Of a stretch of 64,000 bases of DNA, positions 1 through 64,000 are shown piece by piece. Source of the stretch: Ornithinimicrobium sp. INDO-MA30-4 (GTDB lineage: Bacteria; Actinomycetota; Actinomycetes; Actinomycetales; Dermatophilaceae). Position 1 is the first letter of the stretch. Each line of letters begins with the position of its first letter. The position numbers and the translations under genes are program-made. The stretch is taken from the NCBI RefSeq assembly GCF_021535045.1, contig NZ_CP091056.1:372001-436000 (forward strand), read 5' to 3'. The notes below the pieces were generated by a model that was given only the letters and a program-made list of their open reading frames with translations, was not told the origin of the DNA and did no database searches.

Positions 1-527
1 GTGAAGACCAGGGTGGTGTCGGCATCGAGCCAGGTGATCCCGCCCTTGGACTCGGGCCGGACGAAACCATCGGCGGCAAACTCACGGGTCTCCAGATCAA
101 ACTCACGCGTGACATCAGCATCCGATCCGCCCGGCGACAGCGTGATCAAGACCTTGCGATAGTCGGGGCGCAGCAATCGCGCTCCATGCCAGACCCACGA
201 TTCCCCTTCGGCGGCGCCCAGCGCGTCCAGATCCAACAAGATGTCCCACTCGACGGCATCACTGCGATAGGAGTCCCAGGTCGTGCGGCGCCACAATCCC
301 CGCGGGTGCTCCGCATCCGTCCAGAAGCTATAGAGAAAGTCGCCAGCTTGGGCGACGACTGCAAGTCGGTCATCGGCCTGCAAAGCCGCCAAGACGTCTG
401 CGTGAATGCCAGCAAAGCTGGGCTCGGTCTCAAGGTCCGCCTCGGCCTCGGCGCTGCGGGCCGCTACCCACTCCATCGCGCGCTCGCCGGTCACGTCTTC
501 CAGCCACAGATTCGGATCGTTGCTCAT
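1..527 (-). CDS. Prolyl oligopeptidase family (S9) peptidase, N-terminal part
   Basis: The minus strand is open from an ATG at 527 to the left edge of the window, giving about 175 residues without a stop. It begins MSNDPNLWLEDVTGERAMEW, which resembles the start of S9A prolyl oligopeptidases, where a DP-x-WLED motif opens the beta-propeller domain. The segment covers only the beginning of the propeller; the Ser-Asp-His hydrolase domain would lie outside the window, so activity cannot be judged. It points away from the oxidoreductase operon at 647, and about 120 bp separate the two starts. No frameshift is visible. The family call rests on the N-terminal motif and general character, so the exact subfamily is open. 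Confidence 0.7.
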   Translation of the reverse strand, partial: MSNDPNLWLEDVTGERAMEWVAARSAEAEADLETEPSFAGIHADVLAALQADDRLAVVAQAGDFLYSFWTDAEHPRGLWRRTTWDSYRSDAVEWDILLDLDALGAAEGESWVWHGARLLRPDYRKVLITLSPGGSDADVTREFDLETREFAADGFVRPESKGGITWLDADTTLVF

Positions 528-606
528 GGCCCTACTTCATCATGTGCAGCCCCGGCAGCGTTGGCCTGCCCAGATTGAGGGTTGCCGAACTGTGCTCTGA
601 CGATTA

Positions 607-624
607 TCGTTTGGAGCCAAACGA
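607..624. promoter_or_regulatory. Palindromic operator, site A
   Basis: TCGTTTGG-AG-CCAAACGA is a perfect 8-2-8 inverted repeat that ends 22 bases before the ATG of the reductase gene. The same palindrome, exact or nearly so, recurs at 5387, 5459, 12418, 12534 and 14885, each time in front of a gene of the same catabolic island. An 18-bp dyad fits a MarR-type dimer, and a marR gene lies at 6331. Binding is inferred. Confidence 0.75.
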
Positions 625-646
625 CAACCAAAATTCGGAGGAACGT

Positions 647-1612
647 ATGGCTACACAGACGGTGGTCCGAGAGGCCGAAGTGCAAGTCAACGTCGTCGAC
701 GTCGTGAAAGAGGCGGACGGGGTTGTCTCACTGCACTTGGCAGCACAGGACGGCGAAAGCTTGCCGCCATGGACGCCTGGAGCACACATTGACTTGGTGA
801 TGGGCGATGGTCTCATCCGGCAATACTCACTGTGCGGATCGGCGACCGAGTCCAAGACCTATCGCATCGGCATTCTGCTGAGCCCCGAGAGCAGGGGCGG
901 CTCACAATTCGTGCACGACAACCTGCACGAGGGCGCGTCGCTGACGGTGCGTGGCCCTCGCAACCACTTTTCCTTCGCCGCATCTGCTAAATACCTGTTC
1001 ATCGCTGGCGGCATTGGCATCACGCCCATGTTGCCGATGATTGCGGAGGCCGAGGAGGCCGGGCGCGATTGGGAACTCTTCTACGGGGGTCGCTCTCGAG
1101 ACTCAATGGCCTTTCTGGATGAACTGGCCGCTTACGGCGACCGAGTCACGGTCGTTCCTCAGGACGAGGCTGGCCACTTAGATCTGCCAGAGATCCTGCG
1201 CGAGCCTCGCCCGAATACCTTGGTCTATGGGTGTGGCCCGGAGGGCATGCTCAACGCGCTGGAAGAGCAGTGCGGGCACTGGCCCTCCGGCAGTCTGCAC
1301 CTTGAGCGGTTCACCGCCAAGGAGCAAGATGCTGACGCCACCGACACTGCCTTTGAGTTGGTGCTAGAGCGCTCTGGGCAAACCTTGCAGGTGGGAGCCG
1401 ACCAAAGCGTCTTCGAAGTCGTTCGTGAGGCTGGGGTGAGTGTCTTGGGCTCTTGCCTGGAAGGCATCTGCGGAACCTGCGAGACCGAGGTCATCTCCGG
1501 CGATCTGGATCACCGCGACTCAGTGCTCGACCCCGAAGAGCGTGAATCCGGCGAAGTGATGATGATTTGTGTCTCTCGCTGCCGTTCCGCCCGACTCACC
1601 CTCGATTTGTAG
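647..1612 (+). CDS. Phthalate-dioxygenase-reductase type oxidoreductase (flavin plus 2Fe-2S)
   Basis: This 321-residue protein has the layout of the VanB/PDR family: an N-terminal flavin-binding barrel (RQYSLCG near residue 60), an NAD-binding domain (AGGIGITPM near residue 120) and a C-terminal plant-type ferredoxin domain. The ferredoxin cysteines are intact: C-x4-C-x2-C in GSCLEGICGTC and a fourth Cys in the ICVSRC stretch near the end. Such proteins pass electrons from NAD(P)H to a Rieske oxygenase or a P450. The start at 647 is preceded by a GGAGG ribosome site; the frame is open further upstream but without one. The next gene begins 20 bp downstream and encodes a Rieske homologue without functional ligands, so the real acceptor may be the P450 at 2726-3988. 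Confidence 0.85.
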   Translation: MATQTVVREAEVQVNVVDVVKEADGVVSLHLAAQDGESLPPWTPGAHIDLVMGDGLIRQYSLCGSATESKTYRIGILLSPESRGGSQFVHDNLHEGASLTVRGPRNHFSFAASAKYLFIAGGIGITPMLPMIAEAEEAGRDWELFYGGRSRDSMAFLDELAAYGDRVTVVPQDEAGHLDLPEILREPRPNTLVYGCGPEGMLNALEEQCGHWPSGSLHLERFTAKEQDADATDTAFELVLERSGQTLQVGADQSVFEVVREAGVSVLGSCLEGICGTCETEVISGDLDHRDSVLDPEERESGEVMMICVSRCRSARLTLDL

Positions 1613-1631
1613 GACAAGACGGAGATCTGTG

Positions 1632-2657
1632 ATGAGCACTAGAGAAGGCACCCGCAGCACTTTCCCCCGCAATGCTTGGTATGCGTTGGCCACCAGCGAG
1701 GACGTCGGACGTATGCCCGTGGCCCGCCGCTTGATTGACCAACCCATTCTCCTCACCCGCAAGACCTCTGGCGCCGCGGTCGCTCTGCGCGATCGTTGCG
1801 TCAATCTGCCGTTCCCGCTCAGCCGGGGAACCGTCACCGGCGACACCATCGTCGATGGCTACTCGGGTTTCACCTATTCCTTGGACGGGGCTGTCATCGC
1901 CGTTCCCACCCAGGCTGAGGTGCCCTATGACGCGAAGGTCCAGAGTTTCCCGGTGCACGAGAGCGGGGGATTGATCTATGTCTGGATTGGCGACCCAGCG
2001 GTGGCACGACTACGGCCAAAACCCTCCACGCCATGGCTTGATGACGCCGCCTGGTCAACCCTGGGCGAGGAGTGGACCACGCAGGCTGGGGCAACCCTGC
2101 TGCAGGATAACTTTTCGGACATTACCCACGTCGCCACGGTGGCCCCTGAGATTAGTCCGCCGGCTCTGCTCGGCAGCACGCCCACCCTTGAGGTCGAGGT
2201 CAGCGAGACCCGCGTGAAGTTCTGGCGCGATTTCCCTGGCCAGCCGATGCCGGCATTCCAAGCTGAGCTCTTGGATATTGACCGGGACGAGGTCTTCGAT
2301 CAGCGCGAAGAAGGCGAGTTTGTGGCCCCCGGGCAGTGGGTTGACCGCTGGACTGTGCGACGTGCTGGCGAAGAGGACCTACAACTCATCTTTAGCCACT
2401 CCATCACCCCGATCAATGGCAGTTCCACCTGGCACGCCTGGCGGGTCAGTCGCAACTTTGCCCCCGGCGCCGCTGCTGATGGCGTCCTCAAGCCCTTGTT
2501 CTTCGACTACTACGCCAAGGTCAAGGGGCTTCTTGAAGAGATGCAGGATGTGCTGGACGCCGACGGTCCTCAGCGTGAGGTGCGCGTGCAGGCAGACGCG
2601 GCGATGTTGAGCGTCCGCAGGATTATGCGCCGATTGGCTGCCGAAGAAGGAGCCTAG
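1632..2657 (+). CDS. Rieske oxygenase alpha-subunit homologue with degenerate metal sites
   Basis: This 341-residue protein aligns along its length with VanA-type aromatic ring or demethylating oxygenases. The Rieske region is recognisable but its ligands are not there: the usual CPH becomes CVN (DRCVNLPFPLSRG) and the usual CGYHG becomes DGYSG, so three of four 2Fe-2S ligands are replaced. In the mononuclear iron motif (DNFSDITHVATVAPE) the first His is kept, but the second, five residues on, is Ala. These are substitutions in an intact frame, not sequencing slips. It probably cannot act as a normal oxygenase and may be a structural or regulatory partner, or carry out other chemistry. It is co-transcribed with the reductase at 647 and followed by a strong terminator. 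Confidence 0.75.
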   Translation: MSTREGTRSTFPRNAWYALATSEDVGRMPVARRLIDQPILLTRKTSGAAVALRDRCVNLPFPLSRGTVTGDTIVDGYSGFTYSLDGAVIAVPTQAEVPYDAKVQSFPVHESGGLIYVWIGDPAVARLRPKPSTPWLDDAAWSTLGEEWTTQAGATLLQDNFSDITHVATVAPEISPPALLGSTPTLEVEVSETRVKFWRDFPGQPMPAFQAELLDIDRDEVFDQREEGEFVAPGQWVDRWTVRRAGEEDLQLIFSHSITPINGSSTWHAWRVSRNFAPGAAADGVLKPLFFDYYAKVKGLLEEMQDVLDADGPQREVRVQADAAMLSVRRIMRRLAAEEGA

Positions 2658-2669
2658 GGCGGGCAGCGC

Positions 2670-2706
2670 AAGGGCGCCGGGTGAATTCACTTCACCCGGC
2701 GCCCTT
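2670..2706. terminator. Bidirectional rho-independent terminator
   Basis: A perfect 16-bp stem (AAGGGCGCCGGGTGAA and its complement) with a 5-base loop lies between the convergent Rieske-like and P450 genes. T-rich bases follow on both strands, so it can serve both transcripts. Confidence 0.85.
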
Positions 2707-2725
2707 TGTTGTCTGCGGTGGGCCG

Positions 2726-3988
2726 CTACTTGGTCGTGACCTTCACTGGGAACTTCTTGATCCCGTTGACGAAGTTGGAGCGGATGCGCTTGACGTCGCC
2801 AGTGAGCTCGATGGACTCCAAGCGTGGCAGCAACTCTTCAAACATCAGCCGGATCTCCATCCGGGCCAGGTTGTTGCCCATGCACAGGTGTGGGCTGCCC
2901 TTGCCGAAGGTGAGGTGGTCAACGTTGGTGCGGGTGACATCAATCGAGTAGGGGTTCTCGAAGTGATCGTCGTCGCGGTTGCCCGAGCCAAACCACATCA
3001 CGACCTTGTCGCCCTCCTTGATCTCCTTGCCACCCAAGACCACATCCTTGGTTGCCGTGCGGCGGAAGTGATGCACCGGGGAGGCCCAGCGCAGCAACTC
3101 TTCGACGGCCGGAGCGATCAACTCTGGGTTGTCCTGCAACTTGCGCAACTGCTCTGGCTGCTCCATCAGGCCCAGCATTGAAGAGCTGATGGCATGCCGA
3201 GTGGTCTCGTTGCCGGCGATCACCAGCAGTGTGAAGTAGTTGTCGAAGTCATCTTCGGACAGCGGGATGCCGTCGGAGGGAGCCTTGTTGGCCAACAGGC
3301 TGATCAGGTCCTTACCGTCGCCACCCTTTCGAGCGTCGCGCAGCGCACGACCGTAGTCCCAGACCTCCTGCACCGTGGGGGAGCGGAAGGGTAGGTGGGC
3401 GTACTTTTCACTCTCGGGGTCATCGAGCAAGTGAGCCGTGTAGTCAGGGTCGGTGTTGGCCACCAGTTCGTTGCCCCAGGCGATCAGCTGCGGTGTGTCC
3501 GAGAGCGGGACGTCGAGAAGTCTGGCCAAGACCTGGATCGGGAAGTCTGCGCTGATCTTCTGCACGAAGTCGAACTCTGGGTGCTGCAGGGCGTCATCGA
3601 CCGTTTTGCGGGTGATTTCGCGCAGGAACCCCTCGTAGTTCTTCATCAGGTTGCGCGGGCTGAACTCGCGCGCCAGCAACTGCTTCAGTGCCGCGTGCCG
3701 GGGACCATCTGTTTCCAGCATGGACCGGCGCTTGTCACGGTTCTCCGGGCTGACTTCCTCGAGGTTGACGAACTCCTCCGAGGTGAAGGTTTCCGAGTCC
3801 TTGTCGACGGTCCAGATGTCGTCGTACTTGGTGACGGCCCAGAATCCTGCGTCGTCAGCCTCCTCGTTCCAGTGCACGGGGTCTTCGCGACGCAAGGTGT
3901 CGAACTGAGCCCAGGCCTGACCGTCACGAAAAGCATCGAGGTCGGTGAGGTCAACGTCCTCAAGGGCTACGGGTTCACTGGGGTTCAT
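2726..3988 (-). CDS. Cytochrome P450
   Basis: A 420-residue soluble bacterial P450. Visible motifs are the I-helix oxygen-activation motif (AGNETTRH), the K-helix ExxR (EELLR) and the heme loop FGKGSPHLCMG with the axial cysteine. The heme loop has one residue more between Phe and Cys than the common FxxGxxxC pattern; I recall the same spacing in the CYP124/125/142 group. The ATG at 3988 has an AGGAG site just upstream. It follows the gamma-glutamyl-amide synthetase gene by 30 bp and should share its transcript from operator B. The likely role is hydroxylation or O/N-dealkylation of the island's substrate, perhaps on the glutamylated form; the substrate is unknown. Confidence 0.9.
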   Translation of the reverse strand: MNPSEPVALEDVDLTDLDAFRDGQAWAQFDTLRREDPVHWNEEADDAGFWAVTKYDDIWTVDKDSETFTSEEFVNLEEVSPENRDKRRSMLETDGPRHAALKQLLAREFSPRNLMKNYEGFLREITRKTVDDALQHPEFDFVQKISADFPIQVLARLLDVPLSDTPQLIAWGNELVANTDPDYTAHLLDDPESEKYAHLPFRSPTVQEVWDYGRALRDARKGGDGKDLISLLANKAPSDGIPLSEDDFDNYFTLLVIAGNETTRHAISSSMLGLMEQPEQLRKLQDNPELIAPAVEELLRWASPVHHFRRTATKDVVLGGKEIKEGDKVVMWFGSGNRDDDHFENPYSIDVTRTNVDHLTFGKGSPHLCMGNNLARMEIRLMFEELLPRLESIELTGDVKRIRSNFVNGIKKFPVKVTTK

Positions 3989-4018
3989 AGGTGCTCCTGT
4001 TCACTCAACGGGCCAGAA

Positions 4019-5371
4019 TCAGAGGTGATACGTGTATTCACGGAACTCCCAGTCCGTGATGAAGGCATTGAAGCGCTCAATCTCGTTTCGCTTATAGGCG
4101 ACGAAGGTCTTGGTGAAAGCGGGGCCGAGCAGGTCGACCATCGCTTCGTCAGCCTCCAAAGCGTCCAGCGCTTCGCCCAACGATGTCGGGAGCATATCGG
4201 CCTTCGACACGTCATAGCCGTAGCCCTCTAGCGGGTCTTGGAGCTCCAACTTGTCCCGCACACCGAGGTATGCGGCGGCCATCATTCCGCCGATGGCCAG
4301 GTAGGGGTTGGCGCTGGCGTCGCCGAGACGCAATTCGAGGCGCGAGGCCTTGCCGCGCTCTGGGGGAATCCGCACCATGGCGCTGCGGTTGTCCAAGCCC
4401 CAGTCGATCAACCATGGTGCCAAGGTGTCGGGGCCAAAGCGCTTGTAGGAGTTGATGGTGGGGTTGCTCAGTGCTGCCAGCGCGGGTGCGTGGGCAAGGA
4501 TGCCAGCAATCGCGTGGTGTGCGAGGTCAGACAGGCCGTCCTTGGAGTTGGGGCCATCAAAGACTGGGGTGCCGTCTGAGTCGAGTGCAGAGAAGTGCAG
4601 GTGGAATCCTGACCCGCCCTCATCGTTGTAGGGCTTGGCCATAAAGGTGGCGAGCTTGTCGTGATAGCGCGACAACTCTTGGACGGCCGCCTTGAACCGG
4701 TGGCTGCGATCGGCCGCGTCGAGGGCATCGGAGTGCCACATGTTGATCTCGAACTGACCAGAGCTGAACTCGTGGTTCGCGGCCACTACGTCCAAGCCGT
4801 ATTTTTCCAAGTTGCGCAGTGAGTCCAAGAGCGAGTTGTCCGGGTCCCCGCGCAGTCCGGAGACATACACATTGCCCGGAGCCTGCCCATACGGTGCCCA
4901 ACCGTTCTCGGAGGTTTCGCTCTTTTCCAGGACGTAGAACTCCAACTCGGGGCCGATCATCGGTGTGATGTCCAACTCGGCGAAGGCTGCCGCGACGCGC
5001 TTCAACACATTGCGCGGGCTCTCCTCAGAGGGAGACCCGTCGGCGTTGAAGAGTTCGCCGATGCAGTGGGCTACACCCGGTTCCCAGGGCAGGGCACGGG
5101 TCGTTTCCAGCACAGGACGCGCAATGATGTCTGGGAGGCCAGCCTCAAGCCCGCCTTCGATCGGGACAACATCACCCATCGGGGTGGTGGCGTAGACCGA
5201 GCGGCAGAAGGCCACGCCGCCGCCGGCAGTGCGCTCGAAGCCTGACACGAGAAGGTCGCGGCCCCGGTCGGTGCCAATGATGTCTGAGTAGCCCAGGCGG
5301 ACTACGTCAATCCCCTGTGCAGCAAGTTCCTCAGCCTTACGAGCCAGTTCCTCTGGATCCAGATGTTCCAT
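4019..5371 (-). CDS. Glutamine synthetase-like gamma-glutamyl-amide (PuuA-type) synthetase
   Basis: A 450-residue glutamine-synthetase-fold ligase. Visible catalytic parts are the metal-binding Glu in MIGPELEFYVL, the HLHFS motif, the Arg-containing NRSAMVRIP loop and the family signature LELRLGDASANPYLA. Its setting with PuuC- and PuuD-like enzymes and an APC permease suggests that it joins glutamate to an amine with ATP, as PuuA does for putrescine or TdnQ/AtdA1 for aniline, rather than making glutamine. The frame extends upstream to 5404, but the ATG at 5371 has a strong AAGGAGG site and gives the family length; the upstream choice would start inside operator B. It is first in a two-gene unit with the P450. 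Confidence 0.85.
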   Translation of the reverse strand: MEHLDPEELARKAEELAAQGIDVVRLGYSDIIGTDRGRDLLVSGFERTAGGGVAFCRSVYATTPMGDVVPIEGGLEAGLPDIIARPVLETTRALPWEPGVAHCIGELFNADGSPSEESPRNVLKRVAAAFAELDITPMIGPELEFYVLEKSETSENGWAPYGQAPGNVYVSGLRGDPDNSLLDSLRNLEKYGLDVVAANHEFSSGQFEINMWHSDALDAADRSHRFKAAVQELSRYHDKLATFMAKPYNDEGGSGFHLHFSALDSDGTPVFDGPNSKDGLSDLAHHAIAGILAHAPALAALSNPTINSYKRFGPDTLAPWLIDWGLDNRSAMVRIPPERGKASRLELRLGDASANPYLAIGGMMAAAYLGVRDKLELQDPLEGYGYDVSKADMLPTSLGEALDALEADEAMVDLLGPAFTKTFVAYKRNEIERFNAFITDWEFREYTYHL

Positions 5372-5386
5372 GCGCGCCTCCTTGCG

Positions 5387-5404
5387 TCGTTTGGGTACGA
5401 ACAA
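5387..5404. promoter_or_regulatory. Palindromic operator, site B
   Basis: TCGTTTGG-GT-ACGAACAA has a perfect left half and a right half matching the consensus CCAAACGA at 5 of 8 positions. It lies just upstream of the synthetase ATG on the minus strand and probably controls the synthetase-P450 unit. Confidence 0.6.
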
Positions 5405-5458
5405 TATCCCTGTATTTGCCCCTAGACAACCCCTTTTATTCTCATCGGATTAGAGGTA

Positions 5459-5476
5459 TCGTACGGACCCAAACGA
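5459..5476. promoter_or_regulatory. Palindromic operator, site C
   Basis: TCGTACGG-AC-CCAAACGA has a perfect right half and 6 of 8 matches in the left half. It lies 20 bp before the decarboxylase-family gene, whose transcript probably includes marR, so the regulator may control itself through this site. Confidence 0.65.
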
Positions 5477-5495
5477 ACCCGATGAAAGGTCCAAG

Positions 5496-6292
5496 ATGGC
5501 TGACATGAGCGGATTTCTCTACCCCGAACCGCACAAGGCAAGGGCGGCATCATCCCCAGTCCGCCGTGGTTCTACTCCGGAGATCTCCTCACGGTCGAAT
5601 ACCGCACGGACCCGGCTCGGGTCGCCGATCTGCTCCCCGCACCACTCTCGCTAGCCGAAGAAGACCCGGGCGCAGTAGCAATGATTTGGGCTGACTGGCA
5701 GTCGTGCTCTAGCTCGCGCAAGGAGCTGCTGGACCCGGTTCAGAGCCAGTACAAGGAAGCGTTCGTCGTCGTGCGCTGCTCCTATAAGGGACAGACATTC
5801 TCCCGCTGTGTCTTCATTTGGGTGGACAAGGACTTTGCCATCGGTCGTGGCCTGCACCAGGGCTACCCCAAGAAGTTGGGCTCGATGTGGCAGACCCGTC
5901 CGCACGCGTTCCCGCAGGCATCACCATCTATCGCACCCGGCGGCATGTTCGGCGCCTCACTGGCAGCCGGCGACCGCCGTCTGGCTGATGCCGTCGTGAC
6001 GCTGCGTGAAGAGTCGCCGACCAACGGCTTCGTCAACGCAAACAAGATGGCTCACCACCGTGTCTTCCCCAACATTGATGGCCCAGGGGACGCGTTCTCG
6101 GAGTTGATCTCGTCTGGGGCTGCCGAGTTCGAAGGCGGCCAGGCCTGGACCGGTGACGCGGAGTTGAACCTCTATGACTCGCCGAACGAAGAGCTGACCA
6201 GTCTGCCCGTCCAAGAGGTCATTGGCGGCTATTTCCAGCAGATTGGCGTGAAGTGGAATGGCGGCACCAGCCTGGAGCGGTTGGACGGCTGA
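5496..6292 (+). CDS. Acetoacetate decarboxylase family enzyme (frameshifted in this sequence)
   Basis: From the ATG at 5496 the protein runs MADMSGFLYPEPHK and then must shift frame near 5540 to continue as GGIIPSPPWFYSGDLLTVEY to the stop at 6292, about 265 residues. The second part carries GYPKKLGS, where the adjacent lysine pair corresponds to the Schiff-base lysine and its pKa-lowering neighbour in acetoacetate decarboxylases. Family members decarboxylate beta-keto acids or carry out related imine-type chemistry on other keto acids. In this island it could act on a ring-cleavage intermediate, since HpaF, HpaH and HpaI homologues are not seen. The frame break is probably a sequence error. 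marR follows 38 bp downstream. Confidence 0.75.
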
Positions 6293-6330
6293 ATAGCCGC
6301 TGCGACAACAGTTCCCGTTAGGCTGAGGAC

Positions 6331-6837
6331 ATGAAACTTGGAGACCATTCGCTAGCCGAATCGGAAGAAGCCATGAGGGCAAAGGTTGGAAACTTGCCCA
6401 TCGACTTCGCTTCGGCGCGAGCGGTCTCAACGCTCTATCGGGCGGCCAATGCAGCCAGAACCAAGCTCACTAACTCCGTGCTGCGTGAGCACGACATCAC
6501 CTGGACTGGCTGGGTGGTCCTGTGGGTCGTTTGGATTTGGGACGGCCTAGAGACTCGCCGCGCGGCTGAAGCGGCTGGCATCTCCAAGGCGACCTTGACT
6601 GGCGTGGTCAACACCTTGGTGACCCGCGGGTGGCTTGACCGCGCCCGCGGCACCGAGGACAAACGCATGGTGAATCTAAGCCTGACTCCTGCTGGCTCGG
6701 AGTTGGTGCAGACCATCTTTGAGAAGTTCAACGCAGTTGAGGCTCAGCTCGTGTCGCAGATTTCTCCCGAGCGCTTAGAAGAAATGACCGCTGGGTTGCG
6801 TCAGATCGTCGAGACAGTCGAAGCCGACCGGGACTAG
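6331..6837 (+). CDS. MarR family transcriptional regulator
   Basis: A 168-residue winged-helix protein with MarR layout: N-terminal dimerisation helix, recognition-helix region around AEAAGISKATLTGVVNTLV, a wing with DKRMVNLSLT and a C-terminal helix. MarR dimers bind palindromes of roughly this size and usually release DNA when a phenolic or similar ligand binds. It is the only regulator in the catabolic island, so it is the natural candidate for the six TCGTTTGG palindromes. It lies downstream of the decarboxylase gene behind operator C, which would allow autoregulation. Its stop overlaps that of the convergent PuuD-like gene by a few bases, with no terminator between them. Confidence 0.88.
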   Translation: MKLGDHSLAESEEAMRAKVGNLPIDFASARAVSTLYRAANAARTKLTNSVLREHDITWTGWVVLWVVWIWDGLETRRAAEAAGISKATLTGVVNTLVTRGWLDRARGTEDKRMVNLSLTPAGSELVQTIFEKFNAVEAQLVSQISPERLEEMTAGLRQIVETVEADRD

Positions 6838-7541
6838 CCCCGGCTGGCGTCAACGAGTTCTTTGAGCACTGCCAGTTGGTGCGGGTCAGAGTCCCAGGTG
6901 TCCTCTGGGTGCCACTGCACCCCAAGGAACCAGCCCTTCGACTCGGGCATCTCCACAGCTTCAACGACACTGTCGGCACTCTGGGCGGTGCAAACCATGC
7001 CTGCGCCCAGCGTCTTGATGGCCTGATGGTGGTAGCACGAGATGTGCAGTGAGTCACCGAAGGTTGATGCCATTCGCGAGCCAGGGGACAGGCTGATCTC
7101 GTGGCGCAAGTGTCGGTGGTCTTTGCCGATCTCTGGCACTTCGGCCATGTCGAGGTGCAACTCACCCTTGAGCAGGGTTGTGACGACCTGCAGCCCGCGG
7201 CAAATAGCCAGCAGGGGGATGCCCTGGTCTAGCGCATAGCTGGCGATCGCAAGGTCAAAGGCGTCCTGCTCCTCGTCAACGTCGTACAGGCTGGGGTGAG
7301 CCTCCTGACTGGACCAACGGTGCGAGAGATCGCCACCACCGGGCAAGACAATGCCGTCGGCAAAGCTCAGGCGCTCAGCCACCGCTTCCACATCAATCTG
7401 GGCGTCAGGTGCGTGCGGATGCACGAGCAACGGCTCTGCTCCGGCGGCATAGAGACCCGAGATCAACGCTCGCGCGCCAAGCTCGGCCCGATAGCGGATA
7501 GCCGATGCGGTTTCCGAGAAGCGACTCGGCACAGCAATCAA
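6834..7541 (-). CDS. Gamma-glutamyl-amide hydrolase, class I glutamine amidotransferase (PuuD-like)
   Basis: A 235-residue class I amidotransferase-fold hydrolase with the nucleophile Cys in LLAICRGLQ and the His-Glu pair in GVQWHPE. CRGLQ and VQWHPE match PuuD, which releases the glutamyl cap from gamma-glutamyl-GABA; the aniline protein TdnT/AtdA2 has a comparable role. The start appears to be TTG at 7541, because an in-frame stop lies three codons upstream. It begins 6 bp after the stop of the aldehyde dehydrogenase gene and is last in the five-gene unit that starts at 12400. It probably removes glutamate after oxidation of the capped substrate. Confidence 0.85.
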   Translation of the reverse strand: MIAVPSRFSETASAIRYRAELGARALISGLYAAGAEPLLVHPHAPDAQIDVEAVAERLSFADGIVLPGGGDLSHRWSSQEAHPSLYDVDEEQDAFDLAIASYALDQGIPLLAICRGLQVVTTLLKGELHLDMAEVPEIGKDHRHLRHEISLSPGSRMASTFGDSLHISCYHHQAIKTLGAGMVCTAQSADSVVEAVEMPESKGWFLGVQWHPEDTWDSDPHQLAVLKELVDASRG

Positions 7542-7547
7542 GGGCGC

Positions 7548-9052
7548 TTAGCCATATTTGACCCACGTCGTTTTCAAATCGGTGTATTCGTCCATCGCGT
7601 GGTGGGACTTGTCCCGGCCGCCGCCAGTGAGTTTGACGCCACCGAAGGGGACACTCATGTCGCCCTCTTCGTAGCAGTTCACCCAGACAATGCCAGCGTG
7701 CATCGCGTTCGAGACTCGATGCGCTCGGCCCAGATCGCTGGTCCACAAGCCGGCTGCAAGACCGTATGGCGTGTCCCGGGCAATCTCGATCGCTTCGGCT
7801 TCGGTGCTAAAAGTCTGGACGGCCAGCACCGGCCCAAACAGCTCTTCTTGCACCAACAAGTTGTCGCGAGCGGCATCCGTGATCACGGTGGGCTCAAGGT
7901 AGGGCCCGCCGGTTTCGGTGTGCACAGCGGAGCCGCCGCTGCGCAAGGTGGCTCCCTGTTCGAGACCTTGCGCTAACTGCTTCTGGATACGTGTCAGGCT
8001 GGACTTGTCGACTAGGGGACCCATCAACGTGTCAGGCAACAGCGGATCTGCTGGCTGCCACGCAGCGCTGGTCTCAATCACTCGTGTGATGACTTCTTCG
8101 GCGATGTCTTCGTGCACGACGAGTCGAGACCCGGCAGTGCACATTTCACCCGCATTGAAGAAGATCGCCCAGGCAGCCGAGTCGGCAGCAGCCTGCAGGT
8201 CGGTCGCTTCAGGAAAGATGATGTGCGGCGACTTGCCACCCAACTCCAGGTGCACCTTTTGAGGTTGCTGTCGGCGGCATACCGCATGAAGTGTCGTCCG
8301 ACCTGCGTTGACCCAGTGAACGTCAGCACGTTGACGTCCGGGTGTTCACCCAGACGTCGACCTACGACCGTGCCGTCACCCGAGAGCACGTTGAACACTC
8401 CCGCGGGAAGCCCAGCCTCCGCACCAAGGGCAGCAACGCGCTGCATCGACAGCGGCGACTGCTCGGCAGTCTTGAGGACGATGGTGCAGCCCGCAGCGAG
8501 TGCCGGGCCCAACTTCCACCCACCGATCGTGAGTGGGAAGTTCCAGGGCACGACGGCCGCGACGACGCCAGAGGGCTCACGCGTCACAATCGCCAAGTCG
8601 CCAGGTGGAGTGCGAGGATTTCGCCCATCGCCTTGTCGGCAAGACCGGCATAGAACCGCAGGCCGTTGATCAACGCCCGCAACTCGATCTCCCAGGCGTG
8701 CCCTAATTGGCTTGCCCATCTCGAGGGAGACCAGCAGAGCGATCTCGTCACGGTGCTCATCAATGAGGTCGGCCCAGCGGTTGAGCACCAAGCCACGCTC
8801 TGAGCCGGCCATCGTGGGCCAAGGGCCGTCATCGAAGGCTCGACGCGCAGCAGCGACGGCACGGTCAGTGTCTTCCACGCCCGCCCACGCCAGAGTGCCG
8901 AGGACCGAGCCGTCACGTGGCGTCAGGATCTTGCGGGTTTCAGCACCTTGCTGAAACCCGCCATCGATAAAGATGCCCTCAGGCAAGGCAATCTGTTGAG
9001 CTTTCTCGATCCAGTCGATGCTGCTGACGTGATCTACTGCCTGCGTCGTCAT
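7548..9052 (-). CDS. PuuC-like aldehyde dehydrogenase (three frameshifts in this sequence)
   Basis: The 9052 start gives an NAD(P)-dependent aldehyde dehydrogenase of about 500 residues when three frame breaks are bridged: near 8712, near 8612 and in a T4 run at 8257-8260. Recognisable parts are VVPWNFPL, FTGSTQVG, LELGGKSP, the catalytic Cys in NAGEMCTAGSR and EELFGPV. The C-terminal GDMSVPFGGVK...GRDKS...TDLKTTW pattern is close to PuuC, which oxidises gamma-glutamyl-gamma-aminobutyraldehyde. Its place beside the PuuD-like gene supports oxidation of a glutamyl-capped aldehyde. The breaks do not look biological, because all conserved motifs survive on both sides of each break. Confidence 0.85.
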
Positions 9053-9082
9053 GCTTTGCCTCCGAGGTGAAAAGTGTCGGGC

Positions 9083-9946
9083 TCAGTGCGTCTTGGATAG
9101 GTCAGGGCCACGGACGCCGCGGAACTCCCAATCTCCACCCTGTGCCGTGGAGAGCACCTCTTCGCTCTCCGTGGGCTGGGCTCCGACATCGCTGCGGATC
9201 GGCGTCGGGCCTTCGACAATGGTGTTGCGCAAGGTGCCAAGGCCTTCGACCTCAACCTCAACGACGTCACCCGGATAGACCGTGCGGCTGATGGCCGGGG
9301 TGCCGGACATCAGGATGTCGCCAGGTTGCAGCGTGATCGTGCGTGCGATGTCCGCGACGAGATAGTGCATGTTCCACTTCATCTCATCGGTGTTGCCATC
9401 TTGGCGGACCTCGCCGTTGACGATGGTGCGGATCTGCTTGCCCCGGAAGTCCCAGCCTTCGACGATGCCGGGGCCCACCGGGCAGAGCGTGTCGGCACCC
9501 TTGACTCGCAGCATGGAGCCGGAGTCGGTGTCGCGGAAGTCGTGCAGGCCATAGTCATTGCCGATGGAGTAGCCGCGGATGTAGTCGCCAGCCTCTTCGG
9601 GAGAGATGTTGCGGGCAGTGCGGCCAATGACGATGGCGATCTCGCCCTCGTAGTTGAGCCACTTGCAGCCCTCGGGGCGCACGACGGAGCCCTCGTGGCT
9701 ATTCAGCGCAGAGACCGGCTTGTGGAAGTAGGTCGGTGCCGGCGGCAGTGTGGTCAGCATCTCTTCGACTCGCGAGGAGTAGTTGAGGTGAACGCAGATG
9801 ATCTTGGAGGGCGTGACCGGCGCCAGGTGAGTGGCGTCGGCAATCGCTACCTCTCGGCCATCTCCGGCCACGAGAGTGTCGCCGTTGCGAACAACGTCAA
9901 CGACGTTGCCATCGAGCAGAATGCGTCGTGTTTCGCGAAGTGTCAT
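9083..9946 (-). CDS. Fumarylacetoacetate hydrolase family protein (HpaG-like)
   Basis: A 287-residue protein of the FAH fold, with the metal-binding E-x-E in NYEGEIAIVIG, the following Asp in the GNDYGLHDFRD region, and the late motif GDILMSGTPA. Family members hydrolyse, decarboxylate or hydrate keto-enol intermediates of aromatic degradation; HpaG, for example, decarboxylates and isomerises a product of homoprotocatechuate cleavage. It sits immediately downstream of the HpaD-like dioxygenase and the HpaE-like dehydrogenase, which makes a role on the meta-cleavage product the simplest reading. No frame break is seen. Spacing to the upstream gene is 8 bp, indicating tight co-transcription. 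Confidence 0.85.
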   Translation of the reverse strand: MTLRETRRILLDGNVVDVVRNGDTLVAGDGREVAIADATHLAPVTPSKIICVHLNYSSRVEEMLTTLPPAPTYFHKPVSALNSHEGSVVRPEGCKWLNYEGEIAIVIGRTARNISPEEAGDYIRGYSIGNDYGLHDFRDTDSGSMLRVKGADTLCPVGPGIVEGWDFRGKQIRTIVNGEVRQDGNTDEMKWNMHYLVADIARTITLQPGDILMSGTPAISRTVYPGDVVEVEVEGLGTLRNTIVEGPTPIRSDVGAQPTESEEVLSTAQGGDWEFRGVRGPDLSKTH

Positions 9947-9954
9947 GGTTCTCC

Positions 9955-10908
9955 TCAGCCTGCTGCGGTTAGGTCGGGGCCGCCAGTCTGGCGGACAAAG
10001 TCGGGGTCAGTGGGGGTCTGGCGAGCCGGTGGGAAGCCACCCTCGGGGCGGTCGAACCACACGTGGACTTGGCCGGTGCCGATCGAGTTTTCATACTCGC
10101 CGTACTGTCGGCCCTTCGCCGTGCAGTCTCCTTCGCCGAGCGCGCCCATCATCATCAAGTAGTGCTGGAAGCCGGCCTCGGGGCGGTACTTGCGGAACTC
10201 CGGCATGGTGTCCAAAACCCTGGCGTGGTCGCCGTCGGCAAACCACTGCAGGCGTTCGAAGTCTGCCTCAACCGCTTCGGGAGTGAAGATGTGCTCCTTG
10301 CCTGCGGCTTCGTGGTCGCGCAACTGTCGCAACGGCCAGAAGGTATGCGACATCGCACCAGAGGCCAGAAGCAAGACCTTGCGATCGCTCTCGGCGATGG
10401 CCTGGCCTAGGGCCCGGCCCAATCGCAACGCATCTTCGGCGTCGGCGGTCTGGCAGACACCGATCGAGATCCACTTCTTGTCTTCCAGGCCGTCGCCCAG
10501 GTACTCCCACAAGTTCGTGGTGGCGTAGAAGATCGGCAGGTGGTCATCCTCGATGGCAGTGATCCACGTGGAGTTATCGCTGGCCCTGGCCGCGATGGCG
10601 TGGGCCAACTCGGGGTCACCCTTGAAGGAGTAGGGGCGCTGGCACATCCCGCGCGGCAACTCTTCGGAGGTGAACAGGCCGCTGCGTTGCTCCTGAGCAG
10701 TGACAACCCATTCGACCGTCGTGGCCCAGTGCGAGTCCAGGACGACGACCGTGTCGTAGTCCGCGGTGTCAAAGACCTCCTTGCGGAGTTGCTTGATCCC
10801 GCTCACCAAAGTGGAGTCTTCGCCGTTGTTGAGTTCGCGGCGCACCTCTTCGGGCAAAACGATTGTTGGAACGTGAGCGATCAGTCCGCCACCGACAACT
10901 TCTCCCAT
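9955..10908 (-). CDS. Class III (LigB) extradiol dioxygenase, HpaD-like
   Basis: A 317-residue protein that matches E. coli-type 3,4-dihydroxyphenylacetate 2,3-dioxygenase throughout: an early iron-site His in GGLIAHVPT, DSHW, TSEELP, YSFKGDPEL, LASGAMSH, MPEFRKY and the closing GTGQVH. LigB-type enzymes use Fe(II) to open a catechol ring next to the hydroxyls. The product would be a hydroxymuconic semialdehyde, and the gene just upstream encodes an HpaE-like semialdehyde dehydrogenase. Homoprotocatechuate is a candidate substrate, but any para-substituted catechol made by the P450 would also fit. It starts 2 bp after the stop of the upstream gene. Confidence 0.9.
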   Translation of the reverse strand: MGEVVGGGLIAHVPTIVLPEEVRRELNNGEDSTLVSGIKQLRKEVFDTADYDTVVVLDSHWATTVEWVVTAQEQRSGLFTSEELPRGMCQRPYSFKGDPELAHAIAARASDNSTWITAIEDDHLPIFYATTNLWEYLGDGLEDKKWISIGVCQTADAEDALRLGRALGQAIAESDRKVLLLASGAMSHTFWPLRQLRDHEAAGKEHIFTPEAVEADFERLQWFADGDHARVLDTMPEFRKYRPEAGFQHYLMMMGALGEGDCTAKGRQYGEYENSIGTGQVHVWFDRPEGGFPPARQTPTDPDFVRQTGGPDLTAAG

Positions 10909-10910
10909 TA

Positions 10911-12400
10911 CTAGGCCTCCTCGGCTGCATCGTTAGTGTTCCAGCCGGCTGGGCTGAACACGCTGTTTTTGATGTTGGTGTAGAAATCAAACGACCAGAT
11001 GCCGCCCTCACGGCCAATCCCGGACTTGCCGTTGCCGCCAAAGGGAGCGCCCAGGTCGCGGACAAAGAAGCAGTTGACCCAAACGGTTCCTGCGTCCAAC
11101 AGGTGACTGACCCGCTCAGCGCGTTCGCGGTCACCGGTGACCAGGGTTGCGGCCAGGCCGAATCGTGAGTCGTTCGCCATGGCCACGGCTTCTGCTTCAT
11201 CGGTGAAGGTCTGCACGGTGAGCACCGGCCCGAAAACCTCTTCGCAGATGATCTCTGACTCCGGCTTGGCGCCGGCCAGGATGGTGGGTGAGAAGTACAG
11301 GCCACCCAACTCTTCGTTTGGACCGCCGCCGAGCAGGACTTCGGCGCCATCGGCCACTGCGCGTTCGACAAAGCCGGTGACCTTGTCGAAGTGGGTGCGG
11401 CTGACAAGCGCCGAAATGTCCGTGGCTTCATCGCGGGGGTCACCCTGCTTGATGGTGCGAGCCTTCTCAACAACGCGTGCAGTGAACTCCTCAGCGATGT
11501 CTTCCTGCACCAAGATGCGGAACGCGCCCAGGCATACCTGACCAGCGTTGTCGAACTGCTCGACAGCCAAATTCACAGCGAGGTCAAGGTCGGAATCGGC
11601 AAAAACCACGAGAGGTGACTTGCCGCCCAGTTCATACGACAGCGGCACGATGTTGGGGGCCGCCGCCTTCGCGATGACACCCGCCGTCGGGACAGACCCG
11701 GTGAAGGACAGGCGGTTGATGTCGGGGTGAGCCGTCAAGGGGCTCCTGCGTCGGCACCGGTTCCCTGCACCACATTGAAGACGCCGGCGGGCAAGCCAGC
11801 TTCGTGGCAGATGTCAGCGAGCAGCGAGGCGGTCAGCGGTGCCCACTCCGGCGGCTTGAGGACGACACAGTTTCCGGCTGCCAGCGCTGGGCCGATCCGC
11901 CACGTCGCCAGCATCAGCGGAGCGTTCCACGGCGTGATGATGGCCACGACACCCGCAGGGTCATAGCTCACGCGCTCGCGGTGGCCTCGGACCTCCATGT
12001 CAGGGTGGCCCAACTCTTGCTCGGCATAGTCAGCGAAGTAGCGGAAGTTCATCGCCACTCGGGGCATCACGCCCCGGCGGTGGCTCCTGATCAAGGCTCC
12101 GTTATCCCGCGTTTCAACCAATGCCAAGTCTTCGACGCGTGCTTCGATGCCTTCAGCAACGCGACGCAGGATGGCTGACCTCTCCGCCACGGGCATAGCC
12201 GCCCAGGCGGGAAAGGCAGCCCGCGCCGCGGACACCGCGGCGTCGACCTCAACGGATGAGCCGGCGCTGATGGACGCAAGCACCGCTTCATCGATAGGAG
12301 AGGTGTCATCGAAGGTGGACTGCGAAGCAACTCGCTCGCCACCGATCCAGTGTCGAGTGTCTACAGACACTCCTTCTACCACCGCGATGTGTTGGGCCAC
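10911..12400 (-). CDS. HpaE-like semialdehyde dehydrogenase (one frameshift in this sequence)
   Basis: The GTG at 12400, preceded by GAGGAG, opens an aldehyde dehydrogenase of about 496 residues. The frame breaks once in a G4 run at 11739-11742; restoring one base joins GTGADAGAP to LTAHPDINRLSFTGS. Visible motifs are ITPWNAPLML, YELGGKSP, the catalytic Cys in NAGQVCLGAF and EEVFGPV. The FVRDL motif near the C-terminus and general order resemble 5-carboxymethyl-2-hydroxymuconate semialdehyde dehydrogenase. It is first in the minus-strand unit HpaE-HpaD-FAH-PuuC-PuuD and lies directly behind operator D, so this operator probably controls all five genes. Confidence 0.88.
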
Positions 12401-12417
12401 TGCGCCTCCTCGATAGA

Positions 12418-12435
12418 TCGTTTGGGTCCAAACGT
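12418..12435. promoter_or_regulatory. Palindromic operator, site D
   Basis: TCGTTTGG-GT-CCAAACGT matches the consensus at 15 of 16 half-site positions. It lies 17 bp before the GTG of the HpaE-like gene and would control the five-gene minus-strand unit. Confidence 0.75.
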
Positions 12436-12533
12436 AATTGGGAAATGCGTCACCCGTCAAGGGTGCATGAAGATTTAACGTTCGGCCCAAAAAGGTCTTG
12501 ACGCGGGCTAGGGGTGATGTCACACTCCCAATA

Positions 12534-12551
12534 TCGTTCGGGCCCGTACAA
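12534..12551. promoter_or_regulatory. Palindromic operator, site E
   Basis: TCGTTCGG-GC-CCGTACAA has a left half with 7 of 8 matches and a right half with 5 of 8. It lies 15 bp before the permease ATG. A weaker relative (ACGTTCGG-CC-CAAAAAGG) is at 12478-12495. Confidence 0.55.
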
Positions 12552-12566
12552 ACCCAAGGAGACCAC

Positions 12567-14080
12567 ATGGAGTCGCAACGTGAAGCGCCCACCAATGAAC
12601 GCCCTGGCTTAAGATCAGGTCGACTAGGCGTCGCAGGAATTGTCTTCTTCGTCATCGCCGCGGCAGCCCCTCTGGTGGGTATGACGGGCGCTTTGCCCGT
12701 AGCAATTGTGGTTGGCAACGGAGCAGGGGCACCTGGCGCATACCTGGCCGTTGGTTTGGTGCTACTCCTGTTTGGAGTTGGCTATGCACGAATGACCACG
12801 GTGGTGACTAACGCTGGAGCGTTCTTTGCGTATGTGGCCCGCGGCCTCGGCACCGCAGCCGGTGTTGGCTCGGCCTACGTTTCCCTGGTCGCCTACCTCG
12901 CGATCCAACTGGCTATTTACGGCTTCTTTGGGGCTGTTGCTTCCGGGCAACTAGCGGCCCAATGGGGCTGGGACATCCCGTGGTGGGTGCTCACCTTGGC
13001 CGCCTGGGCGGTCGTTTTCATCCTGTCGTCGTTCCAGGTTGATGTGGGTGCCGGTGTTCTCGGCGTGCTGATGATTTTGGAGGTCGCCTCCCTGTTGCTG
13101 ACCTCCGCAGCCGTCTACCTCCAGGGTGGCGCCAATGGCTTTGACTTCGCGGCCTCATTTGCCCCAGGCAACGTGTTTGTCGGCGGCTTTGCCGGCTCGG
13201 CTGGCATCGCCCTGGCCTTCGCTTTTGCCTCGTTTATTGGATTTGAAGCGACTGCGATCTACGGCGAAGAGTCCAAAGACCCCAAGCGCACCGTTCCGCT
13301 GGCGACCTACACCGCCATCACCTTGATCACGCTGCTCTTTGCCTTTACCTCTTTCGCAGTGGTCAGTGCTTTGGGTGCTGACCAGGTGGTGGAGCGCACC
13401 GTTGAGCTCTCGTCGATTGACGGGGTGCCGCTGGCAGATTCAGCCCTGGTGCTCTTCGCGATCGCCGAGCAGTATGTCGGCGGTTGGTTGGCCACCACGA
13501 TGGGTTGGCTTGTCATCAGCAGCCTCTTCGCTGGTCTGCTGGCCTTCAAAACTCGGCAGCACGCTACTTCTTCGCAATGGGCCGCTCGGGTGCGTTGCCT
13601 AAGGGGCTAGGTCAAGCAAATGCTGTCGGCTCACCTTTGCGCGGCTCCGTTGTGGTCTCGGTCATCGCTGGTGTGGTGATTGCCATCTTTGCCGTCACTG
13701 GCGGAGACCCGATCCTGCAAATGTTCTTCTGGTTCAGCGCCATGGCTGTCGTCGCGATTGTGCTGGTGGAAATCCTCGTGTGTGCGGCCATCGTGCGGTA
13801 CTTCCGGAAGAACACCGAGGGCAGCTCGCCGTTCGCCACCCTGATTGCCCCGATAGCAGCCGCCGTTGGATTGGCGCTGGGGGAGTATCTCCTGATGTCT
13901 CGCTTTGGCTTGCTGGCTGGCACGGTCCCCGAGGGGGTTGACCCTGCTGTTGAAGCCTGGGTGCTGACTCCGTTGGGCTACTTCCTGGTCTTCGCGCCAT
14001 TCATCGCATTGGCGATCGGCTTTGCCGTCGGCAGCGTGAAGAAGAGCGACAGCAAGGAACTGCAGGACATGATGCGCTAG
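12567..14080 (+). CDS. APC-family amino acid/amine permease (one frameshift in this sequence)
   Basis: About 504 residues with roughly a dozen hydrophobic segments. The first helix region holds VFFVIAAAAPLVGMTGALPV, and the central FIGFEATAIYGEESKDPKRTVP motif is characteristic of APC transporters. The frame breaks near 13549, where one missing base separates GLLAF from QNSAARYFFAMGRSGALP; the second part is the expected continuation of the same family. It is the only transporter in the catabolic island and sits behind operator E, so it most likely imports the island's amine substrate by proton or solute symport. A strong bidirectional terminator follows. Substrate identity cannot be read from sequence. 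Confidence 0.88.
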
Positions 14081-14105
14081 GCCAACAACGCATCTGCAAC
14101 ACCAA

Positions 14106-14136
14106 AAGTGGCCGGAGCATTTTGCTCCGGCCACTT
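14106..14136. terminator. Bidirectional rho-independent terminator
   Basis: A perfect 14-bp stem (AAGTGGCCGGAGCA and its complement) with a TTT loop lies between the convergent permease and amidotransferase genes, with A/T-rich flanks on both sides. Confidence 0.85.
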
Positions 14137-14162
14137 CTTGGTGTTGATCTCGTGCGCTGGTG

Positions 14163-14865
14163 TCAGCGTCTCGCGACGTTGGCGATGAAGCCATCCACCA
14201 ATGCCTGGGCCCGCGTGCGCGCTTCGGCCTCACGGTCCTGGGTTTCGCTGAGCAAAGCCTCCAGGTCGACACCGATATTCGTCGCGTACTCCGCGCCGCC
14301 GTTGTCGAGCCACCCCTGCAACATGGCCCGGTCTAATTCAGGGTGGAACTGCACCGCCAAGTTGCGACGAAGCGCAAAGGCCTGGCTGGCGCTCGGGTTT
14401 TCAGCGATCTGGGTGGCCGTCGGCGGGATTATCCACTTGTCACCGTGCCACTGAAACCAGGGCCCTTGCGGGACGGTGGCCTCGTCGGTGGTTGAGATAT
14501 CGACCCAGCCCAGTTCTGGTGCGGGGACGCGATCACCGAGCCGCCGTGAGCGGCTGCTGAAGTTGACCGCCAAAGCAGATGCCGAGCACCGGCACCCCCG
14601 CCGCGTCTGCCTCGCGAAGGGCCGCGATTTCTGGAACCACCCAATTGCCCACCGTGTCATGGTCGTAGGCCGACCACCGCGCGCCCATGGTCAAGATCGC
14701 GTCAAATTGGGTAAACGACGGGAGGTCAGGAACGACATTGGGAGTCTCGAAATTGTCGTAGCCCACGATTTCGTGCAGCGTCACGTTGTAGCCATGGTCT
14801 TCAAACCGTCGGCCAATGGCGCCGGGTGGGGAAATGGGGTCATGTTGAACGACGAGAAGTTCCAT
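14163..14865 (-). CDS. Class I glutamine amidotransferase-like protein (one frameshift in this sequence)
   Basis: About 234 residues beginning MELLVVQHDPISPPG. It carries the nucleophile elbow GICFGGQ and, after a frame break near 14550, LGDRVPAPELGW, WHGDKW and QFHPEL, which supply the catalytic His and Glu. This is the GuaA-like stand-alone amidotransferase family, whose members include gamma-glutamyl hydrolases. It is a second such enzyme in the same regulon and shares operator F with the divergent PLP gene, so it may hydrolyse a different glutamylated intermediate from the PuuD-like protein. Its span is one base too long for an open frame, which fits a single inserted base. Confidence 0.8.
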
Positions 14866-14884
14866 GGCACTAGGCTAGCCGATT

Positions 14885-14902
14885 TCGTTCGGGTCGGAAC
14901 GA
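14885..14902. promoter_or_regulatory. Palindromic operator, site F
   Basis: TCGTTCGG-GT-CGGAACGA is symmetric at 7 of 8 pairs and matches the right-half consensus at 6 of 8. It lies 19 bp from the amidotransferase ATG and 77 bp from the aminotransferase ATG, between two divergent genes. Confidence 0.6.
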
Positions 14903-14979
14903 TTATTTTCGCGTCACTTTGAACTGGCGTGCGCGAGGCACGTCCACCAAAGGTGCCTGCGACTGTTTAGGCTGGTGAC

Positions 14980-16191
14980 ATGGCATATGACATTGAGCAA
15001 GTCAGGTCTCAATTCCCCAGTCTGGGCAGCGGAACGGCCTTCTTCGACGGGGCCGCGGGCACGCAAACCCCAGAGCCAGTGGCGCGAGCCATTTATGACT
15101 CGTTGGTGTCCCCAATCTCTAACCGCGGCAAGGGGAGTGCATCGGCGCGTCACGCTGATGACGTCACGTTGGCGGCTCGAGAAGCGATGGGGGATTTCCT
15201 CAACGCCGACCCTGCCGGGGTGGTTTTGGTCGCAGTATGACCGCGATGACGTTTGACCTCACTCGGACCCTCAGCGCCAGGTGGAAGCCAGGGGACCAGA
15301 TTGTGGTCACCTCCCTTGAGCATGACGCCAATCTGCGGCCCTGGCTGTTGGCGGCCCAACATGCGGGCGCTGTCGTGCGCTGGCTCGACTTTGACCCCAA
15401 GACGGGCGAGCTTCCCGTGGAGACCATCACCGCAGCGTTGAATTCGCGCACTAGGTGGGTAGCGATCACTGCTGCCTCCAACGTCATCGGCACCAAGCCG
15501 GATGTCGCGGCCATCTCGGCGGCTGCCCACAAGGTCGGCGCTCGAGTCCACGTCGACGCGGTTCACTTGGCTGCCCACGAGTTGATTGACATGCGGGGTT
15601 TAGGTGCCGACATCATCTCTTGCTCGCCCTACAAGTTCTTGGGGCCACATTGGCGTGCAGGCCGCTAGCACCGACCTCTGGCATGAACTCCAACCTGCCA
15701 AGCTGGCACCATCGCCCAATTCGGTCCCGGAGCGCTTCGAAATGGGCACGCTGCCGTATGAATTGCTGGCCGGAGTGCGGGCAGCAGTTGACTTCCTCGC
15801 CGGGTTGGAACCGAACGGCCAAGGCGAGCGGCGAGAACGCCTCGAGACGTCCATGGCTGTCCTGCATGAACACGAAAGGCAGATTGCGCAGGCCTTGATT
15901 GAAGCAGTCGAGAGCGTTCCCGGAGTGACGAACTACTCGCGAGCCAGTGAGCGGACGCCGTCGGTGTTCTTTACTGTCGAGGAGCTTAGCGCCAGTGAGA
16001 TCAGCTCACGGCTAGCGCAGGCCAACATCAATGCTCCGGCCAGCCACTTCTATGCTTTGGAGGCCTGCCGTCGGCTTGGCCTGGGTGAGGCTGGAGCAAT
16101 TCGCGTGTCTGCCGCTCCCTATTCGACCCTCGAAGAGGTGGCTCGATTCCGCGAGGCGCTCCATGCAGCCGTGCAGCAGTTGCGCGACTGA
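14980..16191 (+). CDS. Class V aminotransferase, cysteine desulfurase-like (two frameshifts in this sequence)
   Basis: About 403 residues of the class V PLP family. The start MAYDIEQVRSQFPSL, the AGTQTP motif, the HVDAVHLAAH region and the lysine motif SCSPYKFLGPH (PLP Schiff base) are all visible. Frame breaks near 15236 and 15650 split these, but the total span is a multiple of three. The sequence resembles the cysteine desulfurase-like subgroup that is not part of iron-sulfur assembly. Operator F and its place at the end of the island suggest a role in amine or amino acid handling. It could also be unrelated to the pathway; proS follows 57 bp later. Confidence 0.78.
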
Positions 16192-16248
16192 CCGGTAGGC
16201 TCACCAGAGTCTCCAAACCCTATTTCTCAAGCACCAAGGAGCGCCACA

Positions 16249-18028
16249 GTGGCCCTGCGCATGTCGACCCTCTTCCTGCGAACCCTGCGAGAGGACCCGT
16301 CCGACGCGGAGCTACCAGGCCACCGGTTGCTGGTTCGTGCTGGCTATGTCCGCCGCGCTGCCCCGGGCATTTTCACCTGGTTGCCGCTGGGCCTACGGGT
16401 GCTGCGCAATGTCGAGGCCATTGTCCGCGAAGAGATGGATGCCATTGGTGACCAGGAAGTTTCCTTCCCGGCGCTGCTGCCCCAGGATCCCTACGAAGCG
16501 ACTGGTCGTTATGAGGAGTACGGCCCCAACCTCTTCCGTCTGCAGGACCGCAAAGGCGTCGACATGCTCCTTGGCCCGACTCACGAAGAGATGTTCACGT
16601 TGACGGTTAAGGACATGTTCTCGTCCTACAAGGACCTGCCGCTGGGCCTCTACCAAATCCAGACGAAGTACCGCGACGAGGCGCGGCCGCGCGGTGGCGT
16701 CCTGCGCGGGCGCGAATTCATCATGAAGGACGCGTATTCGTTTGACTCCAGTGACGAAGGGCTAGAGGCGGCCTACCAGGCCCACCGTGCGGCATACATC
16801 AAGATTTTTGACCGTTTGGGCTTTGAGTATGTGATCGTGCACGCCGACTCTGGCGCAATGGGCGGCTCGGCTTCTGAAGAGTTCCTGGCAGTCAGCCAGC
16901 ACGGTGAAGACACTTTGTGCGCTGCGAAGCTGGTGGCTATGCGGCCAACGTGGAGGCTGTCGTCGTGGCACAGGCGCCCGAAGTGGATGCTAGCCAGACG
17001 CCCGCAGCCCACGTCGAGCCCACGCCCGAAACCCCGACCATCGAGACGCTGGTGGCCGCGGCCAACGCCAAGCACCCCCGTAGCGACGGCCGCGAGTGGA
17101 CCGGGGCCGACACGCTAAAGAATGTGCTCGTCATGCTGCGCCACCCAGACGGCACCCGTGAGCCGTTGGCCATTGGCCTGCCCGGTGACCGTGCCGTTGA
17201 CGCCAAGCGCCTCGAGTCGGCCGTCTCACCTGCTGAAGTCCAGCCGTTTGAGGGCAAGGAGTTTGCCGAGAACCCTGCCCTGGTCAAGGGCTATATCGGG
17301 CCTGGCGTGTTGGGCGAAAAGAATGCCTCGGGCATTCGCTACCTGCTTGACCCGTCGATCGCTGTCGGCTCTGCTTGGATCACCGGCGCCGACGCGCCAG
17401 GCATGCACGTCTTCGACTTGGTGCACGGTCGCGACTTCACCGCGGACGGCACCATTCAGGCTGGCGAAATCCAAGAGGGCGACCCAAGCCCCGATGGTGG
17501 CGGTGCGCTGACGTTGGCGCGCGGTATCGAAATGGGCCATATCTTCCAACTTGGTCGCAAGTATGCCGAGGTCCTGGGCCTGAAGGTGCTGGACGAGAAC
17601 GGCAAACTCGCAACGGTGACCATGGGCTCTTATGGGGTCGGTGTCACTCGCGCCGTTGCCGCGATCGCTGAGGCCAACGTCGATGACATTGGCCTCTGCT
17701 GGCCACGGGCCATCGCCCCGGCTGACGTCCACCTGGTAGCCACAGGTAAGGACCCGGCTGTTTTTGAGGCGGCCGAAGAGGTGCTGGCTGGCCTGGAAGC
17801 TGCTGGTCTTGAAGTCATCTACGACGACCGCCCCAAGGTTTCCCCGGCGTGAAGTTTAAGGACTCTGAGTTGCTGGGTGTGCCGACGATCCTGGTCGTCG
17901 GCCGAGGTGTGGCCGACGGTGTCCTGGAGTTGAAGGACCGCCGCACTGGTGAACGTCGCAATGTCGCCGTTGCTGAGGCCGTCACCGATGTTGTCAATGA
18001 GGTGCGCGGCAGTTCGAGCGCCGGGTGA
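16249..18028 (+). CDS. proS: Prolyl-tRNA synthetase (two frameshifts in this sequence)
   Basis: Charges tRNA-Pro with proline. The GTG at 16249 follows AAGGAG. Class II synthetase motifs are clear: the [15 protein letters not shown] helix and SFPALLPQ early on, GPTHEEMFT, motif 2 [20 protein letters not shown], and motif 3 in [11 protein letters not shown]. The inserted editing domain lies between residues 220 and 400, and a C-terminal anticodon-binding domain follows ([12 protein letters not shown]). Frame breaks near 16921 and 17849 are bridged to give about 593 residues, as expected for the bacterial long form. The gene must be functional, so the breaks are sequence errors. Its TGA overlaps the GTG of the HAD gene. 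Confidence 0.92.
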
Positions 18029-18762
18029 AGATCTCAGCCGTCATCTTCGACTGGGGCGGCACGCTGACTCCTTGGCATCCGGTTGACCTGCAGGCTCAAT
18101 GGCGCAACACGTTTGCCCATCACCTTTTTGGGGACGACGACGTCAAGGCTGATGAGTTCGCCGACGCCTTGCTCGCAGCCGAGGCCTGGTGTTGGTCGAC
18201 GTCGGCGCGTGAGCACCGGAGTATGCGGATGTCGCAAGTCCTGCAGCGCGCTGCGGAGACCACAGGCGTCGACCTTGCGTTGGTTGACACCGAGCCGGCC
18301 CAAGCGGCATACCGAGAGTTCTGGGAGCCCTTCACCTTCACCGACGCCCAAGTCCGACCTCTGTGGACGTGGCTGCGCGGCCAGGGCATCAAGGTGGGTG
18401 TGCTCTCTAACACCATGTGGTCGCGGGACTATCACCGCAATATTTTCGAGCGGGATGGTGTCCTCGACCTCATTGATGGAGATATCTACTCCAGCGAGAT
18501 CGAGTTTGTGAAGCCTGCCGCCGGTGCATTCCAGGCTGCTGCCCAGGCGGTCGAGGCCGATCCGCGTGAGTGCGTCTACGTCGGCGACCGGCTCTACGAG
18601 GACATCTACGGACCGCAGCAAATTGGTATGCGCACGATCCACATTCCACACAGCGACATCCCCGCTGAGCAGCGTGTTGAGGTCGATGCGCAGCCGCATG
18701 CGGTGGCCCACGAGCTTGTCCAGATCGCTGGGATCATTCGAGGTTGGCAAGGGGAGCCGTAG
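18025..18762 (+). CDS. HAD superfamily hydrolase
   Basis: A 245-residue HAD phosphatase-like protein with motif I FDWGGTL (the second catalytic Asp is replaced by Gly, as in some HAD groups), motif II VLSNT, motif III Lys in FVKPAAGAF and motif IV in [12 protein letters not shown]. The GTG start overlaps the proS stop, so the two are translationally coupled. The natural phosphorylated substrate cannot be predicted. The following TauE-like gene starts at the stop codon of this one. Confidence 0.85.
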
Positions 18763-19542
18763 TGGAGGACATCTCCCCTTGGCTTTTGCGCTGATGGGTT
18801 TGGCGGCTCTCACGGCCGGTTGGATTGACGCCGTGGTTGGTGGGGGAGGGCTAATTCAACTCCCTGCCCTGCTGATCGGATTTCCGGGGGCAAGCCCGGT
18901 GCAGATTTTGGCGACCAACAAGCTGGCCTCAATCTTTGGCACCACAACGAGCTCGATCACCTATTTTCGGCGAGTGAAACCCGATTTAAAGACTGCGCTG
19001 CCGATGGCTGGCTGGGCTTTCGCGGGCAGCCTCGGCGGGGCCCTGATCGGCTCTGTTATCCCCAAGTCTGCCTTCAACCCGATCATCCTGGTCGTGCTGA
19101 TCGGGGTCGGTGCCTACACCTTGGCCAAGCCCAACATGGGCAAAATTTCTGGCCTGCGGTTCACCGGGCGCAAACATCATGTGGTGGCGGCCATCATCGG
19201 CTTCGTGATGGGCGTGTATGACGGTGCCCTCGGCCCTGGGACCGGGTCACTGTTGGTCTTTGCCCTAGTCGGACTCCTGGGCTATGGCTTCCTGCAGGCC
19301 AGCGCCAAGGCTAAGATCACCAACTTGGCCACTAACTTGGCCGCCTTAATGATCTTTATCCCGCAAGGCGCAGTGATGTGGAAGATCGGCCTGGTGATGG
19401 GGCTGTGCAACATTTTGGGCGGCTACATCGGTGCCCGCACCGCGGTTTCAAGGGTGATGGCTTCATCCGCGTCGTGTTCATCGTGCTGGTCAGCGCTTTT
19501 GTTCTCAAGATCGGCTACGACACGTTCGTCCAGTTCGCTTGA
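18762..19542 (+). CDS. TauE/SafE-family membrane transporter (two frameshifts in this sequence)
   Basis: About 260 residues with roughly eight hydrophobic segments. The early ALTAGWIDAVVGGGGLIQLP and the central MGVYDGALGPGTGSLL repeats are hallmarks of the TauE/SafE (DUF81) exporter family, whose members move sulfite, sulfonates and other organic anions. The GTG at 18762 shares a base with the HAD stop; a base lost in the C4 run at 18775-18778 puts the rest out of frame, and another break near 19445 precedes the true end FVLKIGYDTFVQFA. It ends 1 bp from the stop of the convergent YyaL-type gene. Confidence 0.82.
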
Positions 19543-19543
19543 T

Positions 19544-21546
19544 CTAGCCCTTGGCCTTGAGCGCTGTGCGCAGTTCGTCTGGGTCAGTGATTGGCAGGTC
19601 GCAGACAGTGCCGCGACAGACATAGGCGGCGGCAGCGCCGTTGATGGCCTCCCGGCCTCGGAGCAACGGGACGCCTTGGTCGTCGCCACTTCCAGCGAGC
19701 ACGGCCAGTGCCGGTTGTGTGTCCAACACCGCCTCGATCAGCGCAAGTGCCCCAGCCTCATCGTCGCCCCGGGCAATCGCCACTTGCAACGGACCAGCCA
19801 AAGATTCCTCCGCTGCGGTGAGAATCCAGCCGGCAAACCGAGGAGCGGAATGCGCCAGCTCACCGATCTCGGCAATGGCGCCTTCAGCGAGGGCCAGGAT
19901 CTCGGCGGACCCGGCGAAAGTCGCGTAGCGCATGAGCCCAAGGGTGGAGCGCTGTGACCCGAGGGCTCGGCGTTGTCTCCGCTCGACTGTGGCCGCAGCA
20001 CCAACGGCTCGCTGTCGCTGGCGGTGTCGTTGAATCCGCCGCGCCCGTCGCTCAATAGCTCAATGGCCCGGGTGACAATGGGCTCTGCGGACTCCAGCCA
20101 CGATGCCTCACCGGTGGCGGCGTGCAAGGAGATCAAGCCAACAAGCAGATTGCCGTAGTCCTCGGCAACGCCTGCGGCCTTGCCTGGTGCTCCGTCGCGC
20201 GAACTACGAATAACTCGGCCATCGTGGACGTGGACGTTTAGCAAGAAGCGGGCGGAGTCGGCAGCCGCATCTAACCAGGCAGGCTCATGGGCAGCCATGC
20301 TGGCACGCACGAGAGCGTCAATCATCAGACCGTTCCAGGCGGTCACCACCTTGTCGTCGCGTCCGGGCTGTGGCCGCTCATTGCGGTGTCGCAGCAGGGT
20401 CGGTTTAACGCTGGCCCACCAGAGGCGGTCTTCGGAGGTGGCGTCGGCGGCGAACTGCAAGGTGGATAGGCCGTCCTCGAAAGTCCCATCCGGGGTCACC
20501 AAGAGCAGTTCAGTCGCTCGCTCGGCATCATCTTCCGACAGCACTTCGCGCAGTTGAGCCGGCGACCAGACATAGGTTGACCCCTCAACGCCCTCAGTGT
20601 CGGCGTCCAGCGACGAGGCAAAACCGCCCTGTTCCGTGCGCATCTCGCGCAGCAGCCAGGCCACAGTGTCGTCGACTGCCGGGCGCGCCCAGTCGCTAAC
20701 GTTGCTGCGCTGCACGTGCAGCAGGTCGGCATACACCGCCAGCAGCAGTGCGTTGTCATAGAGCATCTTTTCGAAGTGTGGAACGACCCAGGCTGAATCA
20801 ACGGCATAGCGGGCAAATCCGCCGCTGACCTGGTCGTAAGTGCCGCTGCGGGCCATCGCTTCGGTGGTGCCCAGGAGCATGTCCCACGCCGTTTCGTGGT
20901 CGGTGCGCACCGCATACCGTAAGAGGAAGGCCAGGACCATAGACGGCGGGAACTTGGGGGCGCGGCCAAACCCACCGTGGGCGTGGTCATATTCGCGAGA
21001 CAGCGTCTGCACAGCAGTATCCAGGGTGGCTTCGCTCACCGGCCGGGCGGAGGGGGAGTCTTCGGCAGCCTTGGCAAGGGCTGACACAACATGGTCACCG
21101 CCTGCCCGAACCTCTGCTTCGCGGTCGCGCCAGGCTTCATTGGCGGCAGTCAACAACTGAACAAAGTCGGATTTAGGGAGATAGGTGCCGCACCAAAACG
21201 GCTTGCCGTCGGGTGTGAGCAGACAGGTCATGGGCCAGCCGCCATGCCCAGTCATTGCCGTGGTCGCGTTCATATACACCGAATCGACATCGGGGCGCTC
21301 TTCGCGGTCCACCTTGATCGAGACAAAGTGCTCGTTGAGGAGCGTGGCAACCTCGTCGTCCTCGAAAGACTCGTGCGCCATCACGTGACACCAGTGGCAG
21401 GCCGCGTAGCCAATAGAAAGCAGAATTGGCCGGTTACATTCCTTGGCCTGCGAAAAGGCCTCATCGGTCCATTCCCACCAGTCAACTGGGTTCCCGGCAT
21501 GCTGCACTAAGTAGGGTGAAGTCGCTGAGCTCAGTCTTTGGGCCAT
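19544..21546 (-). CDS. Thioredoxin-domain protein of the YyaL/DUF255 family (one frameshift in this sequence)
   Basis: About 667 residues. The N-terminal domain is thioredoxin-like, with the DUF255 signature NPVDWWEW, the [12 protein letters not shown] redox-like motif and [10 protein letters not shown]. The remainder is an (alpha/alpha)6-barrel-like region resembling N-acylglucosamine 2-epimerases ([40 protein letters not shown]). A break near 19950 separates the last 130 residues, which end [15 protein letters not shown]. The family is widely conserved from bacteria to human SPATA20, but its function is not established. Confidence 0.85.
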
Positions 21547-21579
21547 CCCGCGAGCGTACTGGAGAGTACGGCTGTTGGC

Positions 21580-22607
21580 CTACGGGCGGGTCATCCCGGG
21601 AAATGCCAGACGGGTTGCACCCCAAGCGGTTCGGCGTGATGTGACGAGCGAAAGAGTTTGAGTCAGTGCGGCGATTCCGGCCACCTCGCCTGTCACCTCG
21701 GCACTGAGTGACAAGGTTTGAGCTGCCGCGCTCTCGCTAGCGCTGAGCAGCAAACTGCGGCGGCCGTTCTGACTTGCCTCAGCTTCCGGGAGCCCGTAGC
21801 CCAACTTAGCTGGCTCCAACTCTCTGCCTGCCGCAATTACCAACTCATCGGTCAAATCGCTGAGCTCATCGAGTGCCTCCTGATAGCCCTCGCGCTCATC
21901 ACCGCTTGACGTCGCCGTGACGACCTCGAGGGCGTAGATCAGTGGGCGCAGGATGCGCGCCAGCTCAGCGGCGGTGGCCGGGTTAGTGCCCGCAATCGAG
22001 GGCCAAGGGGGGATTGGCCCCACCGAATCGCTGATGCTGCGTGTTGAGCATTGATGGAGATGAGGAGCGCAAGGTTGAGATCGGTGGAGTCTGCGAGCGC
22101 TGCGGTGCTGTCCGCATTGACGTCTTCGCTGAGGTCTTGTGCCAAAGCAGTACGCAGGGACTCCAGCGATGGTTGAGATGACGTAGTGGCAGCCGCATCG
22201 TCATTGGTGCTGGTGGCGTCGTCGCTGGTCGCTGACGGGCTAGCCGTGGCTGCTGGGTTTGTCGTGGCCGCAGGTGTGGGTTGCGGCAGGTCTGCGCCGG
22301 CCGCATTGAGCAGGCCAGTGAGGACTTCGTCTTGCTCCAACAGCAACTCGCTCAGCGCCGCATACTGGCTCGATTCGGTGCGCCTCATGATGGGTTGCAG
22401 CGACTGTTGGAGCACGCCCACTCGTTCCCAGGTTGCTAACAACAAAGCGAGGTCTGGAGCCACGGGCCCGACAGGTTCGCCGTCTGTCCTGGTGGGGCCC
22501 GCATCACTGGTTGATGAGGAGTTGCATGCGGCTAGGAAGCCTGACCCTGCCAATGCCGCTGCAGTGAGCACAAGGCGACGAGATGCATGAGGCGACATGA
22601 CCGTCAT
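21580..22607 (-). CDS. Putative lipoprotein with ferritin-like (DUF4439-type) domain (one frameshift in this sequence)
   Basis: The protein starts MTVMSPHASRRLVLTAAALA; a second in-frame ATG at 22598 is as likely. A signal peptide follows with lipobox LAAC, so the mature protein should be membrane-anchored outside the cell. A Ser/Thr/Ala/Pro/Asp-rich linker in mid-protein separates two helical segments (LALLLATWERVGVLQQSLQP and, after a break near 22010, AELARILRPLIYALEVVTAT...). This pattern resembles the actinobacterial DUF4439 ferritin-like lipoproteins; metal-binding residues are not obvious. It is transcribed away from rimP. Confidence 0.6.
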
Positions 22608-22773
22608 CATGGCAGAGCGGCTTGGGTGATCCGCGAAGGCCTGCTTGCGGAATGCGCAGGGGGACGCCAATTCTGTCGATGCCCTGCAATAGGTCCCCGA
22701 CAGGTTAGAGTGGGCTTCCCCGACGGATGCTGTGTGCCCGGGGATCACAGGAGAACAGAGAGAGGTAGCGTCC

Positions 22774-23294
22774 GTGGACAGCCAAGTCGTGCGAGACCAG
22801 ATCACTGAAGGTCTAAATCCGGCGTTAACCGACCTCAACCTCGTCGTAGAAGACGTGACTGTGCAGTCTGCTGGCAAACGCCGCCTCTTGCGTATTTCCG
22901 TGGCACGGGATGTCACGGACCTGCTTGATGGCGATCCAGACTCCCCAGTGGAACCGCTCACCTTGGACGAAGTTGCTGATGCCTCTCGGCTCAGCGATGA
23001 ATGGTTGGAGGAGTCGGCGGTGATGGGCGAGCGCCCCTTCACCCTTGAGGTCACCTCCTGGGCGTTGCCCATCCGCTGACAACGGCCGCTCAGTTCCGCC
23101 GTAATGTCGGGCGACTTATCGAGGCGACGCTTAAAGACCAGTCGCAGGTCACGGGACGTGTTGCCTCGGTGACGACGCACAACGTTGTGGTCAGTGACGA
23201 ATCCGGCGAAACGGTCAGCCTGGACGTTTCCCAGATCAGCAAAGCAAAAGTGCAGGTTGAGTTCACCCGAGCCGACCAGAAAGAAGGAATCTGA
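22774..23294 (+). CDS. rimP: Ribosome maturation factor RimP (one frameshift in this sequence)
   Basis: Needed for 30S subunit assembly. The GTG start gives an N-terminal domain with [20 protein letters not shown] and [16 protein letters not shown]. After FTLEVTS a base is missing near 23062, and the next frame supplies the family motif [19 protein letters not shown] and the C-terminal Sm-like domain ending near 23291. About 173 residues in total. Its stop overlaps the nusA ATG, the usual arrangement in this operon. Confidence 0.9.
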
Positions 23295-24286
23295 TGGATA
23301 TCGATATGGCGATGCTGCGAGCTATCGCGGCCGAGCGAGAGATTTCCCTTGATGTGCTGGTCAACGCCATTGAGCAGGCGACCTTGAGCGCATACGAGAA
23401 GGTTCCTGGCTACTACCGCAATGCCCGCGTGGAGTTGGACCGCAAGAGTGGTCACGTTTCGGTGATGGCTCAAGAACCAGGCGAGATCACCGAAGATGGC
23501 CTGCGCGGCGAGCCTGGCCTGGAGTTCGATGACACGCCGGAAGGCTTTGGTCGCGTGGCCGCTGCCCAGGCGCGCCAAGTCATCGTGAACCGTCTGCGTG
23601 AGCTTGAAGACGACGCAGTTCTGGGGCAGTTTGCCGATCGCGAAGGCACCCTGATTTCAGGTGTCATCCAGCAGTCAAGCGACCCCCGCAGTGTCAAGGT
23701 CGACTTCGGTGCCGTTGAGGGCGAGTTGCCAAGCGCTGAGCAGGTTCCCGGTGAAAAGTATGTGCACGGGCAGCGTTTGCGCTGCTACGTCACGAGCGTG
23801 AAGCGTGGCAACCGTGGCCCGCTAATCACCTTGTCGCGCACGCACCCCAACCTGGTTCGTGAACTCTTTGCCCTCGAGGCCCCCGAAATCGCCGATGGTT
23901 CGGTGGAGATTCGGGCCCTGGCCCGCGAGGCTGGGCACCGCACCAAGATCGCCGTGATCGCCACTGTGCCTGGCATCAATGCCAAGGGCGCCTGCATCGG
24001 CCCGATGGGCCAGCGGGTGCGCGCGGTCATGGGCGAGTTGCAAGACGAAAAGATTGACATCGTCGACTTCACCGACGACCCGGCTGACTTTGTTGCCTCG
24101 GCGCTCTCGCCAGCGCGAGTCCTTTCGGCACAGGTCGTCGACACGCAGGCCAAGCAGGTTCGGGTAATCGTGCCCGACTACCAACTGTCGCTGGCTATTG
24201 GGCGTGAAGGACAAAACGCTCGGTTGGCAAATAAGTTGACTGGCTGGCGGATCGACATCCGCCCGGACACGACTGTTGAATCCTGA
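23294..24286 (+). CDS. nusA: Transcription elongation/termination factor NusA
   Basis: A 330-residue NusA of the short actinobacterial type, without the C-terminal acidic repeats seen in E. coli. In order: N-terminal RNA-polymerase-binding domain (to about residue 115), an S1 domain ([11 protein letters not shown]...VKVDFG), and two KH domains ([21 protein letters not shown] and [20 protein letters not shown]). It modulates pausing and termination. It overlaps rimP by 1 bp and precedes ylxR. The frame is intact. Confidence 0.95.
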
Positions 24287-24349
24287 GCGTGTAGACTTGG
24301 CTTCATCTGCGTATCCCACTGGGGATCCGGGCATGTCGCGCACCTACCG

Positions 24350-24616
24350 GTGCGAACGTGCGTCGGATGCCGTCAGCGGGACGAGCAGATGGCGCTGTTG
24401 CGCGTCGTTGCTGTGAAGGGCGAGACCGACTCCACGAGTTGGGAATTGCATCCAGATGAGTCTCGACGCCACGGGGGTCGTGGAGCATATGTGCACCGCG
24501 ACTTAACGTGCGGTGGGCTGGCTATCCAACGTCGGGCTTTCGAGCGTGCCTTGAAGATTCAAGGTGTGCTGTCGGGGGACCTGTTGATGGCAGCCCTCAA
24601 GCAACAGTCGTCGTGA
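24350..24616 (+). CDS. ylxR: YlxR family RNA-binding/nucleoid-associated protein (DUF448)
   Basis: An 88-residue protein with the family signature RTCVGCRQRDEQMALLRVV near the start and GRGAYVHRDLTC later, both typical of YlxR. The GTG at 24350 is chosen because the signature begins there; no clear ATG lies in frame just upstream. The gene is almost always between nusA and infB, as here. YlxR has been described as a small DNA/RNA-binding regulator; its precise role in this organism is unknown. Confidence 0.88.
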   Translation: MRTCVGCRQRDEQMALLRVVAVKGETDSTSWELHPDESRRHGGRGAYVHRDLTCGGLAIQRRAFERALKIQGVLSGDLLMAALKQQSS

Positions 24617-24822
24617 CCTAGTCGCCACGAGGCGGCAACATGGCCCAATCAAAAGGTTGGGCCTTCGGAAGGCGGAGCTGAATTGGCTCTGTCATCGAGG
24701 ACCGGAAGCGGGTTTGACGCTGATGAGCACCCGATGAGTACTCAGCGATGAGCACCCACCAGTACTAGGCACGGCTGCAACCCCTTGAGGGACGAGCCGT
24801 GGCGCAACGAAGTAGGAGAAAC
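24617..24822 (+). other. ylxR-infB intergenic leader with hairpin and short repeats
   Basis: This 206-bp gap has no credible gene. A 7-bp hairpin GGCCCAA/TTGGGCC lies at 24642-24663. GATGAGCACCC occurs at 24722-24732 and 24747-24757, with a related GATGAGTAC copy at 24733 between them. It may be the 5' leader of infB with an internal promoter or attenuator; that is inference. Confidence 0.4.
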
Positions 24823-27800
24823 GTGGCCAAGGTTCGGGTCTACGAGCTAGCAAAAGAGCTCGGGGTTGAAAGTAAGGAACTGCTCGCTCACTTGAAGCAG
24901 CAGGGAGAGTTTGTTCGTTCGGCATCGTCGACGATCGAGCCTCCAGTCGTTCGCAAGATTCGCGAAAATCCTCCAGCGGCATCAAAGCCCGCTGCGAAGG
25001 AAAAGTCCGGTGCCTCCGCGCCGGCAGCAAAGACGTCTGGTGCAGCAAAGCCAGCGACGCCCGCGGCTCCCAAGCCGTCCGGCGCTACGCCTGGGCCCGC
25101 TGCCCCGAAGCCGGGCGCCAAGCCCGCTCCGCAGCACCTGCTGAGAAGTCGGCGCCAGTCGCTTCAAAGCCAGCACCGGCACAGCCGACGGCTGAAAAGG
25201 CTGCTCCGGCTGCACCAGCCCAGGACAAGGGCGCACCGGCCGAGCCCAAGGCGGACAAGCCCGCACCGAAGGAATCGGCACCCAAGGATGCAGCCGCTAA
25301 GGCCGCTCCGGCTCCTGGCCCCCGCCCCGCGGCTAAGCCAGCGACGCCAGCCGCAAGCCGTCCCGGTGCCAAGCCTGGCCCCAGGCCGGCTCCGCGTAAC
25401 GACCGCCCCGAGGGTGGTCGTGGTGGTAACCGTCCCGACGGTGGCCGTGGCAAGTCTGGCTCGCCGCGTCCGGGCAACAACCCGTTCGCGCCCAGCCAGG
25501 GCATGCGTACCGGTCGAGGCGAGCGCCCCGAGCGCGGCACCGACCGTCCCGAGCGTGGCGGAGATCGTCCCGATCGTGGAGCAGCGCGTCCGGGTAACAA
25601 CCCGTATGCAAGCAACCAGGGCATGCCCCGCCCCGCGAGTGCCCGTCAGGGCGCCGCAGGTACGGGTGGCCCGCGCCCGGCAACACCTCGCCCGCAGGGT
25701 GGGGGTGCTCGTCCAAACCCGGCGATGATGCCCGACAAGGCAGCCGTCCCGCGTCCCGGTGAGCGCCCGGCACGTCCCGGCGGCCGCGGTCGTCCAGGTG
25801 GCGGACCCGGTGCTGGTGGCGGTCCCGCTGGTGGCGGTTTCCGTGGCGGTGGCCGCGGTGGCGGTCCCCGTGGTCGCGGTGGCACACAGGGTGCCTTCGG
25901 TCGTGGTGGCGGCAAGGTCCGTGGACGTAAGTCGAAGCGGGCCAAGCGCGCAGAGTTCGAGCAGATGCAAGCTCCGGCGATCGGTGGCGTCAACGTGCCC
26001 CGTGGTGGCGGCAAGGTTGTGACTGTTCGTCGTGGCGCGTCCTTGGGCGACTTCGCTGACAAGGTCAACATTGACGCAGCGGCACTGGTAACTGTCCTCT
26101 TCCACCTGGGTGAAATGGCTACGGCCACTCAGTCCTTGGACGAAGAGACGTTTGAGCTGCTCGGTCAAGAGTTGGGCTACGAAATCCGCGTGGTCTCGCC
26201 AGAGGAAGAGGAGCGCGAGCTCTTCAACTCCTTCAACATCGACCTTGAGGCCGAAGCCGAAGGTGAGTCCGATGAGGACCTCATGCCTCGTCCGCCGGTT
26301 GTGACCGTTATGGGTCACGTTGACCACGGTAAGACGAAGCTGCTGGACGCAATCCGCTCCGAGGAAGTTGCTCAGGGCGAGGCCGGTGGCATCACCCAGC
26401 ACATCGGTGCATACCAGGTGCACGCCGAGCACGAAGGCGAAGAGCGCGCCATCACGTTTGTTGACACCCCCGGTCACGAGGCGTTCACCGCTATGCGTGC
26501 TCGTGGTGCCAAGGTCACCGACATCGCGATCCTCGTGGTCGCCGCCGATGACGGCGTGATGCCGCAGACGATTGAGGCCTTGAACCACGCGCAGGCAGCA
26601 GATGTGCCGATTGTGGTTGCCGTTAACAAGATTGACGTCGAAGGTGCCAACCCGGCCAAGGTGCGTCAGCAGTTGACCGAGTACAACTTGATCGCTGAAG
26701 AGTACGGCGGCGAGACGCTGTTCGTGGATGTATCGGCTAAGGCTGGACAGAACATTGACAGCCTCCTTGAGGCCGTTGTGTTGACCGCAGATGCCGCTCT
26801 GGATCTGCGCGCCAACCCAGACAAGGACGCCCGCGGTGTGGCTATCGAAGCCAACCTTGACCGCGGTCGTGGTCCTGTTGCCACCGTCTTGGTGCAGCAA
26901 GGCACCTTGCACGTCGGTGACTCGATCGTTGCTGGTGCAGCCCACGGTCGTGTGCGAGCGATGTTGGACGAGCACGGTGTCAATGTCACCGAAGCAACGC
27001 CATCTCGCCCGGTTCAGGTGCTTGGTTTGGCCTCAGTGCCGCGCGCTGGAGACACGTTCATCGTGGCTCCGGATGACCGCACGGCCCGTCAGATCGCCGA
27101 GCGTCGTGGCACGGCTGACCGTCAGGCAGCCTTGGCTAAGGCACGCAAGCGGATCAGCTTGGAGAACCTCAGCGAGGCTCTCGCAGCTGGCAAGGTCGAC
27201 ACCTTGAACCTCATCCTGAAGGGTGACGTGTCCGGTTCAGTGGAAGCACTGGAAGACGCGTTGCTGCAGATCGATGTGGGCGATGAAGTTGACCTGCGGA
27301 TCATTGACCGCGGCGTCGGCGCCATCACGCTGAACAACATCAACTTGGCGATGGCTTCTGATGCAGTAATCATCGGGTTCAACGTTCGGGCCGAGGGCCA
27401 GAACGCTGAAGTTGCTGAGCGCGAAGGCGTTGAGATCAACTACTACTCGGTCATCTACCGGGCGATCGAAGAGATCGAGAGCTCCCTGAAGGGCATGCTC
27501 AAGCCCGAGTACGAAGAGTTCGAGACTGGCACGGCCGAGATCCGCGAGATCTTCCGTTCCTCAAGTTCGGCAACGTTGCTGGCTCGCTGGTCCGCAGTGG
27601 CACGATCCGCCGCGGCGCCAAGGCGCGCATCACCCGCAACGGTGTTGTCATCACCGAGGGCCTGGAAATCGCTGGTCTGCGTCGCTTCAAGGATGACGTC
27701 ACCGAAGTCCGCGATGGCTTCGAGTGCGGTATCAACCTGGGCTCGTTCAACGATGTTCAGGCTGATGACCTCATCACCACCTACGAAATGCGCGAAATCC

Positions 27801-27925
27801 CGCGCGCTTCGTGGCATCACCGTGTCGCAGGCCCCGTCACCCACGAGGTGGCGGGGCCTTCGCCGCTAAAAAACCTATCTAGACTGGTGCCGAATCAGGC
27901 GTTGAGCCAATCCGCTGCCGAATGA
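24823..27925 (+). CDS. infB: Translation initiation factor IF-2 (two or more frameshifts in this sequence)
   Basis: GTPase that delivers initiator tRNA to the ribosome. GTG at 24823 after a GGAGAA site gives the N-terminal fold [21 protein letters not shown] long Ala/Pro/Lys then Gly/Arg-rich linker follows, including the repeated actinobacterial motif RPGNNP(F/Y)A...QGM. The GTPase domain carries [19 protein letters not shown] and NKID. Frame breaks lie near 25133 and 27560; after the second, the C-terminal domain continues as [20 protein letters not shown] to YEMREIPRA near 27808. The open frame then runs on to 27925 through an inverted repeat, so the true stop is probably near 27808 and lost to another error. 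Confidence 0.92.
27829..27859. repeat. 13-bp inverted repeat between infB and rbfA
   Basis: AGGCCCCGTCACC pairs with GGTGGCGGGGCCT (one G-T pair) around a CACGA loop. There is no T-run, so it is more likely an mRNA-processing or attenuation hairpin than a full terminator. It supports an infB end before 27829. Confidence 0.55.
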
Positions 27926-27937
27926 CCAGGAGGAACC

Positions 27938-28390
27938 ATGGCTGACAAGGGACGCGCTCGTAAGGTTGCGGAGCGCACCAAGGTATTGATGGCCCAAGGG
28001 CTGGACACATTAGTCAAGGACCCTCGCCTGGGCTTTGTCACCATCACCGACGTCCGGGTAACTGGGGACCTGCAGCACGCCACAGTGTTCTACACCGTGA
28101 TGGGTCAGGAGGCGGATCGTGAGGCCGCTGCCGAGGTGCTGGAAGCCTACCGTGGTCGGTTGCGCACCCACGTCGGTAAGGGTTTGGGCATTCGTCTGAC
28201 CCCGACGCTGGAGTTTGTCCTCGACGCTCTGCCCGAGGACGCCGCACACATCACCGACCTGCTGCGCGAGACCGCCAAACGAGATGCCGAGTTGGCTGCG
28301 GCGCGCAAGGAGAACAACTACGCCGGCGAAGCTGACCCGTATCGCAAGCCCCGCGTGGCCGACGACGAATCGGAGCAGGACTCGCAGTGA
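27938..28390 (+). CDS. rbfA: Ribosome-binding factor A
   Basis: A 150-residue 30S maturation factor with the single KH-like domain: RKVAERTKVLMAQGLDTLV, the DPRLGFVTITDVRVTGDLQHA signature and the GIRLTPTLEFVLD strand. The ATG at 27938 follows AGGAGGAACC. An acidic tail follows the domain. Its end overlaps the truB GTG by 4 bp. The frame is intact. Confidence 0.95.
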   Translation: MADKGRARKVAERTKVLMAQGLDTLVKDPRLGFVTITDVRVTGDLQHATVFYTVMGQEADREAAAEVLEAYRGRLRTHVGKGLGIRLTPTLEFVLDALPEDAAHITDLLRETAKRDAELAAARKENNYAGEADPYRKPRVADDESEQDSQ

Positions 28391-29319
28391 CGCCCAAGGA
28401 CCGCGCGCCGTTGCCTCCACCAGTCGGGCCGCCAGCTGGCGATGGTCTGTTGATCATCGACAAGCCCGCTGGCTGGACCAGCCACGATGTGGTGGGGCGA
28501 CTGCGCCGCCTCTGCCAGACCCGAAAGGTAGGGCACGCGGGGACGCTGGACCCGATGGCAACTGGGGTGTTGGTCGTTGGCGTCAACCGGGCAACGAAGT
28601 TGTTGACGTTCCTCGTGGGGTGCGACAAGACATACCTTGCGACTATCCGGTTGGGCGCCGACACAGTGACGGACGATGCTGAGGGCGACATCACTCAGAC
28701 CTTTGATGCAACTGGTCTGGACATTGCCGCGATCGACGCAGGTTTGCGTGATCTGACGGGCGCCATTGAGCAGGTCCCCAGCTCCGTGAGCGCAATCAAG
28801 GTCAACGGCCAACGCTCGTATGTCCGGGTGCGCTCAGGGGAAGACGTGCAGTTGGCGGCTCGCCCAGTGACAGTCCACTCTCTGATGCGCCTCGGCGAGC
28901 CACGACGCGAGGGAACTTTCGTGGATATTGATGTCGAGGTCGAGGTCAGCTCGGGCACCTATATTCGAGCCCTGGCCCGCGACTTAGGTGCTGCACTGGG
29001 AGTCGGAGGCCACCTGAGCGCCCTGCAACGCACCAAGGTTGGCGACTTCTCGCTCGAGCAGGCACACAGCCTGGAGCAGTTGGCTGATGAAGGTGCCGCA
29101 GCGCAGGTGTTGCCTTTGCAGGACGCAGCCACAGCGGCATTTCCGGTGCGACAGCTCTCCGAGAGCGAAACCACGAAACTCGGCTATGGCCAGCGCATTG
29201 AATCCGGTGCGGCCCGTGGCCCAGTCGTCGCGGCTATCGCCCCAGATGGCAGCCTTGCGGCCTTGTTGGACGAAAGCGGCAACAAGGTCGCTACTCACGT
29301 CGTCTTTGCCGCCCGTTAG
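28387..29319 (+). CDS. truB: tRNA pseudouridine-55 synthase TruB
   Basis: A 310-residue synthase converting U55 of tRNA to pseudouridine. Visible are KPAGWTSHDVV, the catalytic Asp in GHAGTLDPMATGVL, KTYLATIRLG, the VPSSVSAIKVNGQRSY region and CSSGTYIR-like SSGTYIRALARDLG. A C-terminal PUA-like domain follows. GTG start, overlapping rbfA by 4 bp. The frame is intact and the length is typical. Confidence 0.95.
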   Translation: MTPKDRAPLPPPVGPPAGDGLLIIDKPAGWTSHDVVGRLRRLCQTRKVGHAGTLDPMATGVLVVGVNRATKLLTFLVGCDKTYLATIRLGADTVTDDAEGDITQTFDATGLDIAAIDAGLRDLTGAIEQVPSSVSAIKVNGQRSYVRVRSGEDVQLAARPVTVHSLMRLGEPRREGTFVDIDVEVEVSSGTYIRALARDLGAALGVGGHLSALQRTKVGDFSLEQAHSLEQLADEGAAAQVLPLQDAATAAFPVRQLSESETTKLGYGQRIESGAARGPVVAAIAPDGSLAALLDESGNKVATHVVFAAR

Positions 29320-29328
29320 GCTAGCGTT

Positions 29329-30302
29329 GTGCATCAATGGTCTGGCCTCGAAGCGATCCCCAGCGACCTCGCAAAGTCTGTGGTCACACTCGGCAACTTC
29401 GACGGCGTTCACCGAGGACATCAAGCTGTCTTAGAGACGGTGACGTCGTTGGCGAAAGAGCACGGGGCGCAGGCTATCGCGGTCACGTTCGACCCACATC
29501 CGGTTGCTGTTTTGCACCCAGAGCGCGCCCCAAAGAGATCACCAGCCTGGAGCACCGCCTAGAAATGTTGGCGCAGAGTGGGCTTGATGCGACCCTCGTG
29601 GTCGAGTTCACCCACGAATTTGCTCAGCTCACCCCAGAAGACTTTGTGCGCCAAGTTTTTGTGGAGGCGCTCAATGCTTGCGTCGTCGTCGTTGGTCTGG
29701 ACACCAGGTTCGGCGTCCGCAACTCCGGCGACATCGACACGATGCGCGAGTTGGGCAAGCAATTCAATTTTGAAGTCGTCACTCAAGACGCGGTCGGGGA
29801 GCACCAAGAGGGCCAACGGCACTGGTCCTCAACCTCACTGCGCAAGGCGCTGGCGGCTGGCGATATCTCCTCCGCTAACGACGTCTTAGGTCGCACCCAC
29901 CGAGTCTCCGGGACCGTCGTGCATGGGCATCACCGGGGCCGGGAGTTGGGCTATCCGACCGCAAACTTGTGTGCCGAGAGCGAGGGTCTCATTCCAGCCG
30001 ACGGGGTGTATGCGGGCTGGATGGTGCGCCACGACCTGGCTGAGAACGATCCTGAGCACCGACTGCCGGCTGCCATCTCGGTCGGGACCAACCCAACCTT
30101 TGATGATGTTCTGCGTCGGACCGTCGAGGCCTATGTTCTTGACCGCGTCGACCTTGATCTTTATCACGAGCACGTGTCGATTGACTTTGTGCAGCGGTTG
30201 CGAGGCAACCTCAAGTTCGACTCGATCGAGGAACTGTTAGTGCAAATGGCCAATGATGTGGATCGCTGCCGACAGTTGCTGGCACAGCCGGGCAGACGCT
30301 GA
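29329..30302 (+). CDS. ribF: Bifunctional riboflavin kinase/FAD synthetase RibF (one frameshift in this sequence)
   Basis: Makes FMN and FAD from riboflavin. The N-terminal FAD synthetase domain shows [24 protein letters not shown] and [12 protein letters not shown]; the C-terminal flavokinase domain shows [24 protein letters not shown] and SVGTNPTFD. The break near 29525 falls after HPERAP; the next frame continues [14 protein letters not shown]. About 324 residues. Last gene of the rimP-ribF transcript, followed by a strong terminator. Confidence 0.92.
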
Positions 30303-30314
30303 CAAACACCGCGC

Positions 30315-30358
30315 AACGCAAAAGGTCCGAACCATCAGCGGTTCGGACCTTTTGCGTT
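30315..30358. terminator. Bidirectional rho-independent terminator
   Basis: A perfect 19-bp stem (AACGCAAAAGGTCCGAACC and its complement) with a 6-base loop lies between the convergent ribF and serA genes and has A/T tracts in the outer stem on both sides. Confidence 0.9.
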
Positions 30359-30369
30359 GTCACCTCGGG

Positions 30370-31535
30370 TTACAGCACGCGCACCCGGATGACACCTTCA
30401 ATGGAGCGGATGGCGGTGACGACCGAGTCGGGCACATCGCCATCGGTGTCCACCAGTGTGTAGGCGAAGTCGCCAGTGGACTTGTTCAACAAATCTGCGA
30501 TGTTCAAACCTGCATCGGCCAGCGCCGACGAAATCTGGCCGACCATGTTTGGCACGTTGGCGTTGAAGATCGCAATACGCGTCGAGCCGGGGTGCGGGCC
30601 AACGAAGCCTTGGGGAAGTTCACGCTGTTGCGGATCGTCCCGTCGGTCAAGTAGTCGCGCAACTGGTCAGCAGCCATCACAGCGCAGTTCTCCTCGGCCT
30701 CAGCCGTGGATGCACCCAGGTGTGGCAGGGCCAGAATTTTCTTGTGGCCAGCCAGCGTCTGGGTCGGGAAGTCGCACACGTAGGCGTGCAACTTGTCGGC
30801 GTCCAAGGCAGCCACCACGGCTTCGTCATCAACGATGCCACCGCGCGCAAAGTTCAACACGACACCTTCAGGCTTGAGCATCGCCAAACGCTCAGCGTTG
30901 ACCAGACCCTTAGTCGCGTCGATCAGCGGCACGTGGACGGTGATCATGTCGGCGCGCAAGAAAACATCATCAATGGAGGAGGCCTGCTCGATCGAGGGGT
31001 TGAGCTGCCAAGCCCGCTCGACACTGAGGGCGGGGTCAAAGCCCAGCACCTTCATACCCATTGAAGCGGCAGCGTTGGCGACCAGAACACCAATGGCTCC
31101 GAGGCCAATGACACCCAGGGTGCGTCCTGGCAGCTCAAAGCCAGCGAACTGCTTCTTGGCCTTTTCGACGGTGCCGTTGATGTCGCCCTCTGCGGCGGAC
31201 AGGCCAGCGGTGAAGGCGGCTGCCGGGTAGAGGTTGCGAGCGGCCAGCAGCATGCCGGCGATCACGAGCTCCTTAACGGCATTGGCGTTGGCGCCAGGGG
31301 TGTTGAAGACCACAATTCCGCGGGCCGACAAGTCGGCAACCGGGACGTTGTTGGTGCCAGCGCCGGCGCGGGCCACGGCCAAGACGCTGTCTTCCAGCGG
31401 CTCGTCGTGCAGGTTGGCCGAACGCAGCACAATGCCATCGGCAGTGGCGACGTCAGCGCCGACCTCGTAGTCGTCGGGAAAGCGGTTCAAGCCGATGGGG
31501 CTGATCGCGTTGTACGTCTTAATGCGGTGAGTCAT
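30370..31535 (-). CDS. serA: D-3-phosphoglycerate dehydrogenase (one frameshift in this sequence)
   Basis: First enzyme of serine synthesis. About 388 residues: substrate-binding halves around an NAD domain (LGVIGLGAIGVLVANAA), the conserved NFARGGIVDD segment and ALPHLGASTAEAEEN. After a break near 30610 a C-terminal ACT domain follows (RIAIFNANVPNMVGQISSAL...GVIRVRVL), the usual site of serine feedback. Length matches the ~390-residue ACT-containing form rather than the ~530-residue actinobacterial form with an extra domain. It lies 20 bp after serC on the same strand. Confidence 0.9.
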
Positions 31536-31555
31536 GGTGTGTTCGCAGTGCGCGC

Positions 31556-32631
31556 TCAGGCGTGCTTCTGCTCAAACTCCTTCATGAAGTCGATGAGTGC
31601 GTCGACGCCCTCGGGCGGCATCGCGTTATAGATGCTGGCGCGCATGCCACCGACCGAGCGGTGGCCGCCTTAGTTGGTGAGGCCAGCGTCAGCGGCGCTG
31701 CTGACGAATTCCTTCTCCAAGGACGGGTCTGCCACGAGGAAAGGCACGTTCATCCACGAACGAGCATTCGGTGCGACGGGGTTGGAGTAGAAGTCGGAGT
31801 TGTCGATGGCCTCGTACAACTTGGCAGCCTTGGCCTGGTTGCGAGCGGCCATGCCCTCGAGCCCACCGTTCTTCTTGACCCATTTCAACGTCAGGTTGAG
31901 GAGATAGAGAGCCAACGTCGGGGGAGTGTTCAGCATCGAGTCGGCCGCGGCCATTTGTGCGTAATCCCACACCGAAGGCGTCTCGGGCCGGGCCTTACCC
32001 ATCAGGTCATCGCGAACAATCACGACGGTGATGCCAGCCGGGCCGAGATTCTTCTGTGCGCCGGCGTAGATCAAGCCGAACTTCGACACATCAATCGGAC
32101 GGGACATGATCGTGGACGACATGTCACAGATCAGGGGAGCGTCCACGTCGGGGACATAGTCGAACTCCACGCCGCCGATGGTTTCGTTGGCGGTGTAGTG
32201 GAAATAGGCAGCGCCCGGTGTCTGAGCCAGGGCTGCGGCGTCCGGCACCGTGCTGTAGTTCGACGCCTTTTCGTCGGCGACGACGTTGACCGAGACGTAC
32301 TTCTTTGCCTCGGCGATGGCCTTCTTTGACCAGGAGCCGGTGTTGACAATGTCAACCGTGTCGCCTGGGGCAGTGAGGTTTTGCGGGATGGCGGAGAACT
32401 GGCCGCTCGCGCCGCCTTGCATGAAGAGGACGCTGTATCCCTCGGGGATGCCCATCAGTTCGCGCATCAGGAAGTGGCTTCGTCCGCAACGGAGACGAAT
32501 TCCTTACTGCGGTGGCTCACCTCCATGACGCTCATGCCCAGAGAGTCCCAGTCGGAGAGTTGAGATTGGGCTTCTTCGAGAACCTCGAGGGGCATGGTCG
32601 CTGGCCCCGCTGCGAAGTTGTAGACGCGCAC
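31556..32631 (-). CDS. serC: Phosphoserine aminotransferase (two frameshifts in this sequence)
   Basis: PLP enzyme making phosphoserine. The GTG at 32631 gives [20 protein letters not shown], the diagnostic SerC N-terminus, and [14 protein letters not shown] break near 32470 leads to [15 protein letters not shown] and the PLP-lysine motif [20 protein letters not shown] second break near 31675 leads to the end [29 protein letters not shown]. About 358 residues, close to E. coli SerC. Co-transcribed with serA. Confidence 0.92.
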
Positions 32632-32730
32632 GCTTTTCCACCTTCAAGATTGACTAGGTTGCGGAGCCCTCAGACTATCAACGCGCATCGCTATACCTTG
32701 ACCACACGGCAAGCCCGGTAACCTGCTCGC

Positions 32731-33926
32731 ATGACCGCTGTGCACCCCATTAGCCATGCCTGGATTAGCGCCGGATCGACCGGTGCCCAGAACTACGACG
32801 AGTTTGCTAGCGACGCTGAGATCACTGATCTCATCGCTTCGGCTCCCTACAGCGCGCTCGGTGTTGAGATGCCGCATTGCGCCCCGGAGTCCCTGGGCCA
32901 GGCGTTCGCCGACACCCTGCCCGCCGCAGCTCAGCGGTTGGCTGCAGCCAAGGCCGATGGTGCTACACAGCCGCCGATGATGTCGTTGGTGTTTACCGCA
33001 TTAGTGGTGGTCAGGACGGTCATTCGTTCCTGGGCATGTTCGCCATGGTGGACACTGACGAGATCTCAACGACGGCCGATGAGCCGGGTCTCGTCATTCG
33101 CAACGAAGACGTTTTTATCGAGAAAGTCCGCGAGCGCGTGGCGCTTTGCAGACCATCGATCACCTGCTGTCGCCGGTCTTGTTGCTGCAGACGGAGAAGG
33201 CCGATGAGCTGCAGACGGCCCTAACCAAGGTCATTGAGCAGGCTGGCCCAGCGCCGGTCACCGACCAGGACCAGGCCGGGCGATTGCATGAAGTTTGGTC
33301 GATTTCCGATCCGGCCGCGGTGGCGGAACTCACACTTTGGCTGGCGGCGGCGACTTGGTCGTAGCCGACGGAAACCACCGAAGCCTCGCGGCTCAGACCG
33401 CCAACTGGACCGTTTCCTTGCGGTCGTGACGACGCCTGAGTCGGTCCAACTCCAGCCGTACCACCGGTTGGTCACCTCGTGGCCAGAAGGCCTGGGGTCA
33501 GTGACCGACGCTCTGAGCGCGATTGGCGCGTCGGTGGTCGCCCTGGACACCCCCGCAGAGGTTCCGCAGGAGCCGGGAGTCTTGCACCTGCATACCGCCG
33601 ATGGGGGCTTTGCTGTCACCTTGCCCGTCCCGCAGGACGCCAGCGGCGTCGCGGCTCTGGACCACGCACTGATCGAACGCCTGCTGGTGAACGAGGTCCT
33701 CGGACTCGATGCTGGCGATAAGCGAATTCGCTACATCGGTGGCGACTACTCAGCGCAGTGGTTGCGTGAGCAGGTGGATGCTGGCGAAGCGGTGGCGGCA
33801 TTGTTGATCGCGCCCGTTCGAGTGGATGACTTTGTCCGGGTCAACCTGGAGCGAGAAAAGATGCCTCGCAAGTCAACGTGGTTCACGCCCAAGGCCCGTG
33901 GCGGTCTGGTGCTCGCACAAATCTGA
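32731..33926 (+). CDS. DUF1015 family protein (at least three frameshifts in this sequence)
   Basis: About 398 residues once breaks near 33000, 33145 and 33350 are bridged. Segments in order: MTAVHPISHAWISAGSTG, VVGVYRISGGQDGHSFLGMF, LLSPVLLLQTEKADELQTAL, the VVADGNHRSLAAQ motif, and the ending VNLEREKMPRKSTWFTPKARGGLVL, a DUF1015 C-terminal signature. The family is of uncertain function and often lies beside serA and serC; here it is divergent from serC, with about 100 bp between starts. That neighbourhood suggests a link to serine metabolism; no serB is seen. Confidence 0.75.
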
Positions 33927-33941
33927 TGCTGCTGAGGTAGT

Positions 33942-33977
33942 CAACCCGCGTGTCCAGATCGCTGGACCCGCGGGTTG
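33942..33977 (+). terminator. Rho-independent terminator after the DUF1015 gene
   Basis: CAACCCGCG-T-GTCCAG pairs with CTGGAC-C-CGCGGGTTG around an ATCG loop, with one mismatch, followed by TCTCTTG. It begins 16 bp past the stop. Confidence 0.75.
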
Positions 33978-34265
33978 TCTCTTGTATGTGCGATACTTCA
34001 CTTGGTCTCGCGTCCATCCACACCCGTCGCGAGCCCCGGTGACACCCCGGATGAGCGCCGCCTTCGATTGACTGATGAGCAGCTTTGGCGCTGAGCGGGT
34101 GCCCGGCACACGCAGGTGACGCGCGACTAGCGCGAGCCAGCGGGTGTACCGGATTGACTTCCGTCCGGCCCACCAGGGCCCGACGACTGCAACCGCGCTA
34201 CGCGGAGGGCGGGCCAAGCAGGCCCGGTGTGGGCTTTCTGCTAGCCACGGAAGGACGTTACGTCC
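33978..34265 (+). other. Long G+C-rich leader upstream of rne
   Basis: This 288-bp stretch has no credible gene. It contains several short inverted repeats (for example GCGCGACTAGCGCG near 34121 and GGGCC repeats near 34170-34225) and ends in a GGAAGGA ribosome site just before the rne ATG. RNase E genes in other bacteria carry structured leaders used for autoregulation; whether this one does is inference. Confidence 0.4.
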
Positions 34266-37195
34266 ATGAGTGACAGCGACACGCCAAAGAAGGCAGAGTC
34301 ATCGACTGCTGCGTTGTTCAGTGCAGCCAAAGCTGATGGGGCACCGGCTGCAGCACCGCCTCAGAAGACGACACCACCGGCCGGGGCTCGCCCTTCGGTG
34401 TGCTTTTCAAGCGCCAGACCTCACCGAGGTCCCAAAGCGCAAGCGGGCAGCCGAAAAACCTGCCAAGGACTCGAGCGACGACCAGTCCAAGGGGCAGCAG
34501 CCCAAGGACGAGTCGCCCTCCGAGCGGATTCAAAGCGCTCGGACGACTCGGGTAACTCGAACAACGGCAACAAGGGCTCTGGCAAGTCCGGCAAGTCCGG
34601 CGGCAAGGGCAAGAAGAAGCAGCCCGCAGCGTCCTCAGATCCGGCAGAGAACGGATCGACCGAGCCGGAGGCGCAACCAAAAGCTCAGGCCAACGCTTCC
34701 GCCGACTCCTCAAGCGATGATGCTGACAACCGGTCCGATGACTCGGACGGAAACGACGCAGACAACGCGTCCTCGGGCAATGGGCGCCGACGCCGTCGTG
34801 GCGGCAAGGGACGCCGTAACCGCGGGGGCGGCGATGGCGAGGACAACGAGCGCACACAAGATTCCGCAGGCAACGACTCCGACGGGCAAAGCGGCGGCCG
34901 CGAGCAGGCTGAAAAGCCAAACGATGATGCCAACCAAGACGATGACGGCGACGGCAGCAGCAAGCGTCGTCGGCGCCGCACCCGTGGCGCTGGCACCGAA
35001 CGCAGCCAGCCCTCGTCGCGCGACGAGGCCACCGGGATCAAGGGTTCAACGCGGTTGGAGGCCAAGCGTCAACGACGCCGAGAAGGCCGAGAAGCGGGTC
35101 GTCGTCGCACGATCATCACCGAAGCAGAGTTCCTGGCGCGCCGCGAAAGCGTAGATCGCGTCATGGTTGTGCGGGGTCGTGATGACCGCACCCAGATCGG
35201 TGTCTTGGAGGACGGCGTGCTCGTTGAGCACTATGTCTCCCGCGAGACCCAGAGCACCATGGTCGGCAACGTTTATTTGGGGCGAGTCCAGAACGTTTTG
35301 CCCAGCATGGAAGCAGCCTTCATCGACATCGGTAAGGGCCGCAATGCGGTGCTCTATGCCGGTGAGGTCAACTGGGACACAGCTGGCATGGAGGGCAACC
35401 AGCCGCGCCGTATTGAGAACGCGCTGAGCTCGGGCGACTCGGTTTTGGTCCAGGTCACCAAGGATCCGATTGGCCACAAGGGCGCACGATTGACTTCGCA
35501 GGTCTCACTGCCGGGCCGCTACCTGGTCTATGTGCCAGGCAACTCGATGACCGGAATCTCGCGCAAACTGCCCGACACAGAGCGTTTGCGTCTGAAGAAG
35601 ATCCTGAAGGAAGTAGTCCCAGCAGACGCCGGCGTGATTGTTCGCACCGCTGCTGAAGGTGCCAGCGAGGCCGAATTGCGCGCCGACGTCGAGCGTCTGA
35701 CCGGCATTTGGGAGCGGATCGAAAGAAGTCTGCGACCAAGTCGGCCAACGCGCCGGTGCTGTTGCACGGAGAGCCGGACATGACGGTGCGGGTCATCCGA
35801 GACGTCTTCAACGAGGACTTCTCCAAACTGGTTGTCTCGGGTGCCCAGGCCTGGGACGAAGTCAGCGACTACATCGGCTCCGTCGCTCCCGACCTGGCAG
35901 ACCGGGTCGAGCAGTGGACCAAGACGGAAGACATCTTCACCGCGCACCGGGTTTCTGAATCACTCTCGAAGGCAATGGACCGCAAGGTCTGGCTGCCCTC
36001 GGGTGGCTCATTGGTGATTGATCGCACCGAAGCGATGACGGTTGTTGACGTCAACACTGGCAAGTTTGTCGGTTCGGGCGGCAACCTCGAAGAGACAGTC
36101 ACGAAGAACAACATTGAGGCTGCCGAGGAAATCGTGAGGCAACTACGCCTGCGCGACATCGGCGGCATCATCGTGATCGACTTCATCGACATGGTGCTGG
36201 AAAGCAACCGGGAACTAGTCGTGCGTCGCCTGCTGGAGTGCTTGGGCCGGGACCGGACCAAGCATCAGGTGGCCGAGGTGACTTCGCTGGGGTTGGTTCA
36301 GATGACCCGTAAACGCGTCGGGGCAGGGCTGATTGAAGTCTTCTCTGAGCCTTGCGTGCACTGCGCTGGTCGCGGATTGGTCGTGCACACCGAGCCCATC
36401 GACCGTCCCTCGGACTCCAACGGTGGCAATAGTGGCAACGGGCAGAACAACAACCGCAGCCGCAGTAAGAAGGCTCGCCAGGCACCCGTCGAGACGGAGC
36501 AGCCAGCACCGACCGGCCCGACAGCGGCTCAGATTGCTGCCGCTGCCCATGCTGCTGCGCTGACGGCTGGCTCATCAGACGAAGCCGCGAACGCCACAGC
36601 CGAGGCTGTTGTCGCTGAAGTAGCGCCCGAGTCAGCCAAGACTGAGGACAGCGCGCCCCGCCAGCAGGCAGAGAAGCCGGAGGCCAAGGGTTCTGAGGTA
36701 GTGGCTCAAGCTGAGCCCGTCGCCGAGGCGAAGCCGGCTGCCGAGTCCAAGCCTGCTGCCAAAAAGAGGCGCGTAGCCAAGAGCGCAACGACGACGGCAC
36801 CAAAGTCGCAAGCTCCACAGGTGCAGACTCAGGACTCGTCGGTGAAGTCGGACGAGCAGGGCAGCACGCACATTGTGGCTGATCCAGTGCAGCCAGCGGT
36901 CGCTGTTAGCGCTCCGGCTCCACGAAAGCGTGGCTCACGGCGCGCCAAGGCCCCACAGGCTGCTGCTTCGGCAACCAGCGAAGGTATGAGCGCCGAGCCA
37001 GTCAAGACCGCTCCAGTGACATCTGTCGCAGGTTCGGCGACCTTGACGGCGACAAGCGCAGACGCCAGCACCGCTACCGACGGCTCAGCCCAAGCTGGTG
37101 ACACTGGTGCGGCAACCAAGCCAGTAAAGCGCCGGAGCCGAGGCCGCGTTGTTGCACCAGCAGGTCCGCCTGTTGGAGGTAGTGACGAAGCCTGA
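34266..37195 (+). CDS. rne: Ribonuclease E/G (three frameshifts in this sequence)
   Basis: Main mRNA and rRNA-processing endonuclease, about 976 residues. As usual in actinobacteria, the catalytic core is flanked by two disordered arms. The N-terminal arm is rich in Ser/Asp/Asn and basic repeats such as RRRRRGGKGRRNRGGG. The core has an S1 domain (GNVYLGRVQNVLPSMEAAFIDI), RNase H-like and DNase I-like parts with the catalytic Asp residues in VVDVNTGKF and IIVIDFIDM, and the zinc-link CVHCAGRG. A C-terminal Ala/Lys/Pro tail ends RRSRGRVVAPAGPP. Breaks lie near 34400, 34525 and 35726. Confidence 0.92.
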
Positions 37196-37207
37196 GACGA
37201 GTTTGGA

Positions 37208-37229
37208 CCTACCGCCCACAGGCGGTAGG
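37208..37229 (+). terminator. Possible weak terminator between rne and rplU
   Basis: CCTACCGCC pairs perfectly with GGCGGTAGG around a CACA loop. Only two Ts follow, so termination would be partial; the rest of the 166-bp gap is presumably the rplU promoter and leader. Confidence 0.5.
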
Positions 37230-37361
37230 CTTGCACGTCGGTGCGCACTTGATTGATCGGCCGGGATTTTAGGCCCTGCTGAACTTAAGTTGCAGCCCAC
37301 ATTGCACCATTGACCGGGACATGGTTTGTCCTCATATGAATCTGCAGGAAGTGAGTAGAAC

Positions 37362-37670
37362 GTGTACGCGATCGTTCGCGCTGGCGCCCGCCAGGAAAAG
37401 GTCTCCGTTGGCGACGTCCTCACCATCGACAAGGTGAGTGCCAAGGCTGGCGAGTCCGTTGAACTCGCGCCGCTGCTGCTCGTCGATGGTGCCTCGATCA
37501 CCTCTGACGCTGACGCGTTGGCGAAGGTCTCCGTGACCGCTGAGGTCATGACGGCTACCAAGGGCCCCAAGATCATCATCCAGAAGTACAAGAACAAGAC
37601 TGGCTACAAGAAGCGTCAGGGCCACCGTCAGCCGCTGACGCAGGTCAAGATCACCGCGATCAACTCCTGA
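37362..37670 (+). CDS. rplU: 50S ribosomal protein L21
   Basis: A 102-residue L21 starting from GTG at 37362: [19 protein letters not shown] and the C-terminal signature [21 protein letters not shown]. The frame is intact. It is followed 44 bp later by rpmA, the invariable L21-L27 pair. Confidence 0.96.
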
Positions 37671-37714
37671 TCACAGCCGTCAACGAAACTCTGAGCAGAA
37701 GGTAGGCATCAGCC

Positions 37715-37989
37715 ATGGCACACAAAAAGGTGCATCCTCGTCCCGCAACGGTCGCGATTCGAATGCGCAACGCCTCGGCGTGAAGCGCTTCGGCGGCCAG
37801 GTCGTCGGTGCAGGTGAGATCTTGGTCCGTCAGCGCGGCACCCACTTCCACCCCGGTGAAGGCGTTGGCCGCGGCAACGACGACACGCTCTTCGCAATGG
37901 TCCCCGGCACTGTGCTGTTCGGCCAGCGTCGCGGCCGCAAGACAGTGAACATCGTCGCAGCTGAGGCTGCCGAGACTGTCACTGCCTGA
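37715..37989 (+). CDS. rpmA: 50S ribosomal protein L27 (one frameshift in this sequence)
   Basis: The ATG at 37715 gives MAHKK; one A appears lost from the A5 run at 37724-37728. The next frame continues [20 protein letters not shown], then [20 protein letters not shown], which is L27. About 91 residues, normal length. The ribosome needs this protein near the peptidyl-transferase centre, so this break is a clear example of a sequence error rather than a mutation. Confidence 0.94.
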
Positions 37990-38014
37990 GCAACACCACG
38001 CAGTTTTCACGCAG

Positions 38015-38050
38015 AACGCCGGTGAGGAGCTAGTGCTTCTCCCCGGCGTT
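38015..38050 (+). terminator. Rho-independent terminator after rpmA
   Basis: AACGCCGG and an inner GAG stem pair with their complements, ending CCGGCGTT and followed by TTGCTGTTT. It separates rplU-rpmA from obg, perhaps only partly. Confidence 0.75.
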
Positions 38051-38077
38051 TTGCTGTTTGTCCTGAAAGGATGAATC

Positions 38078-39576
38078 ATGGCCACCTTTGTTGATCGTGT
38101 CGTTTTACACCTGCGAGCCGGGAACGGCGGGCACGGTGTGGCTTCGGTGCACCGTGAGAAGTTCAAGCCACTCGGTGGGCCCGACGGTGGCAACGGTGGG
38201 CGTGGTGGCAACATCATTCTGCGTGTTGACCCGCAGGTCACGACCTTGTTGGAGTACCACCGCCACCCGCACCGCACTGCTGCCAATGGCGGTCCTGGTG
38301 AGGGTAGCGAGCGACACGGGGCAAACGGTGAAGATCTGATCCTGGCCGTGCCGGACGGCACCGTCGTCACCAACCGCCACGGTGAAGTTCTCGCCGACCT
38401 GGTTGGCGCGGGCTCAGAGTATGTCGGCTCGCAAGGAGGCCGCGGAGGCCTGGGTAACAAGTCGCTGGCCTCGCCCCGACGCAAGGCCCCAGGATTCGCC
38501 TTGTTGGGTGAGCCTGGCTTCGAAAACGAGGTAATTCTTGAACTGAAGACCCTTGCTGATGTCGCCTTGATTGGCTTCCCCTCGGCAGGTAAGTCCTCGC
38601 TCGTTTCGGTCGTCAGCGCGGCCAAGCCAAAGATTGCTGACTACCCGTTCACCACGCTGGTTCCCAACCTCGGTGTTGTCGAGGCAGGTGGCAACCGCTT
38701 CACCATTGCCGACGTCCCCGGGCTCATCCCAGGTGCGTCTGAAGGCAAGGGTTTGGGCCTGCAGTTCCTGCGCCACGTTGAGCGCTGCCATGTCCTGGTG
38801 CACGTCATCGACTGCGCAACGCTGGAGCCTGGCCGTGACCCGATGACTGACCTTGATGTCATCGAGCACGAGTTGGCTGAGTATGTCCCCGACTCTTCCT
38901 TGGGTGGCATTCCATTGGGTGACCGCGTCCGCATTGTGGTCCTCAATAAGGCTGATGTGCCCGAGGCTCGTGACTTGGCTGAGCTGGTTAAGCCTGACCT
39001 TGAAGAGCGTGGGTTGCAGGTGCACATCGTGTCCGCAGTGGCACACCAAGGCTTGAAGGAGCTGAAGTTCGCGCTGGCGAACGCCGTCAACAAGGCCGGG
39101 CAGATGCTCCCGAGGAGCAGGTTACTCGGACGATTTTGCGCCCGAAGGCCCTTGACGACACCGGATTCCACGTGCGTCGGGAGAACACCTCCGATGGTGA
39201 ATTGTTCCGCGTGCTGGGTGACCGCCCAACGCGTTGGGTCCGCCAGACGGACTTCAACAACGATGAAGCCGTCGGCTACCTGTCTGACCGGCTGAACCGT
39301 CTCGGCGTCGAAGAAGCGTTGCTGAAGGCTGGCGCTGTTGCCGGCTCAACGGTGGTCATTGGCCCAGAGGACTCCTCGGTGGTCTTTGACTGGGAGCCGA
39401 CGATGGCCGCCGGTGCTGAGCTGCTTGGTCAGCGCGGCACTGACCTGCGGCTCGAAGAGGGCGATCGCCCGACTCGCGAAGCGAAACGAGAGGCGTTCCA
39501 CAACAAGATGGATGCGGCCGCGGCGGCTCGCGCGGAGCTGGCTGCAGAGAAGGGCTCGTTCAACAGCGACGAATAG
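38078..39576 (+). CDS. obg: GTPase Obg/CgtA (one frameshift in this sequence)
   Basis: Essential ribosome-associated GTPase of about 499 residues. In order: the glycine-rich Obg fold ([34 protein letters not shown]), the G domain ([11 protein letters not shown], the DVPG switch motif, NKAD) and, after a break near 39108, the actinobacterial-type C-terminal domain ([21 protein letters not shown]). Start ATG 38078 follows GAAAGGATGA. Placed between rpmA and proB as in most actinobacteria. Confidence 0.94.
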
Positions 39577-39683
39577 CCCTGTGTGCCTTTTCCGCTATGC
39601 ACCAAAAGTCGTGTACACATGGCGAGTGAGAAGGTGCATCGTGGGGGAGAGGGATGTATGGGTATGCCTCGGGATGGATTAGT

Positions 39684-40813
39684 ATGCTGAACGTGAACGA
39701 TCTTCGGCAGTCGGTGTCTGGCGCCCATCGGGTCGTCGTCAAAGTCGGCTCTTCCTCGATCACGTTGCCCGAGGGCGGCGTTGACGGTTTCCGCCTGCAG
39801 TCCCTCTCAACGGCCATCGCGAAGAAGTGGCAGGCCGGAACCCAAGTCATCTTGGTCTCTAGCGGTGCAATTGCAGCGGGGATGTTGGCGCTGGGCCTAG
39901 AGCGCCGGCCCAAAGACTTGGCCACGCAGCAGGCTGCAGCCAGCGCGGGTCAAGGCAGCCTGATGGCGACGTACACGCAAGCTTTTTCGGCCTTTGGGCT
40001 AAACGTGGGTCAGGTCCTGCTGACGGCTGACGACATGCACCGGCGCAGCCACTATGTGAACGCCTCACGGACGCTCGAGCGACTCCTCGAGTTGGAGGTC
40101 GTCCCGGTCATCAACGAGAACGACACGGTCGCGACCGATGAGATCCGGTTTGGCGACAACGACCGCTTGGCGGCCCTGGTGGCTCAACTGGTCGACGCCG
40201 ACGCCTTGGTGCTCCTCTCTGACGTTGATGCGCTGTATGACGGCCATCCGAGCAAGCCAGGAACATCCAGGATTCCGTTGGTTAAAGACGCTAGTGACCT
40301 CATCGACATCGACATCGCCACGACCGGCAGCAGTGTCGGCACCGGCGGCATGGTCACCAAAGTAGGCGCTGCATCCATGGCGGCGGCTGAAGGCATACCT
40401 GTGCTGCTGACGTCCGCGACTCAAGTTCACGAAGCACTGACCGGCGAAGACGTCGGCACCCTTTGCGCCCACCGGTCCCAAAAGTCGGCTCGTCGGCGCT
40501 GGTTGGCCCACGCCAGCCACGTGACCGGTCGACTCATCTTGGACGCTGGCGCCGTGGAGGCCGTGGTGAAGCGACAAACCTCCCTGCTGCCCGTCGGTGT
40601 GACCCGGATCGAGGGCACCTTGACGCCGGCGACACTGTCGACCTGTGCGACCCGCAGGGCAAGCCGGTGGCTCGAGGCCTCGTTGGCTATGGCGCCAAAG
40701 AGCTCCAGCCGTTGGTCGGGCACCGGCTAGATGACCTGACCTCCCGGATCAGCCCACGCGGGCGTGGCCCTGGCCGCACCGTGGTGCGCCGTGACGACCT
40801 CGTCGTCCTGTAA
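39684..40813 (+). CDS. proB: Glutamate 5-kinase ProB (one frameshift in this sequence)
   Basis: First enzyme of proline synthesis, about 376 residues. The kinase domain shows VVVKVGSSSIT, LVSSGAIAAGM, VPVINENDTVATDEIRFGDND and GTGGMVTKVGAA. After a break near 40622 the C-terminal PUA domain continues as DAGDTVDLCDPQGKPVARGLV and ends RTVVRRDDLVVL. The ATG at 39684 lacks a strong ribosome site; GTG at 39693 is an alternative. Confidence 0.93.
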
Positions 40814-40853
40814 CCCTTCACTCTCGTTTGTTCTACCTACGTTTCGAGGAGTC

Positions 40854-42148
40854 CTGAGCCCCGCCCAGATTGCTGACCTGGATAATGCCGTCGTTGAGAT
40901 GGTCCATGAGATTGCTCGGGGTGCCCGTGCGGCTGGGCGCGACCTGGCGCTGCTGACCCGCGCGCAGAAGGACGCGGCGCTGCTTGCGATGGCGGATGCG
41001 ATCGACGCGCAGGTCGCCGATGTGGTGGCCGCCAATGGTGAGGACATTGCTCGGGGCCGCGCCAAAGGGATGGCCATCAACTTGATCGACCGGCTGACGC
41101 TCGACGAAGACCGGGTGCGGGCGGTGGCTGACGCGCTGCGCGATGTTGCGGGTTTGGCAGACCCGGTGGGTGAGATCGTGCGTGGATCGACCCTGGCCAA
41201 CGGCCTGCGAATGCGCCAGGTGCGGGTCCCGATGGGCGTTGTCGGGATGATTTATGAGGCACGGCCCAATGTGACCGTCGATGCGGCTGGATTGGGCGTG
41301 AAGTCTGGCAATGCCGTCATCTTGCGCGGTGGCTCTGCTGCTGCTTCGACCAACGCAGCCCTGGTCAACATCATGCGAGCATCGATGGTGTCCTCTGGTT
41401 TGCCAGCTAACTCCATCAACTTGCTGACCGAGGGTGGCCGTGATGCGGGCCGGGCCCTGATGACTGCGCGCGGTCTCGTTGACCTAGTCATTCCCCGCGG
41501 TGGTGCCAGCCTGATCCAGACCGTTGTCACCGAATCCACCGTGCCGGTGATCGAGACGGGCATCGGCAACTGCCACGTGTATGTCGACGCTAGCGCTGAC
41601 ATCGAAATGGCCACCAAGATCGTGGTCAACTCCAAGACGCACCGCACCTCGGTCTGCAACGCGGCGGAGTCGCTGTTGGTCCATGAAGACATCGCCGAGG
41701 CCGTCGTGCCGGGCATCATGGCCCAGTTTGCGGCGGCCGGTGTGACCGTCCATGGCGACGAGTTGATGCTCAAGTATGCCGAGGCGGCCGGGGCAACTGG
41801 CGTCGCGATCACCGATGAGGACGACGACACCGAGTTCCTGTCACTAGACATCAGCGCGCGGGTGGTTCCCCACCTCGATGCCGCGATTGCGCACGTGCAG
41901 GAGCACACCTCGGGGCATACCGAAGCGATTGTCACTGCTGATTTGGGATCATCCACGACGTGGGTTAACCAGATCGATGCTGCGGCCGTGTTGGTCAACG
42001 CTTCGACCCGATTCACCGACGGCGGCGAGTTCGGATTTGGCGCGGAGATCGGCATTTCAACCCAAAGCTGCATGCACGCGGCCCGATGGCGCTGCCGGAG
42101 TTGACCACGACAAAGTGGGTTGTCGAGGGCAACGGCCAGATCCGCTGA
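40854..42148 (+). CDS. proA: Gamma-glutamyl phosphate reductase ProA (one frameshift in this sequence)
   Basis: Second enzyme of proline synthesis. Family motifs include [34 protein letters not shown]-like [14 protein letters not shown], the catalytic Cys in [11 protein letters not shown] and [12 protein letters not shown] break near 42065 precedes the end [21 protein letters not shown]. The start is uncertain: homology suggests translation begins near [11 protein letters not shown], where the only candidate is a CTG at 40854 close behind GAGGAG; the first in-frame ATG is 40899 and would shorten the N-terminus. Confidence 0.9.
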
Positions 42149-42220
42149 CTCGGGCGTCGGGCCGGTCGAAAGAGGGCCGGTCACGAGTGCCGCATCTGCA
42201 CTGAGTAATATGAAGCCGCC

Positions 42221-43595
42221 ATGAATAGCTCCTTTGTCGAGCGTGTCGCCGACACCACACTGCCCACTCCGTTCGGCACTTTCGCGATGATTGGCTATCG
42301 CGATGCCGACGGGCACGAGCATGTCGCGCTGATTGCGCCGCATACCCCTTGCATGACGAGACGGGGAGTCTGCGCCGCTGGTCCGGCTGCACTCCGAATG
42401 CCTCACCGGCGATGCTTTGGGCTCCCTGCGATGCGACTGCGGGCAGCAACTTCAGGCCGCGCTAAAGGTGATCGCTGGCCGCGGGTCGGGTGCAGTTCTC
42501 TATCTGCGCGGGCACGAAGGCCGGGGGATTGGCCTGCTGGAAAAGATCAAGGCCTATGGGTTGCAGGACCAGGGCGTGGACACGGTTGATGCCAATTTGG
42601 CCTTGGGACACCCCGCTGACGCGCGGGACTATCGCGCCGCGGCGGCCATGCTGAGCGACTTGGGCTTGCCCCGGTGACCTTGTTGTCCTCGAACCCTGCT
42701 AAAGAAGACGCCCTGCGCGACCTGGGTATCACCGTGGCGCAGCGCTCCCCGCTGTTCGTCCCCGAGCACGCCGAGAACGCGCGCTATCTGGCAACCAAGC
42801 GGGCACGAATGGCCCACGACGTGCCAGACCATCAATCTGGCGTGTGGCATGAGTTGCTGCAGGGGCGGGTCCCGACGGAGATCAGCGACGGGGTGGACCG
42901 TGAGTTAGTCGATATTTACGCACCGATCGTGGATGCGGGTTCGCCCTTCGTGCTCGCCCAACTCGCGCAGAGTCTGGACGGCTTCATCGCCTCATCCACC
43001 GGCGATGCCAACTTCGTGTCTGGGCCACAAGATCGCCAGCATCTCCATCGATTGCGCGCCCTGGCTGACGCGGTCATCGTAGGCGCCGGCACAGTGTGCT
43101 CAGATGACCCGCAACTGACGGTGCGTGATGCTCCTGGAGACAACCCGGTGCGCGTTGTCTTGGACCCGAAGGGCGGATCCCGCGCACTGCCAAGGTGCTG
43201 AATGACCCGGCTGCGCCCACGGTGTGGGTCACCGGCAGCGACGTTGATGTGCCCGCGCTGGCTGCACATGTGAGCCACTGGCCGATTCAACTCACCGACT
43301 CCACATTCCCGCTGCTACCGTTGTGGCCGCACTTTCAGGTCAGGGTTGGGGGCGCATCTTGGTTGAGGGTGGCGGCAAGACCGTTTCGGACTTCTTGGAG
43401 GCCGGACTCATCGACTCGTTGTCTTTGACCACGGCGCCGATGCTCATTGGTGATGGTGTCCCGGGATTGAGGTTCGCTGGCAATCCAGCGCTCGCCGGAG
43501 CCTTGCGCGCTCCAGTGCGCCGCTTCATGCTCGGAGACGACTTGCTGACCCAGGTGTGGTTCCGAGCGATTCCCGAGGGCGAAGCACCGTCCTAA
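42221..43595 (+). CDS. ribA: GTP cyclohydrolase II fused to a RibD-type reductase domain (about four frameshifts in this sequence)
   Basis: About 458 residues. The first 200 are GTP cyclohydrolase [21 protein letters not shown], the zinc-binding [18 protein letters not shown] (C-x10-C-x-C), [12 protein letters not shown], and [11 protein letters not shown], whose Tyr corresponds to catalytic Tyr105 of E. coli RibA. The second half is a RibD C-terminal/dihydrofolate-reductase-like domain: [55 protein letters not shown]. No deaminase domain or DHBP synthase is present. Breaks near 42350, 42675, 43185 and 43360 all fall inside conserved sequence, so I read one fused protein. It should open the riboflavin (or a related) pathway. 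Confidence 0.82.
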
Positions 43596-44404
43596 CCAGG
43601 ACGACGGCACCTGGCAGGGTGCCGATCAGCGCCAGCACGCCAAATGTTGCCGCCAGGGTGACTCCGCTCTGAGCCGGCAGCCCCCAGACCACAGCGGCCA
43701 AAGCAGTCAGACCCTCGCGTGGGCCCCAACCACCGACATTCACCGGTATGGCCATGGCCGCTAAACAGATGGCACCAAGGGCTGTGGCGGAGGCCAGACC
43801 CAACTCTGGCAGCGCCAGCCTGGCACCGTAAACCGTGAGGGCGAGCAGGCTGAGCCACATCAGTAGCGACCAGGCCAACGCGCGCAGCACTCGAAGAGCA
43901 GGCAGGTGTCGGGCCGCCAATAGCCACACCAGGGTTAACAGCACTGCGGTGAGAGCTAGGCCGAGCAGCCCCCAAGCAAGATTGAGCCCGGTGAACATGA
44001 TGGCCACGATTGCCCCCATCATCGTCACGGCCGTGCCCAGGAGGCGCTCTGCGGTCACCACCTCGCGCCCGAGCCGCCTTTGGGTTTGGTGCCAACTGGA
44101 TGATCGATAGCCCTCAGCACATCACCGGCAACTCCGCCAGGAAGCACCATATTGAGGAATGAACTCTGATAAATGGCAGCCATCGCCGTCGCTCTTGGGG
44201 GTGCTGATTGGAAAGCGTGGGCCACACAGCGCCAGCGTTCGGCGTGCGTCACGACTGGCACTAGCCCCCAGACCAAGGCGACCAGCGCGGCCAGGGGGGT
44301 CAAAGACTGAAAAGCAGCAAAAAGGGGCCTAAGCCAAAACCAGCAATGACGACGACCAGCACCAAAATGCCCGCCAGGGCTTGCCATCGCTGCCTTGCCG
44401 TCAT
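43525..44404 (-). CDS. Flippase-like membrane protein (LPG synthase TM/UPF0104 family; two frameshifts in this sequence)
   Basis: Starts MTARQRWQALAGILVLVVVI with a first transmembrane helix. Bridging breaks near 44310 and 44070 gives about 290 residues with six to eight hydrophobic segments, the family motif FLNMVLPGGVAGDVLRA and, near the end, VNVGGWGPREG. This family shares the membrane part of lysyl-phosphatidylglycerol synthases and is widely linked to polyprenyl or lipid-linked sugar handling. Its 3' end overlaps the convergent ribA gene by about 70 bp, and its ATG overlaps the presumed stop of the methyltransferase gene upstream. Confidence 0.72.
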
Positions 44405-45276
44405 GGCGAGCCAGGTGCAGTGGGGTTGGGGGCGCCTGCGGCGTGCGGCCAGGCCAAAGGTCTTCGTGTTCGACGATCACGCTGAGCTCGCCCGCGTTGA
44501 GTTGAGCCTCACGCGCTGCTGCCCACGCGCCCAACTCTGGTGAATCTGACAGCAGCTCGCTCGCAGCGGCGACACGGTCTTGCAGCCACCGACGCGTCAT
44601 CGCCATGGAACTCGCATCGAGCGTCCACGGCGTCGGAACGAGGAGCACCTGCCAATCATGCGCGGCGAAGGCGGCGACGGCAGCCTCAAGACCTGCTGGC
44701 CCGGACAGAGTGCCGCGAGATTGGTGATCATTGAAAGCCTGGATCAGGTCCTGATCAAGGGGTGTGATGGGCTGAGCGACAACTGACCTGTCACGCTAAG
44801 CGCCAGAACCGCCGCGTCGGCGTGCTCGCAGATCGCACCCACGAGGGAGTCGATGGACTCGAAGGTGAGCACATCGAGGAGGGCAGATGCCCCGACGAGG
44901 CAGGGCGCGGAGCTCGCAGCGACGACCCCGGCCACATCGGCGATGTCGCCAACCACGGTGGAAAAGGCAAGCGCGCTGGCAGATCGATGTTGGCCAACAA
45001 GTTGGGGTCGTGATCGAGCAGGATCCACTGCGGCGCCTCGCCCATTGCCTCAAGGTGGTGTGCCAACCACGCGGTGTTCGCGCCAGTGCCAGCACCAACG
45101 TCGATCACAGAGCTGATCGGGCCGCACTGGGCGATCAACTGTCCTAGTGCCTCGACTGTGCTGCGGCGAGCCTGGTCATCCAGTGGACGCCGTAACTCGA
45201 GCCAGTCGGCCGCAATGGGGTCTGACTGGATTTCCTCATCTGACACTGCGGCCTCCGACTGTCTTGGCAAGGTCAT
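44401..45276 (-). CDS. SAM-dependent methyltransferase, class I (about two frameshifts in this sequence)
   Basis: Starts MTLPRQSEAAVSDEEIQSDP. The SAM-binding motif I is VIDVGAGTGANTAWL, followed by ILLDHDPNLL as the acidic strand-2 motif. After a break near 44970, ALLDVLTFESIDSLV and VLALSVTGQL follow; another break near 44760 leads to HDWQVLLVPTPWTLD and the end around PLHLARH. The exact stop is obscured; the TGA overlapping the next ATG (44401-44403) is the likeliest. The substrate is unknown. It belongs to the minus-strand unit 47698-43525 with glycosyltransferase, PTPS-like and MDR genes. Confidence 0.7.
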
Positions 45277-46254
45277 GCGCGCAAGTCTCCCAGGTGCGCA
45301 AGTGCTGGTTGCGCTCGGCCACCCATGAGGCCCAACTCTGGCGGACTGTTGGCTCGACCAGCCATTGCCGCAGTGAGCGGGCCCATGCCGTGGGGTTTTG
45401 TGCAGAGGGCGCCATTCCAGTGAGCAGGCCCATCGGCCCGGCCAAGGTCTGCTCGCTCGCGGTGTCTGCGCTGACGATCACGGGTATGCCGTGGGCTAGC
45501 GCTTCGGTGATGACCATGCCGTAGGTCTCAAACCGGGAAGGGAAAACCAGCAGGTCACTTTGCCGCCACAGGCGTGAGACTTCCAGGTCGTTGAGGGCCC
45601 CGTCATCCGCACCCGATCGGTCAAACCGTGGGTATGCAGCAACTCCTGGAGCCGTCGAGTCTCACCTTCAGGGGCGGCTCCGGCCCAGGTCGCCTGCCAT
45701 TCCAGGTCGGTGATTTGTGCCAGTGCGGCGATCAGCAACTCGTAGTTTTTGCGGGGCGTATAACTTGCGACGGTCACTAGATGCGGGGGTGGCAACACGC
45801 CGTGGCTCGATCGTGCTCGGCAGTGCGACTCCCGGCTCAACGACGGTGATTTCCTGTGGTCCATGCCGGCGCACAAGGTCGGCTTTGGACCACTCACTGG
45901 TCGTGATCACGCCAGCCGACAGATCGAGGGCTGCCCTCTCACGGCAGTTGAGTTCGCCGGCCTCGGCCGCGCTCTGACGATCAGCGGCCAGCGGCAAGTG
46001 AACCAGCAGCCACGGTCGGGCGCCTTGAGAGTGAGCGCGAGCCAAGGCTTTGGGTCCGCGCAGCCGAGCAGGCCATCGAGGACGACGGGTCCGCGCACGC
46101 TGTCCAAGATGCTCGCCAGATGATCGCGCTCGCTCGCTGTTGGACAGGGCCAGGATCCGGGAATACGAATCAGGGCTTGCTGCCAAACGCTCGCGACCTG
46201 CTCGTGGAAGCGATCGCCACCACTGGGGCTGCCACCGAGATCGGCGACGACCAA
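45236..46254 (-). CDS. GT4-type glycosyltransferase (several frameshifts in this sequence)
   Basis: Reassembled from three frame segments with breaks near 45990, 45790 and 45600. Order: VVADLGGSPSGGDRFHEQV at the start (probably TTG 46254), PLIxx HLPLAAD-like segment, AGVITTSEWSKADLVRRHG, VTVASYTPRKNYELLIAAL, then RLWRQSDLLVFPSRFETYGM and VITEALAHGIPVIVSADTA. The FPSRFETYGMVITEAL stretch is the donor-sugar site of GT-B family 4 enzymes. About 340 residues. It likely glycosylates a small molecule or lipid carrier made by the neighbouring genes; sugar and acceptor are unknown. Its end overlaps the methyltransferase start by about 40 bp. Confidence 0.75.
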
Positions 46255-46263
46255 GGTGGGAAG

Positions 46264-46667
46264 TTACTCGCCACCTGGCGGCACCGCCATGGCAAACTCG
46301 GCCCAGGCGTCGGGGTTCTCCCGCAGCACGACCGCGATCTCGCTGAGGTTGCCTCCGAGCCCCGCGGAAGACAAGCGCTTCCACACCTGATGAGCGACGT
46401 AGGACGCCATGAATTCGGTGGTCGTCAATTGCCCCGCCAACTCGGGCACTTCGTCGAGGTTGCGATAGCGCAAGGTAGCCAAGACTGCTTCAAGGTGCTC
46501 GCTGGCTGCACCGATGTCGAGCACGACCTGATGGTTATCTAAGGCAGGAGCGCGAAAACTGACTTCGGTCACGAAGGTGGCGCCATGAATACCTTGGGCT
46601 GGGCCAAAAACGGATCGGGCAAGGTGTGCGCGATCATCATGTGATTGCGGATCGTGAGGCTAAACAT
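46264..46667 (-). CDS. 6-pyruvoyl-tetrahydropterin synthase-like protein with altered active site (one frameshift in this sequence)
   Basis: About 134 residues: MFSLTIRNHMMIAHTLPDPF, then, after one T lost in a run at 46606-46610, FGPAQGIHGATFVTEVSF, and later VVLDIGAASEHLEAVL, RYRNLDEVPEL and TTEFMASYVA. This is the T-fold PTPS/QueD family. The first zinc His (MIAH) and the next (IHG) are kept, but the canonical CxxxHGH is AxxxHGA, so the nucleophilic Cys and the third zinc His are missing. It may bind a pterin-like molecule with different chemistry. ATG overlaps the MDR stop. Confidence 0.72.
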
Positions 46668-47698
46668 GTGGATAGTCGACCACATGCATCAGGCCGGTCA
46701 ACTCACCAGCCCCCAGCGCCGCCATCGTCTGCGGCAAGGACTCAAAGTCGCTGCGTGAAGTTAACCAGGTGTCATAGATCGGGTCAGCCAACTCGGTGAG
46801 CGCCAACTCCAGGCGATCCCGCAGGGTCCGACGAGGGCTTGTGACGTCGGAACTCGTCCGACCTGACTGCTGCGAATCGTCAGGCGTTTGGCGTGAAAAT
46901 CAGCACCTAGCGGGACGACTGGCGCAGCCTGGCCAAACCACGAGGCCTCCACCAGCGTGCCCTCCACGCCCAGCGAACTCAATCCTGATGCGAGACCCTG
47001 CTGCGTCGCTGAAGCATGGATGACGAGGTCAAGATCCGAGGGGATTGCGTCGGGGGAGGTCAGGTCGAGACCCAGCGACGCAGCGAAGGGGCGTTTGTCC
47101 GGATCGGGGTCAACCAGGACCAATTCGGTCAAGGGAAGTCGCGTAAGAGCGCGGCAACGCTCAGACCAGTTAGGCCAGCGCCGATGATCGCCACGCGGTC
47201 ACCCCAGGCCGGTGGCGCGTCCCAAAGGATGTTGATCGCCGTCTCGACAGTCCCGGCCAACACGGCCCGGTCTGAGGGCACGGTGTCGGGTATCGGCACG
47301 AGGGCGCTGACCGGCACGACATACCGGTCCTGGTGCGGGAAGAGGCAAAACACGCGACGTCCCAGCCAGTCCTGCGGGCCGTCTTCGACGACACCGACGT
47401 TGAGGTAGCCATATTGGACCGGTCCGGGGCGTTCGCCGACTTGGAACGGCGCTCGCATCAAGTCAGCGACACTCGGTGGCACTTGGTCGTTGAGGACCAG
47501 CGCTTCTGTCCCACGGCTGACGCCGGTGTGCAGGGCCCGGACCAGGGCCTGATCGGCGCCCAGTGGCGCTAGCGGAACAGGCAGCACTTCAGCAATCCCA
47601 GGACGTGGCGAGATCAGGCCTCGGGCGGTCGATGGTGCTTCACCAGCGATGATGACTCCTCGTGTCGGGCGAAAGTGGAGGTGTGAGCAGGTCGGCAT
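46660..47698 (-). CDS. MDR-family dehydrogenase without typical zinc site (two frameshifts in this sequence)
   Basis: About 346 residues of the medium-chain dehydrogenase family: ALVRALHTGVSRGTEALVL, where the usual GVCGTD zinc Cys is Ser; PGPVQYGYLNVGVVED; VFCLFPHQDRYVVP; TVETAINILWDAPP; and the nucleotide-binding GDRVAIIGAGLTGLSVAALL. Breaks near 47130 and 46830 lead to the ending ALGAGELTGLMHVVDYPHV. The SRGTE motif recalls the BchC-like branch. The ATG at 47698 is only 11 bp from the divergent GTG at 47710, so the true start may be further in. Confidence 0.72.
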
Positions 47699-47709
47699 AG
47701 GGTGACGGG

Positions 47710-48411
47710 GTGCCCTCTTCTCGCCTCGTGATTGCCATCCGCATCTTGGTGGTCGCAGTTTTGCTTATCGCGACCCCAATCTTGGCATCTCGCGTTTCAG
47801 GCGGTTTTGGCACCACGTTAGCCACGCTAGTGGCTGTGACCACCTATGCGTTCCTCGCTGGGTCTCTCTTAGACCGGACCCGCACGGCAGTGGGTCCAGC
47901 TGATCTGGTGACTTTGGTGCGAGGTGGTCTGGCCTGCGGCGCCGCGGGGTATGCGGTGCTCGTGTTGCGCGGCGAAGTCCCGACCCAAGCCTGGCTGATC
48001 TTTGCCGTGGCAATGCTGGCGGTGTTGCTGGATGGCGTGGATGGAGCCGTGGCCCGCGCAACGGGGACCCAGAGCCGGTCGGGGGCTCGTCTAGACGCCG
48101 AAACCGATGCCGCGCTGTTCCTAATTCTCTCCCTCATTGCGGCCCCGCTGGTGGGGGTGTGGGTCCTGGCCAGTGGGTTGCTGCGCTACGCCTTTGGGTT
48201 GGGCGTCATGGTCAAGCCAACCTGGCGTCGGGCGCTGCCTCCGCGCGAGAGTCGGCGGGTGGTGGCAGCTATTCAAGGGGTTGTGTTGGCCTCAGTGTTT
48301 GCCCCGTTCATCCCGGTTTGGCTGGCCACCACCGCGTGCGCACTAGCGCTAGCGCTCCTGGTTTGGTCGTTCGGCCGAGATGTCGTCTGGTTGCAGCGGC
48401 AAGCGCGCTGA
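47710..48411 (+). CDS. CDP-alcohol phosphatidyltransferase family membrane protein
   Basis: A 233-residue membrane protein with about six helices. The family motif D-x2-DG-x2-AR-x8-G-x3-D-x3-D is complete in LDGVDGAVARATGTQSRSGA followed by RLDAETD. Such enzymes move a phospho-alcohol from a CDP-activated donor to a second alcohol, for example in phosphatidylinositol-phosphate or cardiolipin synthesis. Here the divergent neighbour genes for a PTPS-like protein, glycosyltransferase and flippase raise the possibility of an unusual lipid or polyol acceptor. Frame intact. The 3' end overlaps the convergent GT2 gene by about 60 bp. Confidence 0.85.
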   Translation: MPSSRLVIAIRILVVAVLLIATPILASRVSGGFGTTLATLVAVTTYAFLAGSLLDRTRTAVGPADLVTLVRGGLACGAAGYAVLVLRGEVPTQAWLIFAVAMLAVLLDGVDGAVARATGTQSRSGARLDAETDAALFLILSLIAAPLVGVWVLASGLLRYAFGLGVMVKPTWRRALPPRESRRVVAAIQGVVLASVFAPFIPVWLATTACALALALLVWSFGRDVVWLQRQAR

Positions 48412-49363
48412 CCTCGACAGGTCAGGAGCCGAGGTGGAGTCGGCAGAGTCGTAGGCCACGTAGTAGGTGGGGCGGCCTTGCAGAGTGCCGTAGATCCGCC
48501 CAACGTATTCACCCAGAATGCCCAGACACAGCAGTTGGATCGCCCCAACGCCCGCGACGATCGCTACTGTCGAAGTCCAACCGGCGACCGTAAAGCCAGC
48601 AAGTTTGGAGATCAGCGCATAGGCCAGCAGCACCATGGCTGCTGCAAAGCCGCCCAGGCCAAACCACGTGGCCAGCCGCAATGGGGCTAGCGAAAAGCCG
48701 GTAAATCCATCGAGGGTCAATCGGATCATTTTGCTCAGTGGATATTTGCTGGTGCCGGCCGCTCGCTCGGCCCGCGCATACCCGACCTCGGCGCTGGGGA
48801 AGCCCAACGATGGCACCACCAGGCGCAGCACTCGGTGCGCCTCGGGGAGTGCGTTGACGGCGTCAACAGTTGCCCGCGACATCAGTCGGTAGTCGCCGGC
48901 GTTGGTGGGCGCGTCCTTGGCCCCGGCGGCTCGAATACCGGCATAGAAAAGGCGAGCCGACCCACGCTTAAAGGTGGAGTCAGACGATCGGTCTGTGCGC
49001 ACGCCATGGACAACGTCAACGTTGTGCTCCAAGGCGGCGTCGACCATCAGGGCGATGACCTCGGGGGATCTTGCAAATCGGCATCAAGGTGACGACCCAA
49101 TCACCTGCAGCCATCGCTAAACCCGCCGAGATCGCGGCCTGGTGGCCGGCATTGGCTCGGAGCCTGACGACTCTCAACTCGGGCCAGTCACGGCGATAGC
49201 GCTGCAACAAAACGGGGGTAGCGTCACGGCTGCCGTCATCAATGGCGAGGACTTCGTAGGGCAATTCGAGGCCTTGCAAGACTGGGCGCAGCCGAGCCAC
49301 CAAAGTGGGCAAGACATCCTGCTCGTCAAACATCGGGATGACGATCGACAAGACAGGGGACAT
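48349..49363 (-). CDS. GT2 glycosyltransferase with C-terminal membrane helices, GtrB/DPM1-like (one frameshift in this sequence)
   Basis: About 338 residues. The N-terminal GT-A domain has SIVIPMFDEQDVLPTLV, AIDDGSRDATPVLL and, after a break near 49085, the DADLQDPPE metal-binding motif. Two C-terminal transmembrane helices follow (LGGFAAAMVLLAYALISKL and VAIVAGVGAIQLLCLGILGEY), and the LGEYVGRIY motif ends the membrane part. This layout is typical of polyprenyl-phosphate glycosyltransferases. It may provide a lipid-linked sugar, possibly for the neighbouring GT4/flippase genes. Confidence 0.83.
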
Positions 49364-49404
49364 GGGGCAACTCTAAGCGCCACGCGACCCGGTAGAGTGG
49401 CCGT

Positions 49405-49620
49405 ATGTCGTTTGCCTTTGCTGCCGCTGCCGAAGAAGAGCACGAGCTTGTCGAGTTGATCTTTGACCCATTCTGGTTTGGTGTCATCGCGCTCGTCGTC
49501 ATGATGGGCCTGCTTGCCCTGCTCTGGAGTTTCCGCAACACGTTGGCTCTAGACCCGGTTGCCCACCACGGCGATCACGCTGGAGCCACGGACGAGGCTG
49601 ACTCCTCCGCTGGGCACTAA
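49405..49620 (+). CDS. Small single-pass membrane protein upstream of nadD
   Basis: A 71-residue protein: an acidic start ([15 protein letters not shown]), one transmembrane helix ([19 protein letters not shown]), then a short His/Asp-rich tail. Its stop overlaps the nadD ATG by 1 bp, so it is translated with nadD-rsfS. I recognise it only as the kind of short membrane protein found at this position in actinobacteria; function unknown. The frame is intact. Confidence 0.65.
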
Positions 49621-50206
49621 TGCGGGTAGGAGTGATGGGTGGGACGTTTGATCCCATCCACCACGGCCACCTGGTGGCTGCCAGTGAGGCAGCCTCACGA
49701 TTGGGCCTGGACCAAGTCATCTTTGTCCCGACCGGGCAGCCGTACCGCAAGGACGTCAGCCAGGTAACGAAGGCAGAGCACCGCTATTTGATGACGGTGA
49801 TTGCGACTGCGTCTAACCCCACTTTACGGTGAGCCGGGTCGATGTTGACCGTGACGGGCCGACCTACACCCGCGACACGCTGCGCGACCTGAAGGCGGAG
49901 CATCCCGAAGACGAGTTGTTCTTCATCACTGGCGCTGACGCACTCGCTCAAATCTTGAGTTGGAAGGGCGTCGATGAGCTATGGGACCTAGCCCACTTCA
50001 TCGGAGTGACCCGACCTGGGCACGCGCTCTCCGACGATGGTCTGCCACAAGACCGCGTGACACTGCTTGAGGTCCCCGCCATGGCGATCTCATCGACCGA
50101 CTGCCGTGAGCGCAGAGCCAAGGGCGATCCAGTTTGGTATCTGGTCCCGGACGGCGTTGTGCAGTACATCGGCAAATACGATCTTTATAACAAGGAGTCT
50201 CCATGA
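49620..50206 (+). CDS. nadD: Nicotinate-nucleotide adenylyltransferase (one frameshift in this sequence)
   Basis: Adenylates nicotinate mononucleotide in NAD synthesis. The N-terminus has [17 protein letters not shown] with the nucleotidyltransferase HxGH motif, then [10 protein letters not shown]. After a break near 49828 it continues [21 protein letters not shown] and ITGADAL, and ends with the ISSTDCRER motif. About 195 residues. It overlaps rsfS by 4 bp. Confidence 0.94.
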
Positions 50207-50589
50207 CAGCGAACGAACGAGCCGTTGAGCTCGCCCAAGCCGCAGCAGTTGCTGCTGGCAGCAAGTTGGGGCAAGACATTGTCGCCCTCGACGTCAGCGA
50301 GCAGTTGGCGTTGACCGATGTTTTTGTCATTGCCTCGGCGCCAAACGAGCGTCAGGTCAATGCCATCGTTGACGCGGTCGAAGAGAAGCTGCTGAGCTTG
50401 AAGTCCAAGCCGCTGCGTCGCGAGGGCCACCGTGAATCGCGTTGGGTCTTGCTGGACTTCAGCGACATCATCGTCCACGTCATGCACTCCGAAGACCGCG
50501 AGTTTTATGCGTTGGAGAAGTTGTGGAAGGACTGCCCGACGGTGCCCTTGCCTGAGGTTGAGGTCGAAAGCGCCGACGAGGCTGAGTAG
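50203..50589 (+). CDS. rsfS: Ribosomal silencing factor RsfS
   Basis: A 128-residue RsfS/Iojap protein that binds L14 and blocks subunit joining under starvation. Motifs: [38 protein letters not shown] and [18 protein letters not shown], then [12 protein letters not shown]. The ATG follows AAGGAG within nadD. The frame is intact. Confidence 0.95.
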
Positions 50590-50591
50590 TC

Positions 50592-51212
50592 ATGCGCCTC
50601 ATCATTTGGCGTCACGGCCAGACCGAGCACAACGCAGGTCGCATCTTTCAAGGACATCTCGACACCCAACTGTCAGCCCTGGGGCAAAAACAGGTGCGAG
50701 TTGCGGGCAATGCCTTGGCCGCCTACAAGCCCAGCGCTATTTGGTCTAGCGACCTCGTCCGAGCGGCTTCAACGGCGCGAGCGCTGGCTGACGTGGCCGA
50801 CCTGCCGATCACCTACGACGCCAGGTTGCGCGAGATCGATGTGGGCTCGTGGACGGGCCTCTCCTTCGATCAAATCAAGGCCCAAGATGGCGACATCCTT
50901 ACCGCCACCGAAGCGGGCGAGGATGTGCCTCGAGGCGGAGATGGAGAGAAGCTTGCTCAGGTCGGGGAGCGGTCCGTTGCGGCGGTTCGTGAACTCATGG
51001 CCGAATTGGGCGAAGACGATTTGGCGGTCGTGGCAACGCATGGGGTAGCGGCGCGCACCATCGTGGCCGAGTTGCTGGACATGCCACAGAAACAAGCGTG
51101 GCTGGCTCTGGTGGGACTGCATAACGCGCATTGGGCAGAGTTGGTGCTGCACCGCACTGGCTGGCGCCTGGCGTCGTGGAACGCCGGCGCGTTCGACATT
51201 GACGAAGAGTAG
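50592..51212 (+). CDS. Histidine phosphatase family protein
   Basis: A 206-residue phosphoglycerate-mutase-like phosphatase with the catalytic RHG in LIIWRHGQTEHNAGRIFQGH, a second His in VVATHGVAART, and a conserved Glu in DARLREIDVGSW. It starts 2 bp after rsfS and belongs to the same operon. In many actinobacteria a gene like this follows rsfS; it may dephosphorylate a sugar phosphate or act as an alpha-ribazole-phosphatase-like enzyme. Confidence 0.9.
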   Translation: MRLIIWRHGQTEHNAGRIFQGHLDTQLSALGQKQVRVAGNALAAYKPSAIWSSDLVRAASTARALADVADLPITYDARLREIDVGSWTGLSFDQIKAQDGDILTATEAGEDVPRGGDGEKLAQVGERSVAAVRELMAELGEDDLAVVATHGVAARTIVAELLDMPQKQAWLALVGLHNAHWAELVLHRTGWRLASWNAGAFDIDEE

Positions 51213-51238
51213 CGAGGCGCTTTCCGCCGCATCGTGAC

Positions 51239-51283
51239 AACGCAAAGCCAGGCACACTCGACCAGAGTGCGCCGGGCTTCGTT
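51239..51283. terminator. Imperfect bidirectional terminator
   Basis: AACG...AAGCC.GGC.CACTC pairs with its complement across a short loop with a few mismatches and bulges. It lies between the convergent phosphatase and nitroreductase genes. Confidence 0.65.
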
Positions 51284-51296
51284 GTGTCTGGGGCAG

Positions 51297-51896
51297 TTAG
51301 TCCTGGACGAGGACGATGTCGGAGAGGCTCTTACGCTCACGCGGGGCGATCTCGCGCTCGTGCAGAACCTCAGGGAGCGCATCAGCAGCGCCAAGGTAGC
51401 CCAACGCGACCACCGTGGTGGGGGCCAACTGAGCCTCGACATCGAACGATACGCGGAGTTGGTCTGCGTCAAAACCTGCCATCTGGTGGGCGTGCAGACC
51501 TTCTGCGCTGGCTTGCACGATCATTGAGCTGACGGACTGGCCGAGGTCGTACTGGGCCCAGGGACGGGGCTTGCCCTCTGAGTCCTCAGTCTCGGTCAAG
51601 GCCACTAGCAGGACCGAAGCGCTGTCGGCCCAGACCTTGTTGAAGCCCATCAGAGCCTCATGGATCTTGGCAAAGGATGCGCCGCCGCGCTTAGCAACGA
51701 TGAACCGCCAAGGCTGAGAATTCATCGCTGAAGGCGCCCACCGAGCGGCCTCCAAAACAGTGGAGACAACGTCATCTTGAACCTCTGCAGTGGGGTCGAA
51801 CGAACGCGGGCTCCAGCGGTCGCGCAAGACAGGGATCAAGTCAGCATCAGTGACGGCGGCACGATCAATGGACTGCGTGGCAAGGCTCATAATCAT
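51297..51896 (-). CDS. Nitroreductase family FMN oxidoreductase
   Basis: A 199-residue protein with the FMN-binding RWSPRSFD, the ARWAPSAMNSQPWRFIV segment and GLHAHQMAGFDADQLR, as in NAD(P)H-dependent nitroreductases and malonic semialdehyde reductase-like proteins. ATGs at 51896 and 51890 are equally possible. It stands alone between a terminator and tRNA-Ala. The physiological substrate is unknown. Confidence 0.88.
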   Translation of the reverse strand: MIMSLATQSIDRAAVTDADLIPVLRDRWSPRSFDPTAEVQDDVVSTVLEAARWAPSAMNSQPWRFIVAKRGGASFAKIHEALMGFNKVWADSASVLLVALTETEDSEGKPRPWAQYDLGQSVSSMIVQASAEGLHAHQMAGFDADQLRVSFDVEAQLAPTTVVALGYLGAADALPEVLHEREIAPRERKSLSDIVLVQD

Positions 51897-52044
51897 CTCA
51901 ACTTCTCAGGCAGGGGCGCCGACATCCGGCGTGAAGAACAACGGCACTTCCTTGTGCATCGCTGGAATTAACAGCGCGGTGCAGGTCAGCATTCCCGATT
52001 TGGAACCACGCGCGGCGTCTGCGTATGATCTGAGCGTCCCAAAC

Positions 52045-52117
52045 GGGGCTGTGGCGCAGCTGGTAGCGCACCTCCATGGCATGGAGGGGGTCAGGGGTTC
52101 GAGTCCCCTCAGCTCCA
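52045..52117 (+). tRNA. tRNA-Ala (anticodon GGC)
   Basis: Folds into a complete 73-base cloverleaf: acceptor GGGGCTG/CAGCTCC, D-arm GCGC/GCGC, anticodon stem CCTCC/GGAGG with loop ATGGCAT (anticodon GGC), variable GGGTC, T-arm AGGGG-TTCGAGT-CCCCT and discriminator A. The third acceptor pair is G-U, the alanine identity element. CCA is not encoded. An IS481-family element begins 3 bp past the discriminator. Confidence 0.95.
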
Positions 52118-52120
52118 CCG
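52106..52120. repeat. Left copy of 15-bp target site duplication
   Basis: CCCTCAGCTCCACCG covers the last 12 bases of tRNA-Ala plus 3 more. An identical copy is at 53421-53435 directly after the right end of the insertion element. Confidence 0.85.
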
Positions 52121-53420
52121 TGTGGTGAGTCGAGTCATCGTTCATAGATGAGTCGGGTCATTGTTCAGATTTAGCTCGGCCATCGGCCGGGCTTTTCTGG
52201 TTGTTGCGCCAGTAGGACTTGGTGGGGTTGATGGTGTGGGCGGAGAGTATTTCGCCGGTGGTGCGGTCGATGACGGTGATGGTGGTTTCGTCGATGAGGA
52301 GCAGGACTGGTTTGCCGCGGTTCGCGGCTCCGATTCCGAGGTGGTGCATTCGGCCGGCGCGGCGCAGGGAGACTCCGCCGTGGATGTCGACTTTGTCGAA
52401 TCTGAGGCGGTAGTGGCCACTGATTGTGGTCCCGCCGGGTTTTGCTTTGGGCCGGGCGTTGTAGGCCTGGTGTGGGGTGGCTCGGTCGAGGGCTCGGTGG
52501 GGACGTTGGGTGTTGTACACGAGGGCGAATTGGTCGAGTTGGGCCTGTAAGGCCGCCAGGTTGGGCGCCGGTGGCTGTTGGGTAAGCCAACGTTTTTGGG
52601 TTTGGTGGAACCGTTCGATTTTTCCTTGGGTTTGCGGGTGGCCGGGGTGGCCGTTCTTTTGCTGGATGCCGAGTGCGTGCAGGAGGTATTCGAATTCGTT
52701 GCGGCCTCCGGTGAAGCGGGAGGTGTACACCGACCCGTTATCGGTCAGTGTTGAGGCTAGTGGGCCGTAGGTGTTGATACAGGTCGTGAACGTGTCAACG
52801 ACGAGTTTGCCGGTCACACGGGCGTGGGCGGTGCAGGACAGCAGGTATCTGGAGTGGTCATCGAGCCAGTTCAGGATTTCGGTGTTGCTGCCATCGGCGA
52901 GGGGCCAGTGGGCGGGAGTCTGATTGCCAGGTTTCGTTGGGTTGCTCAGCTTCGAAGCGGCGCAGAGATGATTTGGGGCGTTTGCGTGGGGCTGGGGTGA
53001 CCAGGCCAGCGTTGGTGATGATGCGCCTGATCGTGGAGATAGCGGGCACAGGGGTGAGGCTTTCGTGTTCTAGATGCCAGGCGATGGTCACTGGCCCGTT
53101 ATCGAGCCCGGCATCCTGGAGTTCGGTGCGTAACTCCAGGATGCGGGTCTTGACAGGTTGCGGGGTCGCGCGGGAGTTGCTGCGTGGTGCTGTGGAGCGG
53201 GGTTCTAGCCCGTGCAGGCCGTGTTGTTCATAGCGTTGGACCAGCGTGTGGATCCATCGCCAGGACACGTCGTATTTTCGGGCGGTTTCGGCCTTAGTGA
53301 GGCCTTGCTCGATGACGGATAGCACGATGACCTTGGCCGTGGACATGACCCATCTTCGCGGCCTACCTGGCTATGAACGATGTCTCGACTCATCTATGAA
53401 CAATGTCGTGAACCACAACA
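52121..53420. mobile_element. IS481-family insertion sequence, complete (1300 bp)
   Basis: Both ends start TGT and form an imperfect terminal inverted repeat of about 47 bp (52121-52167 and 53374-53420) that includes the perfect core GTTCATAGATGAGTCG. Each end also holds two copies of a CAT(C/T)GTTCA motif, probably transposase binding sites. The element carries one transposase gene and is flanked by a 15-bp direct repeat. TGT ends, size and a long target duplication fit the IS481 family. It is inserted at the 3' end of tRNA-Ala in such a way that the tRNA is kept intact. Confidence 0.88.
52158..53346 (-). CDS. IS481-family transposase (one frameshift in this sequence)
   Basis: About 396 residues. 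N-terminal helix-turn-helix region (GLTKAETARKYDVSWRWIHT), then a DDE integrase core with the first Asp in NETWQSD, the second in LTDNGSVYTSRF and the Glu in QGKIERFHQTQKRW; RPHRAL follows. The break near 52915 lies just after the first catalytic Asp. With many errors of the same kind nearby, this does not prove the copy is dead. The stop codon lies inside the left inverted repeat. Confidence 0.88.
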
Positions 53421-53435
53421 CCCTCAGCTCCACCG
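53421..53435. repeat. Right copy of 15-bp target site duplication
   Basis: CCCTCAGCTCCACCG, identical to 52106-52120. Only this partial tRNA 3' end is present here; no second tRNA gene exists. Confidence 0.85.
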
Positions 53436-53440
53436 TTTGG

Positions 53441-53473
53441 ATCGGGCGGCATCTCATTGAGATGCCGCCCGAT
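53441..53473 (+). terminator. Displaced tRNA-Ala terminator
   Basis: A near-perfect hairpin (ATCGGGCGGCATCT and its complement) ends in ATTTGTTAC. It lies 5 bp beyond the right target duplication, so before the IS insertion it would have stood about 20 bp after the tRNA. Confidence 0.75.
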
Positions 53474-53579
53474 TTGTTACACCAGGGGCATGTGGGTGCT
53501 GGTAGCGGTACTTACTGCCACTGCCAAAAGTTTTTGAATCTAAAACAATCCGCCCTGTCAGTGGCTCCGAATAACGGGC

Positions 53580-55154
53580 ATGACACAGCGACAGCACACA
53601 GCAGCCAGGCTCGGCCTTGGCGCCCTAGCCGGAGGAATTGCAGGCACCGCCGGCATTCTTGCCGGACAGGCGGCTGCTGCAGTGCTTCCTGGCGTTACCG
53701 GTCCCGTGCTGGCCGTCGGCAACCGAGCCGTTGACTGGGCCCCGCGTCCCCTGAAGGAATTCGCGATCGAGACGTTCGGCGATGCCGACAAGATTGTCTT
53801 GATCGGCGGGGTCCTCGTCACCGTGGGTTTGCTCATTCTCGCGCTTGGTGCCGTCGGCACGAAGCGTCCTCGAGCAGCCGTTATCGGCTTTTCCGTCCTG
53901 ATCTTCATAGCCTCGCTCGCCATGATCACCGACCGAGCGGCCACCGCCGGAGTAGGACTGCGTTTCGTAGCCGTCCTCGCGACAGCCGTGGTCGGCATTG
54001 GCGGCTTCATCTTCTTACTGAAGGCCTGGGCCCCTGCTCGTGTGGCGCCAAGCAACGACGGCACCTCAGAGGACCCAAGCGCACTGTCCTTCGACAGACG
54101 AGCCTTCCTGGTCGCGGCATCGGCGGTAGCCGCTGTTGGCGCCGCCGGTGGCGTGGTGAGCCGCGCACTAGGCGGAGGAGCCGCTGCGGCGTCTCGCGAG
54201 GCCATCCAGCTCCCCGCTCCGGCCAGCCCCGTCTCAGCGCTCCCGGACGGTGTCACCTTCGAGTTGGACGGGCTGACGCCATACCTCACCGACAACGCGG
54301 ACTTCTACCGAGTTGACACCGCCCTTGAGGTGCCCGATGTGCCGCTGGAAGGCTACGTCCTGCGTATCCACGGCATGGTCGACAACCCCATTGAGCTGAC
54401 CTTCGAAGACCTACTCAACCGCGATCTCATCGAGCGTCGAGTCACCTTGACCTGCGTTTCCAACCCCGTTGGCGGCGACTACGTAGGCAATGCGACGTGG
54501 CTCGGAGTCCCGATGAAGGAATTGCTCGCCGAAGCTGACGTGCAAGACGGAGCCGACGCGGTCAAGTCCACGTCTGCCGATGACTTCACCGCCGGCACAC
54601 CGCTCTCAGTGCTGACGGATGACCGTGAAGCGATGATTGCCATCGGGATGAACGGCGAGCCGCTGCCACTGGAGCACGGCTTCCCCGTCCGGATGGTGAC
54701 GCCTGGCTTGTATGGCTACGTGTCGGCTACCAAGTGGCTCGTGGACCTTGAGGTCACGCGGTTCGCAGACTTCACCGCCTACTGGACCGACCGTGGCTAC
54801 TCCGCGCTGGCCCCCATCAAACTTAGCTCCCGCATCGACGTCCCGCGGTCCTTCGCCCAACTCAATTCAGACGACACCGTCGTCGGGGGAGTGGCGTGGG
54901 CACAGGACGAAGGCATCGACCGCGTCGAAGTACGCGTCGATGAAGGGGAGTGGAGCGACGCTGAGCTTGGCGTCGAAGACAACGACCAAACCTGGCGCCC
55001 CTGGCGTTGGGACTGGTCCCAACCAACATCGGGGCTTCACCGCCTTGAGGTCCGCGCGACCGACCGTGCGGGCAACACCCAAACGTCCCAACGGGAGCCC
55101 ATCGCTCCCAACGGGTCTACCGGATGGCACAACGTGACGGTCACCGTCTCCTAA
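53580..55154 (+). CDS. Membrane-anchored molybdopterin-dependent oxidoreductase (sulfite oxidase-like)
   Basis: A 524-residue protein. The N-terminal quarter has about four hydrophobic helices, followed by a twin-arginine-like segment ([20 protein letters not shown]). The central domain is the sulfite-oxidase molybdopterin fold, with the cofactor Cys in [20 protein letters not shown] and [18 protein letters not shown]. An Ig-like dimerisation domain follows ([19 protein letters not shown]). Catalysis should occur on the outer face. No heme domain is seen, so an external electron acceptor is needed. The following FAS1 lipoprotein gene is 34 bp away. The frame is intact. Confidence 0.88.
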
Positions 55155-55188
55155 CCAACCGGTATCCACCACATTGAAAGGAACCATC

Positions 55189-55880
55189 ATGCGCGTTCAG
55201 AAGATGATGTTTGCAGTTGCCATGGCCTCAGTCCTGACCGTCTCCGCTTGCGGTGGCGACACAGAAGAGGTCGCAGACGACGCCGGCTCGGCCGTCGAGG
55301 AGACCACCGAAGACATGACCGATGAGGACATGGCTGATGAGGACATGGCTGAAGAGGACATGGCAGAGGAGACCGGCGACGCTATGGACCCGGCCGCCAA
55401 CCTCGTTGGTGCTGGTTGCGCCGACTACGCCGAGGCTGTCCCCGAGGGCGACGGCTCCGTTGCTGGCATGGCTCAGGACCCGGTTGCCGTTGCAGCCAGC
55501 AACAACCCGCTGCTGACCACCCTCACCGCAGCCGTCTCCGGTGAGTTGAACCCCGACGTGAACCTGGTCGACACCTTGAACGGTGACGAGTTCACCGTCT
55601 TCGCACCAGTTGACGACGCGTTCGCCGCTCTGGACGAAGAGACGGTTGACACCTTGGGCACCGACGCAGACCTGCTGACCTCGATCCTGACCTACCACGT
55701 GGTCCCCGGCCAGATGACCCTGACGAGGTCATCGGCACCCAGATCACCGTGAACGGCGCGGACGTTGAGGTTGCTGGCGGCGGCGACGAGATCACCGTCA
55801 ACGACGCCAACGTGATCTGTGGTGGCGTTGTCACCGAGAACGCAACGGTCTACCTGATCGATGGTGTTCTCACCCCGTGA
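55189..55880 (+). CDS. FAS1 (fasciclin) domain lipoprotein (one frameshift in this sequence)
   Basis: About 230 residues: signal peptide with lipobox VSAC, then a low-complexity acidic linker built from a repeated DEDMA(D/E)E unit, then one FAS1 domain ([43 protein letters not shown]) which continues after a break near 55720 as [10 protein letters not shown]...[13 protein letters not shown]1 domains mediate adhesion or protein contacts. The pairing with the sulfite oxidase-like gene suggests both work at the cell surface. Confidence 0.88.
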
Positions 55881-55927
55881 TCACCCTCGGGTGACTCGCA
55901 CTAGCGCAAGGCGCTAGCGAACAAGCA

Positions 55928-55968
55928 CTGGCCCCACCGGATGATTGCCCTTTCTCCGGTGGGGCCAG
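55928..55968. terminator. Bidirectional rho-independent terminator
   Basis: A 14-bp perfect stem (CTGGCCCCACCGGA and its complement) with a 13-base loop lies between the FAS1 and PemK-like genes, which converge. Confidence 0.75.
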
Positions 55969-55980
55969 ACGCGTTTGCCC

Positions 55981-56520
55981 CTAGTTATGCTTGGCAACTT
56001 CCCGGGCGACGTCGTTGAAGACCTCGCGAGAAAGAACGGCTCCAATGCGGCGCACGCCTGATGGGTCGATCCGCAAAATGCGGTTGACCCGTACTTCACT
56101 CTCGCGACGCTGCTCGTCCCAGTCGCCGCTGCCGATATCGGTCCAAAATCGACCTGCGCGGGCTTCTTGAGCAGCGTCTTGGTCGTGGTCCTTGCTCGTC
56201 AACTGCAGAGCCAAGAGCCAATCGGCGTTTTCTCGGGCAATCACCAACACCGGGCGGTCCTTGCCCTGGTTGTAGTCCTCTTCGTAGGGCACCCAACTCC
56301 AGACAATCTCGCCCGGGTCGGGCAGGTCGTCGTCGACCGGCGCATACTCAGGTCGCAGTGCGCCGCGGTAGTCGCCGGGGTAGTCGGATCCTTTGGCTGT
56401 GGAAGGTGCGTTGCGGGGTTTCTGTGGCTTATTCGATTGCCGCTGGGACTTGCGCGAAGCATCCATGGCGACGTCGTAGGCGACCCGCGCGACCCGGCGT
56501 AGCGTCGAGGACCAATTCAT
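55981..56520 (-). CDS. PemK/MazF-like protein without an evident antitoxin
   Basis: A 179-residue protein. Its first 60 residues are basic and polar, and the C-terminal 110 show the PemK/MazF fold: PDPGEIVWSWVPYEEDYNQG, DRPVLVIAREN, LALQLTSKDHDQD, VNRILRIDPSGVRRIGAVL. Classical members are mRNA interferases paired with a small antitoxin, but no candidate antitoxin gene is adjacent, and the long N-terminal extension is unusual for a toxin. It could be a domesticated, non-toxic member. It is divergent from lepA. Confidence 0.78.
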   Translation of the reverse strand: MNWSSTLRRVARVAYDVAMDASRKSQRQSNKPQKPRNAPSTAKGSDYPGDYRGALRPEYAPVDDDLPDPGEIVWSWVPYEEDYNQGKDRPVLVIARENADWLLALQLTSKDHDQDAAQEARAGRFWTDIGSGDWDEQRRESEVRVNRILRIDPSGVRRIGAVLSREVFNDVAREVAKHN

Positions 56521-56633
56521 ATCCGAACTCCTTTGATTGCGGCCCCCAGGCTAACCGTGCCGGTGTGCTAGCGCTGCCGCAGACCATGGGACAATAGAAG
56601 TTCCGACTCTTAACATCCTGCTGGAAGGCTCGC

Positions 56634-58579
<1,946 letters not shown>

Positions 58580-59246
58580 GCAGCACAAGTGGGCTTATGA
58601 GAAGCACGGCGACGCCTACATCCTGGATTTGCCGACGCTAGGGGACAGCGGCTCAACAGCAATCGACCCGTCCTTTGTGGCGCAGCCTTCGCAGTGGTTT
58701 GGCCGCAATGCACCGGTCGTTCTTGAGGTTGGCTCTGGCTCAGGTGACGCTTTGGTCGCCGGCGCTCAGGCCCACCCAGACTGGGATTTCATTGCTTTCG
58801 AGGTGTGGCGACCAGGTGTTGCCCAGGCCATTCATCGGTTGCAGCGTCGGGGTCTGACTAACGTGCGGTTCGCCACGCTCGATGCCCACGTGGCGTTCGA
58901 CACGGCGTTTGAGCCTGGCTCGATCGCCGAAGTCTGGACCTACTTTCCTGACCCTTGGCCTAAGACAAAGCACCACAAGCGACGCATTGTAGGACCGGTC
59001 TTTGCCGATCGGGTGAACTCGCTGCTGAGCCCCAGTGGGCTGTGGCGGTTGGCCACCGACTGGCCGGAGTACGCCGACCACATGCATGACGTGCTGGATG
59101 ACCGCCCGGATTGGTCTTTGGTCTCCACCGAGCGGGAGGAATCTCGGCCGATCACCCGGTTTGAGCGCAAGGGCACCAAGGCTGGCCGGCCGATCACAGA
59201 TCTGGCCTATGCCAAGGTCGAGCCGTCGAGCGAGCCGAGTTAGCCG

Positions 59247-60476
59247 GTGCCTGCCTTACCGACTGGCGACCCGGTCCCAGCAAACGGCGCGTTACCCAGC
59301 AGTGCTCTCACAACAATCGCTGACACGGAGTTTGCGCTCTATCTGCACGTCCCGTTTTGTCGGGTGCGTTGCGGCTACTGCGACTTCAACACTTACACCA
59401 AGCCAGAGTTGGGCGGCCACGGCGCCACCATTGACACCTTTGCGGACGCCGCGATCGCTGAAATGGACGTGGCGCAGGCGGTGCTGACTGCGGGTGGGGC
59501 AACCCCTCCGTCGGTTTCGACGATCTTCATTGGCGGTGGCACACCCACGATGCTGCCCGCGGCGGATTTGGTGCGGATGGTGGCCGCAGCGCGCGAACGG
59601 TGGGGATTTGCCGACAACATCGAAATCACCACCGAGGCCAACCCAGACACGATCACCCCAGAGGTAGCGGCTGAGCTAGCCGCAGGAGGCTTTACTCGGG
59701 TCAGTCTAGGTATGCAGTCGGCTGTCCCCTCGGTGCTGGCGACGCTTGAGCGCACGCACAATCCCGCGAACGTGGCGACTGCTCTGCGAGCCTGCCGCGC
59801 CGCTGGATTGGCCGTATCCTCGACCTCATCTATGGCACGCCAGGGGAGACCCTGGGGCAATGGCGGATGAGCCTCGAAGAGGCAATCGATCTTGAGCCCG
59901 ATCACCTGTCGGCCTATGCGCTCACGATCGAAGAGGGCACCAAGATGGGTGCCCAGGTGAAGCGAGGCCAGTTGCCGACCCCGGACGACGATGACGAGGC
60001 CGACAAGTATGAGTTGGCGTCTGAGTTGCTGACGGATGCGGGCTACGAGGTGGTACGAAATCTCGAACTGGAGTCGCGGACCGGCAACTCAGTGCCGACA
60101 CAACCTTGGCTACTGGCGGGGAGTGAACTGGTGGGGGATCGGACCCGGCGCGCATAGCCACGTCGGCGGCGTGCGCTGGTGGAACGTGAAGCATCCTGCT
60201 GCCTATGCAAGCCGCTTGGCGCAAGGCTTAAGCCCCGCGCACTCTCGCGAGGTCTTGACGGCCGAGCAGCGAAGCGATGAAGACATACTGCTTGGCGTGC
60301 GCTTAGCTCAGGGCTACCCGATTGCCGCACTGCCAAACGAGGGCCAGGGCGCCATTGCCCCGCTGATTGGCGACGGGCTCATCGAAGGCCGCGCGGCCCT
60401 GCGCGGATCGATTGTCTTGACTCAGCGCGGACGGCTGCTGGCAGACACCGTGGTCCATCACCTCATTAACGGCTAA
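59247..60476 (+). CDS. hemW: Radical SAM protein HemW (two frameshifts in this sequence)
   Basis: About 410 residues of the oxygen-independent coproporphyrinogen oxidase-like/heme chaperone family. The 4Fe-4S motif CxxxCxxC is in HVPFCRVRCGYCDFNTY; GGGTPTMLPAADL and the EITTEANPDTI strand follow. Breaks near 59815 and 60085 are bridged by LDLIYGTPGETLGQW and WRGVNWWGIGPGAHSHVGGV. HemW binds heme and assists insertion; most actinobacterial HemN-like proteins at this locus belong here rather than to the true oxidase. GTG start. Confidence 0.9.
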
Positions 60477-60505
60477 AGGCCGCCACCGGGAACGGTGACG
60501 GCCTT
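60476..60505. terminator. Rho-independent terminator between hemW and the DUF4870 gene
   Basis: AAGGCCG-C-CACCG pairs with CGGTG-A-CGGCCTT (one mismatch) around a 4-base loop; the genes converge here. Confidence 0.7.
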
Positions 60506-60529
60506 CGCGTTGCGTGCAGTTTGTCCGGA

Positions 60530-61119
60530 CTACTTCAGGACAGGAATCTGTGCTGGGTAGGTGTAGTCCTCGTTATTGCCAGCCTTGATGGCGGCCATGA
60601 TGTGCAAAATGAGCGAGACCGCCCACAGCACAAACATCAGCGGCAACGTGATGAAAATCGCGAGGCCGAAGGTGATGATCGTGACAACCCACAAAAGGAT
60701 GTAGCCGATCATCAGGGTCAGGCTGAAGTTGAAAGCGCCAGCGGAGGCCTTTCGCACCATCGGGCTGCGGTCCTTGTAGATCGCCCACACGATCAGCGGC
60801 CCCAGGAAGCCCAGCCAGCCGGCTGAAAACAGCGAGGCGACGGGGTTAGCCAAGTGCGCAACGATCGACCAAGTGCGAGCTTCTGAGGCGGATAGATCAC
60901 CTGATGGCAGCGATTGACCCGAATTGTTCCACTGCTGCTGGCCGTTAAACGGTGGGCCCTGGTTGTGCTCTCGCGGCGCGCCCTGCGGAGTGATCGGCTG
61001 CTGCTGCGTAGGCTGCGGCTGAGCCTGCTGCGGTGGCACGTAGGGCTGCTGCATCTGGTCGGGCTCGTCGCCAGAATGCTGCGGCTCGCTGGGGGTGGCG
61101 GGGGTGGTTGGTTACTCAT
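60530..61119 (-). CDS. DUF4870-type small membrane protein with Pro/Gln-rich N-terminus (one frameshift in this sequence)
   Basis: About 196 residues. The start MSNQPPPPPP is joined, after a base lost in one of two G5 runs at 61091-61104, to SEPQHSGDEPDQMQQPYVPP and a Gln/Pro-rich region. A cytosolic turn then leads to three or four helices: SIVAHLANPVASLFSAGWLG, LGPLIVWAIYKDRSPMVRKA, ILLWVVTIITFGLAIFITLP and LMFVLWAVSLILHIMAAIKA. This matches the DUF4870 family, of unknown function. It starts 4 bp after the DUF3097 stop, so both are one transcript. Confidence 0.8.
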
Positions 61120-61122
61120 GAG

Positions 61123-61999
61123 CTACTCCTGGGGGACGGTGACAAAGTCGATCAACTCTTCGACGCTAGCCAGGAGCGTTGGTTCCAAGTCCCGATACGT
61201 TTCTACCGAGCCCAATATTCGCTTCCAACCATGCGCCACATCAATCTGTGACTGGTGGGGCCAACCCAACTCGGCCAATATACCGCGTTTCCACTCAATA
61301 TTGCGGGGATCGTGGGCCAGTGCGGAGCCCCAACCGGTCTGGTTTCACCGATTGCCAGACATCGACATAGGGGTGGCCGAGGATCTTGACGTAGCGATGA
61401 TAGGGCCCCTGGCCTGCCACTTGATCGACGATGCGCTGCTCTTTGGTGCCCGGCACAAGGTGGTCCACGAGCACCCCCATTCGGGCATCTGCCGAGGGAC
61501 GAAATGCGTCAATAATTCCGCGCAAGTCGTCGACGCCATCGAGCATCTCCACCACAACGCCCTCCACCCGGAGGTCATCGCCCCAGATCTTCTCGACGAG
61601 TTCGGCATCATGCTTGCCCTCGACAAAGATCCGCGATTCGCTGGCCACTCGTGCGCGAGCGTTGGCAACAGCGCGTGAACCGCTCGCTGTCACGGTGGAC
61701 TTCTTGCGCTCGGCGGCCACCGCTGCGATGGCGGCACCCTTGGCCTCGGTCAAGATCACCGGCTTGCCGTCGAGCAGAAACCCCGGCCCAAGACGGAACG
61801 CTTTGAGTTTGCGGCGGCGATCCTCCAGGTGCACCACATGCATACCGCCGGCTTTTTCGACGCGCTTGATGGCCCCGACCCACCCAGTTTCAACGTCCTC
61901 GACCACTAAGCCGAGAGTCGCTTCGACAGATTGAGCGCGGCCCCCGCGGGGCGCATCCCAATCTCCGGACAGCACGTCGTTGCCATAGCGATCATCCAC
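61123..61999 (-). CDS. DUF3097 family protein (one frameshift in this sequence)
   Basis: About 292 residues: [78 protein letters not shown] and [12 protein letters not shown]; after a break near 61325 it ends [13 protein letters not shown]. The [14 protein letters not shown] and DHL segments recall a toprim-like metal site, as in nucleases or topoisomerases. The family is largely actinobacterial and uncharacterised. GTG start at 61999, divergent from hrcA. Confidence 0.8.
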
Positions 62000-62049
62000 C
62001 AGGCCACCTTAGGAGCCAGGCATGCGTTGCTTTTGACGACACGCGTAGA

Positions 62050-62076
62050 CTGGCACTCGGACGCCAGGAGTGCCAG
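62050..62076 (+). promoter_or_regulatory. CIRCE operator upstream of hrcA
   Basis: CTGGCACTC-N9-GAGTGCCAG is a perfect 9-9-9 inverted repeat matching the CIRCE layout (TTAGCACTC-N9-GAGTGCTAA). It lies 22 bp before the hrcA ATG, so HrcA probably represses its own hrcA-dnaJ operon through it. Confidence 0.9.
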
Positions 62077-62098
62077 CAACGATGAGGAGGTGGCCGGT

Positions 62099-63122
62099 AT
62101 GAGTGAAGATCGACGACTGCATATTTTGCGCGCCATCGTGCAGGACTATGTGCGCACCAGCGAGCCGGTGGGATCGAAGGCTCTGCTTGAGCGCCACTCA
62201 CTCGGTGTCTCCGCTGCCACGGTGCGCAATGACATGGCCGCTCTCGAAGACGAGGGTCTGATCAGCGCGCCACACACCAGCGCTGGCCGGGTCCCCACTG
62301 ATGCGGGCTATCGGATGTTTGTTGACCGGCTCTCTGCAGTCAAGCCGCTGAGCGCGGCTGAGCGCACCGCCGTTTCCCGTTTCCTTGAGGGCGCCATCGA
62401 TCTGGATGACGTCGTCGGCCGCAGTGTGCGCCTTCTGTCATCGCTGACCAACCAGGTTGCCGTGATGCAGTACCCATCACTGAGCCGCTCCAGCGTGCGA
62501 CACGTTGAATTGGTGAACTTGGGAGGGCTCGCCTGATGGTCGTCTTGATCGTGACGACCGGGCGGGTGGAACAACGAGTGGTTGATGTGGGCCGGGAGTT
62601 GACCGGCGATGTCGACTCATTGATCGGCAGTCTCCGCTCGACGATCAACGCCTCGGTGGGAGGGCAACCGCTCAACGCTGCCGAGGGGCTTCTCCAGACC
62701 GCGATGGAGACGGTCAAGCCAGAGCACCGCGACGTCGCTCGCCCGTCTTTGCCAGTTTGGTGGACGCGGTGAGCGAGCAGACCGAAGAACGGCTCGTGCT
62801 TTCCGGCACCGCGAATCTGGCCCGAGTGGGCAGCGATTTTCCGACCTCGCTTGGAGAAGTTTTAGAGGCCTTGGAAGAACATGTGGTGCTTTTGAAGTTA
62901 ATGGGAAGTATGGCTGCGTTGAATGAGTCCGAAGACGCTGTTGCGGTGAGCATCGGCGCCGAGAACCCGTTCTCCAGCCTGCGGACCACTTCAGTGATCA
63001 CGACCTCGTATGGGCAGGCCGGCGGGTTGGGCGTAGTTGGCCCGACTCGGATGGACTACCCAACCGCTATGGCTTCGGTGCGCGCTGTTGCGCACTATGT
63101 ATCGACAATTCTTGACCAGTGA
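62099..63122 (+). CDS. hrcA: Heat-inducible transcription repressor HrcA (two frameshifts in this sequence)
   Basis: About 341 residues: winged helix ([56 protein letters not shown]), then the GAF-like inducer domain after a break near 62535 ([15 protein letters not shown]) and, past another near 62745, [20 protein letters not shown] and [23 protein letters not shown] 62099 follows GAGGAGGTGG. It binds the CIRCE element just upstream and represses chaperone genes. Confidence 0.93.
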
Positions 63123-63144
63123 CGACGAACAGGACACGACTCAC

Positions 63145-64000
63145 GTGAACGACTATTACGCAGACCTCGGGGTCTCCCGTGACTCGAGCGCCGAGGACAT
63201 TAAGCGCGCCTACCGCAAGTTGGCCCGCAAACTGCATCCCGACGTCAACCCCGGCCCTGATGCGGAGGCCGAGTTCAAGAAGGTCTCTCAGGCCTATGAC
63301 GTGCTGTCCGATGCTGACAAGCGCGCCAACTTTGACCGTGGGCAAGACCCCTACGGCGGCGCCCAGGCAGGGTTCGGACAGGGCTTCACCTTCACCGACA
63401 TCATGGATGCCTTCTTTGGTGGCACTTCGGCTGGCAGCCGCGGCCCTCGTTCGCGGACTCAGCGCGGCCAGGATGCCCTGGTCCAGTTGAGACATCGATC
63501 TCAAGACCGCCGTCTTTGGCGCCGAAGAGACCTTGAGCGTCGACACTGCCGTGCACTGCCAGACCTGCACCGGCTCCGGCGCGCAGCCCGCTCGCTGGCA
63601 CCCGGACGTGCTCGGTATGCCAGGGGCGCGGTGAAGTCCAGCAGGTCCAGCGTTCCTTCTTGGGCCAGGTCATGACGTCTCGTCCCTGCAGCGCTTGCCG
63701 CGGCTACGGTGAAGTCATCGAGAACCCGTGCTTTGACTGCTCCGGTGAAGGCCGCGTGCGGACTCGCCGTGAGATCTCGGTCAACGTGCCTGGTGGAGTC
63801 GACACCGGCACCCGCATTCGCCTGACCGGCCAGGGCGAAGTTGGCCCTCCGGCGGTCAGGCTGGCGACCTTTATGTCGAGATCGCGATCCTGCCGCACGA
63901 CACCTTCCGCCGTCGTGGCGATGACCTGCACGCCTCCATCGAAGTGCCGATGACGGCGGCTGCGCTCGGGGCCAGCCTCACGGTCAACTCCTTCGACGGC
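63145..64000 (+). CDS. dnaJ: Chaperone DnaJ, partial at right edge (several frameshifts in this sequence)
   Basis: GTG at 63145 gives [20 protein letters not shown] and the HPD motif ([12 protein letters not shown]) of the J domain. A Gly/Phe region follows ([18 protein letters not shown]), then four CxxCxGxG zinc-finger units ([16 protein letters not shown]-like, [16 protein letters not shown]) and the start of the substrate-binding domain ([20 protein letters not shown]). Breaks near 63490, 63615 and 63850. The C-terminus is beyond the window. It belongs to the hrcA operon and is the DnaK co-chaperone. Confidence 0.92.

Follow-up and report, generated by a model that had tools for sequence, protein, structure and literature searches.

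Ornithinimicrobium sp. INDO-MA30-4 carries a conserved gene for a homologue of VanA-type Rieske oxygenases in which the ligands of both metal centers are altered, and in the relatives that belong to the same clade the gene stands next to a VanB-type reductase gene and, with few exceptions, close to a cytochrome P450 gene. Judged from sequence, the chances are about even that this pseudo-Rieske protein is a metal-free accessory subunit of the P450 system that docks a recruited VanB-type reductase. The staged loss of metal sites among its relatives suggests that a dead enzyme has become an auxiliary component of a different enzyme.

The Window Protein

The window is the whole 64,000-nucleotide stretch of DNA that was analyzed, and its features are collected in Table 1. 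The 341-residue pseudo-Rieske protein matches the Pfam families Rieske (PF00355, E 9.2e-10) and VanA_C (PF19112, E 6.8e-25), which together with a confident predicted model place it in the Rieske plus VanA_C catalytic fold. Ligand columns were fixed by alignment to dicamba monooxygenase and 130 other homologues. The Rieske ligands correspond to residues 56, 58, 75, and 78, where the window protein has C, N, D, and S in place of the C-x-H...C-x2-H ligands of a [2Fe-2S] cluster. Likewise, the set of two cysteines and two histidines that a Rieske-type ferredoxin needs is incomplete in the window protein and complete in 9 of 10 relatives from clade C, described below. The mononuclear-iron columns are 166, 171, and 322, occupied here by H, A, and D, so that the 2-His-1-carboxylate facial triad is incomplete. 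Asp322 is retained, as is Asp163, which we take to be the bridging Asp.

The homologue from Ornithinimicrobium laminariae is 98% identical and has identical letters at all altered ligand positions. This is the sole independent genome this close (G020 and L025 are the same genome). The two genes differ by 59 synonymous and 6 non-synonymous changes, giving a dN/dS of 0.027; the corresponding values are 0.031 (reductase) and 0.009 (P450). Five further pairs, all from clade A, gave values of 0.086 to 0.27, with similar values for their reductases. Sequencing error and a pseudogene were both considered as explanations and rejected, because the independent O. laminariae genome has the same residues and dN/dS is 0.027. 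The earlier note had described three replaced Rieske ligands (CVN and DGYSG), an iron histidine changed to Ala, and an uninterrupted frame with a retained fold. The replaced ligands are borne out by the alignment and by O. laminariae, the Ala by column 171, and the frame and fold by the 341 open codons, the domain matches, and the predicted model.

Table 1. Features of the window around the pseudo-Rieske gene
Position	Strand	Feature	Basis or remark
607..624	.	Perfect 8-2-8 palindrome TCGTTTGGAGCCAAACGA, operator-like, precedes reductase and pseudo-Rieske genes	0 mismatches
647..1612	+	VanB/phthalate-dioxygenase-reductase-type reductase	Profile and structure-sequence matches
1632..2657	+	Pseudo-Rieske oxygenase, VanA/dicamba-monooxygenase fold	Open frame, 341 aa
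1797..1805	+	C56-V57-N58, replaces Rieske C-x-H	Alignment
1854..1868	+	D75-G-Y-S78-G, replaces Rieske C-G-Y-H-G	Alignment
2109..2144	+	Mononuclear-iron segment N160..D163..H166....A171, second His to Ala	Alignment
2595..2597	+	D322, carboxylate ligand retained	Alignment
2726..3988	-	Cytochrome P450, convergent with pseudo-Rieske gene	Profile match
4019..5371	-	Glutamine-synthetase-like gene, same strand as and 30 bp upstream of P450	Profile match
5387..5404	+	Operator-like site, precedes glutamine-synthetase-like and P450 genes	3 mismatches
5459..5476	+	Operator-like site near start of acetoacetate-decarboxylase-family gene	2 mismatches
5681..6292	+	Acetoacetate-decarboxylase-family protein	Coordinates of longest listed frame; start provisional
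6331..6837	+	MarR-family regulator	Top NCBIfam hit HpaR, under cut-off
6834..7541	-	Peptidase C26	Top NCBIfam hit gamma-glutamyl-GABA hydrolase, under cut-off
9083..12718	-	HpaG-like FAA hydrolase, HpaD-like LigB dioxygenase, HpaE-like aldehyde dehydrogenase (two frames)	Meta-cleavage-type genes

Operator Sites, Reductase, and Pathway Context

Operator-like sites with at most 3 mismatches number six in the window against 0.26 expected, and 0 of 100 shuffles reach six. The arms of the perfect palindrome are identical in O. laminariae. A single palindromic operator type is found at four places in the cluster (607-624, 5387-5404, 5459-5476, and 12418-12435), and it is the likely site of the HpaR-like MarR protein. 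Operator-like palindromes also occur in many of the relatives' stretches; the shuffle comparison applies to the window.

Among solved structures, the reductase best matches a segment (residues 485-786) of 6kbh, a long P450 chain, and its scores against 6kbh and 6laa (289 and 263 bits) compare with 205 bits for phthalate dioxygenase reductase. We take both chains to be class VII self-sufficient P450s of the CYP116B type. The reductase has the Fer2 (plant-type [2Fe-2S]) and NAD-binding matches expected of a CYP116B-type redox partner, and its ferredoxin domain matches that of NdmD (6icm_D); a profile scan for a Rieske match at E≤1 returned none. The shared operator and intact reductase that the earlier note reported thus hold up, with a perfect palindrome before the reductase, six sites in the window, and both reductase domains retained. 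In the P450, what is presumably the heme-ligand motif was recognized by eye.

The neighboring genes include glutamine-synthetase-like, PuuD-like hydrolase, PuuC/HpaE-like aldehyde dehydrogenase, HpaR-like regulator, and HpaD-, HpaE-, and HpaG-like genes, as well as an amino-acid-type permease, the named NCBIfam matches all scoring under the curated thresholds. Genes for ring cleavage are found again in the majority of clade A stretches and in part of those from clade B (they are absent from L203 and L252), and also in 5 of 6 examined clusters that have such a P450 and no pseudo-Rieske gene. From this gene content, the cluster may encode a route for aromatic amines whose last stage is ring cleavage of the homoprotocatechuate type. 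The acetoacetate-decarboxylase-family gene aligns as one stretch between the window and O. laminariae genomes. A PuuC/HpaE-like aldehyde dehydrogenase gene (7548-9052) occupies two frames in the window and a single open frame in O. laminariae, reflecting either an assembly error or a recent lesion; the HpaE-like gene (10911-12718) perhaps likewise spans two frames in the window.

Ligand States Among Relatives

A total of 131 usable homologues was pooled. A scan of bacterial genomes, seeded by two peptide patterns of the A1 alignment, contributed the best 80 of 101 relatives, and the other sources were 58 relatives, 396 genomes of the order, 394 genomes of the class, handle searches, and two plasmid searches. 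Fifteen rows were excluded: ten copies of included rows, L161 and L215 (one fragment, from G468), the partial matches L014 and L015, and L166, a long and distant protein with canonical ligands save for Phe at column 322, where the alignment was taken to be off. Near-identical rows (L021/L025, L027/L041, and others) were each counted singly, and as the rows are related, the counts are non-independent. The genome samples are partial, and the window's genome is 75% complete by a tool's estimate.

Ligand variation in the 131 rows is restricted to 27 proteins, which form one clade with support of 100/99 in a tree of 61 of the rows. The alignment with VanA-type oxygenases that the earlier note had called for shows the canonical ligands (C, H, C, H and H, H, D) across the seven columns in each of the 104 rows outside this clade, and O. 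laminariae shares the altered letters of the window protein. Clade A (12 rows, support 93/82) is made up of the window protein, O. laminariae, a Micrococcales MAG, four Nocardioides/Pimelobacter proteins, four mycobacterial proteins, and G039. All 12 have lost the second Rieske Cys and His as well as the second iron His (Asp in 10, Ala in 2), and the first iron His is retained. All five clade B rows (L034, L252, L205, L204, and L203) have C-H-C-C at the Rieske columns and Gln166 and Ala171 in place of both iron histidines. The resulting C-x-H...C-x2-C pattern is predicted to form a naturally occurring 3 Cys-1 His cluster within a Rieske fold, and the model of L034 is confident (pLDDT 91.5). 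In clade C (10 rows), nine proteins keep all Rieske ligands, the exception being L242 with C75 changed to Ser, and nine have lost at least one iron His, while L226 retains every ligand.

A changed iron site is combined with an intact Rieske site in 8 of 10 clade C rows, and the reverse combination, in which the Rieske site is altered and the iron triad complete, was found in 0 of 27 clade members. By parsimony, at least 10 column changes are required over the six varying ligand columns, five at Rieske ligands and five at iron histidines. Both sites changed along the A+B stem, where either could have gone first. A clade-A-like protein from G819, outside all counts, has C, H, A, and T at the Rieske columns and H, D, and D at the iron columns, and reductase, P450, and glutamine-synthetase-like genes lie alongside its gene.

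The claim that both metal centers were lost applies best to the window protein and is less secure for clade A as a whole, where 10 of 12 proteins retain a His-Asp-Asp set that might bind some metal. It is possible that some other metal chemistry was kept or gained, with His166, Asp171, and Asp322 forming a 1-His-2-carboxylate site. That arrangement is present in 10 of 27 clade members, and Asp163 and Asp322 are invariant in 131 of 131 rows. However, Ala171 leaves the window and O. laminariae proteins with a single His and a single Asp, Gln166 and Ala171 occupy these columns in clade B, and clade A has no complete Rieske site for electron feed. We regard this explanation as improbable.

An even less probable alternative, to which we give very little credence, is that the protein is an inactive subunit in a mixed oligomer whose active Rieske oxygenase is encoded at another place in the genome. 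Other Rieske-domain matches do exist in the window's genome, and alpha3alpha'3 hexamers are listed for Rieske oxygenases in an excerpt of PMC12445004. Against this, an active close paralogue was sought as the oligomer partner and the candidate was rejected: no other relative is found at E≤10 in the window's genome (75% complete), nor a second match at E≤1e-5 in that of O. laminariae (G020, 99% complete).

Association With the Reductase and the P450

Gene neighborhoods were counted at 91 loci flanked on each side by 3 kb or more; 40 of 131 had less than 3 kb of flank on a side and were excluded, with the non-canonical rows all retained. Six queries, four of which came from counted loci, were used to search for P450s at E≤1e-8, and P450s distant from all six could be missed. 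The P450s of L035, L220, and L245 are also matched by the window P450, and that of L217 by the Tsukamurella P450. A P450 lies within 4 kb in 26 of 27 loci inside the clade versus 2 of 64 outside it. When divided by ligand state, the counts are 25 of 26 non-canonical versus 3 of 65 canonical loci (L087, L217, and L226), for which Fisher's test gives p 5e-18, ignoring relatedness. Since L226 has a P450 and all ligands, P450 association is suggested to have preceded ligand loss. A VanB-type reductase is adjacent (at most 75 bp away) in 27 of 27 clade members and within 4 kb in 41 of 64 loci outside.

The one exception within the clade is L028 from Nocardioides sp. Root240 (G471), whose P450 is on another contig with acetoacetate-decarboxylase and ring-cleavage genes. 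The G471 cluster is divided over L028, L201, and L202, with the reductase and pseudo-Rieske genes sharing one contig. In clade B, the P450, reductase, and Rieske-like genes stand in tandem. On a plasmid of Tsukamurella tyrosinosolvens (L216:3509-7041), the P450 and VanB-type reductase are fused in an 828-residue frame whose end is overlapped by 4 bp by the Rieske-like gene, and the encoded Rieske-like protein has intact cluster ligands and Asn in place of one iron histidine. L222 has the same contiguous layout, and L223 has one 813-residue frame.

Among these partners, the reductase is the constant one. A P450-first search gave matches at E≤1e-110 in 31 of 394 genomes of the class, 30 besides the window's own. 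Fifteen of those 30 also have a Rieske-like match at E≤1e-15, only six of them at E<1e-100; G468, additional to the six, has a clade fragment at a contig end, and the best matches in the remaining eight are canonical proteins. The seven best reductase matches in the 30 genomes (E≤3.5e-125) fall in exactly those six and G468, and the next, from G667 (E 3.9e-110, 60%), lies beside a canonical oxygenase. The proposition that the P450 never occurs without the pseudo-Rieske protein is wrong, as most P450 homologues in the class sample are without it. In seven genomes with P450s 56-63% identical and similar clusters (G445, G674, G614, G593, G655, G548, and G759), no such reductase or pseudo-Rieske protein was found in the fetched stretch, and such P450s therefore do not need the pseudo-Rieske protein. 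Beside the P450 in three clusters without the gene (L207, L214, and L210), no other redox partner was recognized among the frames read by eye.

A tree of 89 reductases recovers clades A, B, and C in the same arrangement, with B weakly supported (93/46). At 19 of 27 loci, the mean identities between groups other than A and B are 27-35% for P450s, 55-62% for reductases, and 34-54% for Rieske-like proteins; between A and B they are 63%, 66%, and 47%, respectively. Hence the reductase and Rieske-like protein travel together, with P450s of different families. Purifying selection, the reductase in 27 of 27 members, the P450 in 26 of 27, and the matching trees support the earlier idea of a pseudoenzyme that is kept in connection with the reductase and the P450; any of the roles named in that note (scaffold, sensor, or new chemistry) may apply.

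Genomes Without the Gene

Two genomes from one genus in the window's family, G085 and G237, have no pseudo-Rieske gene, their best matches (E 9e-4 and 8e-5) covering short stretches. Both retain the P450 (75 and 74% identical), with a reductase 4.3 and 6.4 kb from it, respectively. The G085 reductase nests in the clade A reductases as sister to L026 (99/95), on a long branch that calls for caution. The two reductases (L200:6338-7369 and L254:4996-6024) have in common a 21-column insertion before the RQYSL motif, for which we assume an FMN role, and an operator-like site immediately precedes that of G085 (L200:7409). The regulator, C26 hydrolase, and ring-cleavage genes were sought in the stretches of G085 and G237 that were read and were not found, and the P450 there may therefore serve another route.

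These genomes bear on the possibility that the protein is a remnant heading for loss, once a partner but by now dispensable and in gradual decay. The gene is not found where the P450 and reductase of the lineage persist, and between clades A and B the Rieske-like proteins have diverged faster (47% identity) than the reductase (66%) or the P450 (63%). Such decay is at odds with dN/dS, which is 0.027 for the window lineage, spans 0.086-0.27 across five other pairs from clade A, and resembles that of the reductase, and with the open frames and confident predicted fold. We consider a remnant unlikely, only slightly less so than a protein with other metal chemistry.

Proposed Mechanism

On the docking explanation, a VanA-type oxygenase and its VanB-type reductase would have been recruited jointly as an electron supply for P450s. 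The oxygenase would then have been freed from substrate oxidation, and its mononuclear iron site may have decayed because the oxygenase was no longer needed to oxidize a substrate. In clade C, the Rieske cluster could still pass electrons from reductase to P450, and in clade B the relay might run via the different (3 Cys-1 His) cluster. In clade A, with the Rieske site lost, only docking would be left. The folded body, trimeric in its family, would dock the ferredoxin domain of the reductase and position it, and probably the P450 too, so that electrons could go directly from the reductase's own [2Fe-2S] cluster to the heme. A precedent for such docking appears in an excerpt of PMC12445004, in which the ferredoxin domain of NdmD binds at the trimer boundary of the oxygenase NdmA. 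For the window protein, we infer the absence of metal, the physical contact, the trimer, the electron route, and the order of loss on the A+B stem from sequence comparison. A point against docking is that gene neighborhood can reflect a shared pathway instead of a complex.

Alternatively, the protein may be a substrate- or ligand-binding subunit, whose remodeled active site binds the P450 substrate and delivers or signals it; the substrate would probably be an aromatic amine or a glutamyl derivative of one. This is the strongest rival to docking, though on balance we think it rather unlikely. In the 17 A+B rows, 22 positions hold a fixed or nearly fixed residue that occurs in at most 15% of rows elsewhere. 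Of these positions, eight lie in what the predicted model gives as strands and a helix of the former catalytic domain, namely W236, D238, W240, F254, F290, Y293, Y294, and V297, all fixed in 17 of 17 rows, and on this evidence a new ligand pocket fits as well as a scaffold. Position 297 is Val in clades A and B versus Asp in all 104 rows outside and all 10 clade C rows. Clades A and B also share a single P450 family, and their pathway clusters overlap in large part. However, the lining of a pocket by these residues is deduced from secondary structure alone, and the constant partner is the reductase rather than any single P450 family, clade C being found with quite different P450s.

Extending the docking reading, the relatives could represent stages of a new three-component P450 class, running from a relay (C) through a 3 Cys-1 His relay (B) and a metal-free adaptor (A) to a system from which the component is gone (G085 and G237). 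We put this series forward tentatively, at somewhat less than even chances.

Comparison With Known Systems and Implications

Compared with DdmC/VanA-type oxygenases, the window protein lacks three Rieske ligands and one iron His and is encoded beside a P450. On the P450 side there is a likeness to the CYP116B type, as the window reductase matches the C-terminal part of these proteins and the Tsukamurella genes form a P450-reductase fusion. In the window, by contrast, the P450 and reductase are separate genes accompanied by a third protein, and we know of no Rieske-like partner for class VII self-sufficient P450s. In the two-component GcoA/GcoB system, the P450 is fed directly by a three-domain reductase with its own [2Fe-2S] cluster. 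The window system would be alike in its direct feed from the reductase [2Fe-2S], as proposed here, but has a third component. NdmC of caffeine demethylation is a Rieske-oxygenase homologue that has no Rieske cluster and is kept in a complex, where it retains its mononuclear iron and receives electrons from a Rieske domain on NdmD. The window protein differs from NdmC in that Ala171 interrupts its iron site, and the window reductase has no match to the extra Rieske domain that NdmD carries. A literature search of titles and abstract openings, covering few subscription journals, returned no description of a triad of P450, VanB-type reductase, and Rieske-like protein.

If the docking explanation is correct, P450s can take over the half of a Rieske oxygenase system that supplies electrons, and the other half, the oxygenase, can be retained after the loss of its two metal sites. 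Two large oxygenase worlds, usually treated as alternatives, would become linked. This also raises a testable question, whether a relay protein needs a redox cofactor or whether positioning of donor and acceptor suffices, for which the clade series offers natural controls at each stage, including the predicted 3 Cys-1 His Rieske fold. The reductase/Rieske-like gene pair might serve P450 engineering as a transferable redox partner. On the tentative staged reading, living bacteria would preserve the steps by which an iron enzyme became a metal-free subunit.
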